Notes under the pieces: generated by a model
The model's input: only the letters and a program-made list of their open reading frames with translations
Databases searched by the model: none
What the model was told of the DNA's origin: nothing
Position numbers and translations under genes: made by a program
Shown: positions 1-56,806 of the stretch, piece by piece
Position numbering within the stretch: the stretch's first letter is position 1
How the letters are laid out: each line of letters begins with the position of its first letter
Assembly: GCA_022615965.1 (NCBI GenBank)
Contig: JAKEGG010000055.1
Coordinates: forward strand, 1-56,806
Direction: 5' to 3'
Source of the DNA: Fusobacteriota bacterium
GTDB taxonomy: Bacteria > Bacillota > TC1
Length of the DNA stretch: 56,806 bases

Positions 1-82
1 ATGTTGTCTTACCATGGTCTACGTGCCCGATTGTTCCTATGTTTACGTGGGGTTTTGTTCTTTCAAATTTAGCTTTTCCCAT
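1..82 (-). CDS. tuf: Elongation factor Tu, N-terminal fragment (runs off window)
   Basis: The 27 complete codons visible on the minus strand begin [19 protein letters not shown] and continue into the P-loop GHVDHGKTT, the near-invariant start of EF-Tu, the GTPase that delivers aminoacyl-tRNA to the ribosome. An AGGAGG ribosome binding site lies about 9 bases before the ATG, and a near-consensus promoter precedes it. The gene continues beyond base 1. No fusA precedes it, because the upstream neighbour is a divergent membrane protein. This copy is therefore not in the usual str operon arrangement and may be a second tuf gene. Confidence 0.95.
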
Positions 83-118
83 TTTATTAAATCCTCCTAA
101 ATAGCTATTTCAACCTTA

Positions 119-147
119 ATATTAATAAATACCTCTCTTTTTGTCAA
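119..147 (-). promoter_or_regulatory. Promoter of tuf
   Basis: On the minus strand TTGACA (147-142), a 17-base spacer and TAATAT (124-119) form a near-consensus sigma-A promoter ending about 37 bases before the tuf start codon. This fits the high expression expected of tuf. Confidence 0.75.
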
Positions 148-230
148 TATTTATATTGTAAATCGAGAAGATGATAAATCCAGTCAAATATGTTAAGATA
201 TAAAATATAAAAGAAAAACAGGAGGTAACA

Positions 231-878
231 ATGGAAGAAAACAACAAAAAAAGCAGACTGGTGGCAGGTCTTCTAGGTATGTTTTTAGGCTCATTCGGAG
301 CACACAATTTTTATTTGAACAAGAAGAAAAGAGCCTTTACCCAATTGGGTCTGATGATAGGAGGCATAGCGCTGATGATATTAAGCTATGTTATCTACTT
401 CATAGCAATTTTTTCTATGATGTTTTCCACTATGACTATGAACATGAACAGCAATATGGAATCAGCACCTTTCTTTGGTTTCTTTATGTACTTCATCATA
501 TTTTATATTATGTTACTAGTTGGAATTCTGCTAATAATTGCTGCTCAGCTTTGGGGCTTTATCGAGGGAAGCCTGATATTGACCGGCACTATTAAAAAGG
601 ATGGTATAGGCAATGATCTGGATAAACCTATTCCAGAAGGACAAAAATCAAAAGTTGCCGCTGGAGTATTGGGGATCGTTCTTGGTACACTAGGTATACA
701 TAACTTCTATTTAGGTTACACTGGTAAAGGTATAGCACAATTACTTTTAACCTTGCTTGGAGGCTGTATTATATTAGGACCCATAGCAGCCTTTATCTGG
801 TCACTGATTGAAGGAATAAAGATTCTGACAGGAACTATAGATAAAGATGCCAAGGATATTCCATTATTCCAGGATTAA
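231..878 (+). CDS. Membrane protein with two TM2 domains
   Basis: A 215-residue membrane protein. Residues about 7-60 and about 135-205 each carry the TM2 pattern: a basic lead-in, a Gly-rich segment, G-x-H-N-F-Y-L, then a second hydrophobic helix. The two copies (GAHNFYLN and GIHNFYLG) show an internal duplication. Extra hydrophobic segments rich in Met and Phe lie between them. AGGAGG sits 5 bases before the ATG. TM2 proteins are common, but their bacterial function is not established, so none is assigned. The gene is divergent from tuf and ends at a bidirectional terminator. Confidence 0.85.
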   Translation: MEENNKKSRLVAGLLGMFLGSFGAHNFYLNKKKRAFTQLGLMIGGIALMILSYVIYFIAIFSMMFSTMTMNMNSNMESAPFFGFFMYFIIFYIMLLVGILLIIAAQLWGFIEGSLILTGTIKKDGIGNDLDKPIPEGQKSKVAAGVLGIVLGTLGIHNFYLGYTGKGIAQLLLTLLGGCIILGPIAAFIWSLIEGIKILTGTIDKDAKDIPLFQD

Positions 879-921
879 TCTAATCAATCTACATAACTAT
901 AAATACATAAATACGGAAAAT

Positions 922-955
922 AAAAGAGATAGCAACCAAAGTTGCTATCTCTTTT
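922..955. terminator. Bidirectional terminator
   Basis: A perfect 15-bp stem (922-936 with 941-955) has a CAAA loop and A/T runs on both sides. It lies between the convergent TM2 gene and the last permease gene of the importer, so it can serve both. Confidence 0.85.
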
Positions 956-983
956 ATTAATCTATATGACAATCCAAAATGTC

Positions 984-1967
984 CTATCTTTCTTCTCTGT
1001 CATATGGTTTTCCTAAGGCCTCAGGTTCGCCGATATCCTTGTTCTTGGAAAAGATAAAGGTAACCATTAAAACAACAATTGTAGCTACATATGGTACCAT
1101 ATTCAAAATATAGATATTATTGAACCAACCATAAACCTGGGCTCTGGAAACTAAAGCAATAGCTACACCAAAGAGATAAGCTCCCCAGATAACCAGCTTA
1201 GGATTCCATCTGGCAAAGATAACCAAAGCAATAGCTATCCAACCACGTCCTGCTACCATGCCCTGACCCCATTGTCCAACGCTGCTTGCAGAAATTATCA
1301 AAGCAGAACCACCAATACCAGCAAAGGCTCCACCTATCATAACATATACATATCTTGAAAGCTTGACATTTACTCCAACAGCATCAGCTGCTCCTGGATT
1401 TTCACCAATCGCTCTTAAATCTAGTCCTTTTTGAGTTTTGTACATGTAAAACCAAACTAATATAACCATTATATAGGCTAAATATACAAGAATATCCTGA
1501 TTCAAGAATATCCTTAGTATTTCACCAACAACTGGTATCTGAACAGCATCAGCGAAAGTAAACTGTGTCAGCCTTGTTTTAATAATAGCTGTAGGATCGC
1601 TGATAAAAACCTTACCGATATAGTAACTTAGACCAGTACCAAGAATCGATAAAGCCAAACCAGAAACGATCTGATTAGCTCTTAAAGATAAGCACAAGAA
1701 AGCATGAATACTAGCTACCAACGCTCCAACAATGGCTGCCAAGATTATCACTATTATCAAGGCTGTCGTTGAAGGTAATCCACTGCTGGTTAAAGCCAGT
1801 CCACTTAAGAATGCAGTAATAGCACCCATGTACATCATACCCTCAAGTCCCAGGTTTTGAACCCCAGACTTTTCAGCTATTATCTCACCTATAGCTGTAA
1901 ATAGAATAGGAGTACCCACGGCTACAGCTGCAGAAAATAAATCTTGAAAAATACCTAATCCACTCAT
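984..1967 (-). CDS. BMP-family ABC importer, permease 2
   Basis: A 327-residue polytopic inner-membrane protein of the branched-chain/BMP permease superfamily (YufQ/NupQ-like). Motif-like segments include the start-proximal GTPILFTAIGEIIAEKSGVQ and the central LDLRAIGENPGAADAVGVN loop, the cytoplasmic loop expected to contact the ATPase. The ATG follows AGGAGGTAAGTT. It is the last gene of the importer set, 10 bases after permease 1. It most likely moves nucleosides or free purines inward; the exact substrate cannot be read from the sequence. Confidence 0.9.
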   Translation of the reverse strand: MSGLGIFQDLFSAAVAVGTPILFTAIGEIIAEKSGVQNLGLEGMMYMGAITAFLSGLALTSSGLPSTTALIIVIILAAIVGALVASIHAFLCLSLRANQIVSGLALSILGTGLSYYIGKVFISDPTAIIKTRLTQFTFADAVQIPVVGEILRIFLNQDILVYLAYIMVILVWFYMYKTQKGLDLRAIGENPGAADAVGVNVKLSRYVYVMIGGAFAGIGGSALIISASSVGQWGQGMVAGRGWIAIALVIFARWNPKLVIWGAYLFGVAIALVSRAQVYGWFNNIYILNMVPYVATIVVLMVTFIFSKNKDIGEPEALGKPYDREER

Positions 1968-1977
1968 AACTTACCTC

Positions 1978-3027
1978 CTATTCCTTAACCATCTTCACTT
2001 TATATCTAGAGAAGAAATCCCCTGCTATAACGAAGAATAAAATCAAACCTTGCATCAGCTTGGCTATTTCTGTTGGTATACCTGCAGCTGGAAGACTAGT
2101 TTCAGCATAGAGCAAGGCTCCCATGAAAACAGAAACAATACCAATTACCAGTGGATGCAATCTTGATAACCACACAACTATTATAGCTGTATAACCAATA
2201 TCAGTATTCATATGAGGACTTAAACGACCTTCTAAAGCAGAAACCTGAATAGCACCAGCTAATCCTGCTAAAGCACCACTGGCAAACATAGCAATAAAAA
2301 TATTTTTTGCCAGGCTCATACCACCATATCTAGCAACATTTCTGCCTTCACCAATAACTCTTATTTCATATCCCCATCTGCTTTTGTTTAACAAGAAGTA
2401 GAATACAATTACAACTATGATAGCTATGAGCAAACCATAATGCAATCTTCCTGTTGGGAAAATAGTTGGTATTCTAGCTGCTTCAGGAAATGGATCAGTC
2501 TGAGGGAAGCCCATGCTTTTAACACCCTTCCAAGGACCATTAACTAAAAATTGCAGAATATACAACGCAACATAGTTTAATAACAGTGAAGTAATAACCT
2601 CATTAACATTCCAAACAGCTTTGGCTCCACCGGAAATCAAAGCCCAAAGTCCACCACCGATTATTGCTGCAATGAACATTGCTGGTAGCAATAGGGCTGG
2701 AGGAATCCAAACATGTAAAAATAAAGCAACACCTGCTGCAAATATCATCCCCATCATCATCTGACCAGCTGCACCAATATTCCAGATCACCATTTTAAAA
2801 GCAATCGCAATACCAATACCAATGATCATCAACGAAACACCGTTAACTAAAACCTCCTGCCAGTTTATTAAAGAACCAGCAAATATAGTATTCAAGGCTG
2901 CCAGAGCATTTTCTCCGGTAATAAGTAGTATCAAAGAGGAAAATAATATTGCTACTAAAACTGAAACTATTGGAATAACGACTTTTAAATAGGTAGGTGT
3001 TTCCATCCTTTTTTCAACCTTAAGCAT
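1978..3027 (-). CDS. BMP-family ABC importer, permease 1
   Basis: A 349-residue membrane permease (YufP/NupP-like) with about ten hydrophobic segments. The conserved loop reads RWGYEIRVIGEGRNVARYGG at about residues 217-236, the expected coupling loop. Its ATG lies inside the end of the ATPase gene (8-base ATGCTTAA-type overlap) behind GAGGAGGTGG, which implies translational coupling. It pairs with the following permease to form the heterodimeric channel. Confidence 0.9.
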   Translation of the reverse strand: MLKVEKRMETPTYLKVVIPIVSVLVAILFSSLILLITGENALAALNTIFAGSLINWQEVLVNGVSLMIIGIGIAIAFKMVIWNIGAAGQMMMGMIFAAGVALFLHVWIPPALLLPAMFIAAIIGGGLWALISGGAKAVWNVNEVITSLLLNYVALYILQFLVNGPWKGVKSMGFPQTDPFPEAARIPTIFPTGRLHYGLLIAIIVVIVFYFLLNKSRWGYEIRVIGEGRNVARYGGMSLAKNIFIAMFASGALAGLAGAIQVSALEGRLSPHMNTDIGYTAIIVVWLSRLHPLVIGIVSVFMGALLYAETSLPAAGIPTEIAKLMQGLILFFVIAGDFFSRYKVKMVKE

Positions 3028-4549
3028 TTGTATCCACCTCCTCTTTAATACCAGCCATCAACAGACCTAATTTTTTAATATCAGCACCTTTGGTTTCCAG
3101 GACATCCATTATCTGCCCATCAAACAAAACCGCTACCTTATCAGTCATCTTATAAATTTCCTCTAAGTCCTCAGAAATCAACAAGATAGCTTTTCCTTTT
3201 CTTCTTTCCTCAGCTAGTTTTCTATGTACATAATCTGTAGCTCCAACATCAAGTCCTCTGATCGGATAAACTGCTATGATAAGCTCTGGGTTTTCAAAGG
3301 TCTCCCTGGCTAAAATCAGCTTTTGCAGATTTCCACCTGACATTAGTTTTACATTACAGTTAATATTTGGAATTTTTATTTCAAAATCGTTAACCATTTT
3401 TGTAGTTGCTTCATCGATTTTTTTCTTATTAAGTAAAAATCTGCCATATTCTTTTTTGGTATACATTTTTAAGATAGCATTATCTGTAGCCGGAAGGTTA
3501 TTAGCTAAACCCATACCATGTCTATCTTCAGGAATAAAGGCAATATTTCTGTCAATGATCTTTCTAACTGATTCCTTGGTAATATTATCACCTTTAAAAA
3601 TAACAGAACCTTTTTTAACAGATCTTAAACCAGTTATTACTTCAGATAGTTCTTTTTGACCATTACCAGCAACACCTGCTACTCCAAGAATTTCACCACC
3701 CTTGATTTCAAAAGAAACATCCTTTAAAGCAGGTAAGCCTTTATCATTCATGGCTCCTACATTTTCAAGCTTCAGAACAACATCACCTATATTAACACCA
3801 TCATCTATCATCCTCTTGGTATCTAGCTGTCTGCCTACCATCAGATCTGCAAGCTCGCTTTCATTAGTATCAGAGGCATTTAGGGTTTTTATAGCAAATC
3901 CTCCTCTTAAAACGGTGATTCTATCAGCATAGGTCAAAACCTCATTCATTTTATGGGTAATAAAAATAATAGATAAGCCTTCTTTGGTCATACCCTTTAA
4001 GATATCAAAAAGACTTTTTACCTCTTGAGGTGTTAAAACTGCAGTAGGTTCATCCATTATAAGTATTTCAGCACCTTTATATAACATTTTAATAATTTCA
4101 ACTCTTTGCTGCTCACCAATAGATAACTGCCAAATTTTAGCCTTAGGAGAAATTTGTAGTTTAAATTTCTCGGATATTTCTTCAATTTTACTAACTATTG
4201 ATTTTTCATCATAAATAATTGTTTTTCTGTTGCCTAATACCATGTTTTCAGCAACAGTAAATGGCTTAACTAATCTGAAGTTTTGATGTACCATACCAAT
4301 GCCTTTGGCAATAGCTTCTTTTGGTCCATATTTTCCTTCGATTTTTTCATCGCGGATAAATAACTCGCCTCCATCTTGTCTGTAAAGACCAGTCAAAATA
4401 TTCATCAAGGTACTTTTTCCAGCTCCATTCTCACCTAATAAAGCATGGATCTCACCTTTCATGATACTAAGATTGACCTTATCGTTAGCTACTACCCCGC
4501 CAGGAAAAACTTTACGAATATTTTTCATTTCCACTAAATATTGTTCCAT
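3020..4549 (-). CDS. BMP-family ABC importer, ATP-binding protein with two NBDs
   Basis: A 509-residue protein with two ABC ATPase domains, as in the sugar and nucleoside CUT2/BMP class (NupO/RbsA-like). The first domain has Walker A GENGAGKST, signature LSIGEQQR and Walker B ILIMDEPTAVL. The second has a degenerate Walker A (GVAGNGQKE), signature MSGGNLQK and LIIAVYPIRGLDVGA. The latter shows an unusual AVYPIRG where AxxPTRG is typical, and no acidic residue at the Walker B end. The second site is therefore probably weakly or non-hydrolytic, as is common in this class. A terminator-like hairpin separates it from the lipoprotein gene upstream. Confidence 0.92.
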   Translation of the reverse strand: MEQYLVEMKNIRKVFPGGVVANDKVNLSIMKGEIHALLGENGAGKSTLMNILTGLYRQDGGELFIRDEKIEGKYGPKEAIAKGIGMVHQNFRLVKPFTVAENMVLGNRKTIIYDEKSIVSKIEEISEKFKLQISPKAKIWQLSIGEQQRVEIIKMLYKGAEILIMDEPTAVLTPQEVKSLFDILKGMTKEGLSIIFITHKMNEVLTYADRITVLRGGFAIKTLNASDTNESELADLMVGRQLDTKRMIDDGVNIGDVVLKLENVGAMNDKGLPALKDVSFEIKGGEILGVAGVAGNGQKELSEVITGLRSVKKGSVIFKGDNITKESVRKIIDRNIAFIPEDRHGMGLANNLPATDNAILKMYTKKEYGRFLLNKKKIDEATTKMVNDFEIKIPNINCNVKLMSGGNLQKLILARETFENPELIIAVYPIRGLDVGATDYVHRKLAEERRKGKAILLISEDLEEIYKMTDKVAVLFDGQIMDVLETKGADIKKLGLLMAGIKEEVDTNA

Positions 4550-4564
4550 CTCCGGCTCCCTTCT

Positions 4565-4606
4565 AAAAAAATTAAAGCTAAAGGAACACTAAGTCCCTTT
4601 AGCTTT
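4565..4606 (-). terminator. Terminator/attenuating hairpin between binding protein and ATPase genes
   Basis: On the minus strand an 11-bp stem, AAAGCTAAAGG with CCTTTAGCTTT (4606-4596 and 4584-4574), is followed by AATTTTTTT. It sits in the 66-base gap after the lipoprotein gene. Partial termination here would make much more binding protein than membrane complex, a normal arrangement for ABC importers. Confidence 0.75.
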
Positions 4607-4615
4607 ATAAATAAC

Positions 4616-5704
4616 TTACTTAGGTATTACACCATCAACACCTTCAACGAAGTACATCATTGATAACAATTCTGTATCTGTTGCAGATTTGCCAGCAGGT
4701 ATAACTTCTTTGCCAGTATTATCTTTTATAGGACCTGTAAAGATATTGTATCCACCTTTGATTTTAGCTTCAGCAGCATCAACCTTAGACTGAATTGTAG
4801 TGTCTTTGATTATGTCTGTGTTTAATTTAGTAGCCGCAACTACACCTTTATCTAAGCCTTCAAAGTATTGAGCAGATGCGAATGAACCATCCATAGCTGA
4901 TTTGATTGCAGCCTCATAATAAACTTCCCAATTCCAGATAGCTGAAGTTAAGTTGGCTTTTGGTGCAAAAGACTTCATATCTGAATTGTAACCAACACTA
5001 TATTTGCCTGCATCTTGAGCGGCAATTTGAGGACCAGCAGTATCCTGATGCTGAGCTATAACATCACAACCATCTTTAAGTAAACCGATAGCAGCATCTT
5101 TTTCAACTTGTGGGTCATACCAGGTATTTGTCCAAACAACCTTTACAGTAGCACTTTGATTAACTGAACGAACACCTAATGTAAATCCATTGATTCCCCT
5201 TACAACCTCAGGAATAGGCATAGCAGCAACGTATCCGATCTTATTGCTTTTTGTCATTAAACCAGCTGTAATACCAGTTAAATATCTGGCTTGTTCGATT
5301 TTACCAAAATAGGTGCTTAAATTATCAGCTGTTTTGTAACCTGAGCAATGGAAGAAATATACATCTGGATGCTTGGCAGCCAAATCAACTATATAGTCCA
5401 TATAGCCATAGCTAGTAGCAAAAATAGCTTTGCAGCCCTGGTTGATCAAAGCTTCCATAGCCTGAGATGAACTTTGGTCTTCTTTGACATTCTGTTGAAC
5501 AACCAATTCGACCTTATCCTCCCCAATAGCTTTAATTGCAGCTTTTAAGCCTTGGTCATGAGCATAAGTCCAACCTGCATCACCAGGCTCACCAATGTAA
5601 ATAACACCGACCTTGAACTTGTCAGAGTCACCAGTCTGACAGCCCACCAAGCTAAAGCTTGCCATTAAAAATAAAGCCAAACCTAACCATAAAATTTTTT
5701 TCAT
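4616..5704 (-). CDS. BMP-family substrate-binding lipoprotein (nucleoside/purine type)
   Basis: A 362-residue lipoprotein. The signal peptide ends in lipobox LVGC with the lipidated Cys at residue 22. The mature part begins FKVGVIYIGEPGDAGWTYAH, the typical start of the PnrA/Med/BMP binding fold. The C-terminus has the characteristic NIFTGPIKDNTGK segment. AGGAGG lies 8 bases before the ATG. Members of this family bind nucleosides in characterised cases. Its position just after the xanthine dehydrogenase genes suggests delivery of purines or nucleosides for catabolism. It has its own promoter region with phased A-tracts. Confidence 0.9.
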   Translation of the reverse strand: MKKILWLGLALFLMASFSLVGCQTGDSDKFKVGVIYIGEPGDAGWTYAHDQGLKAAIKAIGEDKVELVVQQNVKEDQSSSQAMEALINQGCKAIFATSYGYMDYIVDLAAKHPDVYFFHCSGYKTADNLSTYFGKIEQARYLTGITAGLMTKSNKIGYVAAMPIPEVVRGINGFTLGVRSVNQSATVKVVWTNTWYDPQVEKDAAIGLLKDGCDVIAQHQDTAGPQIAAQDAGKYSVGYNSDMKSFAPKANLTSAIWNWEVYYEAAIKSAMDGSFASAQYFEGLDKGVVAATKLNTDIIKDTTIQSKVDAAEAKIKGGYNIFTGPIKDNTGKEVIPAGKSATDTELLSMMYFVEGVDGVIPK

Positions 5705-5804
5705 TTTCTTACCTCCTCATTATTTCAAATAATTTCTAGCAAATTTAGATTTCGGTAATGTCACATGTCCATACTTGAAAAAATTCATTGAATATGTTTT
5801 CATC

Positions 5805-5866
5805 ATTATACTATTAATTAATAATTTTTTCTAGTATTTTTTCTGTATTTTTTCTGTATTTTTTAT
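5805..5866 (-). promoter_or_regulatory. Importer promoter with phased A-tracts (UP-element-like)
   Basis: On the minus strand TATAAT lies at 5810-5805 with a weak -35 (TAGAAA, 5833-5828). Upstream are four six-A runs (T-runs on the plus strand at 5825-5830, 5837-5842, 5848-5853 and 5859-5864), spaced 12, 11 and 11 bases. If transcription starts near 5798, their centres are near -30, -42, -53 and -64. They arise from an 11-bp tandem unit, TATTTTTTCTG. Helically phased A-tracts in this position can act as curved DNA or as an UP element contacting RNA polymerase alpha subunits. Confidence 0.55.
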
Positions 5867-5873
5867 AAATTTT

Positions 5874-5906
5874 AAGGTTGGCGATAAACACCTTACAGCC
5901 AACCTT
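5874..5906 (-). other. Stem-loop after the xdhD-type gene
   Basis: A perfect 9-bp stem, AAGGTTGGC with GCCAACCTT, has a 15-base loop. It lies 11 bases past the end of the xdhD-type gene. It has no clear T-run on the minus strand, so it is at most a weak terminator or an RNA-processing/stability hairpin between the enzyme genes and the importer genes. Confidence 0.5.
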
Positions 5907-5916
5907 ATATAAAACT

Positions 5917-8670
5917 CTATTTATTTTTTATAGCTTCTAACACTTTTTCTTTAGTAATAGGTAAAGTCTTGACTCTAACTCCTATTGCATCATAAATAGC
6001 ATTTGAAACCGCAGGAGCTACTGGATTTACAGGTAGCTCACCCATTCCTTTTGCTCCATAAGGCCCCTCTTTTTGAGGCTCTTCCACTAAAATTATATCC
6101 ATATCAGGCATTTCCGTGATTTTTGGCAATTTACACTTAGCTAAACTGTCAGTAACTGGATAGCCATCCTTAGTCAAATACTCTTCGCTTCTAGCATAGC
6201 CAACACCCATGGCTACTCCACCGGCAATCTGACCCTCAACCTGTAAAGGATGTATAGCAGTACCTAAATCATTAGCAGCAATGATCTTCAGAATCTTATA
6301 ATCCCCAGTTGCTTCATCTACCTCGACAATGACTGCATGAGTAGCAAAGGTATATGAATAGTGGATCTTATAGGCTACAGGATCAACACCTGGCTTTACA
6401 GTGTTATCTATATTCAAGGCACTGGTTTGAGGTGGAATGTACTCATATTCAACTTCAAAAGTACCTATCTTATCAACAAGTTCCTTATAGCTGCCAGCAA
6501 CACTTCCAGCTTTAAAGCCTTCTGCATCATAATTGATATCTTCTGCTTTTACTCCATAAGCCGCAACTATCTTTTCAGCTAGTGCTGACTTGAACTTTTC
6601 ACCACATAGCTTTGAAGCATTTCCAGTTACGAAGGTTTGTCTAGAAGCAGTTGTTTCTTCACCATTAGGACACTCAGGTGTCATATTGTTGATCACATCT
6701 ATTTTGCTATATGGAATCCCAGTTGCCTCTGCAGCAATCAAGGCAAAGGTAGTATCAGGTCCTTGACCTAAAGATGCGGCACCATGCTTCAGCATAATAG
6801 TTCCATCAGACTTTAATTCCATAATTGCTCCAGCACCATCATGTAGACCAATACCAATACCAACGTTCTTAAAGGAAGAAGCTACACCGATTCCGATTTT
6901 TTTACCAGGCGCACTAGGGGTATATTGGTCCTTAACAGCATCCAATCTTGCTTTTACCAGTTCTAAGCTTTTCTTTAAACCAATACCAGATCCCATTGTC
7001 TGACCAGTAATACCTTCCTTACCATCTTCCAGTGCATTGATCATCCTTATTTCAAATGGATCCATGCCAATTTTTCTAGCCATTTCATCTATCAGTATTT
7101 CAGCTCCAAAAGTAACCTGAGTGCTGCCAAAGCCTCTGAAGGCACCACCTGGAGCCAAATTGGTATAATGGCCAATACTATCAGTATGAGCATAAGGCAC
7201 AGCATAAGGTCCATTCATAACTACACCTGATCTGAAAACAACAGGTCCACTAAGTGAAGAATAGGCTCCTGATTCAACATCAGATCTACCCTTAAAGGCA
7301 TGGAAGGTTCCATCTTTCTTACATCCATACTTCATTGTCATTATCTCAGCATGTCTTTTAGTGGAAACCATCATTGATTCTTCTCTGGTCATAACAATCT
7401 TACAAGGTCTTCCTGTCAGCAAGGTTGCAAGAGCACATTGAATATGTACAGTTGGCTCTTCCTTACCTCCAAAACCACCACCAGTAGGACAGGTATCCAT
7501 AATAACTTTATCTTCTGGGAGATTCAAGGATTGTAAAAACATATTTCTCATGTCGTATGCACCTTGGTGGGACATGAACACATGAATAGCACCATTGTTA
7601 TCCATTGTAGTTACACAGGACTCTATTTCCATGTAGGCATGCTCTACTCTTGGCACATAAAAGTCACCTTCAACTATCACATCACATTCTTCAAAAGCCT
7701 TATCAGTATCCCCTCTTCTGATTTTAGTATGAGAAGAAATATCCTTATCATCCCAGATCTGAGGCTTGTTTTCTTTTATTGCCTCAGCAACAGAATATAC
7801 TCCTTCTAAAACTTCATACTCAACTTCAACTAATTTAGCTCCTGCTTCAGCGACTGCCAAAGATTCAGCTAAAACAGTTACTATCGGGTCACCGATATAT
7901 CTGACTTTCTCGCCAACACCTACCATTACTGGCTGATGAGGGTTTAACAGACCATAAGTCTTCCTGCCAGGCACATCATCAGCAGTTAAAACTCTTACAA
8001 CCCCAGGTACTTCTAACGCCTTGCTTACATCTATTTTCTTGACGATAGCATGAGGATGATCAGTGTATTTTAATTTTCCATACAACATGTTAGGAAACTC
8101 TCTGTCTTCAGCATAAATCGGCAATCCCATAGCCTTTTGCACGACATCCTTACCAATTACTGAGGTACCAACTCCACCTTCTGTTGGCAGATAGGTCACA
8201 TCTTCACCTCTCATGATTTTAGCAGCCATTTCCACAGCATTGATAATTGCTACATAGCCTGTGCAACGGCAGATATTGAATTTTAAGGCATTTTGGATTT
8301 CCTGCTTGGTTGGACTTAAGTTTTGATCCAACAAGGCTTTAGCTGACATTATCATCCCAGGAGTACAGAATCCACATTGGATAGCTCCTGTATTAACGAA
8401 GCCGACCTGCACAGGATGAAGTTCTCCATCTTTAGCCAGATTTTCAATAGTTTCGATTTGAGCACCTTCAACTTTGCTCATCTTGATCGTACATGCTCTT
8501 TTAGCATCACCATTTAATATAAGAGTACATGCACCACACTGAGCCTTACCACAGCCATTTTTAGTACCGTAAAGGCCAAGCTCATCCCTTAAATAACTTA
8601 ATAGGTTTTGACTTTCATCAACCTCTACGTCGTACGCCTTGCCATTGACTGTAAATTTGGTTTTGATCAT
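5917..8670 (-). CDS. xdhD: Selenium-linked molybdenum hydroxylase, Fe-S/Mo fusion (XdhD type)
   Basis: A 917-residue fusion of an N-terminal [2Fe-2S] module and a C-terminal molybdopterin module with no FAD domain between, as in E. coli XdhD. The plant-type cluster is at residues about 40-60 (CGKAQCGAC). The second cluster is in CGFCTPG and CRCTGY (about 100-140). Mo-cofactor motifs include GGGFGGKEE, GGAFRGFGS and, near the C-terminus, GAKGMGELPVNP, which contains the expected catalytic Glu. It likely hydroxylates a purine (xanthine/hypoxanthine). The ATG overlaps the xdhC stop (ATGA). The family co-occurs with SsnA, YgfK and labile selenium cofactor genes, so selenium dependence is inferred from family knowledge. 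Confidence 0.85.
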   Translation of the reverse strand: MIKTKFTVNGKAYDVEVDESQNLLSYLRDELGLYGTKNGCGKAQCGACTLILNGDAKRACTIKMSKVEGAQIETIENLAKDGELHPVQVGFVNTGAIQCGFCTPGMIMSAKALLDQNLSPTKQEIQNALKFNICRCTGYVAIINAVEMAAKIMRGEDVTYLPTEGGVGTSVIGKDVVQKAMGLPIYAEDREFPNMLYGKLKYTDHPHAIVKKIDVSKALEVPGVVRVLTADDVPGRKTYGLLNPHQPVMVGVGEKVRYIGDPIVTVLAESLAVAEAGAKLVEVEYEVLEGVYSVAEAIKENKPQIWDDKDISSHTKIRRGDTDKAFEECDVIVEGDFYVPRVEHAYMEIESCVTTMDNNGAIHVFMSHQGAYDMRNMFLQSLNLPEDKVIMDTCPTGGGFGGKEEPTVHIQCALATLLTGRPCKIVMTREESMMVSTKRHAEIMTMKYGCKKDGTFHAFKGRSDVESGAYSSLSGPVVFRSGVVMNGPYAVPYAHTDSIGHYTNLAPGGAFRGFGSTQVTFGAEILIDEMARKIGMDPFEIRMINALEDGKEGITGQTMGSGIGLKKSLELVKARLDAVKDQYTPSAPGKKIGIGVASSFKNVGIGIGLHDGAGAIMELKSDGTIMLKHGAASLGQGPDTTFALIAAEATGIPYSKIDVINNMTPECPNGEETTASRQTFVTGNASKLCGEKFKSALAEKIVAAYGVKAEDINYDAEGFKAGSVAGSYKELVDKIGTFEVEYEYIPPQTSALNIDNTVKPGVDPVAYKIHYSYTFATHAVIVEVDEATGDYKILKIIAANDLGTAIHPLQVEGQIAGGVAMGVGYARSEEYLTKDGYPVTDSLAKCKLPKITEMPDMDIILVEEPQKEGPYGAKGMGELPVNPVAPAVSNAIYDAIGVRVKTLPITKEKVLEAIKNK

Positions 8671-9149
8671 TTTTTACTATTCCTCCTCTGTTCTACAGTA
8701 GTCTCTACAGCGTCAAGGATCTTTTGATATCCTGTACAACGACATAGATTACCTGATAACCCTCTTCTGATTTCATCACGACTAGGATCATCATTTTTAT
8801 TTAATAGAGCCGTGGTGGAAATAACAAATCCAGGTGTACAAAAGCCACATTGTACAGCACCTTTATCAACATAATTCTGTTGAATATCAGATAAACTGCC
8901 ATCTGGCTTACTTATACCTTCGATTGTTGTAATATTCTTTCCATCAGCCCAAACTGCCATATATATACATGAATCAATAGTATTGCCATCTATCAAGACT
9001 GCACAAGCTCCACATTCTCCAACTCCACAGCCTTGCTTAGTGCCTGTTAGATGCAACCTATTTCTCAACATATCCAGTAAAGATTCTCTTACATCTACCT
9101 CTATTTCCTTTGGTTCTCCATTTATTATACAATTAATTTTCTTAAGCAT
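8667..9149 (-). CDS. xdhC: Xanthine dehydrogenase, 2Fe-2S subunit
   Basis: A 160-residue electron-transfer subunit with two [2Fe-2S] clusters. Cys ligands lie in CGVGECGAC and the following DSC, then CGFCTPG and CRCTGY. I chose the ATG at 9149, 8 bases after AGGAGG, rather than a GTG three codons earlier that overlaps the ribosome binding site. The start overlaps the end of xdhB by 8 bases (ATGCTTAA), and the stop overlaps the xdhD start. The subunit carries electrons from the Mo subunit to the FAD subunit. Confidence 0.9.
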   Translation of the reverse strand: MLKKINCIINGEPKEIEVDVRESLLDMLRNRLHLTGTKQGCGVGECGACAVLIDGNTIDSCIYMAVWADGKNITTIEGISKPDGSLSDIQQNYVDKGAVQCGFCTPGFVISTTALLNKNDDPSRDEIRRGLSGNLCRCTGYQKILDAVETTVEQRRNSKK

Positions 9150-10020
9150 TAAAACCACCTCCTATAGCATTGTTGATAGCTCTCTTTGGAAGCTCTCTTA
9201 TCAATTGTTCTCTAAATGCTTTAGAAGCTCTCCAAGAGTCTCTGGCACTTGTATCTTTAAGACACATTTCACCAATTTCATTTAAAACCTCCTGGGAGAT
9301 TTCTTTGCCAACGCCATATTCTTCTGCGCCTTTTGCTCTAACTGGAGTTGGTCCAGCAACTCCATAAGCTATCTTCAGCTCTTCAATTATTTGACCATTT
9401 ATTTTGATCATAACTGAACAGCCTAAGGTAGCAATATCCATGGCCTTACGATGACTATATTTAATATAGTCTCCTTTAAAGCCTTTATAATTTTTCTTAA
9501 GAATAACAAAGGAGGTCAATATTTCTCCTTTATTTAAAGCCACTTTGCCAGGTCCAAGATAAAATTCCTCGATAGGTACTTCTCTGATACCTTCCTTTGA
9601 GGCAATTCTAACTATTGTATCCAAAGCAAACAAGGTTGAGGCACTATCTGCTGAAGTAGCACCATTAGCCACGTTCCCTCCGATAGTTCCCATATTCCTG
9701 ATTTGTGGTCCACCTACGCTGCCTACTGCTGTGCATAAGGATGGTATATTGCTTTTTATAATTTCATTTTCCTCTACTTCAGTAAAACTAGAAGTAGCTC
9801 CAATGACTATATTTCCTTCAGCATCGATTTTGATTCCTTTAAGTTCAGGGATCCTCATAATACCAACCAGATCCCTATCAACATAACCACCTTTACGTTC
9901 TCTGGTTTTGATAAGCACGTCTGTACCCCCGGCAATTATCTGGGCATTATCATTTTTATTTAAATAATCAATAGCCTCACTAATAGTTGAAGCTTCTAAA
10001 TATCCGTTGATCTGATACAT
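9142..10020 (-). CDS. xdhB: Xanthine dehydrogenase, FAD-binding subunit
   Basis: A 292-residue FAD_binding_5/CO-dehydrogenase flavoprotein-type subunit, the same length as E. coli XdhB. FAD-binding loops are IIAGGTDVL at about residues 33-41 and TIGGNVANGATSADSAS at about 110-126. I place the start at 10020, where AAGGAGGT precedes MYQINGYLEAS. The longer frame overlaps xdhA and lacks a ribosome binding site. It passes electrons from the Fe-S subunit to an acceptor such as NAD or a ferredoxin system. Confidence 0.9.
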   Translation of the reverse strand: MYQINGYLEASTISEAIDYLNKNDNAQIIAGGTDVLIKTRERKGGYVDRDLVGIMRIPELKGIKIDAEGNIVIGATSSFTEVEENEIIKSNIPSLCTAVGSVGGPQIRNMGTIGGNVANGATSADSASTLFALDTIVRIASKEGIREVPIEEFYLGPGKVALNKGEILTSFVILKKNYKGFKGDYIKYSHRKAMDIATLGCSVMIKINGQIIEELKIAYGVAGPTPVRAKGAEEYGVGKEISQEVLNEIGEMCLKDTSARDSWRASKAFREQLIRELPKRAINNAIGGGFNA

Positions 10021-10024
10021 TTTT

Positions 10025-12331
10025 TTATACCTCCTTGTCCTTTGCATTTAATACCTCTATAATTTTTTGAGGAGTAATTGGTATTGCATTTATATCAACA
10101 CCAATTGCATCAGCTATTGCATTTCTGATAGCTGGTGCAGGACTACAATTCGGAGGTTCTCCTAAGGATTTATTGCCATAAGGGCCAATTGGATCAGGTA
10201 TTTCTACAAAATCAACCATTAAATCCGGAACATCCATCATTGTTGGCATTTTGTAGTCAAGCAGATTGTTATTTAATGGCTTACCTGTACTGGAATCATA
10301 TCTTAGCTCTTCATCAAGTGCATAAGATATACCCATGGTCATACCACCTTCAACCTGGCCAGAAGCCATCAATGGATTAATAATCACTCCTGAATCATGA
10401 ATGTTCAGAATATTATATATTTTGACTTTACCTGTTACCTTGTCAACCTCAAGGTCTACAAATGTACCTCCATAAGGATAGGCATTTTGAATACATTTAT
10501 TAGACACATCAGCTGTCAGGCATATACCTTTATTCAAGTGATAATATGTCTTAAGAGCCAGATCGCCTAACTCAGTGTATAGTGAGCCATCTGACTTTTT
10601 AATTACTTTACAATCTTTTACATCTAAATCAACAGTTTCTGCCTCCTGACCTTCTTCAGCAAATTCTAAAGCAGCCAAAAGTATTTTTTCCTTTAGCTCT
10701 TCTGCTGCCTTCTTGACTGCCATACCTGATACAAAGGTCTGCCTTGAAGCATAAGCCCCTGTGTCAAAAGGTGAAGTATCAGTGTCTGTCACCTGATCAG
10801 CATAAACCATATCTACAGGAACACCTACAGTTTCAGCAACCATTTGTCTGAATACCGTATCAGATCCTTGTCCTATTTCTGTTGCTCCTACCATCATCTT
10901 AATGCTGCCATCCTGATTCAAAACCAATCTACAGCCTGCAGCTTCCAATCCTTTAGGATAGGTTCCTGATGTATAGGCAAAAGCAGCAAAGCCTAATCCT
11001 CTAAGCTTACCTGCCTTCTTAGCAGCAGCTACTTCCTCAACTCTTTTTTCCCATTGGAATCTTTCTTTTCCTTGCTCTATGCATTCCCTTAACCCCATAG
11101 TATATTGAGTCATATGTAACAATGGATTTTCTTCCATAGCTTTAGTCATATTTATTTTTCTCAAATCAAATGGATCAATGCCTAATTTTCTGGCAGCTGT
11201 ATCCATAAAGGTTTCAATTGCATAGGATATCTGGGGTACACCATAACCTCTCATGGCTCCTGCTGCAGCAATATTGGTATATACTGTCATAGCATGATAT
11301 TTAAAATTAGGTACCTTGTACAAGGCAGTAACCATGCCTCCACCTTTTGCCACTACTGCATGACCATGTGAAGCATAGGCACCATTATTAGATATTGCTA
11401 ATATATCTCCTGCTACAATTCTGCCGTCATTTTTAAAACCAAATTTCATTTTATAGCTAATAGCATGTCTGACTCTGGTACAGGCAAAAACTTCTTCTCT
11501 ATGTAAATCTAACATAACAGGTTTGCCCCCAACGGCCATAGACATGGCAACTACCATAGGCTCGATCGTAACATCCTGTTTGTTGCCAAAGCCACCACCT
11601 ACAAAGGGTTTGATCACTCTGAATCTGCCCCATGGCATTCCAAATGCTTGTCCTAGTATCCTTCTACAGATATGAGGAATCTGAGTTGAAGTTACGCAAA
11701 CCCATCTGCCATCTACATCCTTATAGGCATAGGCAATCTGGTTTTCCATCTGACAATGCTGAACTGTAGGTGTGTAGCAGTCATGTTCGATAAGAATATC
11801 TGCTTCTTTAAAACCTGTTTCCAAATCTCCGATTTCAGCTGTGGTGTCAGCGATAATATTTTTTGTTCCTTCATGAATTTCCAAAGCACCTTCCTTTAAA
11901 GATTCTTCCGGTGTCAGATAAAACTCATATTCCTCATATTCAACTTTTATTTTCCCAAGAGCTTCTTCTGCAGCTAGCTCAGTTTTAGCAATAACTGCTG
12001 CGATTTCATCTCCATAAAGTCGGATATGCCTGGTCAGGATCTTTCTGTCTGCTTTGTCTGATAACTTAGGATCCAGGCTGTATGGGTGTCCTGCGGTTGG
12101 AAATGAATAACTTGAAACGTCATCTGGAGTAAGAACTTTAATAACTCCAGGAACCTTCAATGCTTCACTTACATCAATGCTTTTTACCATCCCATGTGCA
12201 ATTTTTGCACGGTAAATTTTCCCATGATACATTTCTTTTTGCGGTATGTCACCAGTATAATTCGCCCTTCCTGTAACTTTTGCAACAGCATCCCATCTTA
12301 TTTGGCTCTTTCCGATAGCTGTGTTTTCCAT
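10025..12331 (-). CDS. xdhA: Xanthine dehydrogenase, molybdenum-binding subunit
   Basis: A 768-residue catalytic subunit of the separate-subunit XdhABC type. The N-terminal Ald_Xan_dh domain runs from about residue 15 to 130. Mo-cofactor motifs follow: VGGGFGNKQD at about 243, AAGAMRGYG, YASRQTF and GPYGNKSLGEPPNCSP near the C-terminus, whose Glu is the expected base. It would hydroxylate xanthine or hypoxanthine. AAAGGAGGTAACT precedes the ATG. It is separated from ssnA by a terminator, and a TATAAT on the minus strand (12384-12379) may provide a second promoter. The xdhB start is 4 bases after its stop. Confidence 0.9.
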   Translation of the reverse strand: MENTAIGKSQIRWDAVAKVTGRANYTGDIPQKEMYHGKIYRAKIAHGMVKSIDVSEALKVPGVIKVLTPDDVSSYSFPTAGHPYSLDPKLSDKADRKILTRHIRLYGDEIAAVIAKTELAAEEALGKIKVEYEEYEFYLTPEESLKEGALEIHEGTKNIIADTTAEIGDLETGFKEADILIEHDCYTPTVQHCQMENQIAYAYKDVDGRWVCVTSTQIPHICRRILGQAFGMPWGRFRVIKPFVGGGFGNKQDVTIEPMVVAMSMAVGGKPVMLDLHREEVFACTRVRHAISYKMKFGFKNDGRIVAGDILAISNNGAYASHGHAVVAKGGGMVTALYKVPNFKYHAMTVYTNIAAAGAMRGYGVPQISYAIETFMDTAARKLGIDPFDLRKINMTKAMEENPLLHMTQYTMGLRECIEQGKERFQWEKRVEEVAAAKKAGKLRGLGFAAFAYTSGTYPKGLEAAGCRLVLNQDGSIKMMVGATEIGQGSDTVFRQMVAETVGVPVDMVYADQVTDTDTSPFDTGAYASRQTFVSGMAVKKAAEELKEKILLAALEFAEEGQEAETVDLDVKDCKVIKKSDGSLYTELGDLALKTYYHLNKGICLTADVSNKCIQNAYPYGGTFVDLEVDKVTGKVKIYNILNIHDSGVIINPLMASGQVEGGMTMGISYALDEELRYDSSTGKPLNNNLLDYKMPTMMDVPDLMVDFVEIPDPIGPYGNKSLGEPPNCSPAPAIRNAIADAIGVDINAIPITPQKIIEVLNAKDKEV

Positions 12332-12399
12332 AGTTACCTCCTTTCAGGTTAACAATATAACTGGTTTTTATATAATTCATTATATCACTAATTACTTCT

Positions 12400-12433
12400 A
12401 AAAAAAAAGACCTTCTTAAAATAAGAAGGTCTT
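12400..12433 (-). terminator. Terminator after ssnA
   Basis: On the minus strand a 12-bp stem, AAGACCTTCTTA with TAAGAAGGTCTT, is followed by nine T residues. It ends the ygeY-ygeW-ygfK-ssnA part, so xdhABC either depend on read-through or have their own promoter. Confidence 0.85.
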
Positions 12434-12443
12434 AATTTAACAA

Positions 12444-13772
12444 CTATATTCTTTTCCAAAGATCAGCAGCTAATTGTCTGCTTCTGGCCATTAAAGCCTC
12501 TTCATCGATATTAACCAGCTTTCTCTCATCCATCAGGATCTTACCATTACAGATCGTAGTATCTACATGTCTGCCAGTAACTCCAAATAGTATATGTCCG
12601 TTTACATTGTTAGCATCGATAGGTGTAGGAGGGTTGTAATCCACAATGATCACATCTGCATAAGCTCCCTCTTTTAATGTTCCTACATGTCCATCAAGAT
12701 ATCTGTTGGTGATGATTTTGTTATTATCAAACAACATTTGAGGAATTTCTCCCCAAGCAACATAAGGTTTAGCAGTTGCATGTCTTTGCAGGATTCCAGC
12801 TACCTTATATGACTCAGTCATATCAGCAGTATAGCCATCTGTTCCCAAACCAACCAAAACACCTTTATCCATCATATCAAGAACAGGTGAAACACCTACT
12901 GCATTACCCATATTGGATTCAGGGTTATGAACAACAGCTACCCCGCTATCCTTTAACATTCCGATTTCATCATCTGTAACATGGATGCAGTGAACAGCTA
13001 TACTTTTGTCGTTTAAAACGCCTTTTTTGTACCATCTTTCGATTACTCTCGTTCTGTATTTAGATAAAGCATCAGCAACATCTTCAATGCCTTCTGCAGA
13101 GTGGACGTGAAAACCTGAGTTTACGGAAGCAGCTGCAGCCAATACCTGGTCTAAAGTTTTATCAGATACTGTCATTGAAGCATGCATTCCAAAAAGACCT
13201 TTGATCATATCGTCTTTTTGCTCATTACAGTACTTAACAAAATCAGTACTTTCAGCGATGCCTTCATCTTTGATTTTCTCACCATCTCTATCAGAAATCT
13301 CATAACAAAGGTTGCTTCTAATACCTAGATCCTTAGCTGCTTCAGCAATTTTAAACAAGCTTCCTTTTACAGCATATGGACTGGCATGGTGATCTATAAC
13401 TGTAGTAACACCACTTTTTATTTGATCCAGCATAGGACCAACAGCACTGTAGTATACATCATCTAAAGTCAACTGTTTATCCAGTCTCCACCATAGATTT
13501 TCCAGAATCATACTAAACATAGTTGCTGGAGGGTTATCTAAAGCCATCCCTCTGGCAAATGTGCTGTAATAGTGCATATGAGTATTGATAAATCCTGGCA
13601 TGACCAGTCTGCCTTTAGCATCCTTTACTTCAGCATCTGGATATTGTTTTTTTAATTCTTCAGTAGAACCAACCGCTTTGATCAACTTGCCATCGATCAA
13701 TACTGCTCCGTTTTCAATAAAAGGTTTGCTTTCATCTCTGGTGAAAACTTTACCATTAGTAATTAGGATCAT
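12444..13772 (-). CDS. ssnA: Selenium-metabolism-linked amidohydrolase SsnA
   Basis: A 442-residue metal-dependent amidohydrolase, the usual length of SsnA. The metal-site HxH is in INTHMHYYSTFARGM at about residues 63-77. Later ligands are in FHVHSAEG, AVHCIHVTDDE and GLGTDGYTAD. The C-terminus has a composite-sheet ending typical of cytosine/guanine deaminase relatives. SsnA is genetically tied to selenium-dependent molybdenum hydroxylases and to anaerobic purine breakdown, but its substrate is not settled. A role in opening or deaminating a purine-derived ring is an inference. It lies 20 bases after ygfK behind AAGGAGG. Confidence 0.92.
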   Translation of the reverse strand: MILITNGKVFTRDESKPFIENGAVLIDGKLIKAVGSTEELKKQYPDAEVKDAKGRLVMPGFINTHMHYYSTFARGMALDNPPATMFSMILENLWWRLDKQLTLDDVYYSAVGPMLDQIKSGVTTVIDHHASPYAVKGSLFKIAEAAKDLGIRSNLCYEISDRDGEKIKDEGIAESTDFVKYCNEQKDDMIKGLFGMHASMTVSDKTLDQVLAAAASVNSGFHVHSAEGIEDVADALSKYRTRVIERWYKKGVLNDKSIAVHCIHVTDDEIGMLKDSGVAVVHNPESNMGNAVGVSPVLDMMDKGVLVGLGTDGYTADMTESYKVAGILQRHATAKPYVAWGEIPQMLFDNNKIITNRYLDGHVGTLKEGAYADVIIVDYNPPTPIDANNVNGHILFGVTGRHVDTTICNGKILMDERKLVNIDEEALMARSRQLAADLWKRI

Positions 13773-13792
13773 TTTTTTCCTCCTTGATCTAA

Positions 13793-16700
13793 TTAGATTT
13801 CTAGCATCATATTATAATAGCTATAATCTTTTAACACAGCATCTAGCATTGCAGCCATTTGAGCAGACAACTGTCCGTCTCCTAACTTATGCTCGATCAC
13901 TGATCCATCTTCTACTCTCACCTTGAAGGTATCGTTACCTATAGGTAGGAAGCCTTTGTTTGTGCTGTCTACGAAATCTTCTTCAGTCCAGAAGTATGTA
14001 ACCTTATCTTTATATGGGTTACCATCATGAGGACAGAAGATACCACAGTTTCCACACTCGTTACACATACCATCAATGTGGAGGATCTGATGTGTTCCAT
14101 TAACAATAACTTTTACATTTGCTCTGTTAGGACAAACATCTACACAAAGCTCGCAAATCTGATCACAAACCAGACAGCGCTTGCCATCTAACGGGCTCTT
14201 AGAAGCTTCTTGTAAAATACCTTTTCTTCTGTAAACTTCTGTTTCATCTTGCTTAACTTCAAACTTGACAAAATCATTCTCCAGTCCATATTGAGCTAAG
14301 ATATCTTTAGCAACTTTTTTACCATCAGCAACAGCTTTAACTATTGTTGAAGGTCCAGCTTTACAGTCACCAGCTACATATACTCCTGGTATTGAAGTTT
14401 CATTGTAAGCTCCAATTTTAGCATAGCCTCTAGCGTCAACTTCTAAACCACTTAAAAATTCTTTTTGTAGTCTTGCGCCTGTAGCTCCAATAACAACATC
14501 AGCTTCAACATTTACCATGTTGCAAGTTCCGACGATTGAACATCTGCCACCTTCTTCTCTCTCGCCTAATTCCATGATTTCACAAGTCAGGTTTCTGTTA
14601 AAGTAGGTTGCTGGTGCTAACAGCTCTTTGAACAACACTCCATCTTCAATTGCCAATTCAATTTCTTCTGGTTCTGCAGGCATATTGGCAATAGTTCTTC
14701 TGTATACGATCGTAACTTCTTCAACGCCTGGAACTCTCTTAGCAGCTCTGGCACAGTCCATAGCAACGTCTCCGCCACCAATAACAGCTACCTTCTTGCC
14801 TAAAGTAATATTTCCTTTGTTTGATTTATAATCTTCTAAAAACTCCAGAGCATCTCTTAACTCATCTGCTCCTTCTTTTACTGGTGAAATACCTTTATCC
14901 CAGGTACCAATAGCGATCACTACTTTATCAAAGTCCCCTTTTAAAGCAGCTATATCAAAGTTTTCATCAACATTGAATTTAAACTCAACTCCAGCTTTTT
15001 CTGCTAAAGCAACGTCTCTGGCAATCATTTCTTTAGAAATTCTAAATTCAGGAATAACATGCTCAACAACACCATAAGGTCTGTCTTTTCTTTCAAATAC
15101 AGTTACGCCAACACCATTTCTTCTTAAGAAAGTAGCTACAGCACAGCCAGCAGGTCCAGCACCGATCACTGCAACCTTTTTATCTGTTTTTAAATCAACA
15201 GCTTTAATGTTAGCAATATAGGCATCAGCAGCATTTTCTACTGCTAATTTCTTAGCATTCCTGATTTCTAATGACTGATCATAATCAAGTCTGGTACATT
15301 TGTACTGACACTGATGGTCACAAATAGTTCCTAAAACACCTGGTGAAGTATTGTCATTGACAATAACTTTATAGGCTTCTGCATAGTTGCCATCGCTTAC
15401 CAGTTTAAGGTATTCAGGAATCTGCTGATTGATAGGACAACCTCCATCTTTACATGGAGCTTTGAAGCAGTCAAATAAAGGCAACTTAGAATCAGTTTTT
15501 CTTGATTGAGCTGTTCTTCTGGCTTTTACGTGATATTTGTTGGTGATCACCTCAGTAGCCAGTTTATTTAAAGCATCAACCTTAAGTCCTTTAAATTTTC
15601 CATCTAATTTAGCTTCAACTTCATCAGCTAATTGTTTAACTCTTTCATAGCCACCTGGTTTTAAGATAGTAGTAGCTACAGTTATTGGCTGAATACCACA
15701 ATCAATGATTTCATTGATATTGAAGAAATCTGCTCCTCCAGAATATGAAATCTGGATGTCTCCGTTAAAGTACTGAGAAAGTTTGTTAGCCAAGCTAATT
15801 GTTAATGGGAATAATGAACGTCCTGACATATACATTTCTTCACCTTGAGGGAATTCCTTATTGGCGATTTGTACTGCGAAAGTATTAGTCAATTTGACTC
15901 CAAATCCTAGTCCAAGGTTTTTAGAAACTTCTTTCAAACGAGTCAGCATAACTACTGCGTCATCCCATTGTAAGTCATTGTTAAAGTGATGGTCATCAAA
16001 ACCGATGTAATCATAACCCATTTCATCCATTAATTTTCTAGCAAACTCATAACCATTCAAGGTTGGGTTTAATTTAATAAATGTATTTAATTTTTTCTCT
16101 TCTAATAAATACATGGCTATTCTTTCTATTTCTGCTGGAGGACAGCCATGTAAAGTTGAGATCGTAGCAGATGGACATACATTAGCTGAAATGCTTTCAA
16201 CGAAATCTTTATCCACATTGCTAAATTGATCTAAATTGTCCAACAAGTATTCCTTGCATTCTTTCCAAATAGCAGTGTTGCTGGCATCGATCATGTTATC
16301 GATAAAACCACTAACTTTAGGTTTTTTTATGTTATCCAAATCATAACCAACAGACATATTGAAGGCAAAGTCCTTGCCATCATTAAGCCCTAGTTCTTTA
16401 CCTATCACATGTAAAATGAACCAAGCTTTAATATATTCATCATATGCTTCTTGAACTGTTAGCTCTGTTGACCACTCTACATTATAGCCTTCATCTTGTG
16501 CATTGATACATGGTTTAGCTACACATGCTCTTAAGTCAGCTCCATCCATTTCCTGGATTGTTTTCAGCTCGATAAAACGGCAGCCTGCTAAATATGAAGC
16601 CACTATATTTTGTGTTAATTGAGAGTTAGGTCCAGCAGCTGGTCCTAATGGAGAAGTTATTTTCTCGCCATTGACCTCAATGTATTTACCACTGTTGTTT

Positions 16701-16810
16701 CTATAGAATTTACTATCTCTGATACCAAAAATTGATTTTTGGTCTTTATACTCTTTTAACATCCATTCCATCATGTTGCTAAAAGGTATCATTCTCATAA
16801 GATCACTCAT
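13793..16810 (-). CDS. ygfK: YgfK-type Fe-S flavoprotein (putative selenate reductase family)
   Basis: A 1005-residue protein with a dihydroorotate/dihydropyrimidine dehydrogenase-like architecture. A TIM-barrel-like N-terminal half (to about 440) is followed by a Cys-rich Fe-S helical domain (CKDGGCP, CDHQCQYKC) and two nucleotide-binding GxGxxG folds (VIGAGPAGCA, VIGGGDVAMDCA). The C-terminal ferredoxin-like segment has CNECGNCGIFCP. Family annotation says selenate reductase, but the layout fits reductive pyrimidine/purine-intermediate chemistry fed by NAD(P)H. It sits between ygeW and ssnA, as in other genomes with the cluster. GGAGGTGGATC precedes the ATG. Confidence 0.92.
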   Translation of the reverse strand: MSDLMRMIPFSNMMEWMLKEYKDQKSIFGIRDSKFYRNNSGKYIEVNGEKITSPLGPAAGPNSQLTQNIVASYLAGCRFIELKTIQEMDGADLRACVAKPCINAQDEGYNVEWSTELTVQEAYDEYIKAWFILHVIGKELGLNDGKDFAFNMSVGYDLDNIKKPKVSGFIDNMIDASNTAIWKECKEYLLDNLDQFSNVDKDFVESISANVCPSATISTLHGCPPAEIERIAMYLLEEKKLNTFIKLNPTLNGYEFARKLMDEMGYDYIGFDDHHFNNDLQWDDAVVMLTRLKEVSKNLGLGFGVKLTNTFAVQIANKEFPQGEEMYMSGRSLFPLTISLANKLSQYFNGDIQISYSGGADFFNINEIIDCGIQPITVATTILKPGGYERVKQLADEVEAKLDGKFKGLKVDALNKLATEVITNKYHVKARRTAQSRKTDSKLPLFDCFKAPCKDGGCPINQQIPEYLKLVSDGNYAEAYKVIVNDNTSPGVLGTICDHQCQYKCTRLDYDQSLEIRNAKKLAVENAADAYIANIKAVDLKTDKKVAVIGAGPAGCAVATFLRRNGVGVTVFERKDRPYGVVEHVIPEFRISKEMIARDVALAEKAGVEFKFNVDENFDIAALKGDFDKVVIAIGTWDKGISPVKEGADELRDALEFLEDYKSNKGNITLGKKVAVIGGGDVAMDCARAAKRVPGVEEVTIVYRRTIANMPAEPEEIELAIEDGVLFKELLAPATYFNRNLTCEIMELGEREEGGRCSIVGTCNMVNVEADVVIGATGARLQKEFLSGLEVDARGYAKIGAYNETSIPGVYVAGDCKAGPSTIVKAVADGKKVAKDILAQYGLENDFVKFEVKQDETEVYRRKGILQEASKSPLDGKRCLVCDQICELCVDVCPNRANVKVIVNGTHQILHIDGMCNECGNCGIFCPHDGNPYKDKVTYFWTEEDFVDSTNKGFLPIGNDTFKVRVEDGSVIEHKLGDGQLSAQMAAMLDAVLKDYSYYNMMLEI

Positions 16811-16861
16811 GATCCACCTCCATAAATTTTATACATACAAAAAAGCTATACTTTTTAAAAT

Positions 16862-16889
16862 GGAGTTCCATTTACAAAAATGGAACTCC
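16862..16889 (-). other. Intercistronic hairpin between ygeW and ygfK
   Basis: A perfect 12-bp stem, GGAGTTCCATTT with AAATGGAACTCC, has a 4-base loop. It is followed on the minus strand only by ATTTTAAAAAG. The T-run is poor, so partial termination or mRNA stabilisation is more likely than full termination. Confidence 0.6.
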
Positions 16890-16924
16890 TTTTAATATTA
16901 ATTACTTAAGTTTAAGCTGCTATA

Positions 16925-17929
16925 TTATTGTCTGTAAGCGTTTCTTCCGCCCATAGTTAAAGCCATTACAGCTTTAGAAGTATGAAGTCTGTTTTCAGCC
17001 TCATCATAAACTACAGACCACTCGCCATCGATTACTGCATCTTCAACCTCATTGTTTCTGTCTGCAGGTAAAGCATGCATGTAGATACATCTGTCGCTAA
17101 CTGTTTGCATTAAAGCTTCTGTACATTTCCAAACTTTCAGGCTTTCATCTAACACATTGTGTGAAGTTGTATCACCTTGCTCATCTGTAACCCAGTTGCC
17201 CCAGTTTTTAGGAATAACTACATCTGCATCCTTGTAAGCTTCATCTTGGTTATGAGTGATTCTGAAAGTACCGCCATGTTTTTTAGCGTTAGCTTCTGCT
17301 TCATCATATACCCACTGTGGCAATTCATAACCAGCTGGGTAAGCCAAAGTTGTGTTCATTCCATAACGAGGGAATAATAAAGCTTGTGACAATGGTACAG
17401 ATATAGGTTTTTTGTGACTTGTAGCATAAGCCCAGATAATTGAAACGTTAACACCTTTTGTGTCGCCGAATTTTTCAATTATAGTCATTAAGTCAGCTAA
17501 GCCTTGTAATGGATGGTAAAGGTCGCACTGCATATTGATTACAGGTACTGGTGACCATTTAGCCATCTCTCTGATGTAGCCATTACCAACTTTCCAAGCA
17601 CAGATACGGCAAGCTATAGCATGACCGAAACGAGCTAAGATTACTGCTGTATCCTTTGGAGTTTCTCCGTGAGAAATCTGCATTGTTGAAGTATCTAAGA
17701 AGTGAGCATGTCCTCCTAATTGAGTAATACCAGCTTCCATTGAGTTTCTGGTTCTTGTTGATGCTTCAAAGAACATCAAGAATACTGTTTGATCTTCTAA
17801 ATATCTTGTTGAAAGACCCATTGCAAATTTTCTCTTTAAATCAAAAGATACGTCCATCAATGTATCGATTTCTTCTTTTGTCCATTCTCTTAAAGTGATT
17901 AAGTGTTTTCCTCTGAAATTAGCTTGCAT
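16925..17929 (-). CDS. ygeW: Knotted carbamoyltransferase YgeW
   Basis: A 334-residue transcarbamylase-fold protein. The carbamoyl-phosphate loop is FFEASTRTRNSMEAG at about residues 53-67, and HALPADRNNEVED at about 289-301 is the C-terminal signature. YgeW is a knotted carbamoyltransferase family whose natural substrate is not firmly known. In this cluster it probably carries out phosphorolysis of a ureido intermediate to carbamoyl phosphate, giving ATP. That is inference from the pathway. It lies 43 bases after ygeY behind GGAGGTTTGTT. E. coli YgeW is longer at the N-terminus. Confidence 0.92.
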   Translation of the reverse strand: MQANFRGKHLITLREWTKEEIDTLMDVSFDLKRKFAMGLSTRYLEDQTVFLMFFEASTRTRNSMEAGITQLGGHAHFLDTSTMQISHGETPKDTAVILARFGHAIACRICAWKVGNGYIREMAKWSPVPVINMQCDLYHPLQGLADLMTIIEKFGDTKGVNVSIIWAYATSHKKPISVPLSQALLFPRYGMNTTLAYPAGYELPQWVYDEAEANAKKHGGTFRITHNQDEAYKDADVVIPKNWGNWVTDEQGDTTSHNVLDESLKVWKCTEALMQTVSDRCIYMHALPADRNNEVEDAVIDGEWSVVYDEAENRLHTSKAVMALTMGGRNAYRQ

Positions 17930-17971
17930 AACAAACCTCCTGAATTATTTTTTTAATTTTTTAATTTGAGA

Positions 17972-19264
17972 TTATTTTCCTGCGTATTTATTTACGTAGA
18001 TTTCTGGGATTGAAGCGTACATAGCAGCACATGCAACTAAGTGTGAAGCAAATGTTTTTTCGTTTGGAGCATGAGCCTGTCTTTCGTGACCAGGTCCGAA
18101 TCCAATACATTTAACTCCGTGACGTCCCATGATAGAAACACCATTGGTTGAGAAAGTCCATTTATCAACAACTACGCCATCATTGAAGATACTCATGAAG
18201 TCGTCTTCAAGACCTTCTTGCTCTGATAATAGTTTAAAGTTGTCTTTAGCGAATAAGCCAGCGCCAGCTTCAACTAAAGTTTGGCAAATCGGGTCTGATT
18301 CCGGAATAACCCAAGTTGGGAAATAGCTTTCAGTTTTGTAAACTGTTCCACACCATGATGGACGGTCATATTCATAAAGTGATACGATTCCGTTAGCCTC
18401 TTTAACTGAAGGTAAGTTTCTAACTTCTTCTAAAGCGCCTTCCCATGTTTCGCCATCAGTTAATCTTCTGTCGATAGAAATAGCACAGCTATCTGCAACA
18501 GCACATCTTGAAGGTGAAGTATAGAAAATCTGAGATACAGTTAATGTACCTTTGCCTAAGAAGGCATCATAATGTAGATTTTCGTTCAATGCTCTTAACT
18601 CAATCAAGATAGGAGCCATTTTGTAGATTGCATTATCTCCACGCTCAGGAGCAGAACCGTGGCAGCTGATACCTCTGACATCAACTCTGATTTCCATACG
18701 GCCTCTGTGTCCTCTGTAGATCCTTAATGAAGTAGGTTCGGTAATTACTACGAATTCAGGCTTTTTAAATGTGCCTTTTGGTACTTCTTGTTCAAGAATC
18801 CACTGCCAGCAAAGTCCATCGCAGTCTTCTTCTTGTACAGATCCTACAACATAAAGGGTGTAATCATTCTCCAGACCTAAGTCCTTAATGATTTTGCCTG
18901 CATAAACCATTGAAGCCATTCCGCCTTCTTGGTCAGATCCACCACGTCCATAGATATCATCTCCAACAAGCTTTCCTTCGTATGGATCACACTCAGTCCA
19001 GTTGTTGATGTTGCCGATTCCTACAGTATCGATGTGGGCATCCATTGCAATAACGGTTTTACCATTACCTATACGTCCAATAACGTTACCTAATCCATCA
19101 AACCATGTTTCATCAAAGCCTACTTTATCCATTTCCTCTTTGATTCTTTTAACAACTAACTCCTCTTCACATGACTCACTTGGAATAGCGATCATGTCTC
19201 TTAGGAATTGAGTCATTTCCTTTTTGTAGCCTTCTGCTTTCAAAAGAATTTCTTGAAAATTCAT
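17972..19264 (-). CDS. ygeY: M20-family hydrolase YgeY
   Basis: A 430-residue metallopeptidase/deacylase-type enzyme. Metal and catalytic motifs are [10 protein letters not shown] (about residues 73-82), [11 protein letters not shown] (about 107-117) and the general-base pair in VQEEDCDG. The lid domain includes [15 protein letters not shown]. YgeY is the selenium-metabolism-linked M20 hydrolase, expected to cleave a carbamoyl or acyl amide from an open-ring purine product. It is the first gene of the cluster. An AGGAGGTAATTTAAGGT leader precedes the ATG with rather long spacing. Codon use matches the neighbouring genes, with no sign of recent transfer. Confidence 0.92.
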
Positions 19265-19318
19265 ACCTTAAATTACCTCCTATTTTAAATTTTGTATATG
19301 AATTTGTTACATAAATAT

Positions 19319-19338
19319 AGTTTAGAGAACACTAAACT
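19319..19338. promoter_or_regulatory. Inverted repeat in the ygeY leader, candidate operator
   Basis: AGTTTAG-N6-CTAAACT is a perfect 7-6-7 inverted repeat with further A/T symmetry outside. It lies just downstream of the TATAAT at 19356-19351 (about +6 to +25 if transcription starts near 19344) and 55 bases before the ygeY ATG. This is a typical repressor position. The binding protein is unknown and no candidate regulator gene is adjacent. Confidence 0.45.
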
Positions 19339-19350
19339 AAATATAGATTA

Positions 19351-19379
19351 ATTATACTATCTATATTATCAAATGATAA
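19351..19379 (-). promoter_or_regulatory. Promoter of the purine/selenium cluster, with a palindrome over the -35
   Basis: On the minus strand TTATCA (19379-19374), a 17-base spacer and TATAAT (19356-19351) form a plausible sigma-A promoter. The -35 lies inside the palindrome TTATCA-AA-TGATAA (19366-19379), which could be a second control site. The ygeY ATG is 87 bases beyond the -10. Confidence 0.5.
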
Positions 19380-19487
19380 GTAGTAATGTGTATATTTCCT
19401 TTGAAATTGTTTTCAAAAATCCCAACCATTTCAGATGGAAAAAGAGCCATAACCAAAAAGCTACAGCTCAATATTAAACTAAATTAT

Positions 19488-20999
19488 TTAGTTAGTCACT
19501 CCATGATGAATCTCAGGAGTAGTCATAGTGATCTTGTCAAATTGATAGCCATGGCTTTTGCCATACTCGATGATCTTTGGCAAAGCATCTACAGTAGCCT
19601 GATTCTTTTCAATATCGTGAAACAGAGTTACATATGTCTCTTTAACACCCAGACCTGAAACAATATTTTGATATATCTGATCTCCAGTGATACTAGTTGA
19701 ATCAGCTGAACCAACATTCCAGTCAAAATAGTGATAGCCTTTAGCATGGACCTCGTTTACCAAAACACTCATTATTCCAGGAGTATAGCTCTTACTAACA
19801 GCGTTGGAAGATCCACCAGGGAATCTTAATATTTTAGTTTCTACTCCTGTCATTTCTTTGATCTTGTTGCTCAAGGTTTCAATATCATTAAAAAAGGCTG
19901 ATGTAGAGGAATATATCTGTTCATATTTATGAGTATCAGAATGTAAACCTATTGCATGTCCCTCTGCTACAATTCTTTTCATAATATCATGTTTAAGATT
20001 AGTTCCAACAACAAAGAAGGTAGCCTTAACCTTTTCCTTTTTTAAAATATCCAGAATCTGGATGGTCTTACTACTATTACCATCATCAAAGGTTAAATAG
20101 ATCGTGCTGTTCTGCCCTTGTGGTAAAGGCTGATCTGTTACGATGACCTTTCTTTCCGCTCCACTTTTGTTGCCACTACAATCAGCTACTTCATATTTCA
20201 GAACATATTCACCTAGCTTACTGGCATCCACCTGACCACTGACCTTGACTTTATCCTTTAAATCCTTGTCAAAATCATCATAAACCTCATAGCCCGGATC
20301 CTTATATTGGCTGTTTACCGATATATATAAGGTTTTTGGTCCTAAAAGCCCAAGTTCAGGAGAAACTTCATCTTTTCTATTAAGGTTTCTTTCTATCTGA
20401 GACTTATTACCTGACTGATCTTTAACAGTATAGATAACTTTATCCTTTTTGACCTTAACTTCTACTTTATCGGTTATATCTCCATCATAATTATCCAGAC
20501 ACTTAAAGCCTGGGTCTTTAAAATCATCCTTGGGACAAATATTGAGTTTGGTTTCACCTTCCAGGCTGATTATCGGAGCCTGTGTATCTACCACCTCAAC
20601 TACTCTTTTCACCTTTGAGGTTACGCCATTATGCTTGACTGAATATATCAGCACGTATTCACCTGTTTTTCCAGTATCAACCTTGCCAGCTACTTCGATT
20701 TTCTTGTTTTCTGCTAGTTCATTTCCTTTATAGCTAGCTGATGCCCCTTGTTCCTGATATTGATTATTCACTTCAACTGTTAACTTTTCATGGCCATTGA
20801 CCATTATATCAGCCCTCAGGTTATTATATATACCAGTAAAAAATAGCAAACCCACAAATAATAAAGTTAGCGGCAGCATGAATCTGCTATCACTAACTTT
20901 TTTTCTTCTTCTGCTGCTATAGGATCTTCCCTGATAGCCGCCTATTAAATCTTTATTATGTTCTTTGTTGATCTTATGGGTCTTATGTCTTGTTTTCAT
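19488..20999 (-). CDS. Membrane-anchored polysaccharide deacetylase with Ig-like repeats
   Basis: A 503-residue protein with a basic cytoplasmic head and one membrane helix (about residues 41-60). Three Ig-like DUF5011-type repeats follow (about 65-290, each with a TGEY/LGEYVL or DPGY signature). The C-terminal NodB domain carries TFDDG, HSDTH, RFPGGSSN, FDWNVGSAD and LFHD, the five catalytic motifs of metal-dependent de-N-acetylases. It likely deacetylates peptidoglycan GlcNAc on the cell surface, giving lysozyme resistance. No convincing Shine-Dalgarno precedes the ATG, so expression may be low or the start slightly different. Confidence 0.88.
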   Translation of the reverse strand: MKTRHKTHKINKEHNKDLIGGYQGRSYSSRRRKKVSDSRFMLPLTLLFVGLLFFTGIYNNLRADIMVNGHEKLTVEVNNQYQEQGASASYKGNELAENKKIEVAGKVDTGKTGEYVLIYSVKHNGVTSKVKRVVEVVDTQAPIISLEGETKLNICPKDDFKDPGFKCLDNYDGDITDKVEVKVKKDKVIYTVKDQSGNKSQIERNLNRKDEVSPELGLLGPKTLYISVNSQYKDPGYEVYDDFDKDLKDKVKVSGQVDASKLGEYVLKYEVADCSGNKSGAERKVIVTDQPLPQGQNSTIYLTFDDGNSSKTIQILDILKKEKVKATFFVVGTNLKHDIMKRIVAEGHAIGLHSDTHKYEQIYSSTSAFFNDIETLSNKIKEMTGVETKILRFPGGSSNAVSKSYTPGIMSVLVNEVHAKGYHYFDWNVGSADSTSITGDQIYQNIVSGLGVKETYVTLFHDIEKNQATVDALPKIIEYGKSHGYQFDKITMTTPEIHHGVTN

Positions 21000-21108
21000 A
21001 CATGCATTTATTTAAACTAAACGCTTAAATAATGTAACCTTTCTATTCATTCATTATCATTGTATCACTCATTATCGAAATGTTAAAGATGTTCTTCTTA
21101 TAAAATGG

Positions 21109-21135
21109 TAAAAAAAATAACTCCGAAGAGTTATT
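21109..21135 (-). terminator. Terminator after tRNA-Thr
   Basis: On the minus strand an 8-bp stem, AATAACTC with GAGTTATT, is closed by a TTCG tetraloop and followed by a T-run. It begins directly after the tRNA CCA end. Confidence 0.85.
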
Positions 21136-21136
21136 T

Positions 21137-21212
21137 TGGAGCCAACATCCAGGATCGAACTGGGGACCTTCACCTTACCATGGTGACGCTCTACCTACTG
21201 AGCTATGTTGGC
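21137..21212 (-). tRNA. tRNA-Thr (anticodon GGT)
   Basis: A 76-base tRNA read on the minus strand, with the CCA end encoded. The acceptor stem GCCAACA pairs with TGTTGGC. The D-stem is GCTC/GAGC. The anticodon stem TCACC/GGTGA encloses loop ATGGTAA with anticodon GGT, reading Thr ACC/ACT codons. The T-loop is TTCGATC, and the T-stem has one mismatch at its outer pair (C49 with A65). A terminator follows immediately. Confidence 0.95.
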
Positions 21213-21246
21213 ACCTTGAATATATTAACATAATCATTAAATAAAA

Positions 21247-22740
21247 TCAATTACTTTTACTATAGGAAATCGTTGCCTTAACAGCCTTATCCCAAGCCCT
21301 GACCAAGTCATTGCGCCAAAATTCATTTGACTCCGTCTCAATTACCTGATGAGAAGACCTGTTTGTAAATAAGCCAGCTCTATCACTCCAAAAACCAGCA
21401 GCAAGACCAGCTAATAAATAAGCACCATAAGCAGTTAGTTCACAGCTTTCTGCCCTGATAATCCTCTTCTTAAGTAAAGCACTTTGCAGCTCTAAAAACA
21501 AGGTATTTCCTGCCATACCTCCATCGACTTTTATATCCTTAAGTTCCAGGTCACAATCTCTGCCAATAGATTCGATCAAAGCATTTACCTGTAAGGCTAC
21601 AGCTTCCAGACCAGCTCTTATTATATGTCTTTTATTCACTCCTCTGGTCAAACCAAAGATACTACCTCTGGTTTCACTATGCCAATATGGAGCACCTAGT
21701 CCACTAAAGGCTGGTACGATCACCACACCCAGACTATCTTCCACTTCATTGGCTAAAACCTCAATTTCCTCATAATCAGAAAAAAGTCCTAGCTCTTCTT
21801 TCAGCCATTTCATTAAAGCACCGGCTATAAAAACACTGCCTTCGATAGCATAGCTTACCTCACCACCAAAGCTGATACCTATTGTGGACAGCAGGCTATC
21901 ACTGCTTAAGACTATCTTCTTGCCAGTATTGAGCAATAAGAAAGCACCTGTGCCATAGGTTATCTTACAAGAACCTGGATCAATACAGCCTTGGCCAAAT
22001 AAAGCTCCTTGCTGATCACCAACCATGGATAATATTGGTATTTCCTGGCCAAAGACCTTTGCCAAGCCAAAAAAACCAGATGATTCCTTGACCTCAGGCA
22101 GGATTGTCTTAGGTATATTCAAAGCCTTAAGTATTTCCTCATCCCACTTTAAATCTCTGATGTTAAAAAGCATGGTTCTTGAAGCATTGGTATGATCTGT
22201 AAGATGATATTTACCAGCACTAAGCTTATATAAAAGCCAGGTATCTACTGTGCCAAAGGCCAACCTACCCAAATCCGCCAGCTCTCTAAGTCCTGGTACA
22301 TTTTCCAACAGCCAGACAATTTTAGTAGCTGAAAAATATGGATCGAGCATCAACCCGGTATTCTCTCTGATATATCTCTCCAAGCCTTCCTTGACCAACC
22401 TGGAGCATATGTCACTACTTCTGCGACACTGCCAGACAATCGCATTATAGACTGGCAGACCAGTTTCCTTATCAAAAAGTATTGTTGTTTCCCTTTGGTT
22501 GGTAATGCCAATACCAGCAATTTCCTCTGCCATGATACCTGTATCAGTTATCACTTCTTCTATAGTTTCTATCACAGAATTATAAAGCTCTAGCGGGTCA
22601 TGCTCAACAAAACCTTCTTGGGGATATAGCTGGGTGATTTCTCTGCTGGCTGTAGCCAATAAGGTCTTGTGTTCATTATATAGCAGGCATCTGGTACTTG
22701 TAGTTCCCTGGTCTACTGCTAAAATATATTTTTTTGTCAT
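21247..22740 (-). CDS. glpK: Glycerol kinase
   Basis: A 497-residue FGGY-family kinase. The N-terminal phosphate loop is AVDQGTTSTR, and glycerol-site residues lie in ITNQRETTILFD. The ATP-site region includes VGDQQGALFGQ, ITYGTGAFLL and VDGGMAGN. It phosphorylates glycerol to glycerol 3-phosphate. I place the ATG at 22740 behind GAGGT rather than at a TTG five codons earlier. It follows the SDR gene by only 18 bases and no glpF or glpD is nearby, so its control is not obvious. Confidence 0.93.
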   Translation of the reverse strand: MTKKYILAVDQGTTSTRCLLYNEHKTLLATASREITQLYPQEGFVEHDPLELYNSVIETIEEVITDTGIMAEEIAGIGITNQRETTILFDKETGLPVYNAIVWQCRRSSDICSRLVKEGLERYIRENTGLMLDPYFSATKIVWLLENVPGLRELADLGRLAFGTVDTWLLYKLSAGKYHLTDHTNASRTMLFNIRDLKWDEEILKALNIPKTILPEVKESSGFFGLAKVFGQEIPILSMVGDQQGALFGQGCIDPGSCKITYGTGAFLLLNTGKKIVLSSDSLLSTIGISFGGEVSYAIEGSVFIAGALMKWLKEELGLFSDYEEIEVLANEVEDSLGVVIVPAFSGLGAPYWHSETRGSIFGLTRGVNKRHIIRAGLEAVALQVNALIESIGRDCDLELKDIKVDGGMAGNTLFLELQSALLKKRIIRAESCELTAYGAYLLAGLAAGFWSDRAGLFTNRSSHQVIETESNEFWRNDLVRAWDKAVKATISYSKSN

Positions 22741-22758
22741 TGTGCCATACCTCAAAAA

Positions 22759-23646
22759 TTAAATTTTATAGGAAATACCTAAAAGTTCTTCCGACTTGGA
22801 CCAAAGTTTATCTGCGAGTTTTTGATCTAAAGCTTTTTCTGATAACTGAGCTAAGCCTGGCTTACCGGACCACTCTTTTTTCCCCATGGGACCTATATAG
22901 CTGCCGTTAGGGATATTTTCATTTAAAATGCCTTCTAATACCGATCTGACTCCTTCTTGGGGTCCTTTTATTCCATAAAGGGCAACTAATGGTCTCACCA
23001 ACTGGGCCAGTGGTTTAAAATAATAGCGACCTATGATATCGGTATTACAAACACCTGGATGGACGATCACAGACCTTCTTTTGCTACCTTCAAAATGCCT
23101 GGCCAACTTGACCCCAAACAAGGTCAAAGCTAGCTTGGACTGAGAATAGGCTTCCATCCTGGTGTATTCTCTTTCCTTAAAGGAAAGGTCATCAAAATGT
23201 ATGTCAGCAATGGACATTTTATGAGCCAGACTACCTAAGCTTACTACTAAAGCCTGTTCAGACAGACTATCTTTAAGTAGAAAGTTCAAGTAAAAATGGC
23301 CTAGATAATTGATATCAAAGTGTTTTTCTAAACTATTTTTTGATAGACAATGGTCAGGCAATAATACTCCAGCGTTATTTAACAGTACATCTATTTTTTC
23401 ATTTCTTTTTATAAACTCAGCTACAAAGTTTTCAATAGAGGTTCTATCTTCTAAATCTAAGTTCAGATATTCAACCTTATCTCCATTCCCCTGACTCGAT
23501 AGTTTTTCTATGGCCTTTTTACTCTTACCTTCATCTCTATTGGCCATTAATACCCTGAAACCTTTATCAAGGAGGTTTTTGGCTGTTTCAAAACCTAATC
23601 CAGTATTGGCTCCAGTAATTACTATCAACCTGTTTTTCTTATTCAC
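22759..23646 (-). CDS. Short-chain dehydrogenase/reductase (retinol-dehydrogenase-like)
   Basis: A 295-residue SDR. The NAD(P)-binding TGANTGLGFE is at residues 12-21, the NNAG motif (LLNNAGVLL) at about 89, and the catalytic Tyr-Lys in YSQSK at about 168. The Ser is likely in VVSLGSLAHK. The C-terminus is extended, as in RDH/WW-oxidoreductase relatives. The substrate is unknown. The GTG start overlaps the GNAT stop (GTGAATAA), so the two genes are probably coupled. Confidence 0.85.
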   Translation of the reverse strand: MNKKNRLIVITGANTGLGFETAKNLLDKGFRVLMANRDEGKSKKAIEKLSSQGNGDKVEYLNLDLEDRTSIENFVAEFIKRNEKIDVLLNNAGVLLPDHCLSKNSLEKHFDINYLGHFYLNFLLKDSLSEQALVVSLGSLAHKMSIADIHFDDLSFKEREYTRMEAYSQSKLALTLFGVKLARHFEGSKRRSVIVHPGVCNTDIIGRYYFKPLAQLVRPLVALYGIKGPQEGVRSVLEGILNENIPNGSYIGPMGKKEWSGKPGLAQLSEKALDQKLADKLWSKSEELLGISYKI

Positions 23647-24133
23647 TTATATCCTTCCTCCATTGTTGTCTGAAAACCTTGTAACCTAACTTGCTCCAGG
23701 CATCGTTGGCCATTTTATTGCTAGCTATAGTATTTAGTTCCAGATAGCTGATACCTGATTTTTTCAGTTCATTGACAGCAATCTCATCAAGCTTTTTTAA
23801 CAGCCCCATATTTCTGTAGCCCTTTTTGACATAGGCGCCATCGATATAGCCTATCTCTTTAACTGAAGAAACTACCAGAAAACAGTTAATGATAGAGAAG
23901 GAAATAAAGGCAATTATTTCATCTGCCTTATCACCATCTCTGACTAATATCACCTGACCCCTGTCATTTTCCAGCCTTTCCTGTAAGAGCTTTGTTCTTT
24001 CCTCGAGGCTTAAATCTTCAAAATCAAAATATTGATCTAAGGTGATATCTCTTAAAGAAATAAGAAATTCATTGTAGATATCAGCCACTTCCTTCATTTC
24101 TTCCCAAGCTGCTTCTTTAAAATATAGCTTCAA
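23639..24133 (-). CDS. GNAT-family N-acetyltransferase
   Basis: A 164-residue acetyltransferase. The acetyl-CoA loop region is YVKKGYRNMGLLKKLDEIA at about residues 110-128, matching the R/Q-x-x-G-x-G/A pattern in relaxed form (RNMGLL). The last strand ends SKLGYKVFRQQWRKD. A TTG start follows GAGGTG. The acceptor is unknown. It forms a tight unit with the downstream SDR. Confidence 0.82.
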   Translation of the reverse strand: MKLYFKEAAWEEMKEVADIYNEFLISLRDITLDQYFDFEDLSLEERTKLLQERLENDRGQVILVRDGDKADEIIAFISFSIINCFLVVSSVKEIGYIDGAYVKKGYRNMGLLKKLDEIAVNELKKSGISYLELNTIASNKMANDAWSKLGYKVFRQQWRKDISE

Positions 24134-24151
24134 AACACAACACCTCTTATA

Positions 24152-25867
24152 TTATCTTTTTTTAGAGTCCCCTTTGCTTTTTCTGCTTCTTTCCTTATCT
24201 TTGTCTTTTCCTTTGCCTTTTCCACTTTCATATACAGTAGTATTTGTTACCTTATTTTTAACCTTATAATTTTTCATTGATTTTAAAACTACTGGCGCTA
24301 CATCTTCTGGTATGTCAAAATAACTCAAACTATCCTTGACCTCGATTTTACCTACCAGACTGCCAGGTAATCCTGTAGCTCTGGCAACACCACTTAAAAT
24401 AACATTGATACTTGCTCCATGGTTACGTCCAATATCGATTTTAAAACGAACCATTTTTTCTTTGCCTCTGCTATCAGCTTTTCTGCCAGAAGATTTTCTG
24501 TCTCTTTCTCCTCCACCTTCTCTTTCATAAGAAATATGTAGATCGTCGCTTAGCTTGTTTAGTTTTTCAATATCTTTTAGCTCCAGGCTGATCAAGGCTA
24601 AGGCCACATCCATAGAGGTAAAGTCATCTCCAGTTAGCTCCTCAACAATATTCATGTACTTATTTAGATTATTGCTACTGTCCAAAACCTCTTTAATATT
24701 TTCCATTAGCTCAACCTGTTTTATTTCATGAATATCAGCATTGGATGGAATAGATTGCAGCAATATTTTTCTACCTATATATTTACTAAGGTCCTTGATA
24801 TCTCTAAGCTGATTTCTACCTACTACAAAGGTATAGGCTCGTCCACTTTTACCAGCTCTCCCTGTACGTCCTATACGGTGGACATAATATTCTTCATCCT
24901 TTGGTAAATCAAAGTTAAAGACAATTTCCACATCATCTACATCGATACCTCTCGCAGCTACATCTGTTGCTATCAGTATATCGTTTTTGCCGGTTTTAAA
25001 ACTTCTTAAAGTTTGATCTCTTGAAACCTGTCTCATATCACCATGTAAGCCTGCAGCCATATAGCCTCTCCCCTGTAACTCACCTTGCAGCTCTTCAACT
25101 TGTTTTTTAGTATTACAGAAAACAATTGATTTAGATGGATTATAGACATCAAGGGCATTACATAAAGCATCTATCTTTCTGCCTTTTGGTACTTCAAAGT
25201 AATATTGATCAATTGTTGGAACTGTTAGCTGCTGGTGATCGATTTTAACAAGTTCCGGATCCTTCAAAAACTCCTCGGTGATTCTCATGATTTCCTTAGA
25301 CATAGTTGCAGAAAACAAGATGGTTTGTCTTTCTAAAGGCACTTCTAACAGGATAGTTTCTACATCCTCTTTAAAGCCCATATTCAACATTTCATCAGCT
25401 TCATCTAAGACTACCAGCTTGACTTCTCCAAGCTTTAGAACTTTTCTTCTCATCAGGTCCATAATTCTACCTGGTGTCCCAACTACTATATTTGCTCCAT
25501 ATTTCAAAGCCTTGATCTGTCTTTCAATTGGTTGGCCACCATAGACAGGAACTATTTTAGCCCCTTCCTTATATTTGGCAAACTTCCTTATTTCTTCACT
25601 TGCTTGTACTGCCAGCTCTCTGGTAGGACAAACGATCAGTGACTGAATATTCTTTTTGTTTCTGACTTCAAGCAGTTCGATAGCTGGTATGCCAAAGGCT
25701 GCTGTTTTTCCTGTTCCAGTCTGGGAATGTCCGATTACATCCTTACCAGCCATAATTAGGGGGATCGTTGCAGTTTGAATAGCTGTTGCTTCTTCAAAAC
25801 CAATTTCCTTTACTGCTTTTTTCACTTCTTTAGATATTTCTAGATCAGCAAATAGTTTTTTTTCCAT
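24152..25867 (-). CDS. DEAD-box ATP-dependent RNA helicase with DbpA-type RNA-binding domain
   Basis: A 571-residue helicase. Motifs in order: Q motif, SQTGTGKT, PTRELA, TPGR, DEAD, SAT, then ARGID and HRIGRTGRAG in the second RecA domain. A C-terminal DbpA/CsdA RNA-binding domain (about residues 465-540, RFKIDIGRNHGAS) is followed by a Lys/Arg/Ser tail. It is similar to CshA/DeaD and likely works in ribosome assembly, RNA turnover and cold adaptation. GAGG precedes the ATG. It sits one base from the hydrolase gene upstream in transcription. Confidence 0.93.
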   Translation of the reverse strand: MEKKLFADLEISKEVKKAVKEIGFEEATAIQTATIPLIMAGKDVIGHSQTGTGKTAAFGIPAIELLEVRNKKNIQSLIVCPTRELAVQASEEIRKFAKYKEGAKIVPVYGGQPIERQIKALKYGANIVVGTPGRIMDLMRRKVLKLGEVKLVVLDEADEMLNMGFKEDVETILLEVPLERQTILFSATMSKEIMRITEEFLKDPELVKIDHQQLTVPTIDQYYFEVPKGRKIDALCNALDVYNPSKSIVFCNTKKQVEELQGELQGRGYMAAGLHGDMRQVSRDQTLRSFKTGKNDILIATDVAARGIDVDDVEIVFNFDLPKDEEYYVHRIGRTGRAGKSGRAYTFVVGRNQLRDIKDLSKYIGRKILLQSIPSNADIHEIKQVELMENIKEVLDSSNNLNKYMNIVEELTGDDFTSMDVALALISLELKDIEKLNKLSDDLHISYEREGGGERDRKSSGRKADSRGKEKMVRFKIDIGRNHGASINVILSGVARATGLPGSLVGKIEVKDSLSYFDIPEDVAPVVLKSMKNYKVKNKVTNTTVYESGKGKGKDKDKERSRKSKGDSKKR

Positions 25868-25868
25868 T

Positions 25869-26585
25869 TTATTCCTCTTTCTCTATTAAAATGTCATTTA
25901 AATAATCTTCAATCAAGCTATTTGCTTCAGAACTTTTTTCATATAAAACAAAATGATTTCCAGATTTAATTATCATCAAACGACTGTTTAGCAAATTATT
26001 ACTGATTTTCTTTGTCTCCTGGTACCTGATCATATCATATTCTCCAGCCAGTACCAGAGCCGGAGCAATTATTTTATTTAAATCCTTATAGCTGATATCA
26101 GCACTTTTTAGCATCAAGGCAATTATCTTTCTTTTTTCTACTTCTCTAAGGCTCATAAAATATAGCTTTAAAACCTCAAGGTATACTTTTAACTTAAGTC
26201 CCCAGGGCCTTAAATTTCCACCGACTAATATAATTCCTTTTAGTCTTTTTCTTGAATGTACGACAGCAAATTCCATGGCAATATTAGCCCCATCACTAAA
26301 GCCGATCAAAACATAGCTAGCTATTTTCAATCTTTCAAGGACCTCTTGTAAGTCTTTAGCCAGCAGCCTTAGATCATATTTTTGCTCTTTGTTCCCAAAT
26401 TCAGAATAGCCATGGCCTCTGGTATCAATATATATGAGATTGTACCTTTTGCTGAAGTATTCCTTCTGTTTCCTAAAGTAGCTGCTATCTTCCATATTGC
26501 CATGGAGAAACACCAAAGTATCTCTCTGCCCAGAGTCTATCTGTTCATAATAGATTTTACAATTATCTTCTAAAACGATATACAC
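25869..26585 (-). CDS. Alpha/beta hydrolase
   Basis: A 238-residue alpha/beta-hydrolase fold enzyme. The oxyanion region is VFLHGNMEDSSYF (about residues 25-37), the nucleophile elbow GFSDGAN (Ser at about 97), the acid is probably Asp in AGEYDM, and the His lies in SGNHFVL near the C-terminus. It resembles small lactonase or 2-succinyl-type esterases. The substrate is unknown. The GTG start has only a weak ribosome binding site. Confidence 0.82.
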   Translation of the reverse strand: MYIVLEDNCKIYYEQIDSGQRDTLVFLHGNMEDSSYFRKQKEYFSKRYNLIYIDTRGHGYSEFGNKEQKYDLRLLAKDLQEVLERLKIASYVLIGFSDGANIAMEFAVVHSRKRLKGIILVGGNLRPWGLKLKVYLEVLKLYFMSLREVEKRKIIALMLKSADISYKDLNKIIAPALVLAGEYDMIRYQETKKISNNLLNSRLMIIKSGNHFVLYEKSSEANSLIEDYLNDILIEKEE

Positions 26586-26592
26586 TTTGCAC

Positions 26593-26970
26593 CTACACCA
26601 TTATCTCACTGATGCCATAAAGCTCTAAAATCTCATCCAGCCCTTCCTTGATTTCATCTCTTGTGAAATCACCTGCTTGAAGAATAGTCCTGTTTAAGGA
26701 ATAAAGATAGTTATAGAAGGTTAAGGCTGTATTAAGGTGAAGCAAATCTTTGTTTTTTTCTATGCTGTCAAAGAGGATATTTTCAGCTCCATTGATATCC
26801 AGGTTTAAAATCATTGCTATGAGCTTGTTGTATAGCTCTTTATTGATACCAATTTCTTCGCTTTTAAAAATAAGGATATTTTCATTACCATCTTTATCTT
26901 TAAACAGAAGCTTGGCTCCAACCTTGATCATCATTTCAAGCTGATCTAAGATATAGTCATTTTTAATCAT
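26593..26970 (-). CDS. Small helical protein (DUF6483-like)
   Basis: A 125-residue soluble, mostly helical acidic protein beginning MIKNDYILDQLEMMIKVGAKLLF. The start resembles DUF6483 proteins of Firmicutes, but I cannot confirm this by eye. No catalytic motif is visible. Its ATG overlaps the ung stop by 8 bases, so it is translated from the ung transcript. Confidence 0.7.
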   Translation of the reverse strand: MIKNDYILDQLEMMIKVGAKLLFKDKDGNENILIFKSEEIGINKELYNKLIAMILNLDINGAENILFDSIEKNKDLLHLNTALTFYNYLYSLNRTILQAGDFTRDEIKEGLDEILELYGISEIMV

Positions 26971-27634
26971 CCAGACACCAACTTATTTCCTTTCTGTTAT
27001 TTTCTCTTAAAAAGGCATTAGCTCTTGAAAAATGTTTACAGCCAAAAAATCCTCTATATACTGATAATGGACTTGGATGAACAGTTTCAAGTATCAAATG
27101 TTTAGGATTACTAATTAATTCTTTTTTTTTCTTAGCATCACTTCCCCAAAGCAAAAAAACCTTTGGCTTTTCTTCTGCTGAAATCAACCTGATAACTTCA
27201 TCAGTCAGCCTTTCCCAGCCCTTGCCTTTATGTGAATTTGGCCTTCCTTCCTCTACAGTCAGGCAGGTGTTCATTAAAAATATGCCTTCTTGAGCCCAAG
27301 GAAGAAGATAACCACCTTCTGGTATCTTACAGCCTAGATCATCTTGTAGCTCCTTAAAAATATTAACCAACGAAGGAGGTTTACTTATTCCAGGTTGTAC
27401 AGAAAAAGACATACCATGAGCCTGTCCTGGCTGGTGATAAGGATCCTGACCTAAAATCACCACCTTAATATTTTCAAGTGGAACCTCTTTAAAAATCGCA
27501 AAGATATTATCCATGGTTGGATATATTTTTTTAACCTTATATTCTTCTATCAGGAATTTTCTTAACTTCTGATAGTATTCCTTTTTTGTTTCTTTTTGAA
27601 AAAAATCGTCCCAGCTATTACCAATTTCTATCAT
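26963..27634 (-). CDS. ung: Uracil-DNA glycosylase
   Basis: A 223-residue family 1 UDG, the usual length. The catalytic water-activating loop is VILGQDPYHQPGQAHG (Asp at about residue 62) and the uracil-side loop FLLWGSDAKKK. The Leu-intercalation loop HPSPLSVYRGFFG (about 187-199) contains the catalytic His. It removes uracil from DNA in base-excision repair. The ATG overlaps the apbE stop. Confidence 0.96.
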   Translation of the reverse strand: MIEIGNSWDDFFQKETKKEYYQKLRKFLIEEYKVKKIYPTMDNIFAIFKEVPLENIKVVILGQDPYHQPGQAHGMSFSVQPGISKPPSLVNIFKELQDDLGCKIPEGGYLLPWAQEGIFLMNTCLTVEEGRPNSHKGKGWERLTDEVIRLISAEEKPKVFLLWGSDAKKKKELISNPKHLILETVHPSPLSVYRGFFGCKHFSRANAFLRENNRKEISWCLDD

Positions 27635-28698
27635 CTGTTTCCCTCTAAAGTAAACTTGCTTTCTAGTCCCTGGCTGACATAATAGCTGCCATCCTTTTCA
27701 ATAAATACAAATTCAATATTACCAAAGCTACCATCCATATTGAGCTTTGCTGCCAATTCAACAGCTTTTTCTTTGCCTAACACAAACAAGGTGGTAGATA
27801 ATATATCAGCTATAGCAGAGTCTTCTGCAACCACAGTTACACTTGAACCTTTGTTTCCAGGCTTACCAGTGGCTGGATCAATTATGTGATGATATCTTAT
27901 TCCCTCTGACTCAAAATATCTTTGATAGTCCCCAGAAGTAACAGCTGCCTGGTCAGTCAACTTCAGTATTCCAAAATATTTTTTCAGGTCCGAAGGATCC
28001 TGAATAGCAATTTTCCAGCTTTGACCAGGTTCCTTCTCCCCTATAACAACTATATTGCCGCCAGCATCGATCAATGCTTTTTCAATACCCTCTGTTTTTA
28101 GGATCTCTGCTGCTTTAGCTGCTCCATAGCCTTTGGCGACTCCACCTAGATCCAGCTTCATTCCAGGTTTTGTCAGAAAAACACTTTTTTGCTCCTCATT
28201 TAAAGCAATATCCTTGAGATTGGTTAACTTTAATGCTTCCTCTAGCAAACCATCTTCAGGTACCTTTTTATTATTCCCACCAAAGCCCCACAGATCCATA
28301 ACCGGACCAATAGCTATATTGAAGGAGCCTTGGCTTAATTCTCCAAAATATAAGGCTTTCTTAATGATCTCATATGTATCAGCAGAGACTTTCACCTCTT
28401 CTAAACCTGCTTTTTCATTTAACTGGCATATATCACTGTTTTGATACTCATCAGTGCCTGGGGCATAATATCTATTGGTAATTTTTTCTAATTCCTTTAT
28501 AGACAGAAATGCCTTTGTTACAGCTTCTTCCAGTACTTTCTGGTCTGTGCCATAGGCAGTTATTTTAATGTAGGTATCCATCAGCAATTCTTCCTGAGTA
28601 TATGAAGTTTCTTTTTTATGTAGGCTGATAGAAATTATTAAGATGATCACAGCCAGGGCTGCTAATACCTGTAATATTATTTTTTGTGCTTTTTTCAT
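27631..28698 (-). CDS. apbE: FAD:protein FMN transferase ApbE
   Basis: A 355-residue enzyme anchored by an N-terminal helix (about residues 8-26), with no lipobox Cys. ApbE motifs are MDTYIKITAYG, GPVMDLWGFGG, LDLGGVAKGYGAAKA (about 180-194), DAGGNIVVIGEK and SGDYQRYFE with HHIIDPATGKPG. It attaches FMN to Thr residues of Rnf/Nqr or other flavoproteins outside the membrane. It overlaps ung by 4 bases, an unusual partner. RBS AAGGGA. Confidence 0.93.
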   Translation of the reverse strand: MKKAQKIILQVLAALAVIILIISISLHKKETSYTQEELLMDTYIKITAYGTDQKVLEEAVTKAFLSIKELEKITNRYYAPGTDEYQNSDICQLNEKAGLEEVKVSADTYEIIKKALYFGELSQGSFNIAIGPVMDLWGFGGNNKKVPEDGLLEEALKLTNLKDIALNEEQKSVFLTKPGMKLDLGGVAKGYGAAKAAEILKTEGIEKALIDAGGNIVVIGEKEPGQSWKIAIQDPSDLKKYFGILKLTDQAAVTSGDYQRYFESEGIRYHHIIDPATGKPGNKGSSVTVVAEDSAIADILSTTLFVLGKEKAVELAAKLNMDGSFGNIEFVFIEKDGSYYVSQGLESKFTLEGNR

Positions 28699-28790
28699 TT
28701 TTTCCCTTGCGTAACAATTTTTTCAATCTTCACCGTATCCTTTATTGTAACAGATAAAAAGAAAACTTTAAACTTTTGGAACTAAGTTAC

Positions 28791-28818
28791 TTTACAACTT
28801 GATGTTTTGTTATATAAT
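28791..28818 (+). promoter_or_regulatory. Promoter of ccdA-tlpA
   Basis: TTTACA (28791-28796), a 16-base spacer and TATAAT (28813-28818) lie 24 bases before the ccdA ATG, with GGAGG between. The region is divergent from apbE. Confidence 0.65.
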
Positions 28819-28841
28819 TAGCAAAATGGAGGACAAATTTT

Positions 28842-29519
28842 ATGATCTATTTATTAACCTTTATTGAAGGAATCATTACCTTCATTTCTCCTTGTCTGTT
28901 GCCTATGCTTCCCCTGTACTTCGCCTACCTTTCCGGAGGCAATGATTCAGATAGTAAAAGAAAAACCTTAATAAACGCTTTAGGATTTGTAACAGGTTTT
29001 ACTGTTGTTTTTACTATCCTAGGTGCCTTTGCTGGTAGCTTTGGAGCTTTTTTAGCAGGATACAGATGGTTGATCAATATAGTATTTGGCTTGATGGTAA
29101 TAGTTATGGGCTTAAATTATCTAGGAGTAGTTAAAATCGGATTTTTGAATAAAGTATTAAGTATCGGCAACAATAAGAAGCCTATAGGGAAATATAATTT
29201 TTTTAGCTCCTTGGCTTTTGGCCTGGTCTTTTCTCTTAGCTGGACTCCCTGTGTTGGAGCGTTTCTAGGCTCAGCTTTAGCTTTAGCTGCTACCTCATCA
29301 AACTTTTATTCTGGTTTCTTACTGCTCTTGACTTATTCCCTAGGTCTTGGTATTCCCTTTATAGTAAGTGGTTTGATCATTGACTCACTTAAATCAAGTT
29401 TTGATTTTATCAAAAGAAATTATGTTACTATCAACAGGATCGCAGGTATCTCGTTGATCATACTTGGTGTACTTATGTTAACCGGCTTATTAAATAAGCT
29501 TACTGCATTTATTAGTTAG
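28842..29519 (+). CDS. ccdA: CcdA-type thiol-disulfide electron carrier
   Basis: A 225-residue membrane protein with about six helices. The two redox Cys lie in PCLLPMLP (FISPCLLPML, about residue 18) and SWTPCVGAF (about 137), the standard CcdA/DsbD-beta pair. It moves reducing power from cytoplasmic thioredoxin across the membrane. The next gene, a membrane-tethered thioredoxin-like protein, is the obvious receiver. Confidence 0.93.
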   Translation: MIYLLTFIEGIITFISPCLLPMLPLYFAYLSGGNDSDSKRKTLINALGFVTGFTVVFTILGAFAGSFGAFLAGYRWLINIVFGLMVIVMGLNYLGVVKIGFLNKVLSIGNNKKPIGKYNFFSSLAFGLVFSLSWTPCVGAFLGSALALAATSSNFYSGFLLLLTYSLGLGIPFIVSGLIIDSLKSSFDFIKRNYVTINRIAGISLIILGVLMLTGLLNKLTAFIS

Positions 29520-29531
29520 GAGGATCGTTTT

Positions 29532-30095
29532 TTGAGTAAAAATTTAAAGATATTAGTTTCTCTGGTTATTATTTTAACCTTTGGAGCCTTTATGTCAGCT
29601 GCCTATATCAGCTACATCAACTTAAATAAAAGCTATGAGGCTAATGAGCTTCAACCTGATTCAGCATCTGGGAGCAGCCAGTATATTGCACCTGATATTC
29701 TCGTTAAGGATCAGCAAGGTAATCTACTTAACTTAGATGATTTTAAAGGTAAGCCTATAGTAATCAATTTCTGGGCTTCCTGGTGTGGACCTTGTCAAAG
29801 TGAGATGCCAAATTTTAATGAAGTATACCTTAAAGAAAAGGATAATATTGAATTTATAATGGTAGCTTTGATCGATGGCTCTAAAGAGACTGAATCCTCT
29901 GCCAGTAAATTTATCGCCAGCAAGGGTTATTCATTACCGATCTATTTTGATCAGAAGAATACCAGCCAGAAAAATTATGCTGTCAGCTCGATTCCAACTA
30001 CAGTTTTCATCAATAAGGATGGACTGGTAGTTGATACCTTTACTGGGGCGCTTAGTAAAAATAATCTGGAGAAAAAGCTGGATCAAATAAGATAG
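29532..30095 (+). CDS. Membrane-anchored TlpA/ResA-like thioredoxin
   Basis: A 187-residue protein with an N-terminal membrane anchor (about residues 7-26), then a thioredoxin-like AlkC/TSA-Redoxin fold. The active site is WASWCGPCQSE at about residues 82-92, and the cis-Pro is in SSIPTTVFI. A TTG start follows TTAGGAGGATCG. It reduces exported disulfides using electrons from the preceding CcdA. The gene ends at a bidirectional terminator. Confidence 0.92.
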   Translation: MSKNLKILVSLVIILTFGAFMSAAYISYINLNKSYEANELQPDSASGSSQYIAPDILVKDQQGNLLNLDDFKGKPIVINFWASWCGPCQSEMPNFNEVYLKEKDNIEFIMVALIDGSKETESSASKFIASKGYSLPIYFDQKNTSQKNYAVSSIPTTVFINKDGLVVDTFTGALSKNNLEKKLDQIR

Positions 30096-30102
30096 TAAAG
30101 AA

Positions 30103-30132
30103 AAAATACCGAAGATAAAACTTCGGTATTTT
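30103..30132. terminator. Bidirectional terminator
   Basis: A 12-bp stem, AAAATACCGAAG with CTTCGGTATTTT, has a 6-base loop and lies between tlpA (plus) and the ferritin-like gene (minus). Confidence 0.85.
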
Positions 30133-30140
30133 TATATCAA

Positions 30141-30755
30141 TTAATGAATCATATCATCAAAGGAACGACCTAACCAATTGAAAAATCTGGTAATGATATT
30201 GTCATCAACTGTATTTTCCATGTTGATGCCATTTATTTCATCAAGGCTGGCTTCAATAGCCTTCAGATCCTGATTGCCTCTTAACCTTAAGGCTTCTAAG
30301 ACTACTCTGACATCATCTGGCAGATCTTGCTTCAAAAACATTTCATACATAATAATGTTTTTTATTTCATTATTGTAGCTATACTCTAAATTAGTCTTAA
30401 AGTCAGTTGCAGCTTTAAAATATTTACTGCTTTTATCCTCAGGGATTTTATAGCCTCTTTTCAAAAAAAGAATTTCCAACTCGGAAATACCAGTCCCACT
30501 ATATCTTTCCATTTCCTGGTAAAGTTTGACCTTGCCAAAACTATTGAAAATTCCATTATCTATGCTTCTTTTTAAATACTGGCTTTCCAAGGAATATCTC
30601 AATATATCCTCAAGAGTAAGCTCCTTATCCTCTACTGCATTTTCAGCTCCATACAAAACAGGTTCTGAAGCCTTAACAGCAGTTCCAGAAAAGATAATCA
30701 AAGAAAACATTATCACTAAGCCAATACATAATTCAGCCAATTTTCTCAAAATCAA
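30141..30755 (-). CDS. Exported DUF2202-like ferritin-fold protein, metal ligands degraded
   Basis: A 204-residue protein with a signal or anchor segment (about residues 8-27). It is related to the DUF2202 protein encoded at 54282-54938. The shared block is NEIKNIIMYEMFLKQDLPDDV against AEIDNIAMYEKFLSTDLPDDV in the paralogue. The E-x-x-H of the first half becomes a Gly-containing segment here (about GTGISEL), and the second His (YNHLAAFE in the paralogue) is Asp (NQDLKAIE). Metal oxidase activity is therefore unlikely. The C-terminus is extended by about 25 residues. A TTG start follows AGGAGGATAAG. Confidence 0.75.
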   Translation of the reverse strand: MILRKLAELCIGLVIMFSLIIFSGTAVKASEPVLYGAENAVEDKELTLEDILRYSLESQYLKRSIDNGIFNSFGKVKLYQEMERYSGTGISELEILFLKRGYKIPEDKSSKYFKAATDFKTNLEYSYNNEIKNIIMYEMFLKQDLPDDVRVVLEALRLRGNQDLKAIEASLDEINGINMENTVDDNIITRFFNWLGRSFDDMIH

Positions 30756-30788
30756 CTTATCCTCCTATTCAAATTACAAGTCATTTTA

Positions 30789-31193
30789 TTATACTCCTTT
30801 ACTACAACTAGAACAATAGCCTACCAGCTCTAATTTATGTCCTGATATAATGAAGTCGGTTTTTTTGCTTAAATCTTTCTCATACTCCTTTATAGGGCAA
30901 TCCTCAAGGGGTAAAATCAAACCACAGCAGAGACATCTAAGAAAGTGATGATGCTCCAAACCAGCAACCTCATAAAAAAATCTGTTATCCTCGCCAATGG
31001 TGATTCTCTTGACCAAGCCTTTTGTCACTAAACAATCGAGACCTCTGTAAACAGTTGATAAATTCAACTTATTACCGGTTTTGATCAGCTCCAAATAAAT
31101 AGTATCTACACAAACCGGAGTTGCTGCCTCCTCTATCATCTTGAAAATATTGGCTCTATTGCTGGTTAGCCTTGGATTGATCTTAGCCTTCAT
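30789..31193 (-). CDS. Fur-family metal regulator (Zur-like)
   Basis: A 134-residue winged-helix regulator. The recognition region is NLSTVYRGLDCLVTKGLVKR at about residues 39-58. The metal-site HHHFLRCLCCG and the C-terminal CSSC give the structural Cys4 zinc site, and GHKLELVGYC is the usual Fur/Zur dimerisation motif. As the last gene of the znuACB operon it probably represses that operon when zinc is sufficient, acting at the palindrome at 33646-33674. Fur or PerR function cannot be excluded. The ATG overlaps the znuB end by 11 bases. Confidence 0.88.
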   Translation of the reverse strand: MKAKINPRLTSNRANIFKMIEEAATPVCVDTIYLELIKTGNKLNLSTVYRGLDCLVTKGLVKRITIGEDNRFFYEVAGLEHHHFLRCLCCGLILPLEDCPIKEYEKDLSKKTDFIISGHKLELVGYCSSCSKGV

Positions 31194-32010
31194 TTCTTCT
31201 CTCCTTAAAAATTCTGCTGGTAGCCAGATAAAGAAATAAATAACTTAATACTGACATTACTACAATCACTCCACCAGAAGGCATATTGCCTAGATAGGAA
31301 ATTACCAAGCCTGATAAAGTAAAGATTAAACCCAAAGCTACAGCACCAATGATCCTGGTGCCTAATTTATGAAACAACAATCTTGCAGCTGCAGCTGGGG
31401 CAATAAGCATCGATAGACATAAAATAATTCCTACTCCTCTTATTAACACTACTACAGTGATACCAATCAAAAAAAGCAGCAGATATTCTAAAAAGACAGT
31501 AGCTCCACCTTTGATACTAGCAAATTCCTCATCAAACAAATAAGCCTTCCAGTTATTAAAAAGGCTAAAAACTAAAAATATTACCAACATGGTTAAAATT
31601 CCTAATAACCACAGATCCTCACTGGTTACAGCCAGAATATTGCCAAATAGATAAGAGCTTAAATTAGGAGGATATCCTGGCATCAAAGCAATAAAAATTA
31701 TACCTAAAGACATGCCTAAAGACCAGAACAAACCAATGATAATGTCCTTGTCAGTTCCTCCTTTTCTTTTTAGTGCACCAACACCAAAAGCAGAAATCAA
31801 GGCAAATATGAAGGCTCCAATAATAGGGGTAAAGCCTAACAGATAGCCAAGTCCAACTCCTCCATAGGAAGCATGGGCTATGCCTCCAGCCATCATCACC
31901 ATTTTCTTCTCAACAACTATCACACCAATTATACCTGCAACTATGCTCGTGAATACGGATGCTATCAAGGCATTTTGTAAAAAAGCATAACTTAAAAAAT
32001 CATTTAACAT
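31183..32010 (-). CDS. znuB: Zinc/manganese ABC permease (ZnuB-type)
   Basis: A 275-residue ABC-3 family permease with about eight helices. Conserved segments are GGIAHASYGGVGLGYLLG (about residues 41-58) and LSMLIAPAAAARLL. It forms the channel of the zinc-type importer. It starts directly after the znuC stop, with GAGGAG from the znuC end serving as ribosome binding site. Confidence 0.9.
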   Translation of the reverse strand: MLNDFLSYAFLQNALIASVFTSIVAGIIGVIVVEKKMVMMAGGIAHASYGGVGLGYLLGFTPIIGAFIFALISAFGVGALKRKGGTDKDIIIGLFWSLGMSLGIIFIALMPGYPPNLSSYLFGNILAVTSEDLWLLGILTMLVIFLVFSLFNNWKAYLFDEEFASIKGGATVFLEYLLLFLIGITVVVLIRGVGIILCLSMLIAPAAAARLLFHKLGTRIIGAVALGLIFTLSGLVISYLGNMPSGGVIVVMSVLSYLFLYLATSRIFKERRNEG

Positions 32011-32769
32011 CTAATTCTCCTCATGTTCTTTTAAGACTCTATGAGGCACACCATGAGCCACCAGCTCTACTGGGCAGCCATACATTTTCTCAACTACCTC
32101 TTCATTCAAGGTAGGTACACCATGATATACCAAAGATAAATTCAAACAAGCCAGTTCCTTAACACAAGTTGAAATTGCCAGGACATTATGAGTAACCAAA
32201 ACAATAGTGATCTCCTTGTTCAACTCTCCTAAAAGCTCATATATCTCCTGACTTGATCTTGGATCTATACTGGCTGTTGGCTCATCCAACAATAGGATCC
32301 TGGGACTTACCATCAAAGCTCTGGCAATTAAAAGCTTTTGAAATTCCCCACCTGAAAGCTGGCTCAGTCTTCTTTCCTCCATGCCCTTTAAACCAACCTT
32401 GTCCAATAATATAAAGGCATTTTCTTTATCTTTATCACTATAGCTGTGAAAAAAGCTTAAGCCTTTATTCTGAGCTCCTAAGAGGACAACTTCCAGTACT
32501 GTTATTGGAAAATCCTTATCGACTCCGGATATCTGGGGTACATAACCAATAAGATGACGGTTTTTCTTTGGTGACTCTCCGAATATTTTAACTTCACCAG
32601 TTTCATAGGGAACAAGGCCTAAAATGGCTTTTAATAATGTGGATTTTCCTCCTCCATTAGGGCCCATGATGGCCAGATAGCTTCCTTCTTTTACTTCCAA
32701 AGATACTTTGCTCAGGGCTTTTACTTCACCATAAGATATATTCAGTCCTGATACTTCTAAAGCATTCAT
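32011..32769 (-). CDS. znuC: Zinc/manganese ABC ATPase (ZnuC-type)
   Basis: A 252-residue ABC ATPase. Walker A is GPNGGGKST (about residues 36-44), signature LSGGEFQK, Walker B RILLLDEPTASID and switch His VTHN. It powers the import of a divalent metal with the adjacent permease and binding protein. The ATG overlaps the znuA stop by 4 bases. Confidence 0.93.
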   Translation of the reverse strand: MNALEVSGLNISYGEVKALSKVSLEVKEGSYLAIMGPNGGGKSTLLKAILGLVPYETGEVKIFGESPKKNRHLIGYVPQISGVDKDFPITVLEVVLLGAQNKGLSFFHSYSDKDKENAFILLDKVGLKGMEERRLSQLSGGEFQKLLIARALMVSPRILLLDEPTASIDPRSSQEIYELLGELNKEITIVLVTHNVLAISTCVKELACLNLSLVYHGVPTLNEEVVEKMYGCPVELVAHGVPHRVLKEHEEN

Positions 32770-33629
32770 AGTACTTCTCCAATATTCTCAGCCAGCTTAT
32801 ACATCATATCGATATAGTCTTTTCCCAGGGTTTCAATCACTACGATCTTACCTCCTGTTTCTTGAGCAAAAGCATCTCCTTGTTTGGCATCAGCTTCACT
32901 AGTCATCAATAACCCTTTGATGTTTTTATCCTTGGCTAATTCGACCATAGCGATCAGATGGCCAGGGCTGGCTTCCTTGCCTTCTTCTTCTAAAGCATAC
33001 ATGCTTAAGCTATAGTCGGCGGCAAAATATCCTAAGGCCGGATGAAAGATAATAAATTCCTTGCCTTTACTTCCTGCCAGCAAGGTGCTGATTTTTTGAT
33101 CCAAGTCTTTTAATTGAGCAATGTACTCATTTGCATTACCCTTATATAGCTCTTTGTTTTCAGGATCCAACTCTCCTAAGTAGCTGGCAATTTCTTCAAC
33201 CATCACTATACTTCTTTTGATCGATAGCCAGATATGAGGATCTCTTGTAGTATCCTCAAACTTCCTCTCAGGGTAAACCTCAGCTACCTTCTTATCTAAC
33301 TCGATCACCTTCATGCCCTTGTCTATAGAAAAACCCTTTGACTCTTCTGCAGGTAAGCCTAATGCAAAAAAAATATCTGCCTGGTTAAAGTCTGCTACAT
33401 CTTTAGGTGTAGGCTCATAAGTTTCAGGGCTGGCTCCCTTAGGGACCAGAACCTTGACCTGAACCAGTTCACCTCCTACTGCTTCAACCAGCTCAGCCTG
33501 AGGTAATATCGTTACTCCTACTTTGATTTTCCCGTTATTCTCAAAGCCTCCCTTATTATTACATCCAGTAATTATCCCTGTTAATATCAGTATAATGATC
33601 AATATGATTCCTGCTTTAAATAATTTCAT
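32766..33629 (-). CDS. znuA: Zinc/manganese-binding lipoprotein (ZnuA-type)
   Basis: A 287-residue lipoprotein of the cluster A-I metal-binding family. The lipobox is GIITGC. Metal-site and signature segments are GVTILPQAELVEAVGG, the His in RDPHIWLS and the His in FHPALGYFA. There is no long His-rich loop. I start at 33629, behind GGAGGGG, rather than 14 codons upstream. The longer frame would have to begin inside the operator hairpin and lacks a signal sequence. Zn or Mn specificity cannot be read directly; the Zur-like partner favours zinc. Confidence 0.9.
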   Translation of the reverse strand: MKLFKAGIILIIILILTGIITGCNNKGGFENNGKIKVGVTILPQAELVEAVGGELVQVKVLVPKGASPETYEPTPKDVADFNQADIFFALGLPAEESKGFSIDKGMKVIELDKKVAEVYPERKFEDTTRDPHIWLSIKRSIVMVEEIASYLGELDPENKELYKGNANEYIAQLKDLDQKISTLLAGSKGKEFIIFHPALGYFAADYSLSMYALEEEGKEASPGHLIAMVELAKDKNIKGLLMTSEADAKQGDAFAQETGGKIVVIETLGKDYIDMMYKLAENIGEVL

Positions 33630-33645
33630 GTCCCCTCCAATAAAA

Positions 33646-33674
33646 AAGATGCAAATGATTTGCATTTGCATCTT
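33646..33674. promoter_or_regulatory. Fur/Zur-family operator of the znu operon
   Basis: A 12-5-12 perfect inverted repeat, AAGATGCAAATG with CATTTGCATCTT. Inside it TGCAAAT-G-ATTTGCA (33650-33664) has the exact 7-1-7 geometry of Fur-family boxes, and a third half-site, ATTTGCA, follows at 33664-33670. It overlaps the predicted transcription start of znuA, an ideal place for repression. On the minus strand it also has six T residues after it, so it may double as the mrp terminator. Confidence 0.7.
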
Positions 33675-33676
33675 TG

Positions 33677-33705
33677 ATTATAGCTTATTACAGTATTGAT
33701 TACAA
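33677..33705 (-). promoter_or_regulatory. Promoter of znuACB-fur
   Basis: On the minus strand TTGTAA (33705-33700), a 17-base spacer and TATAAT (33682-33677) form a near-consensus sigma-A promoter. The -35 overlaps the end of the mrp gene. Confidence 0.75.
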
Positions 33706-34530
33706 GGCTTCCAATACATCTCCTGCCTGAGACAGATAATCTACCTCAACCTCTTCAATTGTTCCACGGTCAACATTTTCTGCCAACAAAGGATCAACAG
33801 GCATTCGACTTATTATCTTTAGCTTATGCTTTTCAGCTATTTGCTCAAGATGGCTTTCTCCGAAGATCTTGTATTCCTTGCCTGTATCTGGACAACGGAA
33901 ATAGCTGTAGTTTTCCACCAGACCAATTATCGGTATCTGCATCATCTCGGCCATTTTAACCGCCTTGGCAACTATCATTGATACCAGCTCCTGAGGTGAG
34001 GCTACAATGATTATTCCATCTACTTTTATTGATTGAAATACAGTTAGAGATACATCACCAGTGCCAGGGGGCATATCTATAAACAGATAGTCTACGTCCT
34101 CCCAGATAGCCTGCTCCCAAAACTGATTTACTGTGCCGGTAATAATCGGACTACGCCATAGTACAGGGTCTGTTTCATCTTTAAGCATCAGATTGATACT
34201 TACTACATCTATGCCTTTAGCAGTTTTTTTAGGTAGGATCGCTCCTCCCTGCCCTGCCATTAAAGGAGCCTTTAAACCAAAGGACTTGGGTATTGAAGGA
34301 CCAGTGATATCTGCATCAAGTATTCCTGTTTTATTACCTCTTTTAAGCATTTCCAAAGCTAGTAAAGAGGTTACCATAGATTTTCCTACTCCACCTTTAC
34401 CACTGACAACACCAATCACCTTTTTTATATTGCTCAATGGATGTGGTTTTTTACTAAGATCCTGTGGTTCTTTTCTGCTGTCACAGGTTTCTCCACAGCT
34501 GCTACAACTGCTGTTACAATTTTCACTCAT
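33700..34530 (-). CDS. Mrp/NBP35-family Fe-S carrier ATPase
   Basis: A 276-residue P-loop ATPase of the MinD/Mrp family. It has the deviant Walker A GKGGVGKSM (about residues 44-52) and IDMPPGTGD. A Cys-rich N-terminus carries CNSSCSSCGETC, typical of NBP35-like Fe-S scaffold proteins. The C-proximal CxxC seen in many Mrp proteins is not obvious; only a single Cys in SYFRCPDTG is present. It probably binds and transfers an Fe-S cluster. RBS GAGGTG. Confidence 0.88.
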   Translation of the reverse strand: MSENCNSSCSSCGETCDSRKEPQDLSKKPHPLSNIKKVIGVVSGKGGVGKSMVTSLLALEMLKRGNKTGILDADITGPSIPKSFGLKAPLMAGQGGAILPKKTAKGIDVVSINLMLKDETDPVLWRSPIITGTVNQFWEQAIWEDVDYLFIDMPPGTGDVSLTVFQSIKVDGIIIVASPQELVSMIVAKAVKMAEMMQIPIIGLVENYSYFRCPDTGKEYKIFGESHLEQIAEKHKLKIISRMPVDPLLAENVDRGTIEEVEVDYLSQAGDVLEAL

Positions 34531-34570
34531 TTATTTCACCTCATTATATATTTATTATTCGTTCTTACTT

Positions 34571-34600
34571 ATAATAGCAGAAATTAAAGAATTTTGACAA
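34571..34600 (-). promoter_or_regulatory. Promoter of mrp
   Basis: On the minus strand TTGTCA (34600-34595), an 18-base spacer and TATTAT (34576-34571) lie about 40 bases before the mrp ATG. Confidence 0.5.
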
Positions 34601-34640
34601 GAAAAAATCAAATGTTAATATTTATAAACAAATATATGTT

Positions 34641-34661
34641 TTGGTAACTTATGTTACCGAA
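34641..34661 (+). promoter_or_regulatory. CRP/FNR-type operator upstream of the DUF1858-DUF438 genes
   Basis: TTGGTAAC-TTAT-GTTACCGAA contains a perfect GGTAAC-N4-GTTACC palindrome centred at 34650.5. With the -10 TAGAAT at 34680-34685, the expected start is near 34692, so the site centre is at -41.5, the classic class II activator position. A TTGACT at 34662-34667 could pair with TATAAG at 34685-34690 as an alternative promoter. The same palindrome occurs at 40323-40352. Confidence 0.65.
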
Positions 34662-34728
34662 TTGACTTGATCCCTTTGTTAGAATATAAGTGAAGGGTCA
34701 AGCCCTGAAAATAAATAAGGTGATATGT

Positions 34729-34959
34729 ATGAAAAAAATTAATTTAAGTGATTCAGTTTATAAGCTGGTTAAAGAAAACTCGGATCTTAAAAACCTACTA
34801 GCCGAATTGGGATTTAAGGATATTTTGCTTCCTGGCATGTTAGATACTGCTGGTAGGATCATGACCATTGAAAAAGGAGCAAAACTGAAAAAAATAGATT
34901 TAGAGATAATCAAAGAAAAATTTAAAGAGCATGGCTACCAGGTAGCGAAGGAGGAATAA
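34729..34959 (+). CDS. DUF1858-domain protein
   Basis: A 76-residue cytoplasmic protein of the DUF1858 type (SVYKLVKENSDLKNLLAELGF and PGMLDTAGRIMTIEKGAKLK). I start at 34729 behind AAGGTGATAT; an in-frame ATG 13 codons upstream lacks a ribosome binding site. It commonly precedes DUF438 genes. It overlaps the next gene's ATG by one base (TAATG), so the two are coupled. Its function is unknown. The family is related to the N-terminal domain of nitrosative-stress Fe-S repair proteins. Confidence 0.88.
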   Translation: MKKINLSDSVYKLVKENSDLKNLLAELGFKDILLPGMLDTAGRIMTIEKGAKLKKIDLEIIKEKFKEHGYQVAKEE

Positions 34960-36200
34960 TGAGCGCAGAAATCAACAACAGAGAACAAAAGGCTGATTCA
35001 GCAGAAAAAGAAAAAAGAAAACAGGTTTTAAAGGAAATCATTAAAGAGCTTCATCAAGGCAAAACAGTCGATGAAGTTAAAGCTAAGTTTGAGGAAACCT
35101 TTGGTGAGGTCTCAGCCAGAGAGATCGCTGAAGCAGAACAGGAACTAATCCTTTCTGGAACTACTGTTGATGAGATTCAAAGTCTTTGTGATGTCCATGC
35201 TGAAGTATTCAAGGGTTCTATCGAGGAAATACATAATCCTAAGGATCCTGATAAAATCACCGGGCACCCAGTTAGAAGCCTGATGCTGGAAAACAGGGCT
35301 TTGGAAACTTTGATAGAACAGAAAATCGAAGCTAATTTAAGTTCTAATAATTATCAGGGGCTTGTTGCTGGTTTAGAAAAGCTTCAGGGAATAGATATCC
35401 ACTATAAGAAAAAAGAAAATCTTCTTTTCCCTTATATGGAAAAATATGGTTTTACTGCTCCACCTCAGGTTATGTGGGGGGTCGATGATGAAATCAGAGC
35501 TGAAATCAAGTCTGCTTTAGAACTGGTCAAGTCTGATAAAGGTATTAGCACTGAAGTGAAAGATGCTGTTCTACAGGTAACCAACAGGGTCAAAGAGATG
35601 ATTTTTAAAGAAGAAAATATTATGATGCCAATGTTAACTGATAATCTGACACAGGATGAATGGAAGACTATTGCTGATGAAACAGGTGATTTTGGTTATC
35701 TTTTAATTAAGACTCCTTCTAAGTGGGAACCACAGGCAGAGTATTCTGATGCTTTTAAAGAAGAAGAAACTTCAGCTATTAATGATGGATTTGTTTCTTT
35801 ACCTACTGGAAAATTTACAGTTGAAGAGCTAACTACTGTTCTTAATACTCTTCCAATCGATATTACTTTTGTTGATAAGAATGATAGAGTCAAGTATTTT
35901 TCTGAAGCTAAGGAAAGGATTTTTCCTAGAACTAAAACAATTATCGGCAGAGAAGTGGTAAATTGTCATCCTCCTGCTAGTGTACATATAGTTGAGGGAA
36001 TAGTTAATGACTTTAAGGCTGGAAAAAAGGAGAGTGAAGATTTCTGGATCAATATGGGTGGTAAGTTTATCTTGATTCGTTATTTTGCTTTAAAAGACAG
36101 CAAGGGTGAATATATGGGTACTTTAGAGGTTACTCAGAATATTGGTCCTATTCAGGAAATCACTGGTGAAAAAAGACTGGTTTCTTTGGAAACTAAATAG
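34959..36200 (+). CDS. DUF438-hemerythrin-PAS protein
   Basis: A 413-residue cytoplasmic protein. Residues about 18-85 match DUF438. About 85-240 form a hemerythrin-like four-helix bundle, with candidate iron ligands in GHPVRSLMLEN, DIHYKKKENLLFPYMEK and KEENIMMPM. About 290-400 form a PAS-like domain (DITFVDKNDRVKYFSEA, FPRTKTIIGREVVNCHPP). Such proteins are thought to sense or handle oxygen or nitric oxide in anaerobes; this is family inference. The upstream CRP/FNR-type operator supports redox control. Confidence 0.9.
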   Translation: MSAEINNREQKADSAEKEKRKQVLKEIIKELHQGKTVDEVKAKFEETFGEVSAREIAEAEQELILSGTTVDEIQSLCDVHAEVFKGSIEEIHNPKDPDKITGHPVRSLMLENRALETLIEQKIEANLSSNNYQGLVAGLEKLQGIDIHYKKKENLLFPYMEKYGFTAPPQVMWGVDDEIRAEIKSALELVKSDKGISTEVKDAVLQVTNRVKEMIFKEENIMMPMLTDNLTQDEWKTIADETGDFGYLLIKTPSKWEPQAEYSDAFKEEETSAINDGFVSLPTGKFTVEELTTVLNTLPIDITFVDKNDRVKYFSEAKERIFPRTKTIIGREVVNCHPPASVHIVEGIVNDFKAGKKESEDFWINMGGKFILIRYFALKDSKGEYMGTLEVTQNIGPIQEITGEKRLVSLETK

Positions 36201-36259
36201 GTAATAATCATAAGCTCAATAAGTTTTTCTTATAAACTATATTACCAATGACATTAAAC

Positions 36260-36295
36260 AAAACAAGAGAACAGAAATTTCTGTTCTCTTGTTTT
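36260..36295. terminator. Bidirectional terminator
   Basis: A perfect 36-base palindrome, AAAACAAGAGAACAGAAA and its complement. It lies after the DUF438 gene and before the converging minus-strand remnants. Confidence 0.85.
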
Positions 36296-36316
36296 ATGCT
36301 TGAAACTTTTTATGTC

Positions 36317-36412
36317 CTATAAAATAATATCACCAGGACCCTTGCCAAACTCCTCTTTTACATCAAAAGGAAACTCTACATAAGCTCCATCAATATCATA
36401 AACCTTAGCCAC
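36317..36412 (-). pseudogene. Remnant of a DUF1905-type protein
   Basis: A 31-codon frame on the minus strand reads VAKVYDIDGAYVEFPFDVKE, followed by EFGKGPGDIIL and a stop. It matches the start of DUF1905 proteins (yeast Bro1-like/YdeI class), which normally continue for 60 or more residues. Nothing of the rest remains. There is no good start codon or ribosome binding site (GTG at 36412). Confidence 0.5.
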
Positions 36413-36423
36413 TCTTCAACTTA

Positions 36424-36873
36424 TCAATCAATTTTTCCTTTACCAGAAATTTTCATGATCTTCATTTTAAAAACCTCAGTGTATTCAAGACCCTTAATAG
36501 CTTCAGCCTCAAACCTATCCATCACTGAAGGGGTATACTTTAAAGAAAGCTCCCTTAAAGCCATCAGCTTCTCTTTACTACTTAAAACAAATTCAATCAC
36601 ACCAGCAATAATTGCAGACTGGTATATTGTAGTAAATTCCTCTTCTATTACCATAGTTTTTCCCACACAGCTTAAGGATGCCATAGGCTTACTTTTTAGT
36701 AACTCAATTTTCTTACCCTTCCTCGAACCATGAAAATAGATATATTCCCCAACTCTGACCAAACTGATAGGTATACCATAAGGAAACCCATCACTATCAA
36801 CCATGCTCAAGGTTCCATAAAGGCATTCATCAATAACTTTCAAAGCATAATCAAGATCACGTATATACTTCAT
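36424..36873 (-). CDS. Pyridoxamine 5'-phosphate oxidase-like flavin-binding protein
   Basis: A 149-residue split-barrel protein. The FMN-binding pattern is YGTLSMVDSDGFPYGIPISL (about residues 18-37) and YIYFHGSRKGKKIELLKSKP (about 48-67), as in NimA/PPOX-like proteins of anaerobes. It probably uses FMN or a related cofactor to reduce small molecules, but the substrate is unknown. It lies 9 bases after trkH with a weak ribosome binding site, so it is probably co-transcribed with the potassium genes. Confidence 0.85.
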   Translation of the reverse strand: MKYIRDLDYALKVIDECLYGTLSMVDSDGFPYGIPISLVRVGEYIYFHGSRKGKKIELLKSKPMASLSCVGKTMVIEEEFTTIYQSAIIAGVIEFVLSSKEKLMALRELSLKYTPSVMDRFEAEAIKGLEYTEVFKMKIMKISGKGKID

Positions 36874-36882
36874 CCAGGCATC

Positions 36883-38352
36883 CTATCTTTTAAAAATCTT
36901 ACCAAAAGTTTTGGAAATCACCGCTACGACAGACACTAAAACAATAAAGATCTCCAACCTGCCAAGCAACATACCGATCATTTCAATAATCAATACATAA
37001 TTACTAGTACCAGGAGCAGTTACACCAATAGACAAGCCCACAGTGCCAAGAGCAGAAGCAAACTCAAACATTGCCTTATCCAAAGGAATATCAGCAAAAG
37101 TCAACATGATGACCCCAATAAAATAAATCACCATATAAACAAAAGTAAACCTGCCAACTTCCTCCATGATCCCATTAGACAAATAAACCTTACCTTCAGT
37201 TTTATGGATATAGGCTTCATTAACAGTACGTTCAGGCATAAACTTCTTTCTCACATTAAAGACAAAAGACTTATATAAAGCATATATTCTGGTATACTTG
37301 ATACCTCCTGCAGTTGAACCAGCACCACCACCTATTATCATAGATATTATTACAATCAACAACATATTCGGTTCCCAGGTATTAAAATCAACTGTGGCAA
37401 AGCCTGTAGTAGACAAACCAGAAACAACCTGAAAAAAAGCGATCCTGAAACTTTCACCTAAATTAGTATACAAGCCAGCAATTCCAGTAAAAGCAACAAG
37501 TGGTATACCAATGATCAACAGAACAGTAAAGAACCTCATTTCACCGATCCTGAAAACATTTTTAAACTTACCTTTGATCAGCAGTGCTAAGATGGCAAAA
37601 TTAGTTGCCCCAATTATCATCAAAACAATAGTAATGATTTCAATCGGCAAACTGTCATAAGCTGCCAGGCTAGCGGAGGTCATACCAAAGCCTCCAGTAG
37701 ACAAGGAAGCCATAGAGTGAAAGATGGCATCAAACCAAGGCATACCAAAAATGATATATAGGATCACTCCAATAATATTGCTGCCAACATAAATATACAT
37801 CATAGTCTTGGCTGTGCTTCTTAAATTTGGTTCCAGCTTATCTGGATGTCCTTCAGCAGAAAAAAGCTCCATGGCACTACCACCACTAGCAAACACCAAC
37901 ATTAAAAGCACAAAACCCAAGCCTCCGCAAAACTGCATAAAGCCACGATAAAACATAAAAATCCTTGGTACTTCTTCTAAATACATAACAGATAGCCCAC
38001 TTGTGGTCCAGCCACTAACAGCCTCGAACAAGGCATTAACAAAATCCAGCTGACCAGATAAGAAAAAAGGCATAGCACCTAGAACAAAAGCATATAACCA
38101 GATTCCTACTACTACTACACTTTCATGATTACGACCAAAAAACTTACTTTGATATTCTCCAGACTTCTTAGAACGAAACAATACCCCTATTACCATTGAA
38201 GCCAAAGCTGGAATAATGAAATTGGAAGCATAAATATAGTCCTCGGGATAAGGAATCAACATCAATAAAGGCACCAATAGAACTATACCTAATAATATGA
38301 GGAGCTTGGAAACAAAATCCATATCCTTCAGGTAATTATATATAAACTTCAT
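36883..38352 (-). CDS. trkH: Trk-type potassium transporter, membrane subunit TrkH
   Basis: A 489-residue membrane channel protein with four TM-P-TM repeats. Selectivity-filter-like loops include AVSGWTTSGLSVM (about residue 85), MASLSTGGFGMTSA, VVSGLSTTGFATVDF and ASALGTVGLSIGVT. GGGAGSTAGGIKYTRIY is the usual Trk/Ktr gate-region loop. I start at the ATG at 38352 behind GGAGG. It works with the two TrkA-type proteins encoded just upstream. Confidence 0.92.
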   Translation of the reverse strand: MKFIYNYLKDMDFVSKLLILLGIVLLVPLLMLIPYPEDYIYASNFIIPALASMVIGVLFRSKKSGEYQSKFFGRNHESVVVVGIWLYAFVLGAMPFFLSGQLDFVNALFEAVSGWTTSGLSVMYLEEVPRIFMFYRGFMQFCGGLGFVLLMLVFASGGSAMELFSAEGHPDKLEPNLRSTAKTMMYIYVGSNIIGVILYIIFGMPWFDAIFHSMASLSTGGFGMTSASLAAYDSLPIEIITIVLMIIGATNFAILALLIKGKFKNVFRIGEMRFFTVLLIIGIPLVAFTGIAGLYTNLGESFRIAFFQVVSGLSTTGFATVDFNTWEPNMLLIVIISMIIGGGAGSTAGGIKYTRIYALYKSFVFNVRKKFMPERTVNEAYIHKTEGKVYLSNGIMEEVGRFTFVYMVIYFIGVIMLTFADIPLDKAMFEFASALGTVGLSIGVTAPGTSNYVLIIEMIGMLLGRLEIFIVLVSVVAVISKTFGKIFKR

Positions 38353-38354
38353 CG

Positions 38355-39014
38355 CTACCTCCAATAAAAAAGTTTCTTAACTGTCTCAAAGTTTTCCTTT
38401 GTAGAAAGAGCCACAACCCTGTCTGCTACCAGAAACTCCTCTACGGAACAAGCATTGATGATCTTTTCATCTCTGATCACATAGGCAATAACCGTATCCT
38501 GTGGCCATTTGATCTCTCCAGTCCTTTTATTAGCAACAAAGGATCGAACATCAACAATATATTCAGTAACGATGATTTTTTCATTCTCCATAGGCATATA
38601 ATTGACCAGATTATCGATCAATACCTCATATTCGATCATATCTGACATTATTTCATTAGAACTGATTACCTTATCTACTCCAAGCTTTTTAAAAATCTTA
38701 ACATTATTAGGATCATTAACTATTGCAAAGGTATTCTTGATATTAAAAATCTTCTTAGCCAGCTTGCAAACAACCAGATTAGAAGCATCCCTGTTGGATA
38801 AAGCAATAATAGTATCCATTTCCTCAGCACCAGCATCTCTTAAAATAAAGGGCTTACTGCCATCTCCAAAAACACCAGTTACTCCATGAGTGTGAGCCAG
38901 ATATTTGACCCAAACTTTATCCTTATTTATTACGGTGACCTTATGCCCATTATCCTTCAAGGATTTAGCCAAAAAACTAGCCTTATGATGTCCACCAACT
39001 ATAAGCACTTTCAT
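38355..39014 (-). CDS. TrkA-type K+ regulatory protein (TrkA-N plus TrkA-C)
   Basis: A 219-residue cytoplasmic gating subunit. The Rossmann NAD-binding start is KVLIVGGHHKASFLA, and a C-terminal TrkA-C-like domain runs from about residue 140 to 219. The usual GxGxxG is GGHHKA, so nucleotide binding may be atypical. Its ATG overlaps the preceding TrkA stop, and trkH starts right after it. Confidence 0.88.
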   Translation of the reverse strand: MKVLIVGGHHKASFLAKSLKDNGHKVTVINKDKVWVKYLAHTHGVTGVFGDGSKPFILRDAGAEEMDTIIALSNRDASNLVVCKLAKKIFNIKNTFAIVNDPNNVKIFKKLGVDKVISSNEIMSDMIEYEVLIDNLVNYMPMENEKIIVTEYIVDVRSFVANKRTGEIKWPQDTVIAYVIRDEKIINACSVEEFLVADRVVALSTKENFETVKKLFYWR

Positions 39015-39439
39015 TATTCTTCCTCCCCATAGGCTAATCTTTCAAATTCATTATATGATAAGACAGCAGGATAGATTACCTTTACCCCAGTCCTGGACAG
39101 GCAAACATCCTTTGAAGGATCAAACAGTCTGACCACGACCTCATCTACCTTATAGATATCCTTGGCAATTTCCCCTACCATGATATTGGTATCATCATCA
39201 TCAGTAGCCACTATAACAATATCTGTTTTTTCTATACCAACAGACTCTAATATATCGATGTCTCCTCCGTCACCTTCTTTGGTTAATCCACCATAGGATG
39301 GTGACAGCTTCCTGAAATTACTTTGATCGATGTCGATAATAGTAACATTATTGTTTTTTTCTGAAAGCCTGTTAGCTACAGTAGAGCCAAACCTGCCACA
39401 GCCTACTACTAGGACTGTATCTTTTCTATCTTTTTTCAT
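39014..39439 (-). CDS. TrkA-N domain protein, NAD-binding only
   Basis: A 141-residue protein with only the TrkA-N Rossmann domain. The intact dinucleotide motif is VVGCGRFGSTVA (about residues 10-21), with Asp in IIDIDQSNF at the end of strand 2. It lacks a TrkA-C ligand domain. The following gene has an atypical motif but keeps the C domain. The two probably form a heteromeric regulatory ring on TrkH, in contrast to the single-chain TrkA of E. coli. Confidence 0.85.
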   Translation of the reverse strand: MKKDRKDTVLVVGCGRFGSTVANRLSEKNNNVTIIDIDQSNFRKLSPSYGGLTKEGDGGDIDILESVGIEKTDIVIVATDDDDTNIMVGEIAKDIYKVDEVVVRLFDPSKDVCLSRTGVKVIYPAVLSYNEFERLAYGEEE

Positions 39440-39597
39440 TTAAATTCACCTCATGCACTATTCTAGACCTAAAGAACCATATATTCAACCATAAATCATA
39501 CTTATCTTAAAACTTTCTTCATTTACTTTAATTAATAGTCATAATTTCATATAATATTATTATACTTAACTTACAATAACTGAAAGGAAACCCTAAA

Positions 39598-39984
39598 ATG
39601 AATAAACTGATCTGGCTGCCAAGATTGATATTGTTGCTCCAAATAGGCTTTTTTGGAATATTTTCCTTTAGCAAAGATCTTAAAACCATGCTGATACTAT
39701 TGATACCAGTATATATCCTGACAGCCATTCTATTGATTTCCTTTAAATCACCACTTATTGCCAGTATCCTGACTTTTATAGCAATCTTGGTTTTTGCTAT
39801 CTTCTTTACTACTTATGAGTATTATCTTAAGTTTTTGGTAATTACCTTACCTCAATTGATCGCCTTTATTCTTCTGACTATCATTACTATTTTCACTAAT
39901 AAAACTATAGAAGACCCTGAGCTAGAAGAAGAAGAAACAGAATCATATATTGATATGGAAGATACCTTTCATAAATTTCGCTAA
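39598..39984 (+). CDS. Small membrane protein of unknown function
   Basis: A 128-residue protein with four predicted membrane helices in residues about 5-105 and an acidic cytoplasmic tail (PELEEEETES). No family is recognised. AAAGGAAACCC precedes the ATG. It stands alone, divergent from the trkA genes and ending at a bidirectional terminator. Confidence 0.75.
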   Translation: MNKLIWLPRLILLLQIGFFGIFSFSKDLKTMLILLIPVYILTAILLISFKSPLIASILTFIAILVFAIFFTTYEYYLKFLVITLPQLIAFILLTIITIFTNKTIEDPELEEEETESYIDMEDTFHKFR

Positions 39985-39988
39985 AAAA

Positions 39989-40015
39989 AGAGATGAAAAG
40001 CAAGTTTTCATCTCT
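39989..40015. terminator. Bidirectional terminator
   Basis: An 11-bp stem, AGAGATGAAAA with TTTTCATCTCT, has a 5-base loop and A/T runs on both flanks. It lies between convergent genes. Confidence 0.8.
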
Positions 40016-40034
40016 CAAATTTTTACTTCTTTAT

Positions 40035-40274
40035 CTAATAATCTTTGCCAGCAGCTCTGACATTATCCACACTGTCAGCATGACAAGGAGTAACCCCATA
40101 AACCATGCCGCAATTCGGACACTTAGCTTCAAAGGTTTTCATTTCAAAGCTTTCTCCACATTCACAGCTGATCTCCATAGGTTCATCCATCACCTTATCT
40201 GAAAAGCCCTTGCTTCTAACTAGATCTATAACTTCTTTGCCTTTGCCTAAGCTACCTGCACAACCTTCACTCAT
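40035..40274 (-). CDS. Small zinc-ribbon protein under the GGTAAC palindrome
   Basis: A 79-residue Cys-rich protein. The pairs CEC (SCECGES) and CPNC (AKCPNCGMVYG) form a probable four-Cys zinc ribbon, with an extra Cys in TPCHAD. The start at 40274 is fixed by AGGAGG; a longer frame extends into the operator. No family name is recognised. Its operator and promoter geometry match those of the DUF1858-DUF438 genes, so it probably belongs to the same stress regulon. Confidence 0.8.
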   Translation of the reverse strand: MSEGCAGSLGKGKEVIDLVRSKGFSDKVMDEPMEISCECGESFEMKTFEAKCPNCGMVYGVTPCHADSVDNVRAAGKDY

Positions 40275-40302
40275 AATTTTCCTCCTAAAATTTTCTAAAA
40301 CC

Positions 40303-40352
40303 ATTATATCAAAAAGAAGCAACAATCTTGGTAACATAGGTTACCAAGATTG
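40303..40352 (-). promoter_or_regulatory. CRP/FNR-type operator and promoter of the zinc-ribbon gene
   Basis: A 13-4-13 perfect inverted repeat, CAATCTTGGTAAC with GTTACCAAGATTG (40323-40352), is centred at 40337.5. The minus-strand -10 TATAAT is at 40308-40303 and gives a start near 40296, so the centre is at -41.5. No good -35 exists, which fits activator dependence. The stop codon of the photolyase remnant lies within one arm, so the hairpin could also have ended that gene. Confidence 0.65.
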
Positions 40353-40996
40353 CAAATATTCCCTCATATCAAACTTCCTTTCAAGTCCCTTATCATTCAT
40401 ATATCTTATAGTATCAAAGATACTTCCAAGGTCTGTTATGCTTACCATAATACCAGCATAGGAATTAAGATCAAAGCCATCCAATGTATACTTATTATTT
40501 AAATATACTGACAATTAAAAGCCAGTTCCCTTCTAATGATCAGTTCCTCTAAAAATGCTTCACTGTTGTACCTGGATAATTATGCAATGCCCTATAAGTA
40601 TAGACAGGAAAAATAAAGCCAAAATGCAGATAAGGACTTAACCCAGATTGAAAATCATCCCCTGGAATATTCCTCTTCTCAGCATAAGCCCAAAGCTTCT
40701 CTGATATAAAAGATTCAAAAAGTTCCAGGTCCATCTCCTCACCACCATGAACCCCAGGAACCTCCTTAACCTCAGTTGAAACGTTTTTCAGCTCTATTAT
40801 TCCCTCTAGTAAAAAGCTGTATTGTCTTACATAACCTATCTCCAAAGTATCAGGAAGTCTTAAAACCACCATCAAGGGTTTTCCTCTAAGGTTGCACTCC
40901 TTGATAGCTGCTTTTAGAAGCATTGAGCATCAGATAAACGATATATGGTTTATCCTTACTTGAGTTATCAATTTTCAAGCTTCTGATTCTAGACAT
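40341..40996 (-). pseudogene. Decayed class II DNA photolyase
   Basis: Read on the minus strand, pieces of a class II CPD photolyase appear in order but in broken frames. A start region MSRIRSLKIDNSSKDKPYIV is followed by a shifted frame with GKPLMVVLRLPDTLE and YSFLLEGI. After a large gap comes SGLSPYLHFGFIFPV, and finally YTLDGFDLNSYAGIM with IRYMNDKGLERKFDMREYL and a stop. About 650 bases remain of the roughly 1350 expected. The ATG overlaps the thioesterase stop, so it was once part of that operon. Confidence 0.75.
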
Positions 40997-41420
40997 TATC
41001 CTGGGCTACCCTTTCTTTCAGAGCTTTATATAGAGAAGGTTCTGCTTTTTTCAGAGAAACTGGCTTTCCATCCAGATCGAGAAAGCCTTGTTGGGTTTCT
41101 CCTAAAACCACGATGGCTCCTGACTTGCTGTTAAACAACTCATATCTCAGATAAAGCTTATAGGCTCCAAGTTTTTCAATTCTGATTCTTACTTTGATAA
41201 TATCATCAAAGCTACTGCTGCTCCTGTAGCTACAGGCAATATAAAGGATAGGGCTGATGACCCCTCTTGCCTCCATCTCCTTATAGCTAAAACCTAAGTC
41301 CTTTAAAAACTCCACTCTAGCTTCTTCAAACCACCTGATATAGTTGCTATGATGGACTATGCCCATCATATCCGTTTCATAATATTGAACCTTATGTTCA
41401 TATAGCCAGTCTCCCTGCAT
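40989..41420 (-). CDS. Acyl-CoA thioesterase, YbgC/4HBT family
   Basis: A 143-residue hotdog-fold thioesterase. The family motif is YYETDMMGIVHHSNYIRWFEEAR at about residues 12-34, with the catalytic Asp and the HHSNY helix. It cleaves acyl-CoA thioesters; the substrate is not determined. GAGGTAACAAT precedes the ATG. The decayed photolyase gene was coupled to its stop codon. Confidence 0.9.
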   Translation of the reverse strand: MQGDWLYEHKVQYYETDMMGIVHHSNYIRWFEEARVEFLKDLGFSYKEMEARGVISPILYIACSYRSSSSFDDIIKVRIRIEKLGAYKLYLRYELFNSKSGAIVVLGETQQGFLDLDGKPVSLKKAEPSLYKALKERVAQDNV

Positions 41421-41459
41421 ATTGTTACCTCTTTCATTTATTGATAGATTAGAGAAGCC

Positions 41460-42176
41460 CTAATGGAAAGGACTTCTCTTAATAGCAGTTTTATGTAAAT
41501 ATGGATATTCCTCTTCAAGGTGATGAACATAAAGTACCCATTCCACCACCAAGCCTCGATAAGCACGGTTTAAATCTGTACATAAGTGGGCAATGTCCTC
41601 ATCACTTAGATCATCGATGTTTCTCATCTGTAATTCATCAGCAACATGAAAAACTGCCCAAAGTGTGTCGGTAAAAGAATCATGCTCTAGAAGATGATCA
41701 TTTTCCAACATTCTGACCAGAAAGTGCTTTTTCTTCACCAGTATTCCCTTAAGGCGACTTATTTTATCTGGTGAGGCTTCCATTTGGAACTTTAAGCACT
41801 GTAAGTCTTTTCTAAGACTTCTTTCCTTTTTATAGCTTAACTCCATGTCTGTGATCTGTTCCTTGATTTTATCTCTGTTAATATTGCAATCTGATATTGC
41901 CGTAATGATCTCCAGCCCTATTTCTACAAAAAAAGTACTGATGATAACATTAGTTTTTTTTGTTTGTTTCTCTACTTCCTGTTTATGCAAAAATCGTTGA
42001 AAAATAAAGGTTACCATAGCCACTTCTACTGGTAGAAAGGCCAGATCCTGGAGAAAATAGAATAAGGTGCTGTAATATGGATTGCCAAAAAACAAGTATA
42101 ACTGTAACCCATACACTATAATCGATAATAGTAATAATAATGTTATGTAAATTATATTTCTGGTTTTATTTTTCAT
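41460..42176 (-). CDS. Membrane protein with cytoplasmic helical domain, unknown function
   Basis: A 238-residue protein with two N-terminal membrane helices (about residues 8-31 and 40-62). A long charged helical region (about 65-170, heptad-like, KIKEQITDMELSYKKE) and a C-terminal helical part follow. No catalytic motif or family is recognised. It is read 19 bases after cadA and its ATG follows GGAGAG, so it may ride on the cadC-cadA transcript. Confidence 0.7.
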   Translation of the reverse strand: MKNKTRNIIYITLLLLLSIIVYGLQLYLFFGNPYYSTLFYFLQDLAFLPVEVAMVTFIFQRFLHKQEVEKQTKKTNVIISTFFVEIGLEIITAISDCNINRDKIKEQITDMELSYKKERSLRKDLQCLKFQMEASPDKISRLKGILVKKKHFLVRMLENDHLLEHDSFTDTLWAVFHVADELQMRNIDDLSDEDIAHLCTDLNRAYRGLVVEWVLYVHHLEEEYPYLHKTAIKRSPFH

Positions 42177-42195
42177 CTATTCACTCTCCAAATCA

Positions 42196-44034
42196 TCAAT
42201 ATTCTTTGATCCACATACCCCTTAAGGCATTTAATACAGCCAATACAGTTACACCAACATCAGCAAAAACTGCCAGCCATAAGCCAACCAGCCCCAATGT
42301 GCTTAAAATCAACACTAAAACCTTGATGGCAATTGCCAGCACCACATTTTCCTTTGCCAGCCATAAAGTTTTCTTGGCAATTTTTATACCTAGAGCTATT
42401 TTCCTCAGGTCATCATCCATGATCACAATATCACCAGCCTCAATAGCCCCATCCCTGCCGATGCCACCCATGGAAATACCAACATCAGCTCTGGCCAGCA
42501 CCGGCATATCATTTATACCATCACCTACAAAAGCAATCTGACCAGCGGTTTTCTCGGAAAATATTTTTTCCAACAGCGCCAGCTTATCCCCAGGAAGAAG
42601 ATCCCCACAATAACAGTCTATTCCCAACTGTGCTGCAACTTCACCAACAGCCCTTCTGGAATCACCACTTAAAATTCTTAAATCTGTTACTCCAGCCTCT
42701 CTTAGCTCTGCCATAGCTTTAGTGGTAGTTTCTTTTAATTCATCTGAAACTATGATATAGCCTAGATATCTGATGCCTGAACCTACATGAACCACTGAAC
42801 CAGTGTCATGTACCTCAATAATTTCATAACCTTCCTTTTTTAAAAAGCTTTTGCTCCCAACAACTATCTTGACACCTTCTAAATAGCCTTTTAAACCAAA
42901 GCCAGGATACTCTTTGAAATCAACTATTTCCTTCATGGATCTTTGCCCATATCTGGTCTTGATAGACTCTGCAATTGGATGACTGGAATGCTTTTCTAAT
43001 ATTGCTGCATACGCTAAAACCTCTCGCTCATCAATACCCTTATCTCCAACAATTTTGACCACCTGGAAAACCCCCTTGGTCAAGGTTCCTGTTTTATCAA
43101 AGGCCACTGTTTTGACCTGAGCCAAAGCTTCAAGATAATTGCTTCCTTTAACTAAAATACCCTTCTTGGAAGCTGAACCAATGCCTGCAAAAAAACTTAA
43201 AGGTACTGAAACTACCAAAGCACAAGGACAGGAAATAACCAGAAAAGCCAGTCCTCTGTAAATCCAGGTACTCAAATCTCCAAGACCAAAAAGTGGTGGC
43301 AAAAAAGCTACAGCTAGACCAATGATCACTACTACAGGAGTATATACTTCAGCAAACCTGGTAATAAATTGTTCGTTTTTAGATTTTAAATGACTGGCCG
43401 CTTCTACCATATCCAAAATCTGATTAACTGTAGATTCCTTAAAGGGCCTGATAACTTTTGCCTCTACCATACCAGTAATATTAACATAACCACTTAAAAT
43501 CTCATCTCCTACCACCAGCTTTTTAGGTTTAGCTTCACCAGTGATATTGCTGGTATTGGCAGTAGTTTCCCCCTTGATGATTAATGCATCCAAAGGTATT
43601 TTCTCTCCTGGCTTGATAGATATCCTGTCACCTATTTTAATTTCCTCTGGATGAACTACCTTGGTTAGCCCATTTTCTAAAAGGAGGTTACCATAATCTG
43701 GCCTAAGCTCCATTAAAGCTTTGATTGATTTTTTAGAGCTGTCAACTGCCAGATCCTGTAAGTATTCACCTACCTGATAAAAGAGCATAACAGCTACTGC
43801 CTCGGGATAGGCTTCTATGGCAAATGCACCAATTGTAGCTATGCTCATTAAAAAGCTTTCTGTAAACACCTTGCCCTTCAATATTTTTTGCAGGCCTTTT
43901 TTTAAGATAGGGTAGCCTACTAACAGGTAGGCAATTATATAAATAATTAATTGTATATATTGATATTGCTCTAGAAGCAACCCTGCTATAAACAAAATCA
44001 AACTTGATATTATTGCTAAAAGATTTTTATTCAT
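42196..44034 (-). CDS. cadA: Zinc/cadmium/lead-type P1B ATPase (CadA/ZntA type)
   Basis: A 612-residue cation-exporting P-type ATPase. Motifs in order: TGEAKP, transmembrane metal site SCPCALVVS, phosphorylation site DKTGTLTKG, SSHPIAESI, GDSRRAV and hinge GDGINDMPVLA. It begins almost directly with membrane helices and lacks the N-terminal heavy-metal-associated domain of longer homologues. The upstream ArsR-type gene overlaps its start by 8 bases. It likely exports Zn, Cd or Pb. Confidence 0.92.
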   Translation of the reverse strand: MNKNLLAIISSLILFIAGLLLEQYQYIQLIIYIIAYLLVGYPILKKGLQKILKGKVFTESFLMSIATIGAFAIEAYPEAVAVMLFYQVGEYLQDLAVDSSKKSIKALMELRPDYGNLLLENGLTKVVHPEEIKIGDRISIKPGEKIPLDALIIKGETTANTSNITGEAKPKKLVVGDEILSGYVNITGMVEAKVIRPFKESTVNQILDMVEAASHLKSKNEQFITRFAEVYTPVVVIIGLAVAFLPPLFGLGDLSTWIYRGLAFLVISCPCALVVSVPLSFFAGIGSASKKGILVKGSNYLEALAQVKTVAFDKTGTLTKGVFQVVKIVGDKGIDEREVLAYAAILEKHSSHPIAESIKTRYGQRSMKEIVDFKEYPGFGLKGYLEGVKIVVGSKSFLKKEGYEIIEVHDTGSVVHVGSGIRYLGYIIVSDELKETTTKAMAELREAGVTDLRILSGDSRRAVGEVAAQLGIDCYCGDLLPGDKLALLEKIFSEKTAGQIAFVGDGINDMPVLARADVGISMGGIGRDGAIEAGDIVIMDDDLRKIALGIKIAKKTLWLAKENVVLAIAIKVLVLILSTLGLVGLWLAVFADVGVTVLAVLNALRGMWIKEY

Positions 44035-44392
44035 CAGATTCTCCTATATGTTCCAAGCCTTGGGAGACAATATCTCTGATATGTTGATCCTTAAGAGAAT
44101 AAAAAATCACCTTTCCTTCTCTTCTGTTAGCAACCAGGTTGGCCTTCTTCAATATTTTTAGTTGATGGGAAATAGCTGATTTAGTCATGTTAAGCAAAGC
44201 ACCTAGATCACAAACACAAAGTTCTCTTTTATCAAGGGCCAACATGATAGAAACTCTGGTTTTATCTCCCAATATTTTAAAAAAGTCTGCCAGCATATTT
44301 ATATCTTCTAGCTCAGGCATCGTTACTCTTACCTCAGCTACTGTTTCTTCATGAATCACTTCACAATCACATAATGTACTTTTTATTTTCAT
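44027..44392 (-). CDS. cadC: ArsR/SmtB-family metal-sensing repressor (CadC-like)
   Basis: A 121-residue winged-helix repressor. The CadC-type sensing Cys are LCDCEV at residues 7-11 and ELCVCDL in the alpha-3 position (about 57-63). The recognition helix is MTKSAISHQLKILKKANLV, and the C-terminal DQHIRDIVSQGLEHI resembles an alpha-5 metal site. It should release its operator on Cd, Pb or Zn. It overlaps cadA and has an ideal operator in its own promoter. Confidence 0.92.
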   Translation of the reverse strand: MKIKSTLCDCEVIHEETVAEVRVTMPELEDINMLADFFKILGDKTRVSIMLALDKRELCVCDLGALLNMTKSAISHQLKILKKANLVANRREGKVIFYSLKDQHIRDIVSQGLEHIGESDE

Positions 44393-44420
44393 CCTGCAAC
44401 CTCATTTTAATTATAGTATA

Positions 44421-44450
44421 ATAATAGTTGAATAATTATTCAATTGTCAA
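44421..44450 (-). promoter_or_regulatory. cadCA promoter with CadC/SmtB operator in the spacer
   Basis: On the minus strand TTGACA (44450-44445), an 18-base spacer and TATTAT (44426-44421) form the promoter. The spacer is filled by the 16-base perfect palindrome TTGAATAATTATTCAA (44428-44443), matching ArsR/SmtB-family operators of the TGAAT-ATTCA kind. Bound repressor would block RNA polymerase. Confidence 0.75.
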
Positions 44451-44479
44451 TACTATCTTCTATTATTTATTAAATTTTA

Positions 44480-44488
44480 TGATATAAT
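44480..44488 (+). promoter_or_regulatory. Extended -10 promoter of the tandem lipoprotein genes
   Basis: TGATATAAT (extended TG-N-TATAAT) lies 26 bases before the first lipoprotein ATG, with GGGAGG between. No clear -35 is visible. Confidence 0.5.
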
Positions 44489-44514
44489 ATTATTAAAAGC
44501 AGGGAGGTTAAACA

Positions 44515-44991
44515 ATGAAAAATTTCTTAAAATACACTCTTGTCTTACTAATATTGCTAGCTGGCTTTAGCTTTACCGCTTGCCAGAATCAGAAGGCTAT
44601 CCAGGTAGAGGCCTTTAAGACAATGATGGAAAAAAATGGCTTTAAAGTAACAGATATCACTGCTACAGCAGGCACTGGGGTAAAAGAGGCCTATAAGGCC
44701 GAGAAGTCAGATTCATCTGGCAAGGCCCTATATAATATTAGATTTTATGTCTATAATTCTGAGGATACTGCTAAAACTACCTTTACTCAAGCCAAGGATA
44801 GCTTTGCTCAGTATGAAGATAATGAGTCTGTAATTAAAAATGTGGATCAGAAGAATTTGCAAAGATATACTTTACTAGGACAAGGCTACTATACTCTGAT
44901 AACCAGAATAGGGGACACCTTGTTATTTACTGATTCTCCAGATACCTATAAAGAAGAAATAATTGATATTGCCAAAGATTTTGGCTATTAG
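44515..44991 (+). CDS. Small lipoprotein, tandem copy 1
   Basis: A 158-residue lipoprotein with signal peptide and lipobox FTAC (Cys at about residue 23). It shares FKVTDITA, SFAQYEDNESVIKN, RYTLLGQGYYTLI and the ending YKEEIIDIAKDFGY with the next gene. No known family. It is divergent from cadC, and cell-surface location is expected. Confidence 0.8.
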   Translation: MKNFLKYTLVLLILLAGFSFTACQNQKAIQVEAFKTMMEKNGFKVTDITATAGTGVKEAYKAEKSDSSGKALYNIRFYVYNSEDTAKTTFTQAKDSFAQYEDNESVIKNVDQKNLQRYTLLGQGYYTLITRIGDTLLFTDSPDTYKEEIIDIAKDFGY

Positions 44992-45005
44992 AAAGGAGCT
45001 ATATC

Positions 45006-45467
45006 ATGAAAAAATTTTTCAAACTATCGATTCTATCAATATCCTTGCTGGCTGTCGTTCTGGTGGCTACTGGCTGTGGCAAGAGTGCCAAAACAGCCGA
45101 AGAGTTTAAAAGCTATATGGTCAAGGAAGGCTTTACTGTCACTGATACTACAGCTGAAATCGGCACTGATATTGTTAAGAAAGCCTATCTTGCAGATAAT
45201 GGTAAGTTTATGATCGAATTCTACCAGGCTGTATCTGAAGCAGAAGCTAAAAACGGTTTTACTACCTACAAAAATAGCTTTGCTCAGTATGAAGATTCTA
45301 ATGCAGTAATCAAAAATTCCCAAAGTAACAATGCCGAAAGATACACTCTCTTAGGCCAAGGCTACTATACTTTGATATCCAGGATAGATGATACCATGAT
45401 CTATACTGATTCACTGGATACCTATAAGGAAGATATAATTAAAATAGCCCAGGATTTAGGCTATTAG
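45006..45467 (+). CDS. Small lipoprotein, tandem copy 2
   Basis: A 153-residue lipoprotein with lipobox VATGC. It is a clear duplicate of the preceding gene, sharing FTVTDTTAEIGT, SFAQYEDSNAVIKN, RYTLLGQGYYTLI and YKEDIIKIAQDLGY. It lies 14 bases after copy 1 behind AAAGGAG, so the two form an operon ending at a strong hairpin. Function unknown. Confidence 0.8.
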   Translation: MKKFFKLSILSISLLAVVLVATGCGKSAKTAEEFKSYMVKEGFTVTDTTAEIGTDIVKKAYLADNGKFMIEFYQAVSEAEAKNGFTTYKNSFAQYEDSNAVIKNSQSNNAERYTLLGQGYYTLISRIDDTMIYTDSLDTYKEDIIKIAQDLGY

Positions 45468-45488
45468 AATATATTATTCGACCCTTTC

Positions 45489-45528
45489 AAAGAGGAGAAG
45501 GAAGCTAGAAAGCTTCCTTCTCCTCTTT
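45489..45528 (+). terminator. Strong terminator after the lipoprotein pair
   Basis: An 18-bp perfect stem, AAAGAGGAGAAGGAAGCT with its complement, has an AGAA loop and ends in TTTT. The same hairpin can act on the minus strand for the pseudogene region. Confidence 0.85.
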
Positions 45529-45577
45529 TATACCTTTTTGATTTTCCCCTGTTTTATTGATTCCAGTCCAGGGTCTT

Positions 45578-46037
45578 CTATTTAAATATATAGCCTCTCA
45601 TTGAAATTGAACCATAAACATAACCATCCACAAAAAGCTCAGCATGATCATGTTCTTCCAACATCCCTAACAAGAAAAGTAAAGGATAATAGTGATCAGG
45701 ATAAACCACTGCTTCAGAAGGAGGATAATCGATCAAAGCCTGAAAATCCTTTACCTCCAGCTTGTCCCTAACATAATCATCAAACTTTACATTATCCCTG
45801 GTACATGACTGGCTACCTCAATCAATAGTTCTAAGATTATGAACGATATTCCCACTAGCTATCACCAGAAAACCTTCTTCCCTTAGAGGAGCCAGTAATT
45901 TTCCTAGCTCAAAATAGTCACTAGCATCACTATTACTGTCTATTCCTAACTGTACAACAGGCATCAGTATAAGTATTCGTTTCTATAGCATTCATAGGTT
46001 ACCCATGGCCAATGAATATTAATGATGTTTTACTCAT
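45578..46037 (-). pseudogene. Decayed LigB/YgiD-type extradiol dioxygenase
   Basis: The minus strand starts MSKTSLIFIGHG, then a TAA where Ser is expected, then PMNAIETNTYT, the exact N-terminus of 4,5-DOPA-dioxygenase-like proteins. After a deletion and frameshift follow MPVVQLGID, YFELGKLLAPLREEG, IASGNIVHNLRTID, a TGA where Trp is expected, then PDHYYPLLFLLGM and YGSISMRGYIFK before the stop. About 460 bases remain of about 780. The ATG overlaps the ogt stop, so it was once coupled. Confidence 0.85.
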
Positions 46038-46504
46038 CTATATATAACCCCTTCCAAATCAAGTAAAAAACTTTTTCTCTTAAGTCCTGCGGAAAAACCA
46101 GTTAGACTGCCGTCACTACCTAAAATCCTATGACAAGGTATAAGTATAAGAACTGGATTAGCACCTACACTTCTTCCTACTGCTCTGGCTCCTTTAGGAC
46201 TGCCAATAGCTTCAGCAACTAAATGATAGCTGGAACACTGACCATAGGGAACCTTTAAAAGCTCCTGCCAGACCAACCATTGAAATTCTGTACCCTCTGG
46301 ATCCAAAGGTATCGCAAAACTTTTCCTTTGTCCTCTAAAATATTCCTCGAGTTGAGTTATACATTTGGCAATAACTTCTGTCTTGCTAAAGGTCAGCTGG
46401 CTGACATCAACAGAATCTCTTAAGGCAATATTGGTGATATAGCCTTTTTTTTCTACGATATTCAGTTGTCCTATCGGACTGGCATAAACATAATAACTAT
46501 CCAT
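46034..46504 (-). CDS. ogt: Methylated-DNA-protein-cysteine methyltransferase
   Basis: A 156-residue DNA-repair protein. The active-site motif is LIPCHRILG (Cys at about residue 124). The helix-turn-helix region YGQCSSYHLVAEAIGSPKGARAVG and FSAGLKRKSFLLDLEG are typical of Ogt/MGMT. It removes methyl groups from O6-methylguanine in a suicide reaction. RBS GGGAG. Confidence 0.94.
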   Translation of the reverse strand: MDSYYVYASPIGQLNIVEKKGYITNIALRDSVDVSQLTFSKTEVIAKCITQLEEYFRGQRKSFAIPLDPEGTEFQWLVWQELLKVPYGQCSSYHLVAEAIGSPKGARAVGRSVGANPVLILIPCHRILGSDGSLTGFSAGLKRKSFLLDLEGVIYR

Positions 46505-46614
46505 ATTACTCCCTCAATTTTATTCTAACCTAAATATATAATAATTCAAAGGAAATATGTATTATCTATTTATTTTCATATATACTATTATTAGAAAGAA
46601 AATGAGGTACAAAG

Positions 46615-46899
46615 ATGAGTAACTTAGTAAATGTTAATGGAGAAAATAAGGGGAATCTGATGCTCTATGCTCTAAGCACCTGTGTCTGGTGCCGTAAGAC
46701 CAAGGATTATCTCGATGAAATGGGTATTGCCTATACTTATGTCTATGTTGATCTGGAAAGCAATAGGGAACAAGAAAAGCTTGAAGCAGAAATAGCTGAA
46801 TTTAATCCTGAAATTTCCTTTCCAACCTTGATAATAAATAACAAGGAGTGTGTTGTAGGCTATAGTCCAGAAAAAATAAGGAGCTACTTAAATGTCTAA
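46615..46899 (+). CDS. Glutaredoxin-like protein (CVWC)
   Basis: A 94-residue protein with a glutaredoxin/thioredoxin fold. The active-site dithiol is STCVWCRKTK (Cys at about residues 23 and 26), and SFPTLIINN carries the cis-Pro segment. CVWC differs from the usual CPYC. The following FTR-rubredoxin gene overlaps its stop by 8 bases, so the two probably act as a reductase and its dithiol substrate. Confidence 0.88.
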   Translation: MSNLVNVNGENKGNLMLYALSTCVWCRKTKDYLDEMGIAYTYVYVDLESNREQEKLEAEIAEFNPEISFPTLIINNKECVVGYSPEKIRSYLNV

Positions 46900-47389
46900 G
46901 AACAAAGAGTATACAGATAAATTGAGAAAAGAAGCCCAGGAAGGGGGCTACCTTCTTAATCCTGACCAGGCCTTTGTGGATGACCTTGCTCAAGGACTTC
47001 TGGCTAATATTGAACGTTATGGCTATGGTGGCTGTCCTTGCAGACTAAATAAAGGGGAATATGAAGCTGACAAGGATATTATCTGTCCTTGTGATTATCG
47101 GGATAATGATTTAAATGAATATGGAATTTGTTACTGTGGTCTTTATGTAGTGAAGGAAATAGCTGAAGGCCAAAAAGAGCTAAGCTCCATACCAGATAGG
47201 CGAAAAAAAGCTCTCTTGGCAAAAAAATCGACCAATAATGGCGCTGAGGTCACACAAGAAACAACTAAACTTAATGGTAAGTATCCAGTTTGGAGATGTA
47301 GCGTTTGTGGCTATTTATGCGCCAGAACCCAGCCTCCTGAGATCTGTCCGATCTGCAAGGTAAGCAAAGACAGGTTTGAGCTGTTTTGA
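46892..47389 (+). CDS. Ferredoxin-thioredoxin reductase catalytic domain fused to rubredoxin
   Basis: A 165-residue fusion. Residues about 35-90 carry the FTR catalytic-chain cluster and redox Cys pattern CPC, CPC and CYC (GGCPCRLN, IICPCDYR, ICYCGLYV), which holds a [4Fe-4S] cluster next to a disulfide. Residues about 130-165 form a rubredoxin-like iron site (CSVCGYLC and CPICKVSKDRF). It likely passes single electrons from rubredoxin through the cluster to the neighbouring glutaredoxin-like protein. There is no separate variable chain. Confidence 0.9.
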   Translation: MSKNKEYTDKLRKEAQEGGYLLNPDQAFVDDLAQGLLANIERYGYGGCPCRLNKGEYEADKDIICPCDYRDNDLNEYGICYCGLYVVKEIAEGQKELSSIPDRRKKALLAKKSTNNGAEVTQETTKLNGKYPVWRCSVCGYLCARTQPPEICPICKVSKDRFELF

Positions 47390-48333
47390 TCAAGCTAGTT
47401 AAAAGGTTGATCATCGCCTTTATTCTATTATCAGTAATACCATACCTTTTACCAGTAAGCAATAGTCTGCCAAAGAACTTTAGACCTTATGACAACAGCA
47501 GCTATTATACTATCAATAAAACCAGTATCCACTATAGACAATGGCTGCCAGAGGAAGATATCCAAGGTAAAGTACTTCTGGTTCATGGCTTTGGCGGGTC
47601 AACCTTTTCCTTTGAAAAGATCATCTCCAACCTGACCAGTCAGGGTTATTTGGTAGTGGCTGTAGATCTCCCAGGCTTTGGCTATAGCTCAAGAAATCAG
47701 TATTATGACCATAGTCAGGCTAACCGAAGTAAGGATCTTTGGAAGCTTCTTTATTACCTTGATGGTAAGAATAATAATAATCTGCCTTGGACTTTACTAG
47801 GACATTCTATGGGAGGCAATACTGTAGCTCAGATGGCATTAGCTGATCCAGAACAAACAACTGCTTTGATTATTGTAGATGGAGCCTTTGGAGAATCAGG
47901 CAATGATTTTATGAAAATACTGGTTAGTTATCCTCCTGTTTTTAGATGGCTTGAAGTTATTTCCTATAATCTGTTACAAAATAAGCTAGTGGTAAGCACA
48001 CTATTAAAAGAAGCCTATGGCAGGAAGGCCAGTCCTGAGGAAATAACTGGTTATCTTGAACCACTTGAGCTGCCTAATGCCAGCAATACCCTGCCGGCAA
48101 TTATTAAAACCCAGTTGAATCTTCCCCTTGAGGCTGTTAAAGATCTGCAGCTTAAAACCTTGATCATCTGGGGTGGTCAGGATAAAGTGATTCCTCTGGC
48201 TGAAGGAGAAAAGCTGCAACTGGAGATTACTGATTCAATTTTCAAAATCATAGAAAATGGGGGACATATTCCTATGGAAACCCAGCCTCAGGAATTTAAT
48301 GAAATAATCAATGAATTTATCAATCAAAAATAA
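47386..48333 (+). CDS. Membrane-anchored alpha/beta hydrolase
   Basis: A 315-residue hydrolase with an N-terminal membrane anchor or signal (about residues 5-24). The fold shows VHGFGGSTFSF (oxyanion loop), GHSMGGN (nucleophile Ser at about 142), Asp in WGGQDKV and His in NGGHIPME. A helical lid lies around residues 170-230. A TTG start overlaps the stop of the FTR-rubredoxin gene. The substrate is unknown, and the link with the redox genes may be only operonic. Confidence 0.83.
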   Translation: MIKLVKRLIIAFILLSVIPYLLPVSNSLPKNFRPYDNSSYYTINKTSIHYRQWLPEEDIQGKVLLVHGFGGSTFSFEKIISNLTSQGYLVVAVDLPGFGYSSRNQYYDHSQANRSKDLWKLLYYLDGKNNNNLPWTLLGHSMGGNTVAQMALADPEQTTALIIVDGAFGESGNDFMKILVSYPPVFRWLEVISYNLLQNKLVVSTLLKEAYGRKASPEEITGYLEPLELPNASNTLPAIIKTQLNLPLEAVKDLQLKTLIIWGGQDKVIPLAEGEKLQLEITDSIFKIIENGGHIPMETQPQEFNEIINEFINQK

Positions 48334-48345
48334 GGAGCTTAAAAT

Positions 48346-49383
48346 ATGGAATTATTAAATAGATATCAAATTAAAAATCTAGAATTAAAAAATAAAATCG
48401 TCCTGCCACCTATGGATATGTACAGCAGTGATGATCAAGGCTATGTTAAAAATTCACACCTCTATCATTATGTCTCAAGAGCTATTGGAGGCGTTGGTCT
48501 TATTATAGTTGAGGCTACAGCTATCACTCTAGCTGGAAGAATCACAGATAATTGTCTTGGTATCTGGAGTGATGAGCATGTAAATAGTCTAAAAGAAATC
48601 GTTGATGAATGTCATCAATATGGAGCCAAGGTAGGGATCCAAATCAATCATGCTGGTCGCAAATGTACAGCTACCTCTCTAGGTACTGATAAAATCTATG
48701 CTCCAAGCCCACTGGCCTTTAATTCTAGCTACAGGCTGCCAGAAGAGCTAGCTAAAACAGAAATACAGTCAATCATCAAGGAGTTTGGTGCTGCTGCCAA
48801 AAGAGCTGATCAGGCAGGCTACGATCTTTTAGAGATCCATGGTGCTCACGGTTATCTGATCAGTGAATTTTTATCACCACTTACCAATAAAAGAAGTGAT
48901 GAATATGGAGGTAGTCTGGAAAACAGAACCAGATTTTTAAAAGAGGTTTTAGCTGAAGTTAAAAAGAACTGGACAGAAGAAAAGCCAATATCTCTAAGAG
49001 TCTCTGCTTATGACTATCTCCCTGAAGGTATGCAACCCGAGGATATGGTTAAGATCATCAATCAGGTTAAAGGAGATATCGATATTGTTCATGTTAGCTC
49101 TGGTGGCGTGGCTGAAGCTCCTATCAAGGCTTTTCCTGGCTATCAGGTTCCCTTATCTGAGGTTATTAAAAAAGGCTGTGATATGCCTACCATCACCGTA
49201 GGTTTGATTACTGAGTCTATCCAGGTTGAAGAAATATTAAAAAATAAGAGAGCTGATTTGGTTGCTATTGGACGTGGTTTGTTTAGAAATCCTTATTGGG
49301 TCAATCAGGTAGCTTATGACAATAAGATAGATGATCATGAATATCCTGAGTTTTATCAGGAAGCCTATAAATTAAGAAGATAA
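48346..49383 (+). CDS. Old yellow enzyme-family NADH:flavin oxidoreductase (NamA-like)
   Basis: A 345-residue FMN-dependent ene-reductase. Motifs are KNKIVLPPMDMYSS, QINHAGRK, the substrate-binding pair His-x-x-His in EIHGAHGYL and KRSDEYGGSLENRTRF. The overall pattern is close to Bacillus NamA (YqjM). In that protein the flavin-contacting residue in PMCMYSS is Cys; here it is Asp (PMDMYSS, about residue 24). This should change the flavin potential or substrate range. It follows the hydrolase by 12 bases. Confidence 0.9.
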   Translation: MELLNRYQIKNLELKNKIVLPPMDMYSSDDQGYVKNSHLYHYVSRAIGGVGLIIVEATAITLAGRITDNCLGIWSDEHVNSLKEIVDECHQYGAKVGIQINHAGRKCTATSLGTDKIYAPSPLAFNSSYRLPEELAKTEIQSIIKEFGAAAKRADQAGYDLLEIHGAHGYLISEFLSPLTNKRSDEYGGSLENRTRFLKEVLAEVKKNWTEEKPISLRVSAYDYLPEGMQPEDMVKIINQVKGDIDIVHVSSGGVAEAPIKAFPGYQVPLSEVIKKGCDMPTITVGLITESIQVEEILKNKRADLVAIGRGLFRNPYWVNQVAYDNKIDDHEYPEFYQEAYKLRR

Positions 49384-49395
49384 GCTATTTAAAAG

Positions 49396-49429
49396 AAAAA
49401 CAGAAGACTTTAATCGGTCTTCTGTTTTT
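49396..49429. terminator. Terminator after the old yellow enzyme gene
   Basis: A 13-bp stem, AAAAACAGAAGAC with GTCTTCTGTTTTT, has an 8-base loop. It overlaps the end of the DUF1801 pseudogene on the other strand. Confidence 0.8.
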
Positions 49430-49772
49430 CATTTAATTCCATTGCTTTGATTATCAGCTTCTTTAAAGCCTTGAGATCAATATCCTGTTTTCTTTTGATT
49501 ACTATATGCCTTAACTCCTTGCCTTTTCCTGTAAGGAGCTTGTTTTCATCATAGGCTAGTAGCACTACACCTCTATGAAAGCTGATATTCAAATGATCTT
49601 TAGCTTTCATCAAACCAAAAAGTAAGCCTTTATATGAATAATGGGGCGTGGACCATTTGTATTCCTCAACTATTTCAGGTGAAATATCAAAGGTGACCTC
49701 CCTGATCTCTAAGGCAGCCTCTTTTAATTCACCTTCCAGCTAGTTATAAAAAGAGCTGATCTGATCCTCCAT
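49410..49772 (-). pseudogene. DUF1801-type gene interrupted by TAG at codon 11
   Basis: From the ATG at 49772 the frame reads MEDQISSFYN, then TAG, then continues to 49410 without another stop. It carries EIREVTFDISPEIVEEYKW, STPHYSYKGLLFG and LRHIVIKRKQDIDL, a whole DUF1801 (YdhG/Fra-like) domain. The reading frame is conserved after the TAG, so the mutation is recent, or it is a sequencing error. A re-start at an internal ATG (about 49613) would make only the C-terminal half. Confidence 0.7.
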
Positions 49773-49774
49773 CT

Positions 49775-49855
49775 TTATTTTTTACCATCCTTGTTGGTAT
49801 TGATCCCTAAAACCACTCTGATAATTCGATCCAGCTTTCCTTCATTTTTTTTCAT
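49775..49855 (-). pseudogene. Truncated DUF2892 membrane protein
   Basis: A 26-residue frame begins MKKNEGKLDRIIRVVLGI, the conserved N-terminus of DUF2892 (YgaP-like) membrane proteins, but ends after NTNKDGKK with no hydrophobic segment left. It has a good AGGAGG start signal. It lies directly after the ADP-ribosylglycohydrolase gene. Confidence 0.55.
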
Positions 49856-49857
49856 GA

Positions 49858-50655
49858 TCAAACCTCCTTTGATATATATTCATTAAAATCCTTAAGGATT
49901 TTTTTTAACCTTTTATCAAGCTTGCTCCAGACAAAGGATTCTACTTCTTGAGGTATTCCATAATAGGCCCCTGCAATACTACCAGCTATGGCGCCTATGG
50001 TATCGCTATCTCCTCCTGAAGCTATTGCCTTAGCTATACAATCGTAAAAGCTATCAGACTCTAAAAAAATAACTATGGCTTTAGGCACAGAGCCTTGACA
50101 GGTTTCATCAAAGCCAGAGCTACGAATAGTTGAATCCATTTCTTCGTCAAGACTATAATAGCCTTCAACAAATGACCTGATAGCTTCCTTGTCTGCTCCT
50201 TCTTTAGCCAGATATATTGCCCCAGCCACGGCCACAGCTCCTTTGATACCTTCAGGGTGATCATGGGATACTACTGCTGAGAGTTCAGCCAACCTTAAAC
50301 AATCACTTAAAGATTTTGCCAGATAAGGTACAGCTGATACACGCATAGCTGAACCGTTGCCAAAGCTGTGATAACCTTCATGCTCCTCGCTGAAGATCCA
50401 GTGATAAAATAAATTCCCATAACCACAGTCTGGGTATTTTCGTCCTACTTCAACCATAGAGTTGACCAAGGATACTTTTATCACCTCTTCATTCTTTAAA
50501 TCTGCTGACATAAGTCCTTTGGCAACACAAAGGGTCATAACAGTGTCATCCGTAAAATAGCCTCTTTGGTCAAAAAGCTTAACTTCATCAGGATTTCTCG
50601 CATTATCAAATTCATAGATAGAACCAGTTATATCACCAAATATAGCTCCAAGCAT
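49858..50655 (-). CDS. ADP-ribosylglycohydrolase family protein
   Basis: A 265-residue all-helical DraG/ARH-type enzyme. Metal-site residues lie in GDITGS (residues about 7-12), DDTVMT (about 41-46) and GGDSDTIGAIAGSIAGA (about 217-233). FGNGSAMRVS is the usual central loop. It removes ADP-ribose from protein side chains or small molecules; the target is unknown. RBS GGAGAG. Confidence 0.9.
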   Translation of the reverse strand: MLGAIFGDITGSIYEFDNARNPDEVKLFDQRGYFTDDTVMTLCVAKGLMSADLKNEEVIKVSLVNSMVEVGRKYPDCGYGNLFYHWIFSEEHEGYHSFGNGSAMRVSAVPYLAKSLSDCLRLAELSAVVSHDHPEGIKGAVAVAGAIYLAKEGADKEAIRSFVEGYYSLDEEMDSTIRSSGFDETCQGSVPKAIVIFLESDSFYDCIAKAIASGGDSDTIGAIAGSIAGAYYGIPQEVESFVWSKLDKRLKKILKDFNEYISKEV

Positions 50656-50715
50656 CTGTCTCTCCTAACTTTAAACTTACCTATATTTTAACAAAATTCT
50701 ACAAATAAATACAAT

Positions 50716-51498
50716 CTACTTTTTTAACTGCACCTCACTATTAAAGTAAAGTCTATATCCGAGGCTCAACATAATAATAACACTTAAAGCTACAGAACCT
50801 AATATAGCCAACATAATCGCCAACTGATAGCTGATAGCCACTAAAGGACTGGCCCCAGCCAGTATCTGACCTGTCATCATACCAGGGAGTATAACTATAC
50901 CTGCACTCATCATAGAAGTAATAGTTGGCATGATCGCAGCTTCAAAAGCTGAATTAACCACCTCTTTAGCTGCCTCCTTAGGTGAGCCTCCAAGAATAAG
51001 TATTTCCTCTACCACCACTCTGTTTTTTTTCATACCATCCAACAATAGCCTTAAAGCTAATGCAACCCCAGTCATTGAATTACCTACGATCATCCCTGCC
51101 AAAGGAATCAAATATCTTGGCTCATACCAAGGCTGTACTCCAATCACCACAAATACAAAATAGATAAGAGATAGAAAAGTACCAGTAAATATGGCAAAAG
51201 CTACTGTTCTTTTCATACCTTTTGGCATCTGATCTTTTTGAAATTTACGAATCACAGTTAAAACAGCAAATATCTCCATTATAAAAAATGATAATAATGT
51301 TAATCCTAAGGTAGCTTTTGCAAATATATAAACTAAAATATAGCCTGCCAAAACCAATTGAACAGTCATCCTGAAGGTAGCCAACAATAGCTCCCATTCT
51401 CTTTTCAAACCTCTTTTCTTCAAAATTACAAAAAGAAGTAATGGAAATAAATATGCTAAGGACAGCTGTATGATATTAAGCTTAATTAATTCTTGCAT
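50716..51498 (-). CDS. fetB: Iron-efflux ABC permease FetB-type (UPF0014)
   Basis: A 260-residue UPF0014 membrane protein with about seven helices. Signature loops are GMIVGNSMTGVALAL and LGGSPKEAA (about residues 166-174), and the conserved MISAGIV-like MMSAGIVILPGMMTGQILAG. With the adjacent ATPase it forms a FetAB-type exporter, linked in E. coli to iron export and oxidative stress. It begins one base after the ATPase stop. Confidence 0.88.
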   Translation of the reverse strand: MQELIKLNIIQLSLAYLFPLLLFVILKKRGLKREWELLLATFRMTVQLVLAGYILVYIFAKATLGLTLLSFFIMEIFAVLTVIRKFQKDQMPKGMKRTVAFAIFTGTFLSLIYFVFVVIGVQPWYEPRYLIPLAGMIVGNSMTGVALALRLLLDGMKKNRVVVEEILILGGSPKEAAKEVVNSAFEAAIMPTITSMMSAGIVILPGMMTGQILAGASPLVAISYQLAIMLAILGSVALSVIIMLSLGYRLYFNSEVQLKK

Positions 51499-51499
51499 C

Positions 51500-52123
51500 T
51501 CAACCTCTGCTATATTCTTTTAAATCTATTATCACATCACCATATTTTCTAGCAATTTCCTTGGAATGAGTTACCATAACCATGGTTTTACCCTTCTTCT
51601 GGCAAATATCCTTTAACATTTCCGTGATAAATATCTCTGTTTTTTCATCTAAAGAGGCCCCTGGCTCATCTAGTAAATATACCTGTGGATCTAGCACCAG
51701 AACTCTGGCAAGAGCCACTCTGCTTTTTTCTCCACCAGATAAAAAAAGCACCTTATCATCAAGATCTTTATTTATCCCTACCTGCTTCAATATTTCTCGT
51801 AGCTCAAAATTTTCTGGAATTGGCAACATATGGTAATTTAAGGCTGCCTTTAGATTATCTTTGATAGACTCTGGAAATAAAGGTGAATTCTGAGATAACA
51901 TTACTACCTCTTTTCTTAGCTCCAAGGAATTGATATCCTTTAAATTCTTACCACAATAATAGATGTCACCAGAGTCAGGACTGATCAACTTATTTAATAG
52001 CTTTAATAAGCTAGTTTTACCACATCCGCTAGGACCAAGGATAACTGTTAATTTATTAGCTTCTATTTTCAGGTATGGAATAGATATAATACCTTTTAAA
52101 TCCATATCAATTATTTCAAACAT
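51500..52123 (-). CDS. fetA: Iron-efflux ABC ATPase FetA-type
   Basis: A 207-residue single ABC ATPase. Walker A is GPSGCGKTS (about residues 32-40), the signature LSGGEKSR, and Walker B VYLLDEPGASLD (PGAS where PTS is usual). The switch is VTHSKEIA. I start at the ATG at 52123 behind AGGAGG rather than the TTG one codon earlier. It pairs with the FetB-type permease. Confidence 0.88.
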   Translation of the reverse strand: MFEIIDMDLKGIISIPYLKIEANKLTVILGPSGCGKTSLLKLLNKLISPDSGDIYYCGKNLKDINSLELRKEVVMLSQNSPLFPESIKDNLKAALNYHMLPIPENFELREILKQVGINKDLDDKVLFLSGGEKSRVALARVLVLDPQVYLLDEPGASLDEKTEIFITEMLKDICQKKGKTMVMVTHSKEIARKYGDVIIDLKEYSRG

Positions 52124-52134
52124 CAAACCTCCTG

Positions 52135-53499
52135 CTACTTTAATAGTCTCTTGACCAAATCAATCATCTTTCTCTTATATGGTGGATACTTTTCTTTAAA
52201 ATCAAACCATAAAGGTGCTAATGCCATAGTTTTAAAATGACTAAAAGTGTTAAAGCCATATTCACCATTGTATACTCCCATCCCCGACTTTCCACGGCCG
52301 CCAAAAGGAGCATTGAGACTTAAAAGCTGAATCAATACATCATTGACCCCACCACCTCCAAAAGGTATTTCCTTGATTATTCTCTCTACAAAAACCTTGT
52401 TCTTGCTAAACACATATAAAGCCAAAGGATCCTTGTTCCTATCAACAATACTAACCATATTTTCATAACAATCATAACAAATAACTGGTAAAACAGGTCC
52501 AAATATTTCATCCTCCATGATAGCCTCATTTAAATCATCAACTAAAACAATAGCAGGTTCGATCTCTAAAATCTCCTCTACTCCACTACCACCTGCATAA
52601 ACATCACTATTCTCAAGATAAGACATGATTCTCCGGTAATGATTGTGACTGATTATCTTAGGATAATTGCCTCCAGTTTTTAATACATCAAAGGCCCTGG
52701 TAAATTCAGCCTTTAAAAGAGGTAAAAATTCCTGACAAACCTTATCCTCGATCAATAAGTAGTCTGGGGCAATACAGGTTTGTCCAGCATTTAAAAGCTT
52801 ACCAAAGGTTATCCTTCTGGCCGCCAGCTTTAAGTCTGCAGTTTCATCAATTATACAAGGACTTTTCCCACCTAGCTCCAAAGTTACAGGAATCAGTCCC
52901 TCAGCTGCTTTTGCTAAAATACTTTTTCCAACCTTAGAGCTGCCAGTAAAGAAGATATGATCATAAGGTTGATCAAAAAGATCGTAAAACTCCTCAATGC
53001 TTGGACTAACTACCTTTAAAAGCTCTTCTTCAAAACTTCCGTTTAATACTTCAGCCAAAGTATTGCTGGAATTCACAGTAAACTCAGAAAGCTTTAATAT
53101 TACTGTATTACCTGCAGCCAAAGCAGATACCAATGGAATCAAAGCCAGCTGGATCGGATAGTTATAGGGAGATACTATCAGCACCTGTCCTTTTGGTTCC
53201 TTATAAACCAGATATTTAGTAAAGGGACTTAAAACACTCCCCTTTACTCTTTTAGTCTTGCTCCACTTTTTAAGATTTTTCAAGGTATGCTTCAACTCAT
53301 CATAAAAAGGTAAAAATTCAGTAATATAGGCTTCCTCATAGCTTTTATTCAAATCCAATCCTAATGCTTCTATCAACTTATCCTCGTTGCTTTTAAGAAC
53401 TTTTTTCAACTTTAGCAGATTATTGATTCTAAATTCAATGCTTCTGGTTCTACCTTCCTTATAGTAGCTTCTTTGTTTAACGAATATTTCTGAATACAT
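52135..53499 (-). CDS. Aldehyde dehydrogenase (class 3, membrane/fatty aldehyde type)
   Basis: A 454-residue NAD(P)-dependent aldehyde dehydrogenase. Motifs are SPYNYPIQLA, FTGSSKVGK, TLELGGKSP (Glu general base at about residue 208) and NAGQTCIAPD with the catalytic Cys (about 242). EIFGPVLPV lies in the C-terminal half. It is closest in layout to the YwdH/AlkH class. It oxidises an aldehyde to its acid; the substrate is unknown. GGGGTAG precedes the ATG. Confidence 0.9.
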   Translation of the reverse strand: MYSEIFVKQRSYYKEGRTRSIEFRINNLLKLKKVLKSNEDKLIEALGLDLNKSYEEAYITEFLPFYDELKHTLKNLKKWSKTKRVKGSVLSPFTKYLVYKEPKGQVLIVSPYNYPIQLALIPLVSALAAGNTVILKLSEFTVNSSNTLAEVLNGSFEEELLKVVSPSIEEFYDLFDQPYDHIFFTGSSKVGKSILAKAAEGLIPVTLELGGKSPCIIDETADLKLAARRITFGKLLNAGQTCIAPDYLLIEDKVCQEFLPLLKAEFTRAFDVLKTGGNYPKIISHNHYRRIMSYLENSDVYAGGSGVEEILEIEPAIVLVDDLNEAIMEDEIFGPVLPVICYDCYENMVSIVDRNKDPLALYVFSKNKVFVERIIKEIPFGGGGVNDVLIQLLSLNAPFGGRGKSGMGVYNGEYGFNTFSHFKTMALAPLWFDFKEKYPPYKRKMIDLVKRLLK

Positions 53500-53595
53500 A
53501 TCTTTCTACCCCTTTATCCAATCTATAGCTTATATAAACATTATATAGCTTTATCAGATATTCTTAAAGAGGATATTATTTTCTAAGTTGATATG

Positions 53596-53697
53596 CTAAA
53601 ATAAATCAAGCTTGTATCCTAGTAAAATATTTGCTCCCACTGGATAGGCACATACTATATCACCAATAAAGGATTCTTCCTTAATAATTTCTTACAT
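53596..53697 (-). pseudogene. Remnant of a DUF542/RIC or DUF1858-like gene start
   Basis: Behind a perfect AGGAGG, the minus strand gives ATG then TAA, then EIIKEESFIGDIVCAYP, VGANILLGYKLDLF and a stop. IGDIV, a Pro and a downstream Gly-x-x-LDLF resemble the N-terminal domain of nitrosative-stress iron-sulfur repair (RIC/ScdA) proteins, but the CCxG is lost. Apart from this remnant, I see only A/T-rich spacer in 53500-53870. Confidence 0.45.
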
Positions 53698-53870
53698 TGT
53701 TTTTCCTCCTAACATGTTGAATCACTTTTACTTCACATTATATAAGGTCTTGGTTTTCATTTTAGTATCTCTAGTAACATAAAACTTTTACCTAAGCTTC
53801 AGCCAAACTTCATCTATTTTTCACATAAGACCACTATAATTAAATCATCTTAAGAAAGGAGGTCCTGAAA

Positions 53871-54164
53871 TTGAACACTAAGAGAATTAAGCTATTAAAA
53901 ACTCTTCCGATTGCCATTACCTTTGGCGCTTTAGGGATAGCAATGTTATCTGGTTTCAGCAGCCCTCAGGTTGCAGCTACAGAAGCACAAAACCGCCTAG
54001 GACAAGGACAAAGCCAATGCCTTAATCAGGAAGAATGTCAAAGCCAGTCTGTAGGACAAGAAAGCAAATACCAGTATCAATATGGCAGCAGCAACCAGGA
54101 AAATATGAAGCAAAACATGAGCCAAAACCAGGAAAACTGCACTAATACAGAGAACAAAAATTAA
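53871..54164 (+). CDS. Secreted Gln/Asn-rich small protein
   Basis: A 97-residue exported protein. A signal or anchor segment (about residues 7-30) is followed by a low-complexity polar tail, rich in Gln, Ser and Asn with Cys-containing short repeats (QSQCLNQEECQSQ). A TTG start follows AAAGGAGG. Its N-terminus (IKLLKTLPIAITFGALGIAM) resembles that of the next gene (NLLKAVPMILAFSVLGIGI), so the pair may share a secretion route or origin. No known family. Confidence 0.7.
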   Translation: MNTKRIKLLKTLPIAITFGALGIAMLSGFSSPQVAATEAQNRLGQGQSQCLNQEECQSQSVGQESKYQYQYGSSNQENMKQNMSQNQENCTNTENKN

Positions 54165-54174
54165 AACATAGCCT

Positions 54175-54207
54175 ATAGAAGGATAGCTGCTACAACTATC
54201 CTTCTAT
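54175..54207 (+). other. Stem-loop between the two exported-protein genes
   Basis: A 12-bp perfect stem, ATAGAAGGATAG with CTATCCTTCTAT, has a 9-base loop but no T-run. It is a weak terminator or processing site. It is followed by an AT dinucleotide run (about 54239-54257). Confidence 0.5.
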
Positions 54208-54281
54208 CAGCTAACTTAAAACAAAAATTTAGTAATTCATATATATATATATATATAATCCAATGAAAGGAAAATACGAAA

Positions 54282-54938
54282 ATGAAAAATGAGCCAATCA
54301 ACACTAATAAAAATCATAACCTACTTAAAGCTGTTCCTATGATCCTTGCTTTTAGCGTTTTAGGAATAGGCATATTTACCCTAGCCGAAGGAGGAATAGC
54401 AGCTAAAGGATATAGAGCAGGTAACAGAGATATTGCCTCTACCACAATTACAACTAGCGATACAACTACAGATAAGCAAACACTAAGCGAGGAATTATCA
54501 CTTGTTGGGTATGGCAACAAAGGTGCTTTAGCAGATAGCGATCTGTCCTTGAAAGATATGCTGGCCTATGCCATCCAGGATGAATACACAGCCAGAGGAG
54601 AATATGAAGCTATAATCTCAACCTTTGGCAGCTCAGCACCATATACCAATATCATTAAATCAGAAACCTCTCATATCAGTTCCTTAACAACACTTTATGA
54701 GACCTATGGCCTGATAGCTCCAGCAGATGATTCCAAAAGTCATCTGGTTATTCCAGAAAGCCTGCTATCTGCAGCTCAAATAGGAGTTCAGGCTGAAATA
54801 GACAATATAGCAATGTATGAAAAATTCTTAAGCACTGACCTGCCTGATGACGTCAGACAAGTATTTGAAAGCTTAAAGGATGCTTCCTACAATCACTTAG
54901 CCGCCTTTGAAAAGCAAGTAAGCAAGCTTAGCAAATAA
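54282..54938 (+). CDS. Exported DUF2202 ferritin-like protein
   Basis: A 218-residue protein with an N-terminal hydrophobic anchor (about residues 14-34) and a Thr/Ser-rich linker. A DUF2202 ferritin-like four-helix domain (about 88-216) follows. Candidate metal ligands are in AIQDEYTARGEYE, SETSHIS (E128 and H131), AEIDNIAMYE and YNHLAAFE. It may bind iron or act as a small oxidase outside the cell, by family resemblance. A degenerate paralogue lies at 30141-30755. Confidence 0.85.
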   Translation: MKNEPINTNKNHNLLKAVPMILAFSVLGIGIFTLAEGGIAAKGYRAGNRDIASTTITTSDTTTDKQTLSEELSLVGYGNKGALADSDLSLKDMLAYAIQDEYTARGEYEAIISTFGSSAPYTNIIKSETSHISSLTTLYETYGLIAPADDSKSHLVIPESLLSAAQIGVQAEIDNIAMYEKFLSTDLPDDVRQVFESLKDASYNHLAAFEKQVSKLSK

Positions 54939-55006
54939 GCTTAGAATCTAAAATATGTCAATAATAAAAACTGTGATGTGATACAAGATATAACTTATGA
55001 TATAAA

Positions 55007-55033
55007 GAGAGCTGAGATGATATCTCAGCTCTC
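55007..55033. terminator. Bidirectional terminator
   Basis: A 12-bp perfect stem, GAGAGCTGAGAT with ATCTCAGCTCTC, has a 3-base loop. It lies between the DUF2202 gene and the minus-strand pair. Confidence 0.8.
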
Positions 55034-55050
55034 ACTATTTTATTTAGCAT

Positions 55051-55320
55051 CTACACCAATCTAACACAGATTCTATGATAGACATCAACAGTTTCATCTA
55101 AAGACATAGAAGCCATCAGCAAGGTGGAATAAACCTCCTGATACCTGACCACCTCCATAAGATCAGTTCTCTCATACAAGCTTTTTAGACCAAGTATATG
55201 CATATCCTCAATACCATTTTGACTTAGCCTGATGCTATTGATTAATTCCTGAGATTTAGAAGGTTCAGTAACCAGCTTACTTACCTGGAGATTTAAATAC
55301 AAACCCATAATTTCTCTCAT
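55051..55320 (-). CDS. Small helical protein, unknown
   Basis: An 89-residue soluble protein of helical type (SIRLSQNGIEDMHILGLKS, YQEVYSTLLMASMSLDETV). No family is recognised. The ribosome binding site at 55320 is weak; an internal ATG at 55308 behind GAGAG is an alternative start. It directly follows the three-helix membrane protein gene and is probably co-translated. Confidence 0.6.
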   Translation of the reverse strand: MREIMGLYLNLQVSKLVTEPSKSQELINSIRLSQNGIEDMHILGLKSLYERTDLMEVVRYQEVYSTLLMASMSLDETVDVYHRICVRLV

Positions 55321-55321
55321 A

Positions 55322-55597
55322 TTATTTTACTCTTTCATTGCTTTTTTCCAGCTTTCTGTTTTTAAACCACAAGAAAGTATCAAAAGCCACCATACTCAGA
55401 TTGAGCATATATAACAGTACTACCTGGTCGAAATCATAGACTATCTTATGTATTATGCCAGAAATATAGCCTATCATCAAAACAAATAAAAAGACCAGGC
55501 TTTTACCTTTGGTGGATTTAGATTTGATGGACTTAGCTATGGAAAACGGCCAGGCAGCTCCAAAGCATAACAACATAATAATCTCAAATATACTCAT
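55322..55597 (-). CDS. Three-helix membrane protein, PQ-loop/SemiSWEET-like
   Basis: A 91-residue protein with three hydrophobic segments. The first is followed by AAWPFSIAKSIKSKSTKGKSL, a layout like the PQ-loop half-transporters (SemiSWEET), although the PQ dipeptide is WPF here. The family assignment is tentative. AGGGG precedes the ATG. It is paired with the small gene downstream. Confidence 0.6.
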   Translation of the reverse strand: MSIFEIIMLLCFGAAWPFSIAKSIKSKSTKGKSLVFLFVLMIGYISGIIHKIVYDFDQVVLLYMLNLSMVAFDTFLWFKNRKLEKSNERVK

Positions 55598-55656
55598 TTA
55601 TTTAACCCCTCTTATCATCTATTTTCTTATATCTGTTTTTCATATTATAACATCCC

Positions 55657-56409
55657 TTATATTCTTTCTAATATAAAAGCGGTCAAAAAACCTAATAAAG
55701 TAATCAAACCTGCAAAATCATGAGTCTCAGCAAAAGCTTCTGGAATCATAGTATCTACTATCATAGCCAGGATACCACCAGCAGCCAAAGCCATGATCAC
55801 AGCCAGGGTCGATGCTGACGCTCCTGTGAAAAGCAGGTTGCCTAAACCAGCAAAAATAGCGCTAAAAAGACATATCCCACCCCAGATACTAAAAATATAG
55901 CCTGCCTTTTTACCTTTTTCCTTCATGCCTGCAGTACTTGATAAGGCTTCAGGTATATTAGAAATAAAGATAGCTATAATTGTCGCCATACTAAGGCTGC
56001 TTCCCTCAATAAGACCAATTCCAATGATCAATGATTCTGGAATACCATCAATAAGTGCTCCTAAAGCTATTCCCAAGCTAGAATCCTGTTGATCATTCAG
56101 ATTCTTCATACCAGACCTTTTACGATGCTTGCCCCCAGCCTTGCTCAAGGCATAATTAGCTACGGTATAGATGATCCCACCCAGTAAAAAACCAAATACG
56201 ACCTCTGTAAAACCAGATCGTTTAAAGGCTTCTTCCATTAGCTCAAAGGAGAGGGCTGAAATAAGGACCCCACTACCGAAGGCCATGATTCCAGCCACTA
56301 CTCGTGCTTTTAAATTAAATTTAAACCCAATAAATGCTCCAATCAATAAAGAGCTTCCTGTTATGCCACCCCAGAAAGTAGCAGCCAGCCATATAGGCCA
56401 ATCAAACAT
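55657..56409 (-). CDS. ZIP-family metal transporter
   Basis: A 250-residue protein with about eight helices of the ZIP fold. TM4 and TM5 carry GALIDGIPESLIIG and ISNIPEALSST, the P-E positions of the metal channel. The usual His of TM4 (HNxPEG) is Asp-Gly here, as in a branch of bacterial ZIP proteins that lack the full zinc site. It probably moves a divalent metal, but which one and in which direction is uncertain. It follows the SDR pseudogene by 18 bases. Confidence 0.85.
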   Translation of the reverse strand: MFDWPIWLAATFWGGITGSSLLIGAFIGFKFNLKARVVAGIMAFGSGVLISALSFELMEEAFKRSGFTEVVFGFLLGGIIYTVANYALSKAGGKHRKRSGMKNLNDQQDSSLGIALGALIDGIPESLIIGIGLIEGSSLSMATIIAIFISNIPEALSSTAGMKEKGKKAGYIFSIWGGICLFSAIFAGLGNLLFTGASASTLAVIMALAAGGILAMIVDTMIPEAFAETHDFAGLITLLGFLTAFILERI

Positions 56410-56427
56410 TTACAATTTCCTTTCCAC

Positions 56428-56806
56428 TTAATAAGCAGTCCAACCAAAATCAGCAACTAGGGTAGCACCGTTGATCATTTTTAAATCCTCACTTGCTAAA
56501 AACAAGGCTATTCTGGCTATATCAACAGCTTCACCAGTTTTAGAATTTGTCGCCATACCACTCATGGCCCTTTCCAGTCCAAACTGGCTAGGAGATCTCA
56601 TAGTCTCACCTATATTTGTTGCTACAGCACCAGGACAGATAGCATTACATCAGATATCCTTAAGAGCATACATAAAAGCAGTATTCTTAGTTGAACCAAT
56701 CAGCCCATGCTTGGAAACAGTATAGGCAGCCCCTGCTCTGGAACCATAAAGACCTCCGATAGAAGCTATATTGATAATATTGCCTCCACCTTGCTCCAGC
56801 ATCTGC
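56428..56806 (-). pseudogene. Short-chain dehydrogenase C-terminal part with in-frame TGA (runs off window)
   Basis: The minus strand reads NIINIASIGGLYGSRAG, AAYTVSKHGLIGSTKN, then ALKDI, a TGA where Arg is normal (KGIRCNAICPG), then CNAICPGAVATNI and VDIARIALFLASED to the stop. The frame is intact either side, so one CGA-to-TGA change is the simplest cause. The catalytic Ser and the YxxxK are present. The N-terminus lies outside the window, so other damage cannot be judged. Confidence 0.75.

Follow-up and report, generated by a model that had tools for sequence, protein, structure and literature searches.

A highly divergent DUF2202 ferritin-like protein without most of the family's metal-ligand positions, downstream of zur in a zinc-uptake gene cluster

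The locus and its genes

The window, by which we mean the whole stretch of 56,806 nucleotides that was analysed, encodes two proteins of the DUF2202 kind, P0001 and P0002, whose features are collected in Table 1 together with those of the zinc-uptake genes. The P0001 frame is open over all 204 codons, running from 30755 down to 30141. Within its signal-peptide-like N-terminus, residues 3-22 form a helix in the predicted structure. His204 and Cys10 are the only His and Cys in the whole protein, and the bundle has neither. The last 22 residues, a tail with pLDDT of 53-58 and an Eisenberg moment of 0.65-0.77 for stretches beginning at 187-191, are a possible amphipathic helix that could touch the membrane or a partner. 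The GC content of P0001 (0.332) is the lowest among 11 genes compared (0.348-0.410 for the rest), but its GC3 of 0.332 lies inside the range of the other genes (0.268-0.393), so that composition gives no clear sign for or against a foreign origin. Near P0002 we also observe a ZIP-like metal transporter at 55657-56409, which scores 34.5 bits, slightly below the Pfam cut-off of 35.1, and just before P0002 a Gln/Asn-rich short frame at 53871-54164 with an export-type N-terminus by eye and no Pfam match.

Table 1. Coordinates of the features discussed, in positions of the window.
Feature	Position	Strand	Remarks
P0001, ligand-less DUF2202-type ferritin-like protein, probably exported	30141..30755	-	204 aa, TTG start
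Shine-Dalgarno AGGAGG of P0001	30761..30766	-	5 bases upstream of TTG; read from sequence
P0001 signal-peptide-like N-terminus, residues 1-29	30669..30755	-	VKA/S, without lipobox; by eye
Gln59 replacing family Glu, helix A	30579..30581	-	family alignment
Lys62 replacing Ala	30570..30572	-	family alignment; Ala in 91/91 ligand-keeping rows
Ser86 replacing family Glu, helix B	30498..30500	-	family alignment
Gly89 replacing family His, helix B	30489..30491	-	family alignment
Glu130, sole retained ligand position, helix C	30366..30368	-	family alignment
Asp163 replacing family His, helix D	30267..30269	-	family alignment
P0001 C-terminal tail, residues 183-204, amphipathic	30144..30209	-	missing from P0002; low model confidence
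Terminator-like palindrome, 13 pairs, between P0001 and tlpA	30102..30133	.	
zur-like Fur-family regulator	30789..31193	-	
znuB, ABC-3 permease	31183..32010	-	
znuC, ABC ATPase	32011..32769	-	
znuA, metal-binding protein	32766..33629	-	longest frame from 33671; ATG after GGAGG at 33629 likelier
Fur-type palindrome, perfect 8-1-8	33649..33665	.	pattern scan; at znuA promoter
Promoter-like TTGTAA-17-TATAAT before znuA	33677..33705	-	
P0002, intact DUF2202 protein	54282..54938	+	all five ligand positions present

The minus strand carries, in order, mrp, znuA, znuC, znuB, zur and P0001, separated by short gaps or overlapping. The initial annotation placed P0001 beside the zinc operon and the redox genes ccdA-tlpA. 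For the zinc operon this is correct but too weak, as P0001 is its last co-directional gene, 33 bp from zur. The ccdA-tlpA genes are convergent to P0001, with a terminator-like palindrome in between. The regulator is named Zur by its context; in NCBIfam its score for PerR (74.5 bits) exceeds that for Zur (30), and both are far below cut-off. The order mrp-znuA-znuC-znuB-zur is also found in the related genomes G002, G003, G004 and G005 (with znuB over two frames in G002, G003 and G004), and G007 has znuA-znuC-znuB-zur. In G002, G003 and G004, three genomes of the same genus, tlpA-ccdA is convergent after zur and P0001 is not present between them. The slot after zur holds a small unrelated frame in G002 (L144, 4708-5022) and other genes in G005 (L142).

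The palindrome at the znuA promoter, ATGCAAATCATTTGCAT, which we take to be of Fur-family type, follows the promoter-like TTGTAA-17-TATAAT. Allowing one mismatch, its pattern has this single site in the 1.08 Mb assembly, where the reversed control pattern has none (once each in G001, G007 and G008). The pattern is also present at znuA in G002, G003, G005 and G007, and by eye something similar in G004. There is one more site each in G005 (C15) and G007 (C23) and one elsewhere in G006, which are candidate operators at most; the two that we inspected lie in or beside unrelated frames. With its T-run, ATGCAAATCATTTGCAT also resembles a terminator and might stop transcription from mrp. Between the zur start and P0001 the minus strand showed no promoter-like or terminator-like site; in the stretch scanned promoter-like matches are only a little above shuffles (22 vs 15.6, sd 4.4) and terminator-like sites number 7 against 3.1. 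Because nothing of either kind separates zur from P0001, a terminator-like palindrome follows P0001, and ATGCAAATCATTTGCAT stands at znuA, P0001 is likely cotranscribed with the operon and under its zinc control. A further palindrome, GGTAACATAAGTTACC, lies at 34643-34658 between mrp and a divergent DUF1858 gene, and the corresponding stretch of sister genomes has by eye a palindrome like GTATCTnnnGATAC.

Kinship, fold and lost ligand positions

P0001 aligns with P0002 without gaps at 32% identity over 143 aa (BLASTP, E 2e-23 in a single comparison). As the initial annotation had it, the core motif is kept, as NEIKNIIMYEMFL in P0001 and AEIDNIAMYEKFL in P0002, with LPDDVR in both. The alignment also holds with a profile of 91 ligand-keeping relatives, built with P0001 left out, which gives P0001 123.6 bits; since the best of 200 shuffled versions of P0001 reaches 3.0 bits, the match is not due to chance. 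Homology to DUF2202 (PF09968) extends over the domain, and by its sequence P0001 is a true but very divergent DUF2202 ferritin-like relative. Pfam's DUF2202 model gives P0002 33 bits against a cut-off of 22, while P0001 stays below the gathering score and has no PF09968 match at a maximum E of 0.1 or 10 (the HMMER filters drop most matches above 0.1). Pfam, NCBIfam and PHROGs offer no credible family for P0001, peptide patterns specific to it retrieve no relatives from the scanned genome contigs, and literature searches for "DUF2202" or "MJ0754", alone and combined, returned no paper.

Relatives came from whole-genome searches, one plasmid record, 5 loci on viral contigs, and a scan of genome contigs, from which we retained the 80 of 223 most similar to P0001. 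Merging of duplicates, that is of any protein that contains another row or shares its final 80 residues, left 98 rows including P0001 and P0002, 96 of them near full length (the partial L031 and L033 were excluded). The ligand-keeping set of 91 is all rows minus P0001, four Clostridium proteins that have lost ligands, and the two partials; it includes L091, which has a gap at 163. The five viral loci are IMG/VR contigs (L114-L118), phage or mis-called host DNA, that encode DUF2202 proteins, four of them distinct, with all five ligands kept.

The positions E59, E86, H89, E130 and H163, which form the pattern E, ExxH, E, H that we take to be metal ligands from ferritin-like proteins at large, are retained in 91 of the 96 near-full-length rows (one of the 91 being gapped at 163); because the contig-scan patterns require the helix-A or helix-C stretch, the conserved state of E59 and E130 follows in part from the search itself, which does not apply to E86, H89 and H163. 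P0001 has Q59, S86, G89, E130 and D163, with one of the five kept and four gone. The initial annotation had noted Gly and Asp in place of the expected His, and these are indeed Gly89 and Asp163, aligned with His131 and His205 of P0002; the loss goes further than it claimed, since the Glu of helix A and that of helix B have also been replaced. Its word "degenerate" suits the rest of the protein as well. P0001 keeps 18 of the 34 positions that are conserved in at least 90% of the 91 ligand-keeping rows, and has lost 12 conserved non-ligand positions, against 0-6 in each of those rows. Among positions invariant in the 91 rows, D58, A62, Y66, I82 and S160 are changed in P0001, and N133, I134, Y137 and L156 are retained.

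Structure prediction, with alignments of 58 of 82 usable relatives, gives a four-helix bundle for P0001 and P0002 alike. The AlphaFold2 model of P0001, a bundle of the ferritin kind, has pLDDT of 93-98 by ten-residue blocks over 41-170 and a pTM of 0.74. Its best Foldseek match is MJ0754 (3q4n, E 1.5e-4), a protein of known structure to which P0002 is also similar in sequence (E 4e-4); a sequence search of the PDB with P0001 found no relative. VIA-align superposes P0001 on bacterioferritin 8jax_B with a Z of 17.7 and an rmsd of 2.4 A over 135 residues. This exceeds the level, a Z of about 13, under which a similar arrangement of helices can by itself produce a match between bundles. MJ0754, first in Foldseek, is missing among the 50 rows listed by VIA-align. 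Neither model contains a placed metal, and in P0001 the residues Glu130, Asp163 and Gln59 could hold one weakly.

Distribution and descent

In a tree built with the ligand columns removed, P0001 is the longest terminal branch (2.04 vs a median of 0.27, or 7.5 times) and has no well supported placement. We distrust its pairing with L035 in the free tree, which has a bootstrap of 97 but an SH-aLRT of 58. P0002 groups with support with sequences of G002, G005, G007 and others. The term "paralogue" of the initial annotation is true only loosely, and the free tree does not join P0001 and P0002; a forced join is not rejected (AU 0.358), and neither is P0001 constrained to the P0002 clade (AU 0.267). 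Constraining P0001 with the four Clostridium proteins raises the log likelihood by 8.3 over the free search (AU 0.647). These four, which are the only other proteins with lost ligands among the 96 near-full-length rows, all come from one genus, in which 4 of 8 genomes have such a protein: L090 (Clostridium sp. ZS2-4, same contig as G358), L022 (G512), L023 (G519) and L024 (G399). At positions 59, 86, 89, 130 and 163 they read E,K,N,E,N in L090, E,K,N,E,H in L022, E,E,S,E,N in L023 and E,E,N,E,N in L024. Ala62 is changed in all five, to K in P0001 and to R, E, K and K in the Clostridium four; K62 and M82 are common to P0001 and two of the four, and position 126 is Ser in all five as compared with Gly in 84 of the 91 ligand-keepers. 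There may have been one or two losses of ligands, as P0001 and the Clostridium proteins are long branches and attraction between them is possible. The Clostridium proteins are under purifying selection, the two pairs compared having a dN/dS of about 0.11-0.35: 0.16/0.79 (NG86) and 0.15/1.44 (YN00) for L090-L022, and 0.23/0.66 (NG86) and 0.24/0.68 (YN00) for L023-L024. Directly after the ligand-less gene, two genomes of the genus (L148, L149) encode a membrane-like protein that is conserved at 84% identity from one to the other.

Searches of the 5 other family genomes (E up to 0.01) and of 9 genomes of the order, four of which lie beyond the family (E up to 0.001), turned up no orthologue of P0001; some of the assemblies are incomplete (76-99%). 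Apart from a chance match in G003, the proteins that matched are intact-type ones from G002, G005 and G007. Nor do the zur-tlpA gaps of G002, G003 and G004, or the sequence beside zur in G005, show remnants of the gene: matches there stay at chance level (best E 0.39). Because the operon order is shared with relatives in which P0001 was not found, the simplest history has P0001 joining a conserved znuACB-zur operon at its 3' end in this lineage; loss of P0001 from the related genomes is possible. Among 85 DUF2202 loci elsewhere (BLASTP with the window genes, E 1e-6, flanks of up to 5 kb), none has a recognisable zur or znuA/B alongside; znuC matches 12 times, with the 25-36% identity expected of any ABC ATPase, and tlpA once. 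The zinc link so far appears particular to one lineage and to one locus.

Possible function and comparison with known systems

We consider it rather probable that P0001 is a repurposed, non-catalytic exported derivative of a DUF2202 protein, made with the zinc-uptake system; the lost ligands and the "new role" of the initial annotation both fit the evidence. P0001 would have kept the shape and lost the chemistry, lacking a dimetal centre, and Lys62 may fill the charge hole beside Glu130 and Asp163. It would be exported and work outside the membrane, where ZnuA acts, and would be made together with zinc uptake, mostly under zinc shortage; its carriage in the zinc operon suggests a task under such conditions. 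P0001 may then act by binding a protein or a membrane surface, perhaps through the amphipathic tail, and not by metal chemistry. This binding role is the weakest step of the explanation, and we consider it less likely than not. We regard as unlikely the wider proposal that a ferritin-fold protein, emptied of its metal centre, now serves a Zur-controlled zinc importer as an extracytoplasmic accessory, and that P0001 and the Clostridium proteins with lost ligands make up a functional class whose bundle core has a charged residue at 62 in place of the Ala of metal-keeping members.

Other explanations start from the same facts. P0001 might have a new metal site, for zinc for example, made of Glu130, Asp163, Gln59 and their neighbours, and serve as a zinc buffer or as a chaperone for ZnuA. 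Its place in the zinc operon agrees with this, as does the title of 3q4r, according to which MJ0754 was crystallised with zinc, but a bundle without His and Cys and an added Lys62 adjoining the old site make such a function quite improbable. The initial annotation suggested a non-catalytic partner, and P0001 could be such a subunit of P0002 as Rnr4 is for Rnr2 in yeast, which would be a precedent in the ferritin fold (PMC3824934). Both proteins are encoded in the same genome with export-type N-termini by eye. Positive support ends there: their genes are separated by 23.5 kb and have different surroundings, the two proteins are not joined in the tree, and G002, G005 and G007 have orthologues of the intact protein where P0001 was not found. 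We hold a partnership to be very unlikely.

The reading to which we give least credence is that P0001 is a decaying gene without function. A branch so long and a protein present in one genome only are what decay would produce, and with one genome selection on P0001 itself is not measurable. Yet the frame, the ribosome site and the predicted fold are intact, more than half of the conserved family positions are kept, and neutral drift closes such frames: in simulation 23 of 2000 frames survive 0.2 changes per site, and 0 of 2000 survive 0.4. We thus prefer the repurposed, non-catalytic derivative. If true, it would be another metalloprotein fold kept after loss of the metal, here in an exported protein with a link to zinc supply, and the Clostridium clade offers a way to study ligand loss in strains that can perhaps be grown in culture.

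A literature search for ferritin-like proteins that have lost metal-binding residues found none, and among the papers listed by wider searches we saw no such case by title and abstract start; PMC5007448, which has both "ferritin-like" and "Zur regulon", only compares zinc stores with ferritin. The yeast protein Rnr4 is missing key residues of the diiron centre and possibly works as a chaperone (PMC3824934); like P0001 it keeps the fold with metal ligands lost, whereas P0001 is without a known catalytic partner. With PF09968 (MJ0754: 3q4n, 3q4o, 3q4q, 3q4r) P0001 has in common its sequence kinship to members and the predicted four-helix bundle and, with the close clostridial members, an export-type N-terminus by eye. 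It differs in the loss of four of five ligand positions, the lack of a Pfam match, the extra C-terminal tail and the site in a zinc operon. The Clostridium clade differs from P0001 in keeping Glu59, in having lipobox-like N-termini by eye (that of L090 imperfect), and in a setting with no zur or znuA/B match within the fetched stretches, but it resembles P0001 in that His89 is lost, Ala62 replaced and Ser126 present in all four of its members.
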